From contig JAQGDQ010000067.1 in assembly GCA_030141605.1 (NCBI GenBank), positions 434,001 through 498,000 of the forward strand: a stretch of DNA of 64,000 bases, given 5' to 3'. Both the position numbers and the translations under genes were made by a program. Under the pieces are notes generated by a model. That model was not told the origin of the DNA. It did no database searches and saw only the letters and a list, made by a program, of their open reading frames with translations. The stretch's first letter is position 1, and each line of letters begins with the position of its first letter. This document shows positions 1 to 64,000 of the stretch, in pieces. The DNA is from Tubiluchus corallicola (taxonomy: Eukaryota; Priapulida; Priapulimorpha; Priapulimorphida; Tubiluchidae).

Positions 1-1402
1 TATTTATTAAATGTACTGATTGATTAGTGCCACACTCATGAGCATTTGTTCACAAACTCAAACCCATCTAGACTTGATAATTTTAAAAGTTTGGATTCTG
101 CTAAAAGTGACTTTGATTTGCACATCTTTGAAACTCTTTTGATAAAAAAAACTTCAACCAGAGTTCAATGTTCAACTTTCTTCTTTGCCTTATTTTAAAC
201 TGGCCCTTGTAGCTGCTCATGTTACAGTGTTGTTCATGTTTGATGCAAAGGTTTCTCTTATTGCGACCCACAGGCATTAGTCAGAGAATGAATGGTGTTG
301 CAGTAACATAACTTTATTTTTTCTGTAATTTGGCATTGTACTACACTATCTGTACGTTTACAATTTAGTATTTGTTTTGTTTGCTTTTTACAACGTGGAT
401 TTTTGCAATTTCTATACACTATATTTTTATTAGGTGGATTGTTGAGTGATCGAGGCCATGTTATAGTTGCAGATAACCAGATGTTTGTGTTGGAATAAAT
501 TTAACTTGATATTTTATTCGGTCCAGCAGCATAGCTGATCATTCACTTAAACATCGGTTCGGCGACACCCAAGAATAAAAAAATCGACTTCGCTTCGGTT
601 GATAAAATGTGCCTTCCGTGCACCCCTCCCCAGGCAATAAACAGCACACGATGCAATTTAGAACTTGCATTGTCGAGATCTTGTAAGATTATATCATAAG
701 ACGGTGCATTTTGTCTACTTGGTGACCATTTTCTTGATTCCTCAAATGAAAACCAGCCCCTTGCTTTAATTATAACTCAAAACAGTCTATCCTGTAAAAT
801 ATTGAAAGGGAAAATGCATTTTTTTTTCAAGAAAGAATGATACCGCAGAAACGGAAATTTTTGTTCATTCGATTTGTTCTTCACTGTTACAGCCATTTCA
901 CTATTCACTAGTTAGATGAGCATTAGCGCCAGTATCTTGGAAACATGTTGCACAAAAACGGTTGCTGTACTTTTCAGTTTAGAGATCTTCATTTGTGACG
1001 TAGTGCACACTTTTGAGAAAGAGGGTCATTGAATGTTTGGCTGTTAAAAATTATGTTCAGTTGTGATATCATCATTAGTTGGGTTCAACTGCCGTTAATT
1101 AAGTTTTTACCGTATTATTTATTTATCAGACACGCTTTGGCACTATTGTAGGAGTCAAAATGTATACTTTTTACTGTACTTCAAAATGGAGTAAGATATA
1201 AAAAAATCATCCTGGTTACCTTTAACTTTTTTGGTCCAGTCGTTTCTATAGCTTATGCTAAAATTAGCTTGAATGAAAATATCTTAAGATTCATCATTGA
1301 CATGTTTTATAAAGAAATGATATTAAGTCTTAAATTATGTTACATAGTTCTTTTGTTTAATTTTCAACAGCTAATTTGTATTCAAATATTAATGTTTTTT
1401 AG
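1..1402. other. RAB6 intron sequence, no recognised feature
   Basis: AT-rich sequence with stops in every frame, ending in a pyrimidine tract and AG at 1401-1402. No Rab6 P-loop exon or other conserved coding segment is visible. I infer that it is intron. Confidence 0.6.
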
Positions 1403-5891
<4,489 letters not shown>

Positions 5892-5951
5892 ACGGCGAGG
5901 GTGTGCCATCAATGGCTGCTTTCACAGTCAACTATATCATTTGTTATTTAT

Positions 5952-5957
5952 AATAAA
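5952..5957 (+). other. Probable RAB6 polyadenylation signal AATAAA
   Basis: Canonical AATAAA about 60 nt after the RAB6 stop codon at 5889-5891. Other candidates further downstream cannot be excluded. Confidence 0.45.
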
Positions 5958-6885
5958 CTATTTTAAACAGTTTGTTGGATAAGTGGATATAAGATGAAAT
6001 GTGCACTTTTGCTCCATAGTGAAATATGGTAGGCAAAGGTCAGTGCAATGAGTACATAAAAACCTTTTGACCGCCTCATTTCAAGGATGAAAAGCAAAAA
6101 TGAAATAATCCATCGCATTGTTTCAGTAAGTCTTCGCTTGACATTGTTCTGTCTGGGGACAATTTCATTCTGATGATACCAATTTCGTCATCCGATACTG
6201 TATGTTTCACCTCAGTGACAAATCAGAATTTTTGTTTTTTGTTTCTTTTGTATTGTTGTGTTTGTATTAAGCCCTTAATGTTAATCTATTGTACGTATTT
6301 TTAATCACTATTCTTTGTAGACTGAGTGTTTCTGTGCAGTGGAGACTTAAACACTATTGTGACGGGACTTTTGCTGGTGAGTAAAGGCAGTTCTGCAGTT
6401 CCACCAGTACAGTAGCTTATTCCCTGCTCCTATGAATCAAACAGAAAACAAAATCTGCAATCCTAGAAACTAAATAATGTGGAAGCCTATATTGAAATTT
6501 TAACAAAATTTTTAACTATATACAAGATATATCTAAAAGGGTATCCTAGTACATCACAAGTGGGGCAAAAAATACTTTTTAGCATTCACTAAAAATGACT
6601 GCTTTCGCTCAATAAAAAATAATGTGTAAGTGTAAACAACTGACGTATATTACATGGATTAACATTATTTGTTTACAAGACATGGTTTCATTTAATGTTT
6701 TGCTCCATGTATCATTTTTTGATAGAGCACAGCTTTGTTAAGCGAGTACTTACTATACACTGCCTGTAACAAATTGAAATTTGTCTTAAAAGTTTATTAT
6801 AATATGTAATGCAGATTTTGCTGCCTACCATACTGAATGTTTTTGGTTCTGAAAATGCCACTTGATGCTCAACACGTGTTAAATA

Positions 6886-7440
6886 CAGGCTGTCGCATAA
6901 GTCACTGTACACTTTACTTTTTTATATTTTTTAATAAAGCAAAATGTTTGAAAATTAAAACAGATGAATTAAAACCTTGGGCAATTCTTAGTCAAATTAG
7001 ATGAAAATCTGAAAAGAACTGCTGCACTAGTAGGCTTTGCTGTTTCACTACATTCTTTACGGATCTCGAGTTTCAGAGACCAATCTAATGACGAGTCAGG
7101 CATCTTGCATTGAGGAAGCCACTCGCTACCCATGAGCGGTGAAGGGCTGCACTTTGTTGAAAAACTACATTGCTAATAATGAAAGAATAGTGTGGTTCAT
7201 ACGGTTCTCTGAATTTCCACAGAACTTCAGTTGGTGATCGAAGGACTGCATACCAGGTCGATTTTGCACCTCATTTTTAGTGTTGCTGTTGTCATCATAG
7301 CAACCGAGTTCCAGTCAAAAATACATAAATGAAAAGAATTGCCAAAAGCCAAGGATTCGTGTAAGACCTTTCTGAAATTGGTGTAAAATTTAAAAAGGAA
7401 ATTAGAAATCAAGTGTCGAGTGATTTATGAGACATCCCTG
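6886..7440. mobile_element. Mariner/Tc1-type MITE or decayed element, 555 bp
   Basis: The ends form imperfect terminal inverted repeats of about 28 bp: the left begins CAGGCTGTCGCATAAGTCAC and the reverse complement of the right begins CAGGGATGTCTCATAAATCA. TA dinucleotides flank both ends (6884-6885 and 7441-7442), as expected for the TA target duplication of IS630/Tc1/mariner transposons. No intact transposase is encoded, and small ORFs inside are not recognisable. It lies between the convergent RAB6 and SAP130 genes. Confidence 0.7.
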
Positions 7441-8819
7441 TATATGCAAACATTTTCTTAAATTGTTATCACTCGTCATTTATTTATTTGTAATTTATTA
7501 CCATTTTGCACTTACTTGGTTGAATAATTTTAAAGTTTCACAATTATATGGTTGTAATGCATACCAGCTAACGATATTTTCTTTGCCCCTTTTTTACACA
7601 TAATTCTGGTCCACCTTTTCATATTGTAGAAATTTGTCTTTCAAATATGAACTAAAGTAACATTCTTGGCCTGAGTTTTATGTATTGCTTAATTTTTTCA
7701 TGCAAATTTCTTAAACAGGAAATTTTTTTATTAGTATTTTAGGAGTAATAACGTAACATGATGAAACTAATAAGTTACGCACCATGGCTCTTTTGTGTAT
7801 TTAATAAGTTAGTAAAAAAAACTTGATTCAAATTAATCACATGTTTTCAAAAGTACAAAATTGGATAGCATCCTCTGTTTCATAAACAATGTACTTTGTG
7901 CTATTTTTTTCAAATCAAACATACTTTGTGGAATATTTTAACTTTTCTGCCAGATTTAGAACATTTCAGATAATTATTTATGAATGGACAAAAGGACCAG
8001 GCTGTGACCTTTAACTTTTGACCTTGTGAGCTGTGACCTTTATTGTTTTGATTATGTCCAAAAATATACAGTGTGGATACATGTAAAACCTCTCAGCTTC
8101 AGAAACTAACCAATTCATTTAATAAATTTGGCAAAATTTCAATGTTAGATTTTGTGAAAATTATACAACACGTAGATCCACATTTGCAGACAAACATTCT
8201 AACTGACAGTAACTGTGACTCTACTAAATTAGTATGCATAAACAAAAGTTGTTTATTTGTATTATTGATTAGGTTTAATATAATTTAACTGAATCTTCTA
8301 TTAAACGTAATTTATTAGTGCACATACTTATTATTACCTGACTAAGCTAGCAAGATTAATTACTAAAACATTTACCCTTTAAAAGCTAATTTTTGTCTTG
8401 TTCATGGAACTCTTGTATTTTTTGCTTAAATGTCAAATTTAAATTAATATGTATTTGCTTAACAATGATCTACAGAATTTGCTCTAAAAATGTCACTTAA
8501 CAAATACTGAGTGCGCACTGTTTTAGTTTTATAAATTATTTGTAAACTTGGAAGCATTGTGAACTTATTATTATTGAGACATGCAATTTTTTTATTATGT
8601 GATCAAAATATAAGCATTAAGGAAATGCACTTTCAGAATTTTTACTTTAAGATTGGATATTTTATTTACCTCCTAACACTTAAAACAATTTACCGGGTGA
8701 ACAATTCTCCTTTTTTCGTCGTACACTGTATTTGCAGTTCTGACAAAAATACAAAGAAACAAGTTACAATTCTCACTTTGTGTCCGCAATTTAATTAACA
8801 GCAAGCATTTCTCTTACTC

Positions 8820-8965
8820 AAGACATGACCACCGCTGGAAAACTTTGATCTTCTTACACAAGGTGAAGGGAATAGTTGAGTGATCACAGTGTGTCCGTGG
8901 TGACTAAAGTTAAGCAACGCCAAGCATTAATTTCTTGGACTGACCTCTATGAGATCTTGCAGAGC
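8820..8965 (+). repeat. 5S rRNA-derived pseudogene or 5S-headed SINE
   Basis: The left part (GACCACCGCTGGAAAACTTT then GATCT) matches the start of 5S rRNA. After an insertion of about 40 nt, the block AAAGTTAAGCAACG at 8904-8918 matches the internal promoter of 5S genes, followed by diverged versions of the TTAGTACTTGGATGGGTGACC region. The order is that of 5S rRNA, but it is too diverged and interrupted to be functional. It may be the head of a SINE3-type element continuing to about 9210. Confidence 0.55.
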
Positions 8966-9219
8966 ATTTTTAACTGCAAAATGCCATCTGGTAACTGGCA
9001 CTTTGGATGACAATAGCTCAGGTTATAGACATGGAGGTAAGATTTGGAGAAATGTGTACTTATTTGAAGCTGCAGCTAATGATCGCATGATGGTGAAATT
9101 CATTAATGCCAATCAAATGGTGACGAGAAAGCTTTGTGTAATGAGCTCTGTCACAAGGTGAAGATTTTTGGTAAAATGACATCCTACAAGAAGAAAAGCT
9201 GGTATAGTAAGTAGATTTT

Positions 9220-11670
9220 TGACACAACTTAAAATTGAGTAAATCCTTGTTTAGCGAAGCCTAATAGCCCGCAAAACATTTGTACGTTTATTGGAAAAGT
9301 TGAATTTACACTTGCTGGAGCAGAAAGCATTAGAGTCTACTATAAGCATTTGGGATTTCTAATATTCCCAATGAGAATGTAAGTATTCCTGATTTCTAAA
9401 AAAGTGTAAAAATGATGTATTTTCATTCCACTTGTGAAACTGTACGGTTTGAAAATTAATTTTCCTTAACCAGATATATAGTGATTGAATTGAAACCGCA
9501 AGAGCCTCCGAAGCAGTTGACAGATTCCGAAGGTGGTTGTATGTGCTAACCAAGAAGCGGTCTGCTTTTTACTAAGACAGCAATACTGTCAGCAGTATTA
9601 TTATCAAGTAACACATAATTTTGAAGTATTGTTCTTGGCTACGAAATAATAAGCTTTGCTGTCATACGTGCACGTTATTTATAAGCGCAAATGAATCAGA
9701 TTGATTATTTCAATTTCTGTGACAAGCTTTGAAACTTTAATTGTTCATGTAATGCTATAGCCGATAAGTTGAAATGTTTATAGTGCTGTTCTTTTTTGTA
9801 ATTTCCTAGCGAAAAATCACCAAATGTATGCAATCTTAATCTTACTTTATAGGTACTTTATTTCTTTAGTTTTGTTTTATTAGACAGCTTATTAAATTAT
9901 TGTCATAAAAATGGGCTTCTTCAATGCACTAAATGATACAAATAATTTATTACAAGGTACTTACAAAGTATTACTGCTTGCAGATAGTAAAAATCGTAAC
10001 ACTTAAGGCGCATGTATGCTAATACATATACATGTACTATTGTTGTGGCATGTGGCAGGAGTGCTTATTGCTAGTTAATGTAATTGCAAAAGTTAACTGT
10101 ATCGCATGCCCAGTATAACTCGCTGAAAACTTGCTTAAATAATTTTAGAAAGTGTCTGTAATCGGTTATAACTTGAATAATATGTGAAACCATAAACATT
10201 AGCTACAGTAGTTTTAAAGTTTTTTTTAATCAATAGTTAAGTTCATAGGTATGGTAATACTTCACTTTAGACATATGTATGTTTATATAATTAATACTGC
10301 ATTATTTAATAATATTGATACAGATTATGTGCTTATGTATGTGATACTTTTTGCCAAATGAATGATAGAAATGAAAATTGTTAATTTATAAAGTTGTGTT
10401 AAGTTTACATGATGATGTGACTTAAGCTACAGACGGCTACGATTGCTTATTTTACGTGCTGTTGTTAATTTTGCTCACCAAGAAACTTCCACTGTTTGCT
10501 GTTTTATTGTCAGGTTTTAAGACTGTATGCATAATGGTAGGTATGTAATAGGCTTGAGAAATGTGTGCATCTTATACTGTTTTTATAGCACTTACTTCAT
10601 ATTTAAAAATGCTTGATCTTACACTAACTTAAGTAGTTAATTGTGGTAATTATAAATTTGTTTCATCCTGTTATATTTTAATGTAACAGAAACCGCTTTG
10701 CATTTTTTTCTCGGAATTCATTTACAAACTTCTGGAATCATGGTAGATAAGATACATTCCAATTAGAATACGTGTTTTTGTCATTGTTTGAATTTTTATT
10801 CATATCATTTTCATACAGCAGACGTAAACCATTTGGAAACAGTTTTAAAAATGGTTTGAGCATTCACATGGCAGGTAAAACGTCTTCACCAATCCATTTT
10901 GTATCAAAATCTTTTGAACTACATAACATCAACATTGTGTTTTTGTCTGTTTCAAAATGGTTTGTCTAGTGACTGCGTGAACACTAAACTACTGTATTAA
11001 ACGTTTTTATTTTTTGCCACATGAAAGAGGTAACAGACAGATACATGTGTAACACCCATGTATATAACACTATTAAAACTATGCTTAGACATATTCAGTC
11101 ACCTGCAGTTTTTATTCATTAAAATAGTATCGCATACAGCCAACTAGTCTGTTACAGAGCAGTTAAGAGCATGGAAGAGCAGTTTAGTGCTAAAGAACCT
11201 TTGTTTAATCTTTGCTTCCAAATATAGTATATTATCTGCATACGTTTTTTTTTAATAGTTTGTATTTAATGTTGCGTTGTGTTGGTATTTTGTAAGGGCA
11301 AAGTAGTTTTTCCAGGAAAAGTTTTAAATTAATCTTGTTTGTATCAGGGTCATTTATGTAAAAAGATGTGCCTCATTTTGCTTAGCCTTATAAATTATTA
11401 TTTATAAGGACTTAAAGAGTTTACGTACCTGTATTTTCCATATTTTGCAGTTTTTCTTGGAAAGGTGGTCTTGGTCTTCTCTTATTTTTCTACTAGACCA
11501 CAGACAACCTAGACTATAATAGTTCCATCCCTTTGACTGGTTAAATCTGCCCTCCATCTGGCACTACAATTAAACAGAGTTTGGTAGCCAACTCCTTACA
11601 GCTTCTTGCACTTTCTCCACGAATTTTCATTACAACCGAAAAGCCTAGACTAAAATCTAAGAATTTGAAA
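9220..11670. other. Intergenic, no recognised gene
   Basis: AT-rich sequence between the element near 9 kb and the SAP130 3' end. Only short ORFs without conserved motifs were seen on either strand. Confidence 0.5.
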
Positions 11671-11675
11671 ACATT

Positions 11676-11681
11676 TTTATT
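11676..11681 (-). other. Probable SAP130 polyadenylation signal
   Basis: TTTATT on the + strand reads AATAAA on the SAP130 strand, about 260 nt beyond its stop codon. Confidence 0.35.
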
Positions 11682-11942
11682 ACCATAATTCTTATAATGT
11701 AAATATTTAATACTAGTTTAATATGAATTAGATATAACACAATTTCTGACAAATAACAATATTGAAATTTGTAGGTAATAAATGCCTATATACTATGTAC
11801 ATACTGTCATGCATACAGTATAAAAAATTAAGAGTACTTCAGCTATACGAGATTTGCAAAATTCAAACACTTCATTTAGCAACATTTACATGCCACACAC
11901 AATGTTATCATCTTGCAAGCATTGAGACTAAAATCCTGTCAA

Positions 11943-14900
11943 CTATATTCTTTCTTTTTTCTTTACACTACGTTTACTAGCATGTTTTTGAATGATCTCT
12001 TGAATTCGAGGTTTATGATCCAATGCTTTAAGTATCATCAGCTTGGCTTCACTAAGTTGCTCTTTAGCAAGTTTGCTTCTCTGCACATTTCCCTGTAAGC
12101 AACGAACAAGTATATAATTACTAAAATTGGCTTGATTGATGCACTTTTAAAAGTTGCTGAAAAGTTTGATAAACACAATTGTACTAAAAAAGAAAAGTCA
12201 TTAAAGGTTCTTGGATTCACATTTTACCTTGACTATTTCTTGAACAGCGCCGAGTTCATCGCCATAATAAGGTTGCAACTTTTGACAAAGTCCCTCCTGC
12301 AGTCGTGTCAGTTTTATTAAGACGTCTTCTTCAACATCAGTCTATAAAATTATTCAACAGAAGCTTAAAATTCCTTCTAATAATTTACCAGTATAATTCA
12401 AATGAAATTATAACATTTTTCTTATTGTTTTTTTTATTTATTTTACGTTTATTTCAGTAAATAAAAAGTAATAACTGAATAATAAACAAAACTTAGTTAA
12501 AAATCAAAATTAAAAATATTACTACAAAACAAAAAAACTAAATATTTACGCAGAGAACAGAGGACTGTAAGAATATTAGTAAGCTAAATATGTAAAAAAG
12601 CGTTAGTAAATGTATATTCCCACTGGGCAAAAATATTCGAAATTAAAATGACATCAGTATTAAGAACGAAACTACACACTACTTCATTGTTTGAATTTAA
12701 AACTTGCTGACGAAGGCTATGACTAAAATGATTACAGCCATTTTCGACACATATTATAGGCGCTGAGATGCCCTACAGTAAGCAAAAAACTTCATCAGTG
12801 CAAAATAGTAGGCCACTTTTAATTTTCTGATAGTACCAAGGTTAAAAATGATCCACGGTTAGAACAGCAAAAAGTTCAACAATAAAACTTAAACATCAGC
12901 AGAACAAAAACTAAAATTTCTGCAAAGAATATTAAATCTAATATGAAAAAGGCACAATTGATTTAAAATATCAGCATCATCTTTAAAGCCTGATGATTTA
13001 ATTCGTATCAGTTACATAAGCTATAACAACAAAAATAATATAAATATACAGGCTTCACTTTCACACCACGTAAAAGCATGCAAAATCAGTACAACTATTT
13101 CTGCAGCCACCAATGGGATTTAATAAATTTCATTCACCTTATAAAATCATAAGCCAATATCTTAACAAAACACATTCTAATCTAACTGGACCTGACTGAA
13201 TGCATCATAATAACAAATCAAAAATACTAAGACATTTTGCAGGTTCTAATGAAGGAGAATAAGAATTGCAACCATTATTAAGAAAAAAGAAATTTTCTAT
13301 TTGTTGTACTAGAACCTTGCAAAGCAAATAGCATACTAAAAGTTAGAACATCATCTAAACTGTGTTAGCGGGGCCAAGCATTATTTAGACCTTAAAATCT
13401 ACCTTTCTTTATACCACCGTGTTATGTGAGGATATAAATTGCTTCAATGGTCAACTGTGCTCACAGCGAACAATTTGTACAATCAAAGCAGAAAATACTA
13501 AAGAACTACTGAATTAGAAAGTACAAAAAACTTTGCACTTTTTCTTGGATTCGAACCCAAGCCTTCTGCTGGTATGAGCTACTAAAGGTCAATCGTATTA
13601 GCCAGCTAATAGGCTACTAAAAATTAAAAATTTACCATTTCATCCATTTGTGCAGTAAGATGATAAAGCTTCCAGCCATTTATTCTGTTAAGAACATTCT
13701 TCTGATTTGCTAACTCATTTACTGTCGGTCGTCTGTCATCTTGTAATAAAAAATATATACAGTGGCTACCAACAAATATGTCTAGAAATAATAAGTAATA
13801 CAAAGCTGTGCTGCTGCATATAGTAGCTAATGCCAAACCTTACTGACCATTAACATCAAAATAAAAAACAAGTGCACTATAGTGATACGCACCCTCCCCC
13901 AATGCAATTAAGGACATTATGGAATCATTTAGGGACACTTAAACAGACTTTCACAGATGATCTAACGATGCCCAAGATACTTTTTAAATTTTATTACAAA
14001 GTCTCCTAACACCAGGTCTCACTGAGTAGTGAGGACAGCTTCTTGTCCTTGCAAAAAGCGAGAGCTATTGACTGACAATATTACGAACATGTTAATAAAG
14101 TTGCCTGGTGTGATTAATTAGTGATTATTACTTATAGTCTCTCGTATGTCAGTCTATGTTAAATTTATGGAAAAATTCCACAAGCTTATATTTTTTGCAA
14201 TGTACCTTAAATCACTTTAAATGCCGGGGAAATAACATATTGTGCCGGAGAGCGCGATAGCACTTGCAAATATCGGTGACGTGACAGGTGTGCTGCTAAT
14301 AACATTTCAGAAATTTTAACTCTACCATCATAATTATATAATATTCCTGAAATTTTACCCAAATACTGCTGATGATCATAATATTTATTTTAGAGTTTCT
14401 GAATGTCCATACAAAGGTGAAACATCAGGCAATATTCTAAATAAATGAATTTTAATTAAGAAATTATATAGGCAAGAAAAAGAGAATCAAAACAATCTGC
14501 TCACCTTTCACTTTGACATCTGTATATCGTTGAAAATGATTGTGGCAAGACTTCCATGATGGTTTAAAGCTGCTAAGCAAAGTCATTCCAGGGTATCTCT
14601 TCGGATAAGCCACAATCCGTTGTTCCTCATTTTCTAAATTGAAAAAATGCAAAGAATCCGCATCTAAACAATACTGTGGAAAACAAAATCAAAGTAATCC
14701 ATGCTGAAGTAATCAGGAATAATTGCTCCAACTCTATGTCAATCATTGTTATGTGCTAACAACCAAGCAATTGACTGTATAGTTGACAAGTGTGAGCAAA
14801 ATTTTTAGTTAAGGGCAGAAAAAATAACATTCTGATTACAACAAATTAAACCATATTTTTATTATATACACTGACTATAAAAAAGATGTTAAATCAACTA

Positions 14901-17900
14901 GGCCATTTTGACCAATCCCTGTCAATGACTTTCACTAATGAAACAGAATAAATTAAGCAAACCCAAATTGATTTATTAAATTTGGGGTTATCCAACGATG
15001 ATTTAAAAAATGGAAATTCGAAAATCACAACTGGCCTGGATTTGAACTGCCACTTAGTCTCTATCAATCAAGGCCAGTTTTGACTTAATTCTATGAACTC
15101 ATCAATCATTCCAGCATTTTTGGTTCTAACTTACTCACACTACATGCTACATGTGAATCGAATAATTTTTAAATTAATATTAAGCCAGAATAGTGCAGGC
15201 ATAACTAAATTATTCCACATAGTCTTAATAACTACGCTGTACTACAAATTAATGAAGGAAAACATCCTTATAAAAAATTTAAATCCAAATGTGGGCAAAA
15301 AAACAAGTTGACTGCAGTCTGGATTTGAAGCAGAGACACATGGGTTAGAAATTTACAAGCTCAAAATTATTTATTTTATTTATACCATTTACTCGTAATC
15401 TTATACGGTACAATAAATGCACGAGGAAAAACAATGAATTATAAGAATTACAATAAATTAGTTTAAGCTGTATGTGTTAATGGAAACAAGTTTGTTAATT
15501 TGTTAAAGCAAAGTAAAAATAATAATGATAATAATAATAAAAACCATAGCATCGAAACCAAGTCTTGTTCACTAGATAATGTTTTTGCATTTCCTTCTTT
15601 TGGCCTATTTTGATTCCAAAAATTGCATGGGTTTATTCTATCAATAATTAGCACGTTGCAATCAAAATTAAGCAAAACAAAAATTAATTAAGAAATTCAT
15701 ATAATCAATTAGGTTCCTCTGGCATGAGAAAATGCTGGAAGGGTGGCGATGACAAAAACATTGAAGCAGAAACTGTCTTAATCATCAAATAAGCCTAAAA
15801 TTCTGAACTCGCAACTCAAAAGATCCGTGGTTCAAATCCATGCTCAGCTTTGTTTTTCACACTCCCTTCTTTCAATAATATTTAAATTCAAAAATAAATT
15901 ATTTGTGTATTCCAACAGACATTGAGGTTTTTCTAACATATTATCAAGATTACACAAATAATAATTAAAGTGTAATTATTTTCAACAAAACAATCTTGTA
16001 AATTAAATAATTAATGATTTTATTTTCTATTAAGAACATGTACATTGCCGTAAAGGGTGCCGTGCTTGGCAGCTTTGATGTGAGCACGCGAGAATTACGT
16101 AATCTGTGAACAAAGTTTCTGGGGTTAAGTATAAGTCTAACCACCACTACTGTAAAACAAATAATTTTATCATTATTGGAGGATTCTCTAGTGAAGCGGA
16201 ATATCCGAATTCTTTTACATGTACATCTGGTAGTGGAGGAGCTACACTGCGACAGCTGAAAAATTTTAAATAGCATTCAAAACATGAAAAGATATAATTG
16301 CTGTATTTAAAATTGTGCCCAAGTTTAAAGTTTCCAGTTGCCACAAGTCTTACCACAACCCTAACATCGTAAAATTGTTACTTCAACCATGCCTCATACC
16401 TCCCGCTATTATCTTACATTCCAGCACCGTTATCTTGCTCGATCGAAATACATTTTTATCTCAATACATTCGGCATTTAAATCTGGTTACAACTGTACCA
16501 CTGTTTATCTCCGTGGGTGTACTAATCGATTGTTTCTACAACACATACTGTATAGTGAGGCAGGCTTACTGCTTTACGAGAGGGGGAGTCACTACTTACT
16601 TCGCTAGTTATGAATTTGTAATATAATCTAAAGTTTCTACATCAGTTATGCAGATTGAAAATAACTTTAAAGTTTCATAAGTACATTAGAGAATGGATTA
16701 TTACAATAATCAATTTACATACCGCCTAACAATTGCACTGTACTAGAAACATCTAATGCACCTTGCGAAATGAGTGCAACAAAACTATGTGTATTGTGTA
16801 GATCACTTGCTTGTTTTTAATTCTCCACATATTTTGCAAAAATGAGACAGAAGAATTTGATTTCATTTTTGTTAAAAAGTTCAGTACAAAAAGCTGCATT
16901 TGGAACTACTTTAGTTTAAAATAATATGTGGTTACTGCAAAGATTTTTACCAACACACCCATTTCGCAAACAGTGTCACAAAGAAGTCAGTGAGGCAACA
17001 ACAGAACTATTTCAGCACGTGAGGTACAAGCATCCAGAGATTTGTGCAGAGGTTACAGAAAGACGGAAGATGCCCAACAAAGTGGACGTTATCAGAGTAG
17101 CCAGCAGTCTGTGCAATGAAACAGTTATTTTGACCATATAATTCCATTCAATGTAATAGCAAAGAAGCCTACACATCAGCAATCACATTTTTTGCAACGA
17201 CGAGGGCCCTACAGATATATGGAGTCAGTAAGCCAGGGTTTAAAGCCACGAAGGGCAACAGAAAGTTATATACTGTAGCTACGTGTTAAGAAATATGTGC
17301 TCATTATTGCACAGATTACGTCATTCATCTCGCACAACAAAAATGGCAGTTGTTCAAAGGAGGGAAGATGAACAGTGCAGAGATAAAAAACCAAACGGTT
17401 CTACAGTAATTTTATAGAAAACATTACTGTAACATTTTTTACTCTAGAAGATTATGTAAATGAAAAAATCCCACGTTATCTACCTTGAAAATATAATGTG
17501 AATAAAAATATGAACATCAGGCACAAAATCAGTTGCTGATCAGATAAACAGCATTACGACTAAACTAAACACAGACGTTAAAAAAGTAAATATGGCACTT
17601 AGTTTCAAAATTTTTACGTTTCTCAGAATGTAGCTGTTGTTTTTTCACGTGTTCTTGTTGAAATTCCTGTAAACGTTCAACAGCTCTATTTTCTAACTCA
17701 CGTTGTCTAACTTCTATATCTTCCTGGCCAACTAAATCCGGATCCACAAATTCTTCATTTGCAGCACTAAACAATAAAAATATAGGAAGGCATAAGAAAC
17801 AATACCAGTATTAATATCTGTACTGTTCCATTAGAAGCAGGAGAATTTCAAATGCCCTTTACACCCATCCTCAGAGGCCAAAGTGTTTTTTTTTCTGACT

Positions 17901-20900
17901 CAAGGTGAACACAGGGACATTTGAAAGATTTGGTATAGAATGATGTGCTATTAGTGAAAATGATCACTAGGGATGTTTGAAGCAATTATAATAGAAGAAT
18001 ATGAGTGTTTAAATTGTCACTGGCTGGTAAATCAATTAATGGAATGTGGTATCAAGCCAAATATGCACACTAGATGAAAATTATAAGCTAATATTTCATC
18101 AGATATTTCCAATAACACAATAACTACTATTAAGCAAGATTTTAGTAATTAGTGTCAGCATTATGAAACTAATATTTTATAATTTTATAATTAACTTTAC
18201 AATTAGTTAATAATTAGTTTCATAATACATTTCAAATTTTTGTAAAAAAATTAAATGGCAAAAAGTAATTTGAATGACAATACTCACAGCAATTGTTTGC
18301 GTGGCTTTTTCCTTGGTGAAGCTTCAACAGACGGAACTTCTGATGCAACTGATCCCAAAGTTGCTAATCCTGGTCAGCAGAAAGGCAGATGTGATGATAG
18401 TTTTTAGAAAATAGTTATAGTTGTATCATAAATATATAATTACAAATAAAAAGACAGCACAAATTAATTATTAATTTTCTTTGAAAATGCAGTCGATTGG
18501 TAATTCTCTGAACAAGCTTATTTTAAATCCTATATAAAGCATTACTTTGATGTTTAACAGTACCAGTCAAATCTATAAAAAACAATTCACTGGTGTAATG
18601 GTTTTTGTTTCACTTTAAAATGCCTTCTGCGATATCAAATTAGGTTAGCTGAATCACAAGTAGGACATAGAAAGCGTCCAAGCAATCAGCAAGCAAAAAG
18701 CGTTTATTTCTTTTTTAACATCATTTGTGTAATCACATTACACAGCTTGCCTTAACTTGGGATGGATTTTTAGATACTGAACTGTGATAAGCCAAAGTTG
18801 ATAAACCTAATGGTTTCATCCAACTGTAGATAGGTGGTTTTGATTGATTGCTACCAGTAAGAGAATTCTGACCAGCTCTGTTGATACCGAGAGGTTGTGG
18901 ATTCCAATCTTATTTGAATTACATTTTAGTGCCTTGCCCTTTAAATAATTACCAGGCTTATTATAGTTCAATATCTAAAAATAATATCATTTATCGTACG
19001 TCATTTTAAAAAATCAATTATGAATTATATTTCAGATGTCATTGTGTTCAAACCAGGTAGAATATTGGCCAGTCTGTTACAGAATTTTTAACTAATTTCA
19101 GCTTGTTCACAGGAATTGGCAAGGCTTGTCATATTTGCTTTTTCTTACCATTCTCTGCATTGTCTTGAGACTCTTGCTTGATATCTGAGCTCAGTGGGCT
19201 AAAATCTGAAATCATTGACTGCATGCCATTAGACTCTGCAGATTCTGTACTAGAATGACTTGCTTCACAAACAGTAGACGGTTGCTCAACAATTAAACTG
19301 CAAAGAAATTACAGATAAAATTGTCAAAAGAGTAAAAGAAAAGAAAAAATAACTAAAAAATTGTCTGTGTTGTGTTTATGTACGTTTTATGTATGAATAA
19401 ATAATAAATAAAATAAATAAATATTCATGCACAAAGTCAGCACCTGTCTCAAGACTAGGAAGCAGGAGTGCTAGATGAGTATTGACATTTAATAACAATA
19501 TATCAACTTCATGTTCGAAAATAATCATACATATATTGGACTTGCATATTGTGCATCTTAATTATAGCTTCAGTCTTATTCAATGGCCATGTTAATGCAT
19601 TGGTTCCTAAACAATTTACACCTGCACTATTTAAAATGTCTTGAACATTATAGTTCATTAGGAAGTGAATAATTGTTTTAAGAACAAAATAATATCATTA
19701 ATATTTGCTTTGGCATGATGTATGATTTGATTTTGATGTGGCCCGGTTTTAACTGGACGTACTAGGATTTCACAAACCTATTAAATAAAGCCACGCCTTT
19801 CATGAGAAATAATGTAAATGCACAGAGATTGTATATTGTTCATTTATTTGGTTAAATAAAACTTTCAAATGTACTGGAGTTAGTAGCAATATGACATCAC
19901 AGTCCAAGAAGAATTCACTCAATGGCAAGTGAACACTGTATTTGTGCTGCAAAATAATGATGTAAATAGCACTTAATGCAAGTTAAATGTATATTTTAAT
20001 TTCTGATTAACTGCAGTTTTGAATTATCCACCCAAGCTCAGTCGAAGGTTAGCATGGACTGACATTCATGATTTCAAAATTGTATACCTAATTTTTGATG
20101 GTGTAGTTGTAGTGAAGCCCTTGCTTTCCTGAAGGGGACTATTACTTGCACTGCTATCAATCCATGCACTCGACACTGATGGTGTTTTTTTAACAGGTGT
20201 TCTAAAAAATATCAAAGCAGATCACACAGATATAGAGAACTCACAATTAATGTTCCACAGACTTTTTCATGCCCATCAGTTATGAGCAATCAGAACTGAG
20301 TGAGTGAGTGATGTTTTTACTCAATTTGGCAATGCAAGCCAAAATTTAACACTCAACACCAAGGCACTCACTTCTGAATATCTGTAGTATGATGGGAAGA
20401 AACCTAATTACCAAGAATAATAATCTAAGATGAAGTTCTGAATAGCAGAGATGTCTTGACCACGTCCAGATATATCTTCTATCAACGACAGAAATAGACG
20501 GAAGCAATATATGAACCCACATAAAAAGATACGAGTTTTTGCAGTGATCAACAATCCATATAGTAATCAAGCTTTATACTGGTTAATTCTTATCCAAGTA
20601 AATACCTTGATTATTCAGCTGTTCCCCTTGCCCACTTAAGCAAAAGAAATTTGTTTGAACATACCCGTCATTTGTTCGCTTGCGAAGAATGCTTGGTCTA
20701 GGAGATGTAGCATTTGTATTAGTGGTTGGTGTTTGCAACGGATGTCCATTTGGTGCTGCTGCTCTAATAGCAACCACATCAACCGTTGCACTATGTGTAG
20801 TCATTGGCTCTCCAGAAGATACTAACAACCACAAAAAATAAAGTAATACAAATGTTTAGTATGACCACCGTACGTTTAATGTTAAAGCTAAAATTAACAG

Positions 20901-23900
20901 CAATGTAAAAACACAATTCTATCTAACACAAAAGCTACTCAACATACCAACACCAGACTGGGGAGCACTAATAGGTCCGTAAGTGCGAACACCAGTAAAA
21001 GCTTGTTGATAGGAGGTACCACGAAACTCACTGCGACCATAATATGTTGGCACCTGCACAGCTGATCTGTAAATAGAAACTGCTTTGGTAATATATAATA
21101 ACGTTTGGTATCATCTATTAAAAAACTCTAAGACAATGCATTATTTATTTAACTGACAAAGTTATTACCTGAGCTCTTGCTGTCTTGGATCAGCCAGATT
21201 AGCTTGTGTTGGGTGCACAGATGAATTTGTTGGTAAAACACTTGTTGAAGTGATTTTCAAGTCTACTGGACCACCAATAGGAGCGACATCAGCAGTGGTT
21301 GCTTGAGTTACAATTCCTGTATCTTTTGGCTTAAGCGTAAAATCTGATGCACTTTTTACAATCTGGTTGCTACAAGGTTCTGTAGCAGTATTTTGCAAAG
21401 CAGCAGCAGTTGATACAGTACTGTTAAATGTGCCGGCAGTATGAGATTTGCCCGTAGAGGAAGTAGTAACCATTCTAGTTGAGGGACAGACTGTTTCCAT
21501 GCCCGATGAATTAGTTCCTGCCACAGTTATGAGAGTGGGAGTGATAATTTTGGCTGTTGCTGATTTCATACTTGTAACAGAAGCAGTGCTTCTAGCAGAG
21601 ACTGGAGCTCCAGAAATACTACGACTGACAGTACCGCCAGATACTGGTGCAAGCGAAGTTTCTAAAGCTCCAGAAACGTTGCCAGAAAATGCCATTACTG
21701 TTCCGGATGTTATCCCTAATGATGTAGTGGCAACAGAAACAGGAGTGGCCGACATGATTCTAGTTGCACTAGACAAGTTCTGCACGTAAGATGAAACGGG
21801 AGCGGTCATGATACCTCTTGTTACTTCAATGAGTGGTGCAGTTGGACTAGTAAAACTGCCTGGCATGTAAACGATATTGTGTGGTGCAGAAATCATCTCA
21901 GAGTGACCTCTACTTGTTATTGCTGCATGTTGTTGATGAGAATATGGTTTACCTAAAATAATTTATTCACAATAGTTAAATTGCTAACAATAAAAAGAAG
22001 CCATAAGTTCTAAACTTTACAAAGCCTGCTGTCAGATTATAGCAAGACCATAGACAATTTCGTGTTTGTCCAGGTCACATGTGAGTTTAGCTTCATTTTT
22101 ATCTTGATAAGTATACAATAATAATGTAATAATAACTGCGCTCTGCAGAATATCAATACCTGATATTCCAGATTCACTAGCAGCTAACTGAAATCCAGAA
22201 ATGTATGTTGTTGCTCCTGAAAAATTAAAATGTAAATTCCACTAATTGCCATTGCCCTAATTAGTGTCACCTTTAAGTAAAAATACTTTGACCTAGTACT
22301 TATCTAGTCCTTAAGCTACTGAAGACCTCTCAAGTTTTTTGAACGTTATAACCAAAAATAATAAATAATAAATACATTGTACCTGGCTTGCTGACACGCA
22401 ATGAAGGATAATCGATTTTCTCTTTTACATCCCTAGATAACGGATGAGGTACAGCTGAATGTGATGTTTGCAGAGAAAGATAATTCTGCATTGTCATTGC
22501 ATGACTATTTCTGCCATGTGGTAATGGTGACTGATAGATGAAATGGTGGTCAATCTGTTTAGGAGAAGTGTGAACTTTAGGATGCTGCTGCACGATTGGA
22601 GGCGGCGGAGTTTTAGTTCGAGGTGCAGTTCTGGGAAGACTAGCAGCATGTCTTGACGGTGGCGGAGTAGTGGCTTTCAAAGGTTTCTGTAATGAAAGGG
22701 GATAAGCAGGTCGCGTCACCTGTGTTCGCAAAGTCGATGTCGGACAAGCCTGAACTTGAACAGGTTGAGATACATAAGGACGGTCAATGTGAGTCTGAGA
22801 CACAGTAGTAACTTGAGCTGCAAGTGACCGGGCTGGAATGGAAAGCGCTCGAGATGAACTAGAAGCACTAACAGTAGCCTTTTGTTGCATTCCAACAGCT
22901 GACATATTGGTAAGCATGTGAACTTGATGAGTGCTGGACTGAACTGTTGTTGAACTTGCTTTTGGATGGGTAATAGAGTGAGCATTGCTAACTGACTGTG
23001 GAATGCCGGCATACATAGTGGGGTAAATTGACTGTAAATTCATGGCAGCTGATGGTGGCATTATAGATTGTGTGATGTGTATAGGTTTTACGTGACTCAC
23101 ATTACGCGAATCAATAGGCATAATTTGTGAGGGAGTGGTTACAGTTGTAGCTCCTGCTGCTGCAGCTGGCATACTCATGCTGTAAGCTGGCCTGCAAGTA
23201 ACAAACACACATAAATTTCTTGACACAAATTAAGAATTACAACACTTATATACAAAAACGCATTATAGTCGTGAGTGGTTCTTACAGAATTTTTGATAAT
23301 TCGTGGCAATATTATGTTGCAAGAAAGTATACATGAGAATGAAGTATTTGGGTACTAGTATGTTTGGTGTCATTCAGGCAAAGTCCTGGCCACAAAATCA
23401 TCAAAGTCCGAGGACTGGAGGATACACACAATCAGTGAATACTGAATTAAATGTGACTTCTTCCGTTGCTAACAATTTATTATATTAAAAATGCCAAACA
23501 TAACAACTGTAGAATTAGTAACATTGACAACATTATTAGAAATTCTATGGTAAACCTATAAAAATTATTATAAAAAAAGTTGAAAGCTATCTTAAGATTT
23601 AGAGAAACATAGCCCAAGTTAAGCCACTGCCCATGGCTAGCAAGTGTATCTGTAAATACATGCACCAAAAACACTAGGAAGCTATATCATTAAATACTCT
23701 CACTATACTGGTTAATTGCAATAAGACAAGTAATAGCTACTAGCAAAGCTAAATTTAAAAAACTTTATAGAAGTTTGCCACTCTAAGAGAAATTTCACAG
23801 AATTTCACCACTAGGATTGGGGTATTGTTGCAATCTGGTTCCAAATTAAAATTTTGGTGAAAAATTTTTCCTAAGTATTCCAAAAACTTCAGCTGCTGAT

Positions 23901-26900
23901 AAATTTGAAAGACGTCTGCTGTTGATAGCACAAAAATATATGCTAGAATTACATAACATTCATTACATGTTGTGCCTCTAATAGCAGACATTCTACGAAC
24001 TATTCAATGTTAAATTTCTCATTGAAAATGGAATCCAGAATGCCAAAATATTTGTCTTATAAACAAAAACTAATTTAATGAAATACATCTGTCAACATCT
24101 CACCTATTTAGCAATTCTGCAGGTTGTGCTATGGCTGTACTAGTCTTTGCTGTAAGTGCTGTACCCAACTGTTTAGTTGTTGCTATAGGTGTACCATGAC
24201 CCTAGCATAACAAGATATTTATAAGTAGGACACACCAACAGTATAGGAATCTCTACACTAATGAACTCACATTAATGGACACACATGCCTTATATTTCAC
24301 ATCTGTGACCGTCTCACACTGGTGTACTTTCGTAGAAATAAAACAGAATACAGAATAGTAACGTACAATACAGTATAAATCATCCATAAGTTTTTAACGT
24401 TCTTGTGCTACTACTCAACAACATTATGCACAGAAAACTAAATGCTGTTTGTACTGACTCATGATTGTGTGCCATTCTGAGCAATTCAATGCTTTTACAA
24501 CAAGCAAATAATATGACCAGGTTCTCAACTTATCATAATTCTAATTTAGGCTTCACTTTATCTATCATTCTAGCTTGAGTCCCAAGAAATTTTTCCATTA
24601 TACACTTAATGCATTGCCTTGTTCTAGGAAGCATCTTTCAAAAGTCAAACAGCTTTTGAGAGGTCACAAGCAAGAAGATTATACTCGCATTTGCTTGTTG
24701 GAGCACTTAAATAATGAAAGAGTTGACAAACCTGTATGCCAGCATGCATGGGAAGAATTGCAGGTGAAGGAAGCCTTAAAACAGCTGCAGCAATTGCAGA
24801 TTTTGATGCTGTGACACCTGCAGCCCCTGTAATCAATAACTCAGGTTTGTAATAGACACTTTAGAAAACAAAGCAGTTGGTAACTACATGCTACAGTTGA
24901 GGAAAAAGAATCTGTACTTGCATATGTAGTTTGCACAGTCTTCATGCAAAAAAGCTAGGTATAGTAAGTCCTCACTTAACGACACCAAAGCCAAGCTTAG
25001 GTCGACTTGAACACAACTCGCAGAAAACAGTCGTAGACACCCGCTCAGGTCGACTGCGACTGATTTTCAGCAACTGCGAGCAACTAGGAAGATGCAAGTT
25101 CCAGCGAGTCGCTGCACTGCTCAAGTCGACGACAACTGAGCGTACGCGATTGGAACTTTTCCAGTGAAACTGATTATATTAGCTATCAATTAGAAGACAA
25201 TATTATGTTTTCTTTTTGAAAACTTTAGCTATAGCAAAATTGTTGTTCTCACCTTTATAACAGTGGCATGAACATCGAATATGAAAATTAAACAAACGTA
25301 ATATTCCGTTTTCAATGGTAAATGTCTGCTAAATTTTGTACCAGACGATATTAGGGGTTTCATTTTTTAGTACATAGCTCACACCTTTCTAGGATGTCTT
25401 AAAAAATAAATGGTGATTGGTGGTATCCAGCAGCTCAGTTCCAGCAAGTTGCAAACAATGCTCAAGTTGCTGCGATCGATTGGAAGTGGGGGGGACAGTA
25501 TCCCGTGAGCATGAGGAACTGAGTTGCGCTGCAAGGCTGCGTATGTCAACTGGATACACTTGGAACTGGCGGCATGCAGTTGCCCCTACTAGCTGCCAGT
25601 TGGCGAGACTCCAGTTGCTCTCAGTTGTGTTGTGTCGCACAGTTGACCTAAGCCTGCCTTAATGCGTTCCAGCAAAACTCCCTGTTAAGGGAAACATCGT
25701 TATATAAAACAATGTCTTCCATAGGAAACAATGTAAAAGTATTCAGTCGAATTTCCCCGCCCAAAGATTAATAATGGTTGGCTTACGTAAGAGCACTTAC
25801 TAAGTTAGCCTGCAAGAAAAAAATCAATAATGCTTGGCTAATAAATCAAACACTTTATGACGTTTATTCCAGACAATTTTTAACTAAAAGCTAAAGAAAA
25901 CTAAAATTTGCAATGAAAATTCAAACTTGGAACATAGGCTTTCTTTCTTGCATACACATTGACCGCCTTGTACCATTTCTTCCTCTTTCTTTTCCTGCAT
26001 ACAGTTTTTTACAAAAAAAATCTAGCGTTGATCACACAGACTCTTTCTTTTTTTGTGCTAAAACTTCTTTCCAACATTAAAGCATTAGCAACATCTTGTC
26101 CCACTTCTGAACTTCGCTCTCTATCTAGATTATTTTTACAACAAAATTCAAATCTAGTGCTAATACTGCCTTTTTAAAAACTTTATGCAGATGTTTAATG
26201 GTAACTATTTCTGATTAACAATCCCGAGAATATTTCTAGTGGTGTTTTTCAGACAATGTAAATGCAAATGAGGTGAACACAGCAATAATTAACCCACTAA
26301 TGTGGCATCAGTGGAATTTCATCTCAGTGGTTTTGTTTACAGCAAACTCAACAGTGTTTAATTGAATGTGAATAAAGATGAAATGCTTACCTCTAGGCAA
26401 ATGTGTAGCATACATCTGCTGATGATGGAGTGGTGCAGAATTATAGCTACCTATCAACTGTCCAGTACTAGCTCTAATTACTGTAGTAAATGGTGCTGTA
26501 TTTACTGACGTAGGCTGAGAATCACCTTTTCATAGCAAAAATAAAATGTAGAATGTATCAGAAATGTAAAAATGTTGTGCTATAATTAGATAACCATATA
26601 TATAGTAGTACAAAATTTATATATAATTTCCAAAAATGTAAAGAATGAAAAAACATGATCGTTTACAATCGGCAAAATCTTGGATAAAATTTACACTTTT
26701 TTATACCATTCTGCACAATGCAAAGCAGAACCAAGCTCACAGGGCTCATTATTAAGACAAACTTCTAAGATGAGACACTTGTACTAATTACATTTCGATG
26801 TTTAGTGATGTGTCTGGTGTTACCTTCCAGCAAAGCTCCCACAGCATATTTGACTGCAACACTATATTTGACTTACCTAACTTTTTTTATACCATTCTGC

Positions 26901-28380
26901 AAATTGCAAAGCAGAACCAAGCTCACAGGGCTCATTATTAAGACAAACTTCTAAGATGAGACACTTGTACTAATTACATTTCGATGTTTAGTGATGTGTC
27001 TGGTGTTACCTTCCAGCAAAGCTCCCATAGCATATTTGACTGCAACACTATATTTGACTTACCTAACTGTAGAGTGAAGGAAGTGAAGCCTAGCAATTAA
27101 CGATAGATTAACTAATATCTGTACATGCTACAACAATCATAACATGCAATTTAAATGTTATCATAAATGCAAATGTTACATTTCAAGAAATCAGTTGTAG
27201 TGTACGTATAACAGCTTAAAGGAAGAATGTTTCAATAGCTTTTTACTGCAGCAAATCATAATAATGTAGAGCAGTGTTTTAACCTGTTGTAACTTGTGGC
27301 TTTCCTGTCAACTGAAAAACTGGAGCTGGAGCAATTGGTCTCACTCCACCAATGGTTGTTACTCGATTACATGTACCTGCCTATATAAAGATATGTACTT
27401 TGCATGTAAAAAATGTTTACTCATCTTGAATATTGCTGGTATTCAAAATTTAAATTTTACAACAAGATAGTATCCATTCAAAATACTGAACACTTTGGAA
27501 TTTGTAAATTCACCTCAGACATAATACGCCACAAGGCGAACACTCAGTTGTAAAAAAGAGATTACTCTTATTGCAAATTCAGTAATAAGCGAGCAAGGTG
27601 GTCTTCTTGTTTATGTTTACTTGATATCTAAAACATACACAGTATATACTGCTTTTGGTACTTGATGATAAAGCAGGCAATAAAGCAGAAGTTGGATTAC
27701 AAGAAGTCTCAATTCGAGTCATTGTACAAATTTATCAATTGAAACTGAGGCGACAAATGAATTAAGTAAATAATTAGCACAGAATGCATGTAGTGATACT
27801 CATAGAATGCGACACTGTAGAAGATTTTAACGAAGAGATTTGCTTTTAATAATACGGCACATATTTCCTAATGTTATGTACGATAAAATTCAGTGCAAAT
27901 CTAAATGTATTAGCTCTGGCATGCAAACCGAATGTATTAAATCGAAATGTATGCAAATCAAACATAAATAAGTAATGTACTAACTTAATCGTAATGCCAG
28001 AAGTGTATTTGTGGCTCAGAAAATAACAGAATGTAGCAGTATTATACTTGACGAAACCATTGTTTTTTCCTAACATAAAATTTTAAAGAAACACAAAGTT
28101 TTATTTCAAAATTGTAACTGAACCAACACAAGCTACACAGTCCCTTGCAGTTGTAAGGAGTAGACCATGACATATGAAGTAAATAAAGCCAGTATCCAGA
28201 CAATTTGCTTACCTGGGTTGAAGTAATTACAGGCTTCATATTATCAACAGATTTAACAACAGTAAGCGGTGGATTTTCAGACTTCCTCACTACTTGATCA
28301 GTAACTGTTTCAACTGGCTGAGCTTGACTTTGTCTTGCATGTGCTTGACCAGACAAACCCGATGGCTGAATGTTACTCAT
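11943..28380 (-). CDS. SAP130: Sin3A-associated protein SAP130, complete 18-exon model
   Basis: Coding order: 28380-28213, 27380-27284, 26525-26391, 24826-24732, 24201-24104, 23191-22383, 22216-22160, 21952-21169, 21066-20948, 20821-20665, 20201-20088, 19297-19149, 18369-18288, 17766-17618, 14633-14505, 13739-13636, 12341-12228, 12092-11943. All phases agree (3510 nt, about 1169 residues plus TAG; human is about 1050). SAP130 is a nuclear subunit of the Sin3-HDAC corepressor. Shared landmarks in order: RPIAPAP, a long Ser/Thr/Pro-rich middle coded by two exons of about 800 nt, SPRPSILRK, SPRKKPRKQ, then the C-terminal domain with MTLLSSFKPSWK, HHFQRY-like NHFQRYTDVKVK, GWKLYHL, LQEGL, QGN-type GNVQRSKL, LKALDHK and a lysine-rich end. 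The ATG at 28380 is the first in the opening exon. The least certain joint is 17618 to 14633: a longer acceptor at 14673 is open but out of phase with this donor. Small first and middle exons rest on splice sites and phase. Confidence 0.92.
13541..13617 (-). repeat. tRNA-like sequence, probable SINE head
   Basis: On the - strand, TTAGCTGGCT resembles an A box and GGGTTCGAATCC (13559-13548) is a near-perfect B box. The spacing of about 50 nt is typical of tRNA-derived SINEs. No cloverleaf with a good acceptor stem forms, so it is not called as a tRNA gene. It lies in a SAP130 intron. Confidence 0.4.
16926..17141 (+). pseudogene. hAT-type transposase BED-finger fragment
   Basis: An ORF of 71 codons contains QCHKEVSEATTELFQHVRYK followed by H-P-E. 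This resembles the BED zinc finger of hAT transposases: C-x2-C, a T-x-L-x-x-H element, and H-x4-H then PE. The first cysteine position is arginine (R-K-Q-C), so the finger is damaged. Following sequence has stops. It sits antisense inside a SAP130 intron. The similarity is short, so the call is tentative. Confidence 0.4.
18161..18225. repeat. Perfect 13-bp inverted repeat, spacer 39 nt
   Basis: TTATGAAACTAAT at 18161-18173 is the reverse complement of 18213-18225; the spacer is almost pure A/T. It may be the remains of a very small MITE. It lies in a SAP130 intron. Confidence 0.5.
24964..25800. mobile_element. Pogo/Tigger-like non-autonomous DNA element in SAP130 intron
   Basis: The left end GTAAGTCCTCACTTAACG and the reverse-complemented right end GTAAGTGCTCTTACGTAA agree at 9 of the first 10 bases, with TA on both outer sides (24962-24963 and 25801-25802). 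'Cacttaacgac' and 'gttaagggaaacatcgtta' near the ends resemble subterminal parts of pogo-family elements. The interior is clearly richer in G+C than its surroundings and is packed with CAACTG/CAGTTG and GTCGAC-type words. No transposase ORF is present. Confidence 0.5.
26696..27066. repeat. Tandem duplication, two copies of 185-186 bp, in SAP130 intron
   Basis: Copies 26696-26880 and 26881-27066 differ by only a few bases (one T in the opening T-run, a small change at 'ctgcacaatg/ctgcaaattg', and one C/T). Direct abutment and high identity indicate a recent duplication. No coding exon is recognised inside; it lies between SAP130 exons 2 and 3. Confidence 0.9.
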
Positions 28381-29300
28381 TTTCTTGTCCTATTTAATAG
28401 AAAACTTTAAAGAATTTCAATTCAAAGCAGGCTCGAAATACCTGGATTCGCATTGCAATTCATTCCATAAATTACTGCCGTTGCTCGTTGTTTTTAGTCT
28501 GGTAAAGCAACGACTGCTCCACAAAAACTTTGGTGTCTTCACGTCAGATTACGTAAATATTGCCATATAATAACACTAAATAAGTTAACGCATGCATGTC
28601 TGCCACAAAATAAGCTGAAGAAACCTATTAAGTATTTTACCTATTTGTTTAAACACTTTCGGCATCATTATTAAATCAGGAAAATCTTTTTATGTACAGC
28701 TGCTTCTATTCCAGCAGTCGCCCAGGCAAGCTTATAAGTTTAACTTTTGTAGCTTGATACCAACCACCCCGCTGTCCGGAGTAACTCATCATGAAACAAC
28801 CTGGTTTTGATAATGACTGTCATAGTAAATGAGTACATTCACGATAAAATGCGGATTTCAGTTGTCAAAAAACAAAACAATTTCACTACTGATTAAAGAG
28901 TAGGTAGGAGTAATGCTTCATAAATCAGATTTGTGAGCATAACGGGTATTGGTTGTTTAATTTTACACAACATACAGAAAGCTATCAGTTTGCTTCTAAG
29001 TTTTAAGACAAACATGTTTTGCATGGCAGTAACTGTGCCAAAACAGCTATCAGGCTAGGTGGCACTTAATAAGTGCAGATTTAAAGCAGAATGCAAAGTA
29101 AAATACAACTGCTGCTGCACTTTCATGGTTATCTTTTCTTGTTACATTACAATCTACACTTGTATAATGACAAGCAAGTATAATTGTATAGTTACATGAA
29201 AATAATATAAAAATGAATAGCTAAAAATTGAAACTGTACTTTATTCACCTAATCTGTTTAGTCTGAAATTAGCGCCAAAAAACAGATTACAGCAAATGCC
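28381..29300. other. SAP130 upstream region
   Basis: About 900 bp before the SAP130 ATG with no recognised gene. It should contain the SAP130 5' UTR and promoter, but I see no unambiguous core element. Confidence 0.4.
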
Positions 29301-29309
29301 TTGCTAGTT

Positions 29310-29420
29310 ACACAGAGAAAGGACCCTCCCCCGCAGATTATAGCATGCAGCTTATGGGGGAGATGGAAGATGCCTTATGGACTATGGATTAGGGCTCGCT
29401 CCTCACAGCTTTCTCTGTGT
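29310..29420. repeat. Nested inverted repeat
   Basis: ACACAGAGAAAG (29310-29321) is the exact reverse complement of 29409-29420. Inside it, CTCCCCC and GGGGGAG form a second stem. This GC-richer island in AT-rich DNA may be a small fold-back element. Confidence 0.45.
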
Positions 29421-29504
29421 GACACCAGCCTAATGCTCCTTTCTTCTCCTCGCAATGACCAGTATCACTCATTATGTGACAATATTTGTGACTAAGTGTA
29501 TATA

Positions 29505-29510
<6 letters not shown>

Positions 29511-29560
<50 letters not shown>
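29511..29560. repeat. (AT)n-(GT)5 microsatellite
   Basis: About 20 AT dinucleotides to 29550, followed by five GT units at 29551-29560. Confidence 0.95.
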
Positions 29561-29594
29561 ATGTATTATCCATTGAGAAATAAATAAATTCAAA

Positions 29595-30420
29595 TTAAAC
29601 TAGTTAACAACGTTTCTGACGTGGTAAGAGACTAAAGATTTTGCAAACAATAGTTACAGAACTGGGCCTTGTAAAGATGCTAACCTTTTGTTTGAAAATT
29701 ATAATTTACATTTCACTGAATTTGCATTGCTGCTTGATTACATAGGAACTATGCTTCACAACAAAATTGCAACTTGCAACTTTTTAACCCATGACCCATT
29801 GGTCAGAGGTCAACCAATCGGGGCACAACTTAAACCACTAAATTTGGCTCACTGAGGCCTTTCATTTGATATACAAGCTACTTTTGTCGACCCTGGAAGG
29901 CATTGGTCTCCTCGACCCCTATTTTGCCCCTAATGGGGTCACAGGTTAACCATTCTCGTTGTAACCTATGCCATCCGATTTGCCTCATCGCCTCACCACT
30001 ATTTCTAAGTTTTTGGCCCCTACTGGGGTCAGAGATCAACAACCAATTGCTGAGTAGTTATTACCATTCAATTTGTCTCACTGAGACCTTTCATTTGATA
30101 TACTACAAGCTAGTTTCCGTTGAGAATGGAAGGCATTTCTTTCTACGACTCCTATTTTGTCCGCTCGTGGGGTCGCTGCTTAACTATTCTCATCATTACC
30201 TATGCCATTCGATCTACCTCACCTAGACCTTCCATTTGATATGCTACAAAGTACCATTGATCAACACTCGGTGCACTTCTGTTCCTCACCCCTATTTTTT
30301 GGTTTTTGCCCTATAGCGGAAAATTTTGCTAGACGCACATGTACCATATTTTGTGATGCGCAAGGCCATAATACCACCTAGGAACATACCAAATATTGTG
30401 GCTCTACCTCAAAAACTGTG
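29595..30420. repeat. Repeat element copy 1 with internal units of about 145 bp
   Basis: Opens with an 'actagttaacaacgtttctga' block that recurs at the start of copy 2 (near 30898). Inside are diverged units carrying CCTTTCATTTGATAT (near 29858, 30088 and 30228), 'ggcattTGTCTCcTCGACCCC' and 'GGGGTCA-AGGTTAACCATTCT' blocks. It ends with 'ACCAAATATTGTGGCTCTA-CTCAAAAACTGTGGGA'. ORFs crossing it, including one of 141 codons on the - strand, do not look like a protein family. Confidence 0.75.
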
Positions 30421-30897
30421 GGAGGAGATGGATCATAAAGAAAAATAAATGAAGCCTCGACTGCTCCGTGACCTTTGACCTGGCAACTCCGGTTACATGT
30501 ATACATAGATAACTTTGCCCAGAGAGTGTACCCTGTGAGTTTTGTGTTCCTAGCCCGCAGCATGTAAAAGGACACCAATTGGGGTACCCAAATTTTGCAT
30601 TTTGGCCCCTCCCTTGGGCATCTAAAGCTTGTCAGCTTTTTAAAACGCCAATTCCACCTGCCCCACAGAACTCGTGAAAAAAATTCGGAAAAAACCGAAA
30701 GCCCTAAGAGGAGATGCATCAATGGAAAAATTGACCGACGCCCACTGCCCTTTCCACTTGAACAGTGGTCAGCACAGTGACCACACTGTTGTACGTCTCC
30801 CACCCAGGGCTACCAACCCTGTGAGTTTGGTGACCCTAGCTTGCAAAGCTTAGGAGTTATTAAGTGTTAAAGATGGGAGAAAGAAATAACAATAATA

Positions 30898-31905
30898 AAC
30901 TAGTTGACAATGCTTCTGATGTGGTCAGAAACCGAAGATCTTGCAACAATAGTTATAAAATTGAGCCTTAAAAATGAAGAGAAGACAGTTTTTCTTGAAA
31001 CTGCTTATTTTCTTTTATTGAATTCACCCTGCTTGAATGCGTGGGCAGTGCATTTCACAATGAAACCTCAGCATTTAACTGTTCAGCCCATCAACCACTG
31101 GTCAAAGGTCAATCTCGGCATAACTCATATCATTCAGTTTGTCTCTCTGAGACCTTTCATTTGATATAGAACAAGCTACTTTTGGAAGACCCAGGAAGGC
31201 ATTTGTCTCCTCGATACCTATTTTGTACCTAATGGGGTCACAAGTTAATGATTCACACTGTAACCTATACCTTTCGATTCGCCTCATCAAGACCGTTCAT
31301 TTGGTGTGCTACAAGGTACAATTGCTCAACACTCGGTGCACTTCAGTTCCCGACCCCCATTTTAGGTTTTGCCTCCTAGAGGGGCTGTACGTTAACCATT
31401 CTCAATGTAACCTAGGCCATTCAACTCGCCTCATCGAGACCTTTCATTTCATATGCTACACGGCACTATTTGTAGACACTCGATACATTTCTGCTCCTGA
31501 CCCCACTTTTCGGTTTTTCCACCCTATTGGAGTTAGAGATCAACCAGTCTCGGCATAACTTACACCATTCGGTTTGTCTCATCGAGACCTTTTGTTCGAT
31601 ATACTACAAGCTAGTTTCAGTTGACAGTGGAAGGCATTTGTCTCATCGACCCCTATTTTGCCCCTTAGTTGGGTGGCGGGTTAGCTATTCTCGCTGTAAC
31701 CTGTGCTATTCAATCCGCCTCATCGAGGCCTTTCATTTGATGTGCTACAAGGTACCAACACTCAACACTTGGTGCACTTCAGTGCCCAACCCCCAGTTTT
31801 CGGTTTTTGCCCCCTAGCGGAAAATGGCTATCGCGCATGTGCCATACCAAATATTGTGGCCCTAGCTCAAAAACTATGGGAGCAGGTGAATTATAATGAA
31901 AAATA
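30898..31905. repeat. Repeat element copy 2 with internal units of about 145 bp
   Basis: Same order of blocks as copy 1. The CCTTTCATTT anchor recurs near 31153, 31293, 31440, 31588 and 31729, giving spacings of 140-148 bp. Units alternate between a 'TACTACAAGCTAGTTTC...GGAAGGCATTTG' type and a 'GCTACAAGGTACCA...CACTCGGTGCACTTC' type, so the higher-order repeat is about 290 bp. The terminal block matches that of copy 1. Confidence 0.8.
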
Positions 31906-32759
31906 AATGAAGACTCATTTTAACACCAGATGAAAAACAGTTAGATTTTGCTAGGGCAAAAATCTTAATAAAATGCTATTGTAGCAGATGTAAGAAAAAA
32001 TGATACATGCAATGAAAAAATTCAAGTGAATATAATGACGCAATTCACTTTTCTAAATGGGAGTTAAAAAGGCAGCAAAGGCTTCTGAATGAGAGTTTAA
32101 ACAAATTCTGAGTGTCTGTTTGAACAAACGAGTGTGTTATACAAAGGAAGTACATTTTTTCACTGCTAAACAAAGTAAAGGAAAGACACAGAAGCACTGG
32201 CATACTTGTTGCACAAATATTGCGATTAGATATTAGAAATTATATCTTAGTATAACAAAGCAGATATTCAGTTTCAGCCATTTGCGAATTTGTCAATTTA
32301 GAATCACGGTGTGAAAGGACCATTGTATTAATTATTACAACCCAAGTTCAAGAATTCACATTATACAATTTTAAAGGTTATACAGATTTATACAAATTAG
32401 ACAATTTTTTAAAAAAAGGAAAGAAGTGGGTATACATAAACTCAAACAAGTTTACTAAATTAGTTTAGTGTTTCCTTCCTCAGTAAGATCTAAGGATTCT
32501 GCCATAATAAGGAGCGCAAAGCTAAAAGTAGAGTTTGAGTTTGTTTATTCTTTTCTCAGCCGAACAGCAGTTTTTTCTAACTGCTCTCCTTCATACAAAA
32601 AGCTCCGAGGCTCAGAACTGAACTGAAGCGCCAACTGTGGGTACCGTAATACGCTCAATCCTCTTCACCAAAATCAGCTAGCAAACAAACAGCAACAAAA
32701 AGTGTCTGTTTATGAGATCAATTACACAATTTTACTTTACTTGTAAATAACACTAAACA

Positions 32760-34600
32760 GATCATTCACTTAGTCATGACTTCTTTACAGTTTCCTCGTC
32801 TTTGATAACAATTTTAACTGCAGTACTTCATTGGCATGCATTCTGACTTTTCTTAGTTTATCTACATTTGAACTGCCTATGTCCTGCACTGATAGGTCCC
32901 ATTTATTAACACATACTGCTTGACATTCAAAAAGGTGTTCTGTAGTATCCTCTTCTCTGTAACATAATAAACACTTAAGGTCATTCCTCTGTAAGTTTTT
33001 AAAATTTGCTTTGACATTAACCATTTTAAACCTGACAGCCATCCCTTCATGTAATCTAATCGACATTTTTCTACGTAGACTTGTCATTGAAAACTGTTTA
33101 TTTAAGAATCTCAATTTTGGCATGTCTTTTGATTTATTTTTAATTTCTTTTTCTATAAATGAAATGATTTTATTTTTAATATATTTCTTTTGCCTAGACT
33201 TAGTGAATAAATAGTTATTTTACAATATCAATTATATAACTCAGAAGACAAAAACTATCAAACTGACAAATTAGATAACATTAGATTAAGATAACACATT
33301 CTGTTCGTGTACATGACAGACGACTGGTGACCATGAAGCGATCGCATGACTATTGTTTTCGATTATGGCAACCACAATCTTTAAATTTATTGTTTATTTT
33401 GACCTGTAGGACTTGTTTAGCTAATCTTTCATTACAGGAGTTCATTAGCAGGTGGTAATACATCAATTTTTTGTAATCTAACGTGTAAGCCATGTTTTTG
33501 TTTGAACAACATACCCCAATAGGGCACACTACTTTTTTGGCATAAAATTTTAGATAATTACCTCCCAATTCATCCATTTCAGTTTTGGTGAAATGGGTCC
33601 AAGTCGCTCCATTATTGATTACAGATAACACTATTGTAGTTTCATATAACTTTAACCGCACAGCAATAACAGTAACAGTAGTACCTACTTTTACTTTATA
33701 TCCAATAGCCAAAATTTCTGAAATCATAAATTTCGTTTTCTCTTTTTGTTCTTTGAACATAAAATAATAACCGTTGTTACTACTGAACCAATCTCCCAGA
33801 TATTTATATTCATCACTTTGCTTAATTTGACCGGTTTTACATACAATGTAAATTCTTCAATATTTCCTTTTTTAGTCATTTTAATTATCATATTCTTAGT
33901 CTTTTTTAAATTGAAGGCTATCACTTTTTGGTTTTCAATTTCTCTGAAATTCTCTGCAGATTTACTGACTGTTTTTGCACTATCTACTGACAACACATTC
34001 ACAATTCACTTTATAAACTAATAAAGTATTGCGAGAATTAAATCCCAATTTTCTTAAATCATAAATGCAGTCCTGTAACCATAAATGGTCAAAACACTTT
34101 TCGACATCCCCAAATAAAAGATATGTTTCAATTTTCATCATTTTATTGTAATCTAATAGCAATACAGCTCTAAGGGTAAACAGGTGGTCAAACGTCACTG
34201 TGTGTGTGACTTATATTTTGACGCCTCTCCCGCATTGTAGGTTACTAATATTGTTATTTAACATATTTCCGTTTCTATTTATAAGAATTCTTTCAAACAG
34301 TTTACTAATAGCAGAAGCTAGAAATATACCTTTCCTATTTACTAATTCTCTCTTTATATTATAAACAGATTTAATAACCATCTCTTTAAACTCACTAGGT
34401 ATATCATTATATTGGCTGCATATACAATTAAACATCTTGACAAGACTATCAATTAAATTCTTCTGCATTAATTGGCATTTCACTTTTCCAATTATAAATC
34501 TTTTGATTTTCTTCTTTTCAATATCTTCATTTTTAATAATTGGATAAATTACATTGTTACTTGAAACCATTTTTTCAGCTGACAAATAACGTCAGTTATG
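32760..34600 (-). pseudogene. Broken LINE retrotransposon (reverse transcriptase to C-terminal zinc knuckle)
   Basis: On the - strand, consecutive ORF pieces at 34585-34211, 34198-33980, 34002-33724, 33760-33350 and 33123-32785 read like one LINE pol. The fingers include RKGIFLASAISKLFERIL. The palm start is LLFGDVEKCFDHLWLQDCI, with the first catalytic aspartate region present. A later K-x-KKTKNM segment is followed by thumb/connection sequence and a terminal C-C-H-C knuckle CLLCYREEDTTEHLFEC. The YxDD-bearing middle of the palm appears deleted near 34000, and frames shift repeatedly, so it is dead. The clade is not assigned. Confidence 0.8.
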
Positions 34601-35640
34601 TGGTCAGAAGAGAATGTTTAATGATGCAATGCACTACGCGCTCACTAAATAACTAAACAGTTAAAAAAACTACAAATCATAAATTCATACTTCAACATCG
34701 ACTCAAGTTCAGTAAATTTCGTAAAACTTTGCTGCGAAACATATTTTTGTGTTAACCTCTAAACTCCAGCCATCAACAACCGATAAACATTTTCTGCCCC
34801 AAGCCGTTGATTCTGCACAAATACTTGGATTGATAGACAGTTTTATTCAGCTTATTGATTATATATATCATACGTATACATGAAATTTGTCGTTTATGCT
34901 TTGCACTAATTAAATAAAACAATTGGCGCAACAGATTCGCAACTGTAAATTAAATTCAACTGTTTATATTTATATTCAAATCTATATTGCCAAATTGCTA
35001 TAGTTATTAATATAAATATATTATGGAGAATAATATATTATAAACAAAATATACATGACAAAATCAAACTAAATATAGTGAAACGAAAATATGCAATAAT
35101 GTTTGCTAAAATTATGTTAAGCATAATGCAGAAGAACTATGGAACACAAGAACTGGTACAGAGAAATTGAATAAACAAAATATGTAATGAAGTATGAGAA
35201 TGCGACTAAATAGACAATATGGCTCAACAAAAAATATAATAAAACTTAATGATAACTGTGAAACAATGAGCAAAATAATATAATAAAGTGAATATGTCTT
35301 TACTGAGAAAAGCATATTATGCAAACAAAAACATAAGTGGAGCAGGCAAAATTAAAAAATGTGTTGTAGCTGCAGGATTTATTTGAAGATTTTGCAAGAC
35401 CTATTAAAATTATAGTTCAGCCTATTGTATTGCGTGCTTATCTTCCCTTTCCATAGATGCGAAGAAATAATAATGACAATTATACATTTTGATGAAAAGA
35501 TGTACTATGACAATATAATTGTAGTTAATAGATTAGTACAAGGGGAATACAATAAAACTAACAAAGACGATTTATTAGAAATAGATCTTAGCAGAAAAGT
35601 CACACATGATAATTAGAAATAAGGATGGATTTATAGTTAA
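34601..35640. other. Intergenic AT-rich sequence, no gene recognised
   Basis: An ORF at 35425-35616 follows a pyrimidine-AG and could mimic an exon, but its product is unrecognised and I leave it uncalled. Confidence 0.4.
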
Positions 35641-36330
35641 TTATCAAATAGCTAAAGGTGCCCTTTTTAGTTCATTATGCAGACTGTTCCTGAACAAAGC
35701 GCCTCGATAAGTTAAAGATTTTTGCACTTTGTTAGCATTAAACTTTCGTACATAAAAAGTTTGGTTAGTGGCAAATCGTGTATTGTTGATACTCGTGCAT
35801 CTAGGCTACTGATTTATAGTAATTCTGGAAAATTTCAGGAAGCATATTATGTTTAAATCTATATAAAAATTTGGCCAACTCTAATTTATATATGTCCTGA
35901 AGTTTTAAGATTTTATGCTTGTGGTATAATGGTGTAACGTGAGCTCTTCTATTTGTATTTGTCCAAAGCTTTATAAATTTACTTTGAATGGTAATTAGGG
36001 GATACAATGTGGAATGTACTGAGCCATAGGTAAGTATGCTGTATTCTAAATACGGTGAAAATAAGGAAGAATGTAGAAGTTTTTTCGAATGAGATAATTC
36101 AGGAATTGCCTAATTTTTGAAAAAAATACCTATAATATATTGTATATGTGCTTTGCATGAAAGATTGTGTCTATTATTACTCCTAGATATTTATTTGTTG
36201 CACAGATTGTATACTGGTATTTCCCATTGTCAAGTTCAATGTCATTTTTTTTACTTTTCTGGATTACCAATCATCAAATATTTAATTTTGAAATATTATA
36301 TATTAAATATTATATTTAATTAATAGAAAG
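35640..36330 (-). pseudogene. LINE reverse transcriptase C-terminal fragment
   Basis: On the - strand, frames in series read as a LINE connection/thumb region: an 'AHIQYI-G' type element, HSSLFSPYLEYSILTYGSV, then IKLWTNTNRRAHVTPLYHK, LKLQDIYKLELAKFLY and NMLPEIF. This is the familiar order in RT C-termini, where a 'kPLF..l.IL.l.diy....a.fmyk......lP..F' pattern recurs. Stops interrupt it. Confidence 0.7.
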
Positions 36331-37560
36331 TCAGTTAGTATACACAGAATAGTATGCACAAATAAAATGATTAATTTTCCGTGTACAATAAAGTATCATA
36401 ATCAAGTCTTCTTCTCTTAACATGAGCATCGATGCAGTATCGCTATAATGTTCTAGACGCTTTTCTCCACCTAGATTTCTGCAGTGTTAAACTAGTGTTT
36501 TTCTTCAGCTATGATGTGAAGTGCGTCAGCGACTATCTCGGATCTCAGCCCAGATCGCATTAATTAAAAAACTTTGAAGGATGAGCTCTATACTAAGCTG
36601 CCAAGAACACAAATATCTCAACCAAACCTGCTGTTTGCCTCTTGTCTGCTAACAGGACTAGTACTACCTCGGGCCAAGCAATCATCAAAGAAGCCAATCC
36701 TGCATCGGCTTTTATTGTACCTTTTACGTGGTGAAGATACATGATGAGTCTCACAAAAAAGTAATTAAGTTTTAACACATTTAATAGATATTTCAGAACG
36801 CAAAATACATAACAATAACTTGAAGGTTATGACATGACTTAGACTGCTCACATGTTATGCATGCGCATATTAAATAGTTCTTGAGATATCATTACATCCC
36901 CTTCATTGCAAATTAGAAGTGTGCTATTCCTTTAACAAAAAGTTATCATACAAGCTTGACTATGAATAAAGAAATTGTAGGAGACTATTGTTTTTTTTTC
37001 AATTTTACTTTTCAATTTGTATATGTGACTAGCCTAACACTTTATAGCTTTGCTAACCAAGTATGATTAAATAACAGAAATACAATGGCTTCAATTTTAA
37101 ACACAATAGCATAACAGGTGCTTGAACTTACAATCTTGCTTGGGAAATTGCTCATAACATTTGAGGCTTATAATAACTTTAATTACTGAACACAACATTA
37201 ATTTTGGTGTTCGATAATGCTAAAAAATACTGGTGATAATGTTATCATGTTAAATTCACAAGTAACATGAATGAACTGCATAACGATAATTATGCTCAAT
37301 TTTAGTACTTTCTCTACCTACTGATTTGTTAAACAACTAATATACTTTTGCATTTTCAACTATGCAATGCAATTTTTAGCACTTCAAGTTTTGTATTTAT
37401 GCTGTAAATTATTGTGTACCTGTTCAGGAAGATTGCCCTTCAGCTTTCGTCAAAACAAAATTTCAGCCGAACCAAGTAAGTTATGATCAATGTGTGTAGT
37501 GCGTAAACACAATAGTGCCATGTCTGCTCCATATGCTTTCGACTTCTTGAGAATGGTCTT
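36331..37560. other. Intergenic, no recognised feature
   Basis: No conserved ORF or repeat structure was recognised in this AT-rich stretch. Confidence 0.4.
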
Positions 37561-37569
37561 TACTGTCTG

Positions 37570-37870
37570 AATTCGTCTCAGAATGAAGCCATTAGATCTA
37601 GTTTATGGGTGGGTATGTATGGGTTCCAGGCTGCGATACCACATTCTAGTTTGGGTCTGACCAGGGTTTGATATGCTCTTGGCTTGTTAATGACATGGAT
37701 GTAGCGTACGTTGTCACCAATGTCATTTATATAGAGGAGGAAATAAAAGATTTGACCCATTGTAGTATATGACCTCTGATACCATAAAATGAGCTAAGAG
37801 ACGCTAATGTAGAAATCTATTGAAAACTTTGCTGAAGTCAAGCAGAACAGTATTAACCTGGCAGCCTTTA
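37570..37870 (-). pseudogene. LINE reverse transcriptase fragment
   Basis: On the - strand, VLLDFSKVFNRFLH corresponds to the usual DFsKAFDrvpH palm motif. After a deletion come YINDIGDNV and YQTLVRPKLECGIAAWNPY, the typical 'LVRP.LEYa..vW.P' motif. It is internally deleted and frameshifted. Confidence 0.75.
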
Positions 37871-38524
37871 TTACCTTGTTTACAGTTGATGTAACCACAC
37901 GTTTCAAAATTTACAATACTTCATTGCAAAAAATGTTAGTTCACATGTCATGTCTTGTTATAACCCTAGAAATATGTACACCTGATGCACTAATAACATG
38001 GTTATATGCTGTTGAAATATATTGCAAATGTATGTAGGGGAGATGGGCAACTGAGGCGAGATGGGATAGTTGCAAGTTTTTATTTCCAATAACTACTAGT
38101 AGTGATACCTATAGTGCTCATTTACATGTGCGGTACTTTGAGCGAATCTATTAAAGGAAACGCACAAACAAAAACTCGATACTCTACTTACGTGAAGCTA
38201 AACCTTGCGTTGGCTCAGTACCCAATTTATTTTGCAAACTTGCCTGATTCGTTAAGAGTTAAATTCAGTCGTTTGATCCTTCGTCTCATCACTTAAAAGT
38301 TGAAACAGGCAGATGGGCTAGACCACCGATACCTAGAAACTTGCGATTGTGTACCTGCGACGTATAAGCGTGCAAGATGAGGAAATGTAGTTTTGGCGTG
38401 CAAAAAAAACGGATTGTATAAGAAACATATATAACATCACTTTAACTACTTGAAATGATTTTTTAATACTAAAGTGTACCATAATGTGTTTTCTACTGTT
38501 GATTCTCTCCACCTTCAGCAAGAT

Positions 38525-39135
38525 TTAATTGTTCCAGTTAAAGACTTGGTCTGATAAATGGCAGTTGCAGTTTAATGCTTACAAATGTGTAGTGTTACAA
38601 CTCAAAACACGAATTCCAGTGCAGTATTATCTGGATGGCTACAAGTTAACGTATGTCTCAGAACATAATGACCTTGGTGTAATTATTTTTCACCTTAAAC
38701 TTTCAATCTGCCCATATAACTAAAATATGTAAGAGGACAAACAGACTAATTGGTTTTATCAAGTCATCCTTTGTCAGTTGTGAGCCTAGCTTGGTCTCCC
38801 TTGTTACAGTCTGACATGAAGTAACTGCAACTCTCCAACAGTGATGCGAAACAGCTGATCTGTATGAGGTGTAAAAGTATCTGTATGGAGATAAACGTGT
38901 TTCATGTGAGACTGCAAAGCTGCAGCTTTACAGTCAACTCGTGGTCACTCCAAGGAACTATTCAAATTTTGCACAAGAACAAATTGCAAGAAGTCGTTCT
39001 TTTCTCATCGTGTAGTAGACGTGTGGAATAGTTTACCAGAGAGTGTTGTCAGTGCACCTAATCTAACCCTATTTAAGGAGAGATTGAGGTCTTCAAGACA
39101 GCTATGCTTTAGGAAGCCAACATTTTTATGAAAGT
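38525..39135 (+). pseudogene. LINE reverse transcriptase 3' fragment
   Basis: Reads LKTWSDKWQLQFNAYKC, then YYLDGYKLTYVSEHNDLGVI, a fragment with KICKRTNRLIGFI, and further on RVVDVWNSLPESVVSAP-like and NLTLFKERL-like pieces in shifting frames. This is the standard end of CR1/L2-type LINE ORF2. It is broken by frameshifts and ends about 350 bp before the TAF9 start codon. Confidence 0.75.
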
Positions 39136-39493
39136 TTATGAAAGCATCTATTATGTGATAATTTAGTATCTCAAACTTCATTATAGGGATGACCTGATTT
39201 TAGATTCAATGTGTGCATTTGAACAATTCTTCTATATCGTATCGTAGATCAACATGTGGGCATGGAGATTTGCAGACCAGATTCCTTAAACACCACTTTC
39301 TTCAGTGAATGACGATGTACTATCCCGAAAAAGTGGATGATCGTTGGTACACCAATAATTTATTTTAAAAACAATTGAATTTGGGTTTGCGGGTAAAACA
39401 ATATGCGTGGAAATAATAGTTCCTGGAAAATAAAATGAGCAGAAATTTACTGTGAAATCGAAGACTGTCTTTGCCAATCTGTTAACAAAAAAA

Positions 39494-42400
39494 ATGGCTG
39501 CTGCGAAAAGTACACCAAAGGATGCGCTTGTAATGCATGCAATATTAAAAGATATTGGCGTCACTAATTACGAACCACGTATAATTAACCAAATGCTAGA
39601 ATTTGTGTACAGTATGTTTTACTTTTTTCTGAGTTTTTGCTTACTAATTTTTAAGTCCACTGTGTGAAAAACATCTCGGATTACTGTAATAGTAATACTA
39701 ATAGTATAGTACTATTAGTATTACATAAGAAAGGTGTTAGGGGCGGAGTAGGACACTAGCCGAAGTAGGACAATTGGCCTACATGAGCTAGGACAAGTAG
39801 GACACTACAGACAGGTCGCGAATTGAGTCGTTAACCGTACTGGCAGCGTCCATTGTTCTTGTTTGTTTAATAATGATATTTGAAAATGCCGATACGCGTT
39901 GAATAATTTTTTATACATCTGATAAAATAAAAGAATCTTATTCTAAGCTAGTAAGGTGGATAATAGCGCAGATTAATCGAAATCGTACTCTAAAGCTGTA
40001 CTTCGTATGCTGTTATTAGAAAAGTTACTTGACAATCTCTACATTTTTACGAAGAATTCACAAAACGTAGGCAAAAAAGTAATGGACACAGGTAAAGAAA
40101 TGAGCAGCGTCTGTGTATCGAACACTCCTGTTCGGAAAGGTAAAAGTGTTCACAATAAGGTTTCTACAAAAAGTCAGTCCACAAAATTGAAAGTTAAGAG
40201 CAAAATGTCTACATCACGTGGTAAGAACAGTAGCACAGCTGCAGAAAACGTAATCTTATGAAAGACAATAACATTGGAAGTGGCTGCTGAGACACACCAC
40301 AAAATCATTTCATATCTGATGCAGAAAACTGTGTGTGCCCCCTATGTGAAGAACTACTGCATGATGAAACGCCAGCAATGGAATGTGATCGGTGCCACAT
40401 TTGGTTATGTATGACATGCCTAGGTATGGATGATGATGAGTACAATGCTCAATATCTGCTAGGCACTTCTAGTGTCTGGTTTTGTATGGCATGCCGCCCA
40501 AAGGCATTGAAGGCTGTTACAACTGAAATGAACATAGACAAAAAAATCTCCGAGCTGGAGGCAAAGATTCGGATACAGCTATCAACCATAGAATCCAAAA
40601 TTCCGGATAAAGCGTTTAAGTCTGACATTTGTGCTTTGAGAGAGGAAATCAAACAGCTAACCTACAAGATTCCAATTTACGAGATTTGAGAAAAAGTGTT
40701 CATGAGATGGTGGAACGACTGGATTTGTTAGTTTGCGAACCGGTAGACAAAACTGAATGTGATAGAATGGTTGTCATTAATCACATGCCCGAATCCATGC
40801 ATGAGTCATATGATGGCCAGTTTAATGAGGATAAAAATCGCTGCAAAGAGGTTTTTAATCTATTAAAGATTTCCGATTCTCCATCTTTATTAACAGATTT
40901 GGAAAAAAGCAGGGTGGACTGGTAAGACCAACCTTAGTATGGTTTAAGAGCAGTGATGTACAAGTGTGTTCTGCAAAATAAAAGCATTTTGAAAACTAGC
41001 ACTAACTGAACAAAAAAGTGTCTATGTAGAATCCAGCCTTACCAAGCTTGAAAGAGAGAGAAAGGCCATTCGGATAAAAAATTAAATCTGTAGTAGCACG
41101 TAAACCTGGTTCATCGGTGGAACACAGTGAAACAGGGGCTCACACATCGATTGCTAAACTGGTGCATCAGAGTCAAGTTGGTCATGCGATAGGCAGACAT
41201 GGATTATCGACTGCTAATAAAGATGCACAGTGCAGTATACTGATCAAAGGTTCTGCAGGAGCATGTTCCTTGTTTGCTGAGAAAATTACTTACTGAAAAC
41301 AGTAAAGGTACATCATGATCAATAACAATGATAACTTGTCTGCTAAAGAGGTTTTTTCTGCTGATAATCTTTTACCTGTAAATAGAAGTGATAATAACAG
41401 TTTGCTAGGGTGAAACAATGCAGGGAGACATAAAGATAATAGAGCTACTGTTGTCAGTAACTCTTTGTCAGTAAGCTCTCTGAGTTCTATGTTTTATTGA
41501 ACCACATGTAATTATGAGGTGTACGCATTCAGTGAAACATGGCTAACTCCAGAAATTACAAATGGAATGTTGTTAAATGGTTTTAATTTCAAAGTTTACC
41601 GTAAAGATAGAGACACTCGTGGTGGGGGTGTTGCTTTATTTTTTAATTCCAGTTTGAAAGTGTCACCTTGTTAAAATACCTCATATGTTCAGTAATCTTG
41701 AAATTCTAGCTATAAATGTACTTGGCGATCAACCTTTTAGATTAGTTGTTGTTTATCGATCACCCAGTTGTGATATAAATCAGTCTCTTAGTCTTTTTAA
41801 ATGTATGGAATTCTTAGCTAATAGTAAATTCCCTGTTATTTTTATTGGTGATTTTAATATGCCAGGTTTTTCTTGGGGTAATTGTTTTGAGTACCCATTA
41901 GGGTCTAGATTATACCAAGCATTTTGTGATTTAATTTTGCAACAAGGACTAGATCAACTTGTAAATTTACCAAATAGGGTAGATCCTTGCTCTGGTCGTG
42001 CATCCTTTCCAGATCTTCTTCTTTCTACTAATAAAGCAGTTGTACTGAATGTTCAAGGTACTGAACCACTGCTAACAACTGATCTTGCAGCTATAACATT
42101 CAAATGCCAAGGTCCAGGACTGATATCTGGTAACAACTTAGCACTTAGGTGGGACTAAAGCTATTGATCAAACTTAAATCTTTAGGTATTCATGGATACC
42201 TACTGAACTGGATTACCTGTTTTTTATTAAATAGGACCCAGCGATTGTTATTGGTAGCTCTTCCTCAAACTATGTGTCAGAAGTTTCACAGGACAGTGTA
42301 CTTGGACCTTTGTTATATTTGTTATTCATAAATGATCTGCCAGATAATGACTGGTAACTCTAAAATTATTTGCTGATGATGCCAAATTGTATCAATGCCT

Positions 42401-45400
42401 TAAGAATGATGGTACTTCTGATATTCAGTCAGCTCTTGACAAAATCAAAACATTGGCAGACCTATGGCAATTGACCATAGCTATAATTAAAAATTAAACC
42501 AATTGCATATTGGTAGAAATAATCCCGGTAATAACTATTATTTACAAAATCTGGAAATTGAGACTACTAATAATGTTCGAGATCTTGGAATAAATGTATC
42601 ACAAAAACTAAAGTTTAGTGCCCACTGTGCTGAAATTTGTACAAGAGCAAACAGGATAACCAATATGATTGTTAGAATTTTTGCTGTTAGGGACAAACAA
42701 TCTTTATTGGAAGCTTATAAAATATATGTCAAACCATTGGTTGAATATTGTTCTCCTGTGTGGAGTCCTCATCTGCTGTAAGGAGGCGCTCTGTTACCAG
42801 TAACCTTGAGTTTTTTTTAATTTGCCTTCTCATGTACTGATAAAGGCCATCCTATATACATGATTTATTTAGATCTTGCCAAGGTGTTTGACAAAGTACC
42901 TCACCAACGACTGCTTTTGAAACTAGAAGCCTATGGTGTTTCAGGTTCTTTTCATACAAGAATTAGGAACTGGCTAATTGGTCGAACGCAGTATGTTGAG
43001 ATCCAAGGTGTTAAATCATCATATGTGCCAGTTTTATCCGGAGTTTCTCAGGGAAGTGTTCTCGGGCCACTGTTGTTCCTGATTTTCATAGAAGATCTAG
43101 ACCAAGGAATCTGTTCTACGCTCATGAAATTTGCTTATGACATGACTGTGAGTGCCGTACAGCAAGGGTACTTACACATTATATCGGCTTGGGCTACATC
43201 TTTGCTAATGGATTTCAACACCTCTAACTCCAAGTGCAATGTCATTCATGTGGTACGTAACAACAATCATCATCAGTATTACTTTAACAATACTATTTTA
43301 CCAGCAGTTGACTTAGAAGTAGACTTAAGACTCATCAGTGGTGCCAGTCTCAATTTCCGCAGCCATATTGTTACTAAAGCAAAGAAAGAAAATCAACTTC
43401 CCGGACTCATATCAAATATAATTTCCGCAAGATATCTCATGTAATATTACCTCTCTAAATATCTATCGTCAGACCTCATGTGGATTGTGTAAGTCATGTT
43501 TGGGACCCATACATCAAGAAGGACATCGACATCCTGAAACGAGGGCAAGAGAGAGAGAGTAGTCTATTTGATCCATGGACTTGACAATAAATCATATCCT
43601 CAGAAATTACAACATCTTGGACTCATCGACTCTCTTCTCGTAGGCGACGTGGTCGACTGATCGAGGTGTTTAAGATTCCACGTGGACACACCGATATGAA
43701 ACTTTCTTCACCTCAACTAAGTCACACTTTCACCAGAGGTCACTCTCTCAAACTTTACAAACACCGAGCGATACAAGCACAGATTTTCTAATGCCAAAAT
43801 TGATCTATGCAATTCCCTACTGGAAGAAATCGTAGGACTACAAACGTTCAGCGGTTTCAAAAATGCACTAGAGAAATATTTATGCACTAAAGGTCTCCTA
43901 TATTAAGGTCTCCTATCTTTGAGGTATGATTGGAAGCAGAGTGTGTTTTTTGTAAATATCTATCCACGAAGAGCACAATGAATTGCCTGTTATTTATGTG
44001 ATGATCACTGTCTTGTTATACGACAAATATCACAACGTGCTCACCGTTATGGTAAACACTTTAGATAAGGTTTCTTAGTCTCTTAAGTCAATATTAATTA
44101 CAGCTGTCGGCCCTCCCGTATTTTTACTCGTTTGAAGCTTTTCAAAATGTGTTTTTCCTATCCTAATTAATTTCTTCACTACTATTAATATTCTAGCTGT
44201 ATTTCAGTCTGGTTTTGTGTCCTGATACTTGATAGTATTCCTGGTCATCACTGGTGACTCAGCTTCAAATGTTTTTTTAAATATCCACATTGTTAACACT
44301 AATAACACTTTCATTAATCCTGTTTCAGAATGATATCACTCTACAAAAACAAGATCTCCACACTCCGTGTGACGAAATTGTTTTTTATATCCTTCTGAGC
44401 CGGTGCCCCCCCCCCCCACAGTAACGCGATTATTTAAAGTGAAGTATTTTTCTCTATTCACCTTGTAATAACCTTGCTGTGAAATAAGCGTTTCTCTCAG
44501 ATCGACATGGCCTGGTGATTCTACATTCAACCATTTACTGTATTTTTATAATCTCATTGTAGCAGCCTTGGATCACTGCAACCGGTGCCTAATAAACTGC
44601 CCTTAAGAAGTGTCGAAACACGGCAAGGTGCTAATTTTTTTGTAGAGAACCCAGGTATCTAGCTACGTAATTTGATTCCCAGTCTTGGCGAACTTTTTGG
44701 AATATCCGTCGTCTGATCAGAAGACCCATTTAGTGGAAGTTAGTACCACCTGTGATTCATGAAAAACAGAAAACAGTATCACAGTGCCATTTCAAGCACA
44801 TTAGTGTTCCCATTTCTGCTATATTTATGAGCAATTTCTAAAAATATAATTGTTGTGACTAATAGTGAGCATTTAGTAAAAATATCTGAAAAAAGACCAA
44901 CTTAACTACTAACCATTGTAAAAATAAATTGATAACCTTCTACTTAATGCTTGCTAAATAGAAATTGTATTCTTTCTAATTTTTGCAATTGCTGTTTTAT
45001 TGAAAGTGCAAAACTGTGAATGACATATTTACAAAAAATTCTGTCTATTCTCATTGCATATTGCATTATGTAAATTTTGTAAAATATTAAAACTATTATG
45101 TGCCTCACAAATTTCATTTTTTGTGATTTTGTTTTCAGGATATTATTTAAAGTGAAGTATTTTTCTCTATTCACCTTGTAATAACCTTGCTGTGAAATAA
45201 GCGTTTCTCTCAGATCGACATGGCCTGGTGATTCTACATTCAACCAGTTACTGTATTTTTATAATCTCATTGTAGCAGCCTTGGATCACTGCAACCGGTG
45301 CCTAATAAACTGCCCTTAAGAAGTGTCGAAACACGGCAAGGTGCTAATTTTTTTGTAGAGAACCCAGGTATCTAGCTACGTAATTTGATTCCCAGTCTTG

Positions 45401-48400
45401 GCGAACTTTTTGGAATATCCGTCGTCTGATCAGAAGACCCATTTAGTGGAAGTTAGTACCACCTGTGATTCATGAAAAACAGAAAACAGTATCACAGTGC
45501 CATTTCAAGCACATTAGTGTTCCCATTTTTGCTATATTTATGAGCAATTTCTAAAAATATAATTGTTGTGACTAATAGTGAGCATTTAGTAAAAATATCT
45601 GAAAAAAGACCAACTTAACTACTAACCATTGTAAAAATAAATTGATAACCTTCTACTTAATGCTTGCTAAATAGAAATTGTATTCTTTCTAATTTTTGCA
45701 ACTGCTGTTTTATTGAAAGTGCAAAACTGTGAATGACATATTTACAAAAAATTCTGTCTATTCTCATTGCATATTGCATTATGTAAATTTTGTAAAATAT
45801 TAAAACTATTATGTGCCTCACAAATTTCATTTTTTGTGATTTTGTTTTCAGGATACATTACTGGTATTTTGGATGATGCCAGAGTTTACTCCCAGTATGC
45901 CAAACGAAAAAATATTGATTTTGAAGATCTGCGGTTGGCAATACAAATGAAAACAGAATTTGCTTTCACATCACCACCACCTAGAGATGTATGTGTTTCC
46001 TGTAAAAGTAGCATAGTAGCTTATATGCATAAGTGTAGTAGCTTGAATGTTAAGGTAATCAGTTCAACAAAGTGAACTGAAGTTAATATTTCCTTGTAGA
46101 TCGGTTAACTTTGGAGGAGGTGTAGTTTATATCATCCATATCATAGAACTATAAATGAAGTTGTTGTCTTTTACTTAGTTGTTGATTGTCCACATAATTA
46201 ATTTCAGATTTGTGGTTATTAATCTTGATTGGTTCTAAATTTATGTTTCATTGCAAAAAATGGTCCTATATTTAGCATTTTAATCTTAGCACTGTGCACT
46301 ATGCTTACTTTGTGTGGTCTATAGCAGCATCTGTGTTTACTTGAGTATAAGCAAGGAATTCTACTCCACATAAGGCTATATCAAGATTTGACTCCAAAAA
46401 AATTAGCAAAACAAATCATACTGTACAAAATGACCCACTGTAACATTCTAAATAATACTTAACAGATCACCAATTAAACAACAGCTTCGGAAAGGTGGTG
46501 TAGTTTCATGCATTAATGCTGGCAAGTGGTAGTATTAATTCTGAGGATTTTCAATTCACATCTCAAGCACAGGAATTTTTCACTACCAGTTAATTTGGGT
46601 GTTTCCTGCTAGTTCATTTCTGTATGCCTACTAAATACTGGGCTAAATGTTTGCCTGTAGAGAGAGCATCCAGCATGTGGGAGATGTTGATCCATTTTTA
46701 TCCAAATAACTTACGAAGTCTGAAGCTAGTAACTGTATTTTTGTGACTGATAAATAATCAGCTAAAATTACCTGATCTACGAGCTTATAATCAGCCTCCA
46801 CCTGTAGTTAGGATAGAGTTTGGTCTGTTGTGTTTCACGTATATGAGCACACTGTATTTTGTAACATGATGCTGTGTAATATAAAGTTATTAATTTTTCA
46901 GCTTTTAGTCGAACTAGCTCGACAGAAGAATAGTCAGCCTTTACCTGCTATAAAACCACACACTGGCCTTAGACTGCCACCCGACAGATATTGCCTTACT
47001 TCAGCTAACTATAGACATAAATCTCTGAAGAAGGTAACTGACATCAACCAGTAATTAGTTGTTATTAATTTTAGTTGTGACATTTATTCTCATAATGGTT
47101 CATATTTAGCTCATACATGTAGCTTTCGATCTACATTTTGTAGCCAAGAATCGTGAACTGTTATGGGAGCTTCACTATTAGGCCTCTTCAAAAATAAAAT
47201 AACGTCCAACAAGGCTCGAAGATTTTTGCATGTGCAAAGGTGTAGGTGTAGACTGTAGAGTTCACGAAAATGGGGCCAACTGCGAGGCCCGGTTTGCCAT
47301 TGTTTTCTTCTTAATTTGTTTGAGCAAATCCACAACAATTTATCTTTGAAAACACTTCGCTATAGCTTATTGGGTTCATTACTACTCTAGGTTGTTTCAT
47401 GCACCATACACAACCAGGCTCGTCTGCCTCATTGAGGAAGCATTCATTTACATCTGGTCATTTGCAGCGGACACTGCTGCCAGTTCAGTAGATCATCGTA
47501 GAGAGCTATCCTTGATAACTAACTAGGCTTTGGTTAAAGTATAAACATCTTGTTGAGGAGGCCTTGCCATTAGATGCTGGGTTCCAGCTTGCTGTGTGCT
47601 GAAGTGTATAAAAAAGCAACTTTTGCAAGTATTTCCAAAACGTATTTTGGTATGCATAGACCGCATTGGCAGAATCATGAAGCTTTTTTGTTTTAACATA
47701 ATTGTTCACATTTGAAAAATGTGAATGGTTCTTGTTTTATAAGATTTATAGGATTTGACACATCCATGTGTAACGAAACGATGCAATAAAACGTAGCAAA
47801 AAGACCATGATCAATATAATCTTATATTTTGCACATTTAGTATAGACCACTGTAACAGAGCCTCAACATTTTGTTCTTTGAGTTCAAGGGGAAGAAACAG
47901 CAATTTAAAAAATTTGTCCCAAAAACTTTTCACACGAAGTTGTATGACTTAGCATTACACTTATCTGCTTGAAAAACTTGTGTATCTAGAAAAAACAATT
48001 TAAAATGTTTCTGGCCAACTGGTAAAGTCACTGATTCACCTTCCCAATATGTACCGCTCATTTACCTTTTACTTTTAATCTTACTGACGAGATAAAGTAA
48101 TTTATACTTTTGCTTGGTTAGTGAAGTGTGCACTATAAATGCTGTGATTATTTTTTCGAACTTTATGCAAAGTTGTCCAACTTGTTTTAAACCACCTACC
48201 AACAAAATGACTACACCTAATGGTGGTCATCATGGGAGTTTAAATTTTCAAATTTTATACAGCATTGCTGCTAAAGCAAGCTGTGTATGCAATATGAGGT
48301 TATGGAGGTGATACAAATTTTCAAAATGATTTTTTAGCGTATGTAAGTATTATTTTTTAAAATGAGCTTTCATGTGCATTTATGGCATATTATGTAGCTG

Positions 48401-51400
48401 TGAACATTTATAAAAATATGAGTGTTTGATCAAGAGTTAGGGTTTAGTGTTATATACATAATTTTTGGAAGGACGTTATGAACCACAGTAAATACTTCAC
48501 ACCAATGCAATCTTATGTTTATGCCATCCATAAGAATACATCTATGTAAAGCATAATTTTGCTAACAAATTTATTCATTTAAAAAAATTTGATACTTTAG
48601 ATTTTCTAGGATAGGGACCATGAATGAAGTTTAAACTTCAGCCATTTTTCCTTGTTTTACACTCTGGTGCTTCAAACTATATTCAGCTTCTCTTAAAGAA
48701 GATTGTTTAGCAATTCATGACACGCAAATATGGCAGTAATTTTTCACTCTATTCATTTGGATAACTGCATTGCCAGCAGACTTGCTTGTGGTGAATAAAT
48801 TAAAAAAATGACAATAATGCAATGTCTGGTACACGGTAATTACAATTTATCTTGGAATGCATTTATGACAGTTTTGTTTATTTTCAGTCTTCCAGACTGC
48901 AAGCATCAATGGATAATATGTCACCTAAGCTAACGTTATCTTCCCAGCCAAATTTGAGTAAGTTCTAATCTCATTTTCTGCATTTTAATAAGGCACATTT
49001 TTCTCTTAGGTTTCCCTGTTCCAGTAGTTTCATATCCAGTTGTTGAATAATTGTTGGCTTATTGGCATTATTGGGATAAAGACTACTAATAAAGAGTGGT
49101 TCATAGTTTTCTGAAGTTTTTGGCTGAAAGATTAATGAGGAGTTACAGTTTAGGAACAGAATATTTGAAGTGGACTTTTATACGTCTACCAGGCAGTTGC
49201 ATTAAATGTTTTTTTTAAATTCTTAAATGTTTAAATTTTTAAATTCTTAAATACGTCTATCCTGGCAGTTGCAATGGGTATATTGATTGATAATATAATT
49301 ATGCTCATCTGTTAATAAGTCATAACTGTTATGTATCAAAATTGTATATTATGTCTTGCATTTTTGTCTTTGACAGTTTTAGTGTTTTTTTTATACATTT
49401 CAGGTGCAAATAGAAATCTAAAAACTGTTTCTCAAGCAATAAGTGAAGTAAGCAAGATGCCAGGTTCATTATCATTGGTAACTAAAACTATGGCATCACC
49501 AACTGTAACCATCGTTAGACCAGTATCAGGTGGTGTAACCGCTAAACCTTTAATGCCTGTGAACAGACTTACATCAGGTTTGATGAAAAACATTGTACTT
49601 AACTGAATTGGCAGTAAAAAGCACATCACAGTTATATTACATTACATTATCACATTACATTGTCTGCATGGTTGTGTAATGAAGCAAAGAAAAATTATAC
49701 CCATTAAATATTTTAATGTAGGGTAACTTTGCGTAAATCAATGTTAACTTCATATAAATATGACTCTTACCTACTGGTGGTAGGCTTGTTGCTTTGGTTT
49801 ACCTATTTTCAGTTTTTGGCCTATGGTCTTTCATATAAATATTACTGGTCAAAATCCAGAATTAGCTCAGCAGGGTTTACCTTTAATGTTGAATGGTTGT
49901 GGTCGGACCAGAATCTAAGTCCCTGTCAATGATAGTCCTCAGAGATAAGGCACTGAATGAGTTTTGATGTCTGAGTCATGTTTGGATGCTTGCATCTTTC
50001 TGACGAGGGAATTAGATTGAAGCAGAATGGCAGTGAAATTCATCAATATGCAGTTTTCTTGTTGGTGACCCATCCACTGTTACTAAACTGGTCTTTTGTA
50101 GTGTAGCTTAGCTTAGCTTTGTAGTGGCAAACACATATCATAACTACCCAGATGGTGTGCATCTTGTTTCTCATATATAGAAAACTGACTCTAATTTACT
50201 GAAAGTAGTTGTAATTTTTGTTAGCTGCTGTCAAACATAAACTTTGTAGTATTGACAAGCACATTACAAAAACATCAACATCCAATGAAAACTGTATTTA
50301 TGCTATGTGACTCATTCTAGAGTCACATGTAGATCGGCAGCGTGACTGAAGGTATACAAATTCTGAGTACAAACGAAAATGTTTAGAGCATATATGGGAA
50401 AGAGTCTCAGATGTGCTAAATGTTGAACTAAAATCTTTAGAATCAAATACATCACTAAACAAATTAAATCTGAATCTGCAGTGTTGTCAAGATTACATTA
50501 TTCAAATGGAAGAGGCTGCCAAAAGTGAAAACAAGTAGATAAAAATAGTTTTATATCATTAACTGCAGCTCTCTTTAATAACAGGCACTTCCATAAATTG
50601 TAAAATACATTAATTAATTTTCAGTGTAAACGTTTTTGTGTGAAGAATGTTTAATATGTATTCTTTATGTGCCATTCTTAAATTTTATTGGAAATTTGAA
50701 ATTGTATGTGATTGTACATTGTACATGTGATTCTGTATATGATAATATTGTGTATGTGATTTTCGAATTAATTTTATTGTAACACTGAAGTGCATTTTTA
50801 TGCCTTAAAGTGTAATAAATAAATCTTAATAAAATTTGTTAAAAAATAATTGAACAAGTTAATTAGTTGAGTCTTTTAGTAAGTGAATAGACAAAATAGA
50901 ATATTTCTCTGCTCCTTCATCTTATTTAAAAGTTTTTACTCTGCTTCATGTGTTTAATTTTATGAGTATTAAGGTATGACTTCATGTGTACATAATGCGT
51001 GATGCGTATACAACAGTTTACATTTAAACTTGTAGAAGTGTTTCCTTGTCTACGTAATGCATGATATGAAATACGTGATATGTGATCCGTATTTTATTTG
51101 AACATGATCGCTGTCGTCCGAATATGCGCGTCTCTCAGCAGTATGCAGATGGGAAACCACTGTTGCTTGGGGGATTATAGCGAGTTTTCAAGTTTCTGGT
51201 GACCATTTTCACTTTTTAGTTTTCTGAAAACTCTAGTTAGGTGAATTTTGGTCACTTTAGGACCAATAAACAATAATATTTTTTCTATCTGAATTTTTGA
51301 GAGATGGAAGAAGCCTGTAGTTGTGCGTTGTGCATCTAACTGCAGTATTACTAATGGATGACTCGTGCAGCATGCTGTATTGTTCTCTACCCTGCAGAAT

Positions 51401-51854
51401 GTTGTGCACCCAAAATCTGTGCTTTTTTGAAGTTTTTCGTCTAATAGTACAATAATACGCCATAGCTGTGTAACTGTGATTATCGACAGGGATATGGTAT
51501 CCAAAAATCATTGCTTGTGATTTTCACGAATAGCAACCAAAAATGCCCGAAAGAGCGTCGTGTGCTTTGTTAATATGCGTAGCATGGCACATGGAAACAG
51601 TTAATACGCATCATGCATTACGGCTCATTGATCACGCATTACACATTTCGTGCACATGGAGTCGTAAGCTAAACTCTGAACAGAATGTTTTTTGCTATCA
51701 ACCTGTTCTGTACAATTCTTTATTATTTCTAGGACCTTCGTTAGTGGCGCAGGCAAGTACACCTACTCCTAGCCAATCAGCAAGCGCCATAGCTACTATT
51801 GTTACAAATGCGATGAAAAGAAAACGAGATGATGATGATTATGATAATCCATAA
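39494..51854 (+). CDS. TAF9: TBP-associated factor TAF9, complete six-exon model
   Basis: Exons 39494-39611, 45852-45988, 46902-47033, 48888-48957, 49404-49577 and 51733-51854 join in phase (753 nt, 250 residues plus TAA; human 264). TAF9 pairs with TAF6 through its histone fold in TFIID and SAGA. The fold spans the first intron: [17 protein letters not shown] and [12 protein letters not shown] are in exon 1, and [20 protein letters not shown] and LRLAIQ in exon 2, followed by FTSPPPRD. Exon 3 has the conserved [11 protein letters not shown] and NYRHKSLKK. Exons 4-5 are Ser/Thr-rich. Exon 6 ends [12 protein letters not shown], matching the basic-acidic tail of the family. The ATG at 39494 fits the family N-terminus; no upstream in-frame ATG precedes it. 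Intron 1 is 6.2 kb and holds LINEs and a tandem duplication that copies the exon 2 acceptor. Confidence 0.95.
39692..39724. repeat. Perfect palindrome, 15-bp arms and 3-bp spacer
   Basis: GTAATACTAATAGTA at 39692-39706 and its exact reverse complement at 39710-39724, separated by TAG. It lies 80 bp inside TAF9 intron 1, and short 'agtaggaca' repeats follow immediately (39745-39810). Confidence 0.9.
39990..42785 (+). mobile_element. CR1/L2-type LINE with PHD-like ORF1, decayed, in TAF9 intron 1
   Basis: ORF1 pieces: a Lys/Ser-rich start (40079-40261). Then a PHD-type zinc finger (40333-40500) with CPLC, CDRC, a WLCMTC in which the usual ligand histidine is cysteine, and WFCMAC. A predicted coiled coil follows, then an RNA-binding-like part ([16 protein letters not shown], frameshifted). 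ORF2 pieces: an APE-type endonuclease (41505-42120) with [21 protein letters not shown] and IGDFNMPG. After a deletion come RT segments around 42160-42400 including an intact [13 protein letters not shown] catalytic box, and 3' RT sequence to WSPHLL. There are many frameshifts and an internal deletion, so it is not autonomous. It shares orientation with TAF9. Confidence 0.85.
42800..43925 (+). pseudogene. Second LINE RT fragment abutting the first
   Basis: The 194-codon ORF at 42860-43444 starts in the RT palm: [40 protein letters not shown] and then KFAYDM, where the catalytic FADD box has lost an aspartate. Downstream, broken frames give the C-terminal end ([18 protein letters not shown], a [10 protein letters not shown]-like piece, [20 protein letters not shown]). 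The sequence differs from the LINE just upstream, so two elements or fragments are joined here. Confidence 0.8.
44429..45854. repeat. 713-bp tandem duplication including TAF9 exon 2 acceptor
   Basis: 44429-45141 and 45142-45854 are nearly identical (a handful of substitutions such as T/G, C/T and T/C) and abut directly. The junction falls at 'caggat|attattt', three or four bases into exon 2, so the pyrimidine tract and CAG acceptor of exon 2 (45851) have an upstream twin ending at 45138. A tract of 12 C residues (44406-44417) lies just before the first copy. Short ORFs inside are repeated shadows. Confidence 0.93.
45989..46901. other. TAF9 intron 2
   Basis: No gene seen. The segment 46486-46620 has a weak tRNA-SINE look (GGTGGTGTAGTTTCATGC, then ATTTTCAATTCACATC), not strong enough for a call. 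Confidence 0.4.
47034..48887. other. TAF9 intron 3
   Basis: 47110-47700 has slightly richer composition and fragments of open frame on the - strand, suggesting an old unidentified repeat. The rest is AT-rich without features. Confidence 0.35.
50978..51663 (-). mobile_element. PIF/Harbinger element remnant in TAF9 intron 5
   Basis: The left end GACTTCATGTGTACATAATG and the reverse-complemented right end GACTCCATGTGCACGAAATG form inverted repeats that continue into ATGCGTGAT-type words. On the - strand, two overlapping frames carry [20 protein letters not shown] and [20 protein letters not shown], in the order of the N-terminal part of Harbinger transposases (W-V-H-P-I...R...; Y-F-R-M-S...L...V-G-P). 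The DDE core is missing and frames are shifted, so it cannot encode a transposase. A clear 3-bp target duplication is not evident. Confidence 0.7.
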
Positions 51855-51925
51855 ATGAATTTTCACCTGTATTAGTTTATAGTTAAAATGTTAGCATGGT
51901 AATGAAATTAAAATGTTGGCATGGT

Positions 51926-51931
51926 AATAAA
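51926..51931 (+). other. Probable TAF9 polyadenylation signal AATAAA
   Basis: AATAAA 72 nt after the TAA stop codon of TAF9. Confidence 0.5.
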
Positions 51932-51934
51932 GTT

Positions 51935-54900
51935 GAAATGTTGTTAAAATTGTCTGCAGTGCATCTTTGATAAAATGAGATTCGTAATAAGGGCAAGTGA
52001 GTGGTTGCCCACCTCATAAGCTGTAAAAACTGCATTATTTTCTGGAATGTTGTCAAATGTTTTGTAAGTTGCAGTGGGTGGAATTTGTGCAAAAAACCAG
52101 TAGCTTTGTGGCTTGGCCAAGTATTGAATGACTTAGTAAAGCCTGGACAGCACTGACCTTTGTTATTAAAATGTAAAAGAAAAAACTGCTAAGTGAGAGT
52201 ATCAGTTTTTATGACTCTGTAATGCTATTATAAATAACCCCTGGTTTTGAATGATGTCAGCACTCCATTTAGACAAAATTCATTCAGACAGATAACATCG
52301 TAAGAAGTCTAAAAATTTGCTCTATTTCTAAACTTAAATGCTACAACCACAGTCTGTCTCGGGGCAATCTTTTAAGGAAACTAGAAAACTTGTTTCGAAA
52401 GGAAAATGGTTTTCAAGCTGAATACTGTTACAGTTCTGCTTGTTTAAAATTGTCGCACATGTTATTATTATTGGTACAACAACTGTCATTGTTTTCTTTG
52501 TTTTTTTTTCATTAGTTCATCATTGGAGAATTAAAAGCTTGAGAATTTAGGAACAAAGTCTAGAGATGAAGTGAGAATTCGTTTCTCATAATAATAGAGA
52601 TCATATTCATTGTGTATTCGTATGTTATGCATAAATGTATCATCAATAATAATTTCCAATTTTGAAATCTTATCATTTGTAAAGAAAAACATGTGAAAAA
52701 CAACTAAAATATTAAGATGGTGCATTTTTATTTTTATTTTTTACTTATAACAGCTAAATAATTTTATACAAGTATGTGTATAATATTATACAATGAATAA
52801 AGTCTAATTTTAAAATTAGATTCTTCAATTTAAATTAACCCGATATAACATAAATGGTATACATCACATACTGATAACTACTAACAGCAAAAAGCAATGG
52901 TGAATGTACTAATTTTTTCACAAAAATATCTTTTTTCTATCATTTTTACACACTTGAAACAAAATATAGACCTGCACGGAACTAAAATTCGCTAGCACAG
53001 TTAGCTATTTTCACTAAAGAAAACATTGCAAATGAGGTATTTTTGTGCAATCAGAAAATTGAGTTTGAAAGGCAGCTGCTATAATGATATATATATGCAG
53101 AACTATGTTTGAAAAGCTGACATGGAATTTATTTTAAGAATACATTAAATGCACATAAGCAACAACAATGTACAGATTTGTTACACTGGTACTAACAAGC
53201 GGTGAACATTATTACCATGTTACATTCTTATCAAGCACACTTATTATTATAATTTTATAAAAATAAGCTCAACTGCAACTATTATTCTATTCAGGCTAGT
53301 GTACATAGTATACTCTCAATAAAAAGTAAACAAAAATAAAAATTGGTGGTACTCGGATTCCTGTAACTACAACTTCAAGTACACTGAAATAAATTGTTTA
53401 GAATACAAAACCAAGTAGATTCACATGATAACATTAACAGTTAAAATGGCAAAAACAATTGTAGAAAAACTAAAAATGTGAACAACATGGGCTTATAGTA
53501 CAATGATAAATTCCCTATTAACAATCTTTTGCTGAAATTATATTTCTCTACCACGATATTAGTCTTATATTCATTTTTTTCATTACTGACTCAAAAATCA
53601 TAAATTTTTAAAATAAAAAACCTTTCAATCAGGTCTTGTGAAATTTAGATCATATTTCGATCTTCAACCTCGCAATACAACTAGTTTACAACACGTTTAA
53701 ATTTTACTTAAAGAATAAGGGATATCTTGTTAAAAAGAAAAGCTTGCTGTATTTACTCAGGCTTTTTTGCATAAAACACGTTTGGTGTCCACAATGTAAT
53801 GAACTGATTGCAGAGATTTCTGGTGCCTCAGGGGCTTGCCATGACCATTAACCAAGTGACATGCTGATCCATCCATACAGAAAGTTCAAAAAGAATACTT
53901 TTGCAAAAAAGATAGTGCCTTTTTGGCACATTAAGCTGCTAATCGCTACAATTAATTACATCTCTTAACTATTCCAACACTCATAAACTAAGCTCATCCT
54001 GTCAAATACAAAAACGGCACCTTTTTTAGTGCATCGCTTCAACATAAAAAAATCTCAATGATCTTCAAATTTACCAAACAGCTGGTTGGTATTTTTCAAA
54101 AACAAAAAAGCAAAATTTTATCATTACATACACCATGTAAAAAATGCAACAAACAAATGGAAAAGTAAACCAAAGATAGAAAAAGATTATAACACATAAA
54201 GAAAAGCTCGTAGGAATTGTGTTGTAACTGATATTCATTACAAATCTGCAAAATGTTAACTGACAGAGAAACTCACTAAAAATCCTCTGTCCAAAGTATG
54301 AGATGTTTTTCCTCAATGTATTCGTATGTTTTTACTAACAGTCAGCGTAAATGTACATGAGCAAATGCTAAAAAATTGACTAGACTATTCTAGACTAACA
54401 TCAATAGAAAACTTAGATGTGGAATTTAAATATTTGCCACAACTAAAAGTAGTTCTATCACATAACGAGTTGAAGGTAAAAATAAACACTACTTTTCACA
54501 TTGCACTGGTTAGAAATGATGCAGGCAAAAAAGCATATGAACACTGCATACATGCTAACTTACCTTAGTGCTAATAAACAAAAAAACACTATTATAATAT
54601 ACAAACTGTATTACAACTTTTACTATAATAATTGTTAATGTAATGTAATACTAATATAATCTAACATAGCAGATAATCTATAGTGACTTGTGCATCACAA
54701 TGCCTATCCCATTGAAATGCAAAAATTAAGTCATTTCTGCCTTATTTTTTTAAATGGCACCAATTAATGAATTGTACAATTAAACCCAATCAAAATAATA
54801 ACCATTTCCAGTAGCAATTCTTCACTTTCACTCTTCACTTCTTTTTCTCGGCTTTAATTCTTCACACATTGCTTTATTCCAATGTTATTTATTCTGAATG

Positions 54901-55260
54901 GCGAAAACAACAGACGGCACGAAAGCATTCTTTTTCTTAAACTAGTTGTTTTAGATTTTCAATAATTTTACTTGCTAAGTTTTATAGAATAACTGACTGA
55001 TTAATGTTGCTGACCATTCTATTTTACAAACGTTTATTATGGTTTAATCTTTATTATCAGACACAGCTCATATGTAATTTGTTTTACTTAGATTACTAAA
55101 ACACGACAATAACCTTAGACAATAATGAAAACAGTATAAACGTGTAAATTGCGATTAAGTGGTAAACGACAGAAAGGGATTGCAATTACTGTCTTACAGC
55201 CAACCGCAGCTAATAGTGCAATTGGTGTCAGATATAAGTATGTCCTAGGAATAAACAACA
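51935..55260. other. Intergenic region between convergent TAF9 and ABCC5
   Basis: AT-rich. No conserved ORF, RNA gene or repeat recognised on either strand. Confidence 0.5.
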
Positions 55261-55262
55261 GT

Positions 55263-55268
55263 TTTATT
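55263..55268 (-). other. Probable ABCC5 polyadenylation signal
   Basis: Reads AATAAA on the ABCC5 strand, about 142 nt past its stop codon. Confidence 0.4.
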
Positions 55269-55409
55269 TAAACCTTTCTAACAGCAATAGTTTTTCAAAC
55301 ATGTAAAAATAATTTGATTATAAAAAGAAATAATAAATTGTCTACAGTCATAATGCACATCAGCAAATGCACACATATCACAAGTTATACTAATTACATC
55401 GGATTATTA

Positions 55410-58400
55410 TCATTCATTCTGCGAAAGACCTGACGTCTGAGACTTCATCTGCCTCTCAGCTGCCCTAACCATGCTACTAAACAATGACCTCTTCTGAACT
55501 AAAAGATTTGCAGGGGTATCGAATTCAGCTATCTGCAAAGAAAAAACTATCAATAGCATTTCAAATTGCTAGTGTTTTGACTGAAAACTTTCACTAGAAA
55601 GAAATTTAAATATTTTGCTGAATTAAACTGAGTGGCTTGTTGTCCATCTAAATAATTTAAATCTTCTTTTAAAATAAAAAACTGACAACAGTATGTTACT
55701 ACATAAAAATCAGAATCGAAGCGATGATATTAGACATAAGATGGTGTGTCATTGAGATTTTTTTAGTTGCATATTTTATTTGACATAGACACAATATTAG
55801 CAGAAAATATCACAGGAACCAATTTTTACTGAGTGTAGCTCTATCAGTGAGATATACCCATTGTTTTGCAAATTAAGGACTTTTCCGTTTGGTAACATAA
55901 AGGTAACAAGGCAGATGAACATAAAATTTTATACTTTTCCATAAGAAATGCATAGAAATTCTTTCTTTACATCTTTAGGTTTAACTGACTGGACTTTGAT
56001 TGAAGATTTTTTGATGCTGTGACAACAGAACAAATACATTACAGACCCATCTGCAATGCCTCAAATATAAATGACTGGTACTGATGCAAGGACTTGGTCA
56101 AGTTAGTATTGGTAAAGTGGACAGCTTTTGCATCAACTAGGTTCAAAATTCAAGATACTTTTATGCTACACTACACCAGTTTGTGTATTTTATGTAATCT
56201 GAAGATGTTTCACATATGGCACGAGTGTAACATTTTCTTGGTTGGTGACTTTGAAAAATGTTTTCCATACAATTGAGAAGCAAGCTACTATTTGACTTCA
56301 GACAGCAATTATATTAAAAGGCATGAATGAAATAGTGTAGAATCAATAAGAATAAATTTTAGCTAGGATTTTTTTATTTTGTAAAGCTTATACTTACTCT
56401 ACCATCACTCATTACTAATATCTTGTCATAATCTAACACAGTATTGATTCTGTGAGCTATTGTCAGCAATGTACATTCCGCAAATGCATCTTTTATCGTA
56501 GCTTGAATTAATGCATCTGTTTCTGTATCAATAGCTGCTGTTGCTTCATCAAGTAATAAAATCTGGAACAAAAGATACATAGTGGAGTATAAAATTATTT
56601 TAAGATATGATTAAAATACATAATAACAGATAACTTTAGTACAAAAAAAGCTTATAAAAATCAGATTTTATTTCACTATTCAGCTGTTAATTAAATGAAA
56701 AGTTTCTAAGTTCACCGAGTATGTAATGTTAAAAGTAATGTAATACGTGTTTTGACAATAAATTATGATTCATTATCATGGTTAAATGTAAATTAAACTT
56801 TTAGTGCTTTAAAAGTCATTTCCAATCCATTTGAAAACATTCAACAAAGTTAAACATGCAGCCATTTCACTAGCCCAATCAGGAGCACTACATGTGAAAT
56901 CTCAATTATGTTTTGTACAACAACTCACAGCTATGTATTCTGATTATGAAGATGGAACCTGGAAAGAGAAAATGATTTTTCAGACAGGCTCAGTAAATTG
57001 TAAAGCTACACTTTGGCTTTTTTGATTTTTAGGAAAATAGAAGGAGTGTTATTAGAAAATTACTCATGAAATGCAAAGTAATATAATGCCAAATCTGAAT
57101 ATTTAACTCATTTCAAACTTTAGTTTGGTGTTTCAACTTGAACTCCAGGATATTAGATTCATTAACTAGAACTTTAGTTTGGTGTTTCAACTTGAACTCC
57201 ATGATATTAGATTCATTAACTAGAACTTTAGTTTGGTGTTTCAACTTGAACTCCAGGATATTGGACTCATTAACTAGAACTTTAGTTTGGTGTTTCAACT
57301 TGAACTCCAGGATATTGGACTCATTAACTAGAACTTTAGTTTGGTGTTTCAACTTGAACTCCAGGATATTAGATTCATTAACTAGAACTTTAGTTTGGTG
57401 TTTCAACTTGAACTCCAGGATATTGGACTCATTAACTAGAACTTTAGTTTGGTGTTTCAACTTGAACTCCAGGATATTGGACTCATTAACTAGAACTTTA
57501 GTTTGGTGTTTCAACTTGAACTCCAGGATATTGGACTCATTAACTAGAACTTTACCTTGCTACTCCTCAACAGTGCACGGGCCATGCATATTAACTGCCT
57601 TTCTCCCACTGAAAAATTTTCTCCATTCTCTGTAACTGGTGCAGCTAACTTATTTTCCAAATTTGTCACCTGAAACAAATAAAAACAAAATCTTAAAAAT
57701 TACATGAATAAAAAGTGCACTTGCCACATTTGTAGTTATTCATTGTATTCTGCCAAATTTGGGCCACCCAAAATAGCTTTGGGTAGCTTTAAACAAATAC
57801 GAACAACTAAGGAAACAAATTTATTAGTTTTTTTTAACAATTTTTATTGCCTGATTTGTGTAATAAGTTAAATTAAAAAGCCACTTGTTGCTGGCAAGCT
57901 TAACATGCCCTAATTTTATATGAAAATATCTCTACTAATTATTAACAACTACAAAAACAGTAATCAAACAGTTATAACAAGAACGATAACACTCACAATG
58001 TCTTTCATATGTGTTTTCTCCAAAGCTAACCACAATTCTTCATCTTTATGGTTATCAAAGGGATCTAAATTGTACCTGCAAGTAATTGTTATAAAAACAT
58101 AGTTAAAACCTAAGCACTGTGACAAGACAAAAAATAATTGTAATATGATAACTATAATTACATTGTGATGTTGATGATTACAACTGTTCACAGATGGAGT
58201 GCATGCAATATTAGACTACAATAATACTAGACTAGAATATGAAAATCATGACCCATGTTTCTAAAGTGTATATTATAAAGTGCAGAGAAATTAAAAAAAT
58301 GCTTAGTAAAATAAATTTTCTTTGTGCAAACACTATTTAAAATGTTTTGTAAAGCACCTGATACAAAAATATAGATGAACTAAACTGATTTAGCAAACAT

Positions 58401-61400
58401 GAGTAAAATGTTTGGCAAAATGAAAAATTTACAAAAAGGTGGTTTGTAAAATGTGTATCATTTTTTTGCAAGCACGAACAGCCATGAGAAATAAAATGTC
58501 AAAATTAGCATTCACGATAATACACATATTAAAACAATAATGTTGCTTTTAAAATAACATTACCTTTTGCCAATGCATCAGGTTTGGTCTTTTAAAAAGT
58601 TAATGATTATGGATTTAAACTTTGATTAATTGATAAATTTGAAATTAATAATTAATTAATTATCCATGGGGATTATCCATAACACTAAATTATCAAAAGT
58701 AGTATAAACAGCTAGTAGTCTAGTGTGAGTAAACTAAAACTTTTGAAGAACAGGGTTAATTCATAGGTTATTAATACTGAATTAATGCCTGAGATGGTCA
58801 CAAAATGGATTCGAATTCATTCTCAGTTCCAACATTTCTAATCCCATACCATTCTGGCAGCCAAGGTTTTAAAAAGAATAGTAATAGACAATTTAATCAA
58901 GCAAAAAAGTCACAAACTTCATACCTAACATTTCCAGCAAATAAAACAGGATCCTGCGGTATAATAGAAATTCTTGATCTCAAATCTTCTAGTCCTATTT
59001 GACCAATGTCCACAGCATCAATGCTTATGCTTCCAGATTCCAATTCAACTATTCGAAATAGGGCTACTCCAAGAGAAGACTTTCCTTTAACAAATCCAAC
59101 ATACAAATATTAATATGCAAAACAAAACAAATAGCATTTCATACATGATGCACTGAACTATAGCGAGTATATTTCTTATGAAAAATTTTCCTTTCAACAG
59201 TGCAATTTATCTATTGAAAACTGTGTTTTGCAAACTAAAAAGTGTTGCATCTTTAAAATTTAGCAAAATAGTTCAAAAAATACAGACCTTACTTTTACCT
59301 TTTACAGTTGCAAGACAAGTTATGAACTATAAACTAGCTATTGATGTCAAATAAACAGGAAAAGCAAGCTAAACTGCAAAACATTACCTGCACCAGTTCT
59401 GCCGCAAATTCCTATCTTTTCGCCAGCTTTAACTTCAAAAGTGAGATCTTTCAATACCAATGGCAAGTTTTCCCTGTATCGAAGATTTACTCGGCTAAAA
59501 TGGATGTGACCTTTATTTGGCCAGTCATCGTCTGGACGGTTGTCTTCTATAATATCAGGTGACTCTGACGTAATGTGCTAAAAAATAGAATACTTAAAGA
59601 AAATTTAGTAAAGTATGGCTGCAGCTTACTATGTAAGTTATATCCTTGTGTTATGTGAAAATCTTAATCTAAAAAATCTTAATGTTGAAACTTATGATGT
59701 GGTCTGATCAATCAAGTCAGTCAGTCAGAGAAATGAAAGATTAATGCCTTAATAAAGAACAAGCCAGGCCTACAAGAGAAAAACATCTGATAATTCAGCA
59801 TCAACTCACAACTTGAACGTTCAGTTCAAAATTACCAAAAAACACCAAAATCTTTCAAATTTTGAAATGTGTTTCTGAAATGAGTTGCAGTCTGGTGGGC
59901 CCGTCCTTGCAGTATTAACTCTGTCATTTGCCCTATGTCTTTTGGTGAATGTTTTATGAATATCCAACAAGTGGTTCCAAAAATATTCACTGATAAAGTT
60001 TGAAAAATGATTGTAAACATTGCTGGCACATCCAACTCTACCCAGGAAAGGAGTCACTTCGATTAATATTTTCAAGGCAACGTTTCTTCTCAGACATTTC
60101 TAATTAACGCACATTATATATTAATGACCTTTGGTGCCAAAGGTTTGAGATCATGGTTGCAAATCCAGAACCAAACAGTAGTGTAACTACTAGTAATCGC
60201 AGATAAGAAATTTGCAGGGATATTATGTGTCTAGAATAGTAGAAGAAAAAATGTTGTCTAGACTATGAGCAGGTTCCATCCATAAACTCTGCCTGGCAGC
60301 GTGCCAGCTACAAATCATAAATTACCCTTGTGATTTTGAGAATGAAAAACAGTTGTTTGTTGTCGGTAAGTGAATTCCCTCATTTCCCTGTGATGTGTGC
60401 CTAGTCAAAATTTTATATTGAGCATGTAAACTTCATTTGCTAAGCAAACATAAAGCAAATGCAACAGTAGTCACTTTACAATGAAGTTAAAATAATTGTT
60501 AGAAAAAATAATTATGTATACTGACTAAGCATTAGCTGCTCAGTCACAGTCAATCGGTCACATTTGGATAGGAAAGATACTAATAACAGTGAGGCAAGAA
60601 TCACACAAAATATTTTTCGTAAGACACCAAGTTTTTATATAATTTTCATAAACTGTTCTAATATTACTGGCGAATCACACCCCATGAGAATAAATGCTGA
60701 TTGCACTGTTGCCATACATGTGCGAAAAGATAATCATGCGTTTGGTTTATGCATTTTATGCGTTTAGTTTTAAGTAGTTTACTTACAAGACATTTTAAAA
60801 AGCTTACACATTATTAATAAAAATTTGAATGTAAAATACATTACCACAAAATTTAAGCAATAAATAACTTGGTACATAGTACATTTTTCTTGATATGCCT
60901 CAAAACAACTGAAGTAAATGTTGTTATTCAAATACTGCCGCTCCATCCTTTACTGCTTCTAAAACCACTACTGGACCAGCAAAGGTTGGTCTTAATAAAT
61001 GAAATTTATTTTTGCAGTGACCTGTTGCAGGTGTGTGTATTTAGCAAAGTACAAAACGTAACAACTTGAATATGTGCAAGATGTTCATTAATGCTAACGT
61101 ATGTACCGCCTTTATTTTTGACATCCATTTTGTAAAAACATATATTGACTGTTAATTTTAATTAAATGTAGTTAGTTTCATCATTAATTTTTGTTACCAT
61201 ATACAAACTTAGGCATTCAGTCAAACTAATTTTGATTTATTTTATTTAATCCAAAATTTAAATCCTATGTGTGATAAGATTTAATAAAAAAATCTAAAAT
61301 TGGGAAGGAGTTTACAATTCCTCACACAATTTAAATACCATAATCTTAACCCTAACCTTACATCTAACCCTAAACCAACCCTACCCTAATCCTAACCCTA

Positions 61401-61577
61401 ACCCTGCTACACAAACTAATTTCTTGCGTGTGGGAATTGTAAACTTTAGCCAACTAAAAATGTGATAAGAATTTTGACTGAACTTACAGTGGTATAATGC
61501 TGTATTCGCTCAACTGACGTGAAACGTGCCTCTGTTTCTGAAAGCAAGCGCACTGTAAACTGGAACATACCACTAAG
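55410..61577 (-). CDS. ABCC5: ABC transporter subfamily C, ABCC5/MRP5-like, last seven exons (NBD2)
   Basis: Coding order: 61577-61488, 59577-59388, 59084-58925, 58075-57997, 57669-57556, 56562-56398, 55532-55410; all phases agree (921 nt, 306 residues plus TGA). The first exon holds the end of the last transmembrane domain and linker ([20 protein letters not shown]). Nucleotide-binding domain 2 then runs [12 protein letters not shown], Walker A GRTGAGKSS, Q-loop [28 protein letters not shown], signature [10 protein letters not shown], Walker [18 protein letters not shown]-loop LTIAHR and a short C-terminal tail. The [20 protein letters not shown] and [10 protein letters not shown] stretches fit ABCC5 better than ABCC4. 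ABCC5 exports cyclic nucleotides and other organic anions across the plasma membrane in vertebrates; substrate here is inferred only. All catalytic motifs of this domain are intact. The 5' exons must lie beyond 64000. Confidence 0.94.
57119..57554. repeat. 54-bp minisatellite, about 8 copies, next to ABCC5 splice donor
   Basis: The unit contains GTTTGGTGTTTCAACTTGAA, CTCCAGGATATT and CATTAACTAGAAC; copies differ by ttagattcat/ttggactcat and one ccatgat variant. Because 54 is a multiple of three, open frames run the full array on both strands (133 and 165 codons), but these are repeat artefacts. On the ABCC5 strand the array starts three bases after the donor GT of the exon ending at 57556. 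Confidence 0.97.
61270..61470. repeat. Inverted-repeat element with telomere-like CCCTAA core
   Basis: 61345-61406 is a run of degenerate CCCTAA units (exact copies near 61349, 61365 and 61392-61403). It is framed by an inverted repeat: AGTTTACAATTCCTCACAC at 61309-61327 and GTGTGGGAATTGTAAACT at 61428-61445, with partial extension outward through TTGG/CCAA. The direct repeat TGTGATAAGA occurs outside on both sides (61270-61279 and 61461-61470). It lies 17 bp from the donor of the ABCC5 exon ending at 61488. Confidence 0.75.
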
Positions 61578-62089
61578 CTGAAAAACAATAACAGAACAAA
61601 AGCTAAAAATCACTAAATTGTAGTAGCAGATAATGCTTTCTCTGAACTATTTCCATTTATTATATAGCAAAGAATAAGAAAAACATTAGAATAGAAAAGA
61701 ATGCAAATGTATTTTTTACTTGAGTAAGTAAAAACACGTTATTTCCATTACAGTCCAAGCATGGTTAGTAATTACTAAAAATAAAAATACTATTATAAAT
61801 GAAAAGCAAGAAAAGAAAGAAAACCATTATAAAATAAACACAGCACATTACAATACATCCACAGTAAAGTTAGCATATTAATTACTAAAAATAAGAAATT
61901 GTTTCACTGAGTCACTAGTCAGCCGTGACGACGTGCAGATGTGTTTTTTTCGTTGTCTGCTGATTCACGAAATGAATCAACAGACATGCAGCTATGCATT
62001 AGATGTTAGATAAAGCAAAACCTGAACGGAACTTTTATTCTTGTCTAAACTGCTGAATTTTAACAAGTTTAAACTTTACAAGGGATTGT

Positions 62090-64000
62090 AGCTGTGATCA
62101 AATGTTGACAAAAAGGAAAACACGCAGTATGTCAAAAGAACAAGAGCCAGAATGGATGACTTTTCTGCTTGAGCAGTTGGAGCAAAATAAAAGCTTTGCT
62201 TAACTCTGTCAATGAGAGGTTTAGTTCTCCGGTTGACGACATTTCTAAACTTAATGAGCAAGTCAACACTTTGTTTGGTTTGCCAGATAAAGTGAGACAA
62301 CTTGAAAGCGACATTAACCAAGTATAGTGTGATGTGGCTTTAGAAAGTGAGGCTCAGGCATCATATTTTGCATGATCGAGGCTGACTAAGCAAAGCCATG
62401 ATCAAGGCTGACAAAAATGCGTAGTATTCCAGAAGAAACATGTTATTATTTTATGGTATCACAGAACCTGACAATCGGAATGGCAAAGAGTGCATTTCTA
62501 AGTTGTCAGCATTAATAGGAACGGTTATGGAGATACCACTTGAGCCACGCGACATTGTCAGAGCTCACAAACTCAATCCTGTGTGAGAGCTAAATGACGA
62601 CGACACTGTTGTTGACAAATCCAGGCCTGTGCCAGTTGTGACTGTTCTTCTTCACTGGCCAAGAAACCTAATGTATTTGATGCAAGGAGACAGTTGAAGG
62701 ATCATATAATATGCAGGCATACATTTGTTTATTGGTTATAAGTCAAAAAGTGCTAAGACATCTACTGTACCATCATTATATATCAGGAGAAAACCCGTTA
62801 ATGAACTACTCTAGCCTTTTTTTACTTTTTATTTGTAATCTTTTTGTACTTTTTGAATTGGTGGGAGCATTATAAGTCATCTGATTTTTGTAACAAAAAA
62901 TGGTTGTACACAATCTGTTTTTTTATTTGTAATCCAGTTATGTAACTTCTGTGCTCCTGCCCGAATTTATTTTTTTTAAATAACCGAACTTAATATTATA
63001 TTTTATTGCATTGTAGAGTGTACAACTGCTATTTACAGAGAGTATGTTAACAAACCATGTATTCCTTGGAAATCAATGCAAATTGGAAGAAATAGTAACC
63101 TTGTTGAAACTGGTTTTTTGACTACTGTATTACAGTTTGCCTGGCTGTTTGCGTGTCATTCAAGTCTACTATTACTGTCCAGTACAATAATATTAAAATT
63201 CATGTTACCAAGTTACTCGTGCTGTACACGTGCATTATTAATATTCTGTTTTCAATAGACTTTTGTATTAGACAGTTTTGACTTATGTTAAATTAAATGC
63301 ATATGTATATGTGCATTGTGCATGCACATAATATCTGTAAAATTAAATATGCATGTGTACGCGTGTATTTTTGTTTTCGATGTATATAATATTGTGTATA
63401 AATCACATATGCTAAATCGAGATAAAGCCACATTGTTTTTCTTCCTACTGATGGATTACCATGGTCAGTAAAGTGCTACAGTCATATTTTTTATTTTGTT
63501 TTTCTTTGTGTAAAATTATTAGTGTTTATGTACAAAACAGCTGATGTACTGTTTAATTAGCATGCTTCAACAAAAGTTAATTGCAGAGTTTTCTTAAATC
63601 TACATAATCTAAAGTTGCTTTTACTTTTTGTTTAGATGCTTCCGGGAGTGCGGCAAAGTCTGAGGTTAACATCATTACTGTGTTTTGTGTTGGTTTTTGG
63701 TAATTAGTTGGTATCTTGGGATATCAATTGTTTTTTGTACATTCTGCAATGTTACTCTTACTTTATATCCATTTACTGTTGATCCTTTGCATTACGCAGG
63801 TTGTTCTATATTGTATCCCGTACTATACATATGATTTCCAAAGAGAGTCTAAGATCTGTTTTTGATGTGATTAGATTCTTAGCGTTTTTAATTTTACTTT
63901 GTGGTGATGTACATGAAAATCCTGGTTCTAACCTCATAAAGAGTCCAGTAATCCATAAAAAGAATTTAAATTTTGTTCATTTTAATGTGAATAGTGTTAC
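62090..64000 (+). mobile_element. CR1/L2-like LINE, 5' part, truncated by window end
   Basis: ORF1 is a pseudogene from the ATG near 62102 (KRKTRSMSKEQEPEWMTFLL, coiled-coil-like LNSVNERF and KVRQLESDINQV). It continues in other frames with LLFYGITEPDNRNGKECISK and RDIVRAHKLNP, the RRM-type core of LINE ORF1. About 1 kb further on, a frame opens at 63831 that is still open at the window end: a hydrophobic stretch FLAFLILLC, then GDVHENPGS, then LNFVHFNVNSV, the start of an APE-type endonuclease. The element is antisense to the ABCC5 gene in whose intron it appears to lie. The remaining EN-RT would lie beyond 64000. Confidence 0.75.

Follow-up and report, generated by a model that had tools for sequence, protein, structure and literature searches.

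A probable recent tandem duplication doubling the 3′ splice site of TAF9 exon 2 in Tubiluchus corallicola

TAF9 is an essential gene, and three of its exons lie on the plus strand of the 64,000-nt stretch of the Tubiluchus corallicola assembly that was analysed as a whole (the window). Coding exon 1 (39494–39611, 118 nt) runs from the ATG to the donor ACA/GTATGT and ends in phase 1, exon 2 (45852–45988, 137 nt) ends at the donor GAT/GTATGT, and exon 3 (46902–47033) extends up to a likely donor, AAGAAG/GTAACT. Intron 1 (39612–45851) comprises 6240 nt as assembled, or 5527 nt if the upstream one of two acceptors is taken, and intron 2 comprises 913 nt. Joined via 45852, exons 1, 2 and 3 encode an intact TFIID-31kDa domain (Pfam PF02291; residues 5–123, scoring 173.7 bits where the cut-off is 29), and among solved structures in the PDB, TFIID subunits 9B and 9 match best. 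This match to the TAF9 histone-fold domain bears out the identity proposed for the gene in a first-pass annotation of the same DNA. A family-model search of the whole genome assembly (343.5 Mb, 2344 contigs) located three TAF9 exons, all at one locus; no second TAF9 locus was found by this search in the assembly, which may be incomplete. Evidence for a single TAF9 copy, as predicted from the assembled sequence, is good but not final. Intron 1 also harbours a decayed non-LTR retrotransposon (40080–43900) with PHD-like, endonuclease, and reverse transcriptase pieces. An Rfam search of the window for structured RNA gave no match.

The end of intron 1 and the beginning of exon 2 are part of a tandem segmental duplication. 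Two copies of a 713-bp unit, copy A at 44429–45141 and copy B at 45142–45854, adjoin ungapped on the plus strand and are the same at 710 of 713 positions (99.6% identity, 0.42% difference), the three mismatches being 44534T/45247G, 44816C/45529T, and 44989T/45702C. An adjoining match of such length and identity is not explicable by chance. Of the 713 duplicated bases, 710 stem from the end of TAF9 intron 1 and three (GAT) from the start of exon 2. To the left the match does not extend any further, and to the right it extends by one base (A). The whole window is free of N, and the seam at 45141/45142 is not an N gap. In the genome, both copies are recovered at C562:478429–479141 and C562:479142–479854; this is the same assembly, hence no independent support is gained. 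Two claims of the first-pass annotation, that near-identical 713-bp copies abut and that their boundary lies three or four bases inside exon 2, are thereby confirmed, the fourth base being the additional A.

Each copy carries a complete set of acceptor signals, and the two sites form an alternative 3′ splice site pair. The upstream acceptor (45119–45141; TTTTGTGATTTTGTTTTCAG/GAT, with its AG ending at 45138) and the downstream acceptor (45832–45854; AG ending at 45851), which restores TAF9, display the same 23-mer of 20 intronic and 3 exonic bases, and identity covers all 149 bases ending in the AG plus four exonic bases (GATA). The predicted branch region, the pyrimidine tract, the AG, and the first exonic bases are hence the same at both acceptors, and any score computed on this window must tie. 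Both AGs had been correctly recognized before, and the proposal that discrimination would rest on downstream sequence is well founded, given sites that are the same over 149 + 4 bases. There is no sign of decay of the upstream acceptor, as all three mismatches fall outside the 149 bases that end in its AG; with about 0.25 changes expected in 60 nt, a clean upstream acceptor is uninformative on selection.

Use of the upstream acceptor would truncate the protein. Following the phase 1 end of exon 1, the frame reads A/GA TAT TAT TTA AAG TGA, such that an in-frame TGA (45153–45155) is reached after five codons (R-Y-Y-L-K). The product predicted for splicing to 45139 ends in EFVYRYYLK-stop, comprises 44 residues, and is truncated within the histone fold, in agreement with the earlier claim that this domain would be broken. 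A stop within a few codons had likewise been anticipated, and the TGA provides one; the TAA quoted for it ('GATATTATTTAA'), however, is out of frame because exon 1 ends in phase 1. Unless a cryptic donor is used, the upstream acceptor yields an extended exon of 850 nt (+713 nt).

The edges of the unit allow the ancestral arrangement to be distinguished from the new one. An old interspersed repeat fragment (44227–44509, plus strand) crosses the left edge, with ~200 bases to the left of the unit and ~80 bases inside it, at its start. A related repeat copy (C716:1195326–1195594, in L039) aligns straight through 44428/44429 with 70% identity over 289 columns, the left edge reading AGTAAAATGATTATTTAAAATG versus AGTAACGCGATTATTTAAAGTG. 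On the right side, the coding sequence of exon 2 runs on across 45854/45855. With the repeat continuous through the left edge and coding sequence at the right one, 45141/45142 is the sole new join, that is, the outer flanks are ancestral and the inner junction is new. The 1-bp microhomology would fit an end-joining or a replication-type tandem duplication. A run of twelve C (44406–44417), 11 bases to the left of the unit, has no counterpart in the related repeat copy, and it is tempting to speculate that this run contributed to the break. Together with the following ACAG (44406–44421), this tract within TAF9 intron 1 resembles an acceptor (13 of 15 pyrimidines).

As judged by a divergence of 0.42%, the event would be recent, or the copies would have been homogenised later; recency had also been suggested in the first-pass annotation, and the count of 3 differences in 713 positions supports it. 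The duplication is possibly polymorphic. Two other origins were considered and rejected. That the unit is a mobile element is at odds with the finding that matches elsewhere are confined to its first ~80 bases (77–80%), which are the tail of an old repeat that starts further to the left. A long target-site duplication around an insertion is at odds with the abutting copies, which have nothing between them.

We favour, with a probability of about two in three, a recent tandem duplication that lengthens intron 1 by 713 nt, where the downstream acceptor yields TAF9 and the upstream copy is a decoy. According to this model, a local 713-bp tandem duplication with 1-bp microhomology would have copied the end of intron 1 together with GAT, resulting in two identical acceptors and the new junction at 45141/45142. 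Productive TAF9 mRNA would use the acceptor at 45851, the extra 713 nt following the decoy would normally remain intronic, and some leakage into stop-containing transcripts may occur. The acceptor at 45851 is favoured as the dominant one, with room for leakage, because only this acceptor precedes a real exon at normal distance (137 nt) with its own donor. The lengths of intron 1 (6240 nt), intron 2 (913 nt), and exon 2 (137 nt) make up an exon-definition architecture, in which recognition of exon 2 would be expected to occur across the exon. As TAF9 is essential and no other copy was found, the productive join must occur from some allele. Presence of the duplication in the animal itself, the choice of acceptor, and near-neutrality of the change are inferred from the assembled DNA.

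Published data on acceptor choice point in both directions. In human acceptor pairs of similar strength, long introns on both sides go along with a significantly weaker preference for the upstream site, and the authors' conclusion for this setting is that sites with the shortest distance across the exon are favoured (PMC9225289). On the other hand, human acceptors at least 20 nt apart still display an overall bias towards the upstream site (PMC9225289). A partial tandem duplication of BRCA1 exon 10 comprises 395 intronic and 1617 exonic bases, and the duplicated intron piece is found in cDNA/mRNA (PMC11839443). Similar to TAF9, the end of an intron and the start of an exon are arranged in tandem in BRCA1, the acceptor is present twice, and the upstream copy leads to a premature stop. 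Retention of the duplicated intron piece in the BRCA1 transcript counts against the downstream-acceptor reading, although 1617 exonic bases are copied there versus three here.

An assembly artefact, by which a single 713-bp stretch, or two alleles with three differing sites, was written twice, appears unlikely but deserves consideration. A difference of 0.42% is within the range of allelic variation for many animals and would fit such an origin. In addition, contigs C2264 (length 1053078) and C1787 (length 1053064) are identical in every stretch of the ~16 kb compared, with an offset of 14 bases, which indicates that redundancy has been incompletely removed from this assembly. However, this redundancy concerns whole contigs and is thus different in kind. 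The pair was also discarded as a yardstick of allele divergence, as the two contigs are identical and not allelic. Furthermore, a merged-allele error normally leaves an overlap or a gap, whereas the seam shows an overlap of 1 bp and no N; such a join would be atypical of overlap-based assembly errors. Within ~234 kb of other loci (mostly 18 stretches of 10 kb, part of them redundant), no two-copy adjoining duplications with a unit of at least 120 bp and an identity of at least 95% were found, so comparable seams are not widespread in the assembly. Short-unit arrays do occur at these loci, as does one array in which a 128-bp unit is repeated about three times (L023).

Substantial, perhaps regulated use of the upstream acceptor is a further possibility, which we consider improbable. 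In this scenario, an extended exon, or a poison exon starting at 45139 and ending at 45227 or 45367, would reduce TAF9 via nonsense-mediated decay. The hypothetical poison exons (within 45139–45367, plus strand) would be closed by a donor CTG/GTGATT at 45228 (89 nt) or CAG/GTATCT at 45368 (229 nt). These donors score 7.24 and 6.27, respectively, compared with 5.05 for the donor of exon 2, on an approximate metazoan matrix drawn from general knowledge and not fitted to Tubiluchus corallicola. In favour of this scenario, the acceptors are identical, and all three predicted upstream forms (850, 89, and 229 nt) terminate after codon 44. However, donor-like sites scoring at least 5.05 occur in the window at a density of 3.4 per kb, corresponding to a 57% chance of one in any 250 nt, which renders the donors at 45228 and 45368 unremarkable. 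No sign of regulation is seen in the sequence, and the duplication is too young to have left much time for regulation to evolve. Base composition offers only a weak contrast: the 137 nt past the upstream acceptor show 33% GC and 42% purine, versus 37% GC and 53% purine in exon 2. Some non-productive splicing from the upstream acceptor would be plausible. The earlier interpretation of the paired acceptors, either discrimination between identical sites or a non-productive isoform, is supported in part, but it overlooked the shorter poison-exon route, combining the upstream acceptor with a cryptic donor, as well as published precedents.

An extension of this idea goes further and is very doubtful: two acceptors identical over ~150 bases, discriminated by downstream sequence only, would be in natural competition in cis within an essential gene for which no other copy was found, and a new poison or extended exon would tune the dose of TAF9. 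Equally doubtful is a deleterious allele, heterozygous in the sequenced individual, from which the upstream acceptor is mostly used while a single-copy allele supplies TAF9; the few differences between the copies, the single haplotype displayed by the assembly at this locus, and the damage that such a duplication can do in BRCA1 are in line with it, whereas the upstream acceptor precedes only three exonic bases.

Tandem duplications are a known source of splice signals. The precedent nearest to TAF9 is a potato RdRp gene, where a tandem duplication over the boundary of intron 1 and exon 2 gave rise to a new intron, with read support from RNA-seq and WGS (PMC4974935), and novel introns in Drosophila have been attributed to tandem duplication as well (PMC2891723). 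The potato case resembles TAF9 in the low number of differences between copies (ten in potato versus three in TAF9). However, the potato duplication copied an exon piece along with a GT donor, while the copied exon piece in TAF9 is GAT only and carries no GT donor. In this respect the TAF9 locus departs from intron gain by tandem duplication, and a new intron would, unlike in potato, require a cryptic donor within intron-derived sequence. The Rogers model and the ATP2A2 experiment of Hellsten et al., as far as they are described in PMC4974935, derive intron gain from an exon segment containing AGGT. Splice signals are supplied by tandem duplication there as well as in TAF9, but TAF9 has no AGGT unit, and its duplication is mostly intronic.

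With respect to competition, splice sites of equal strength have been set against each other in minigenes (Reed and Maniatis, described in PMC9225289) and in genome-wide comparisons (ALTssDB). These are similar to TAF9 in that sites of identical or near-equal strength compete in cis and that position and surroundings decide. Those sites are engineered or merely of comparable strength, whereas the TAF9 pair would be natural and identical over 149 + 4 bases. A search of the literature retrieved no published acceptor duplication in TAF9. We regard the TAF9 duplication as a fresh instance of a known phenomenon, in which the copied part of the exon is not long enough to include a donor; no new mechanism is indicated. 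Should the duplication be real, it would offer a natural counterpart of the classical experiment: within a long intron, two acceptors of equal local sequence lie at a distance of 713 nt, one of them backed by a true exon and the other one without. The ratio of the two RNA junctions would then gauge how strongly exon context by itself governs acceptor choice in this organism.

The window contains further repeated sequences. The one other abutting two-copy duplication in it is located at 26697–27068, with a unit of 186 bp and 98% identity. Read on the minus strand, both copies include a short stretch with splice-like edges (left copy TTGCAG/TCAAATATGCTGTGGGAGCTTTGCTGGAAG/GTAACA), so a small exon may be duplicated here. 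A minisatellite at 57116–57554 consists of 8.1 copies of a 54-bp unit with 97% matches, and a degenerate interstitial TAACCC repeat of about ten units with 70% matches is found at 61347–61405.
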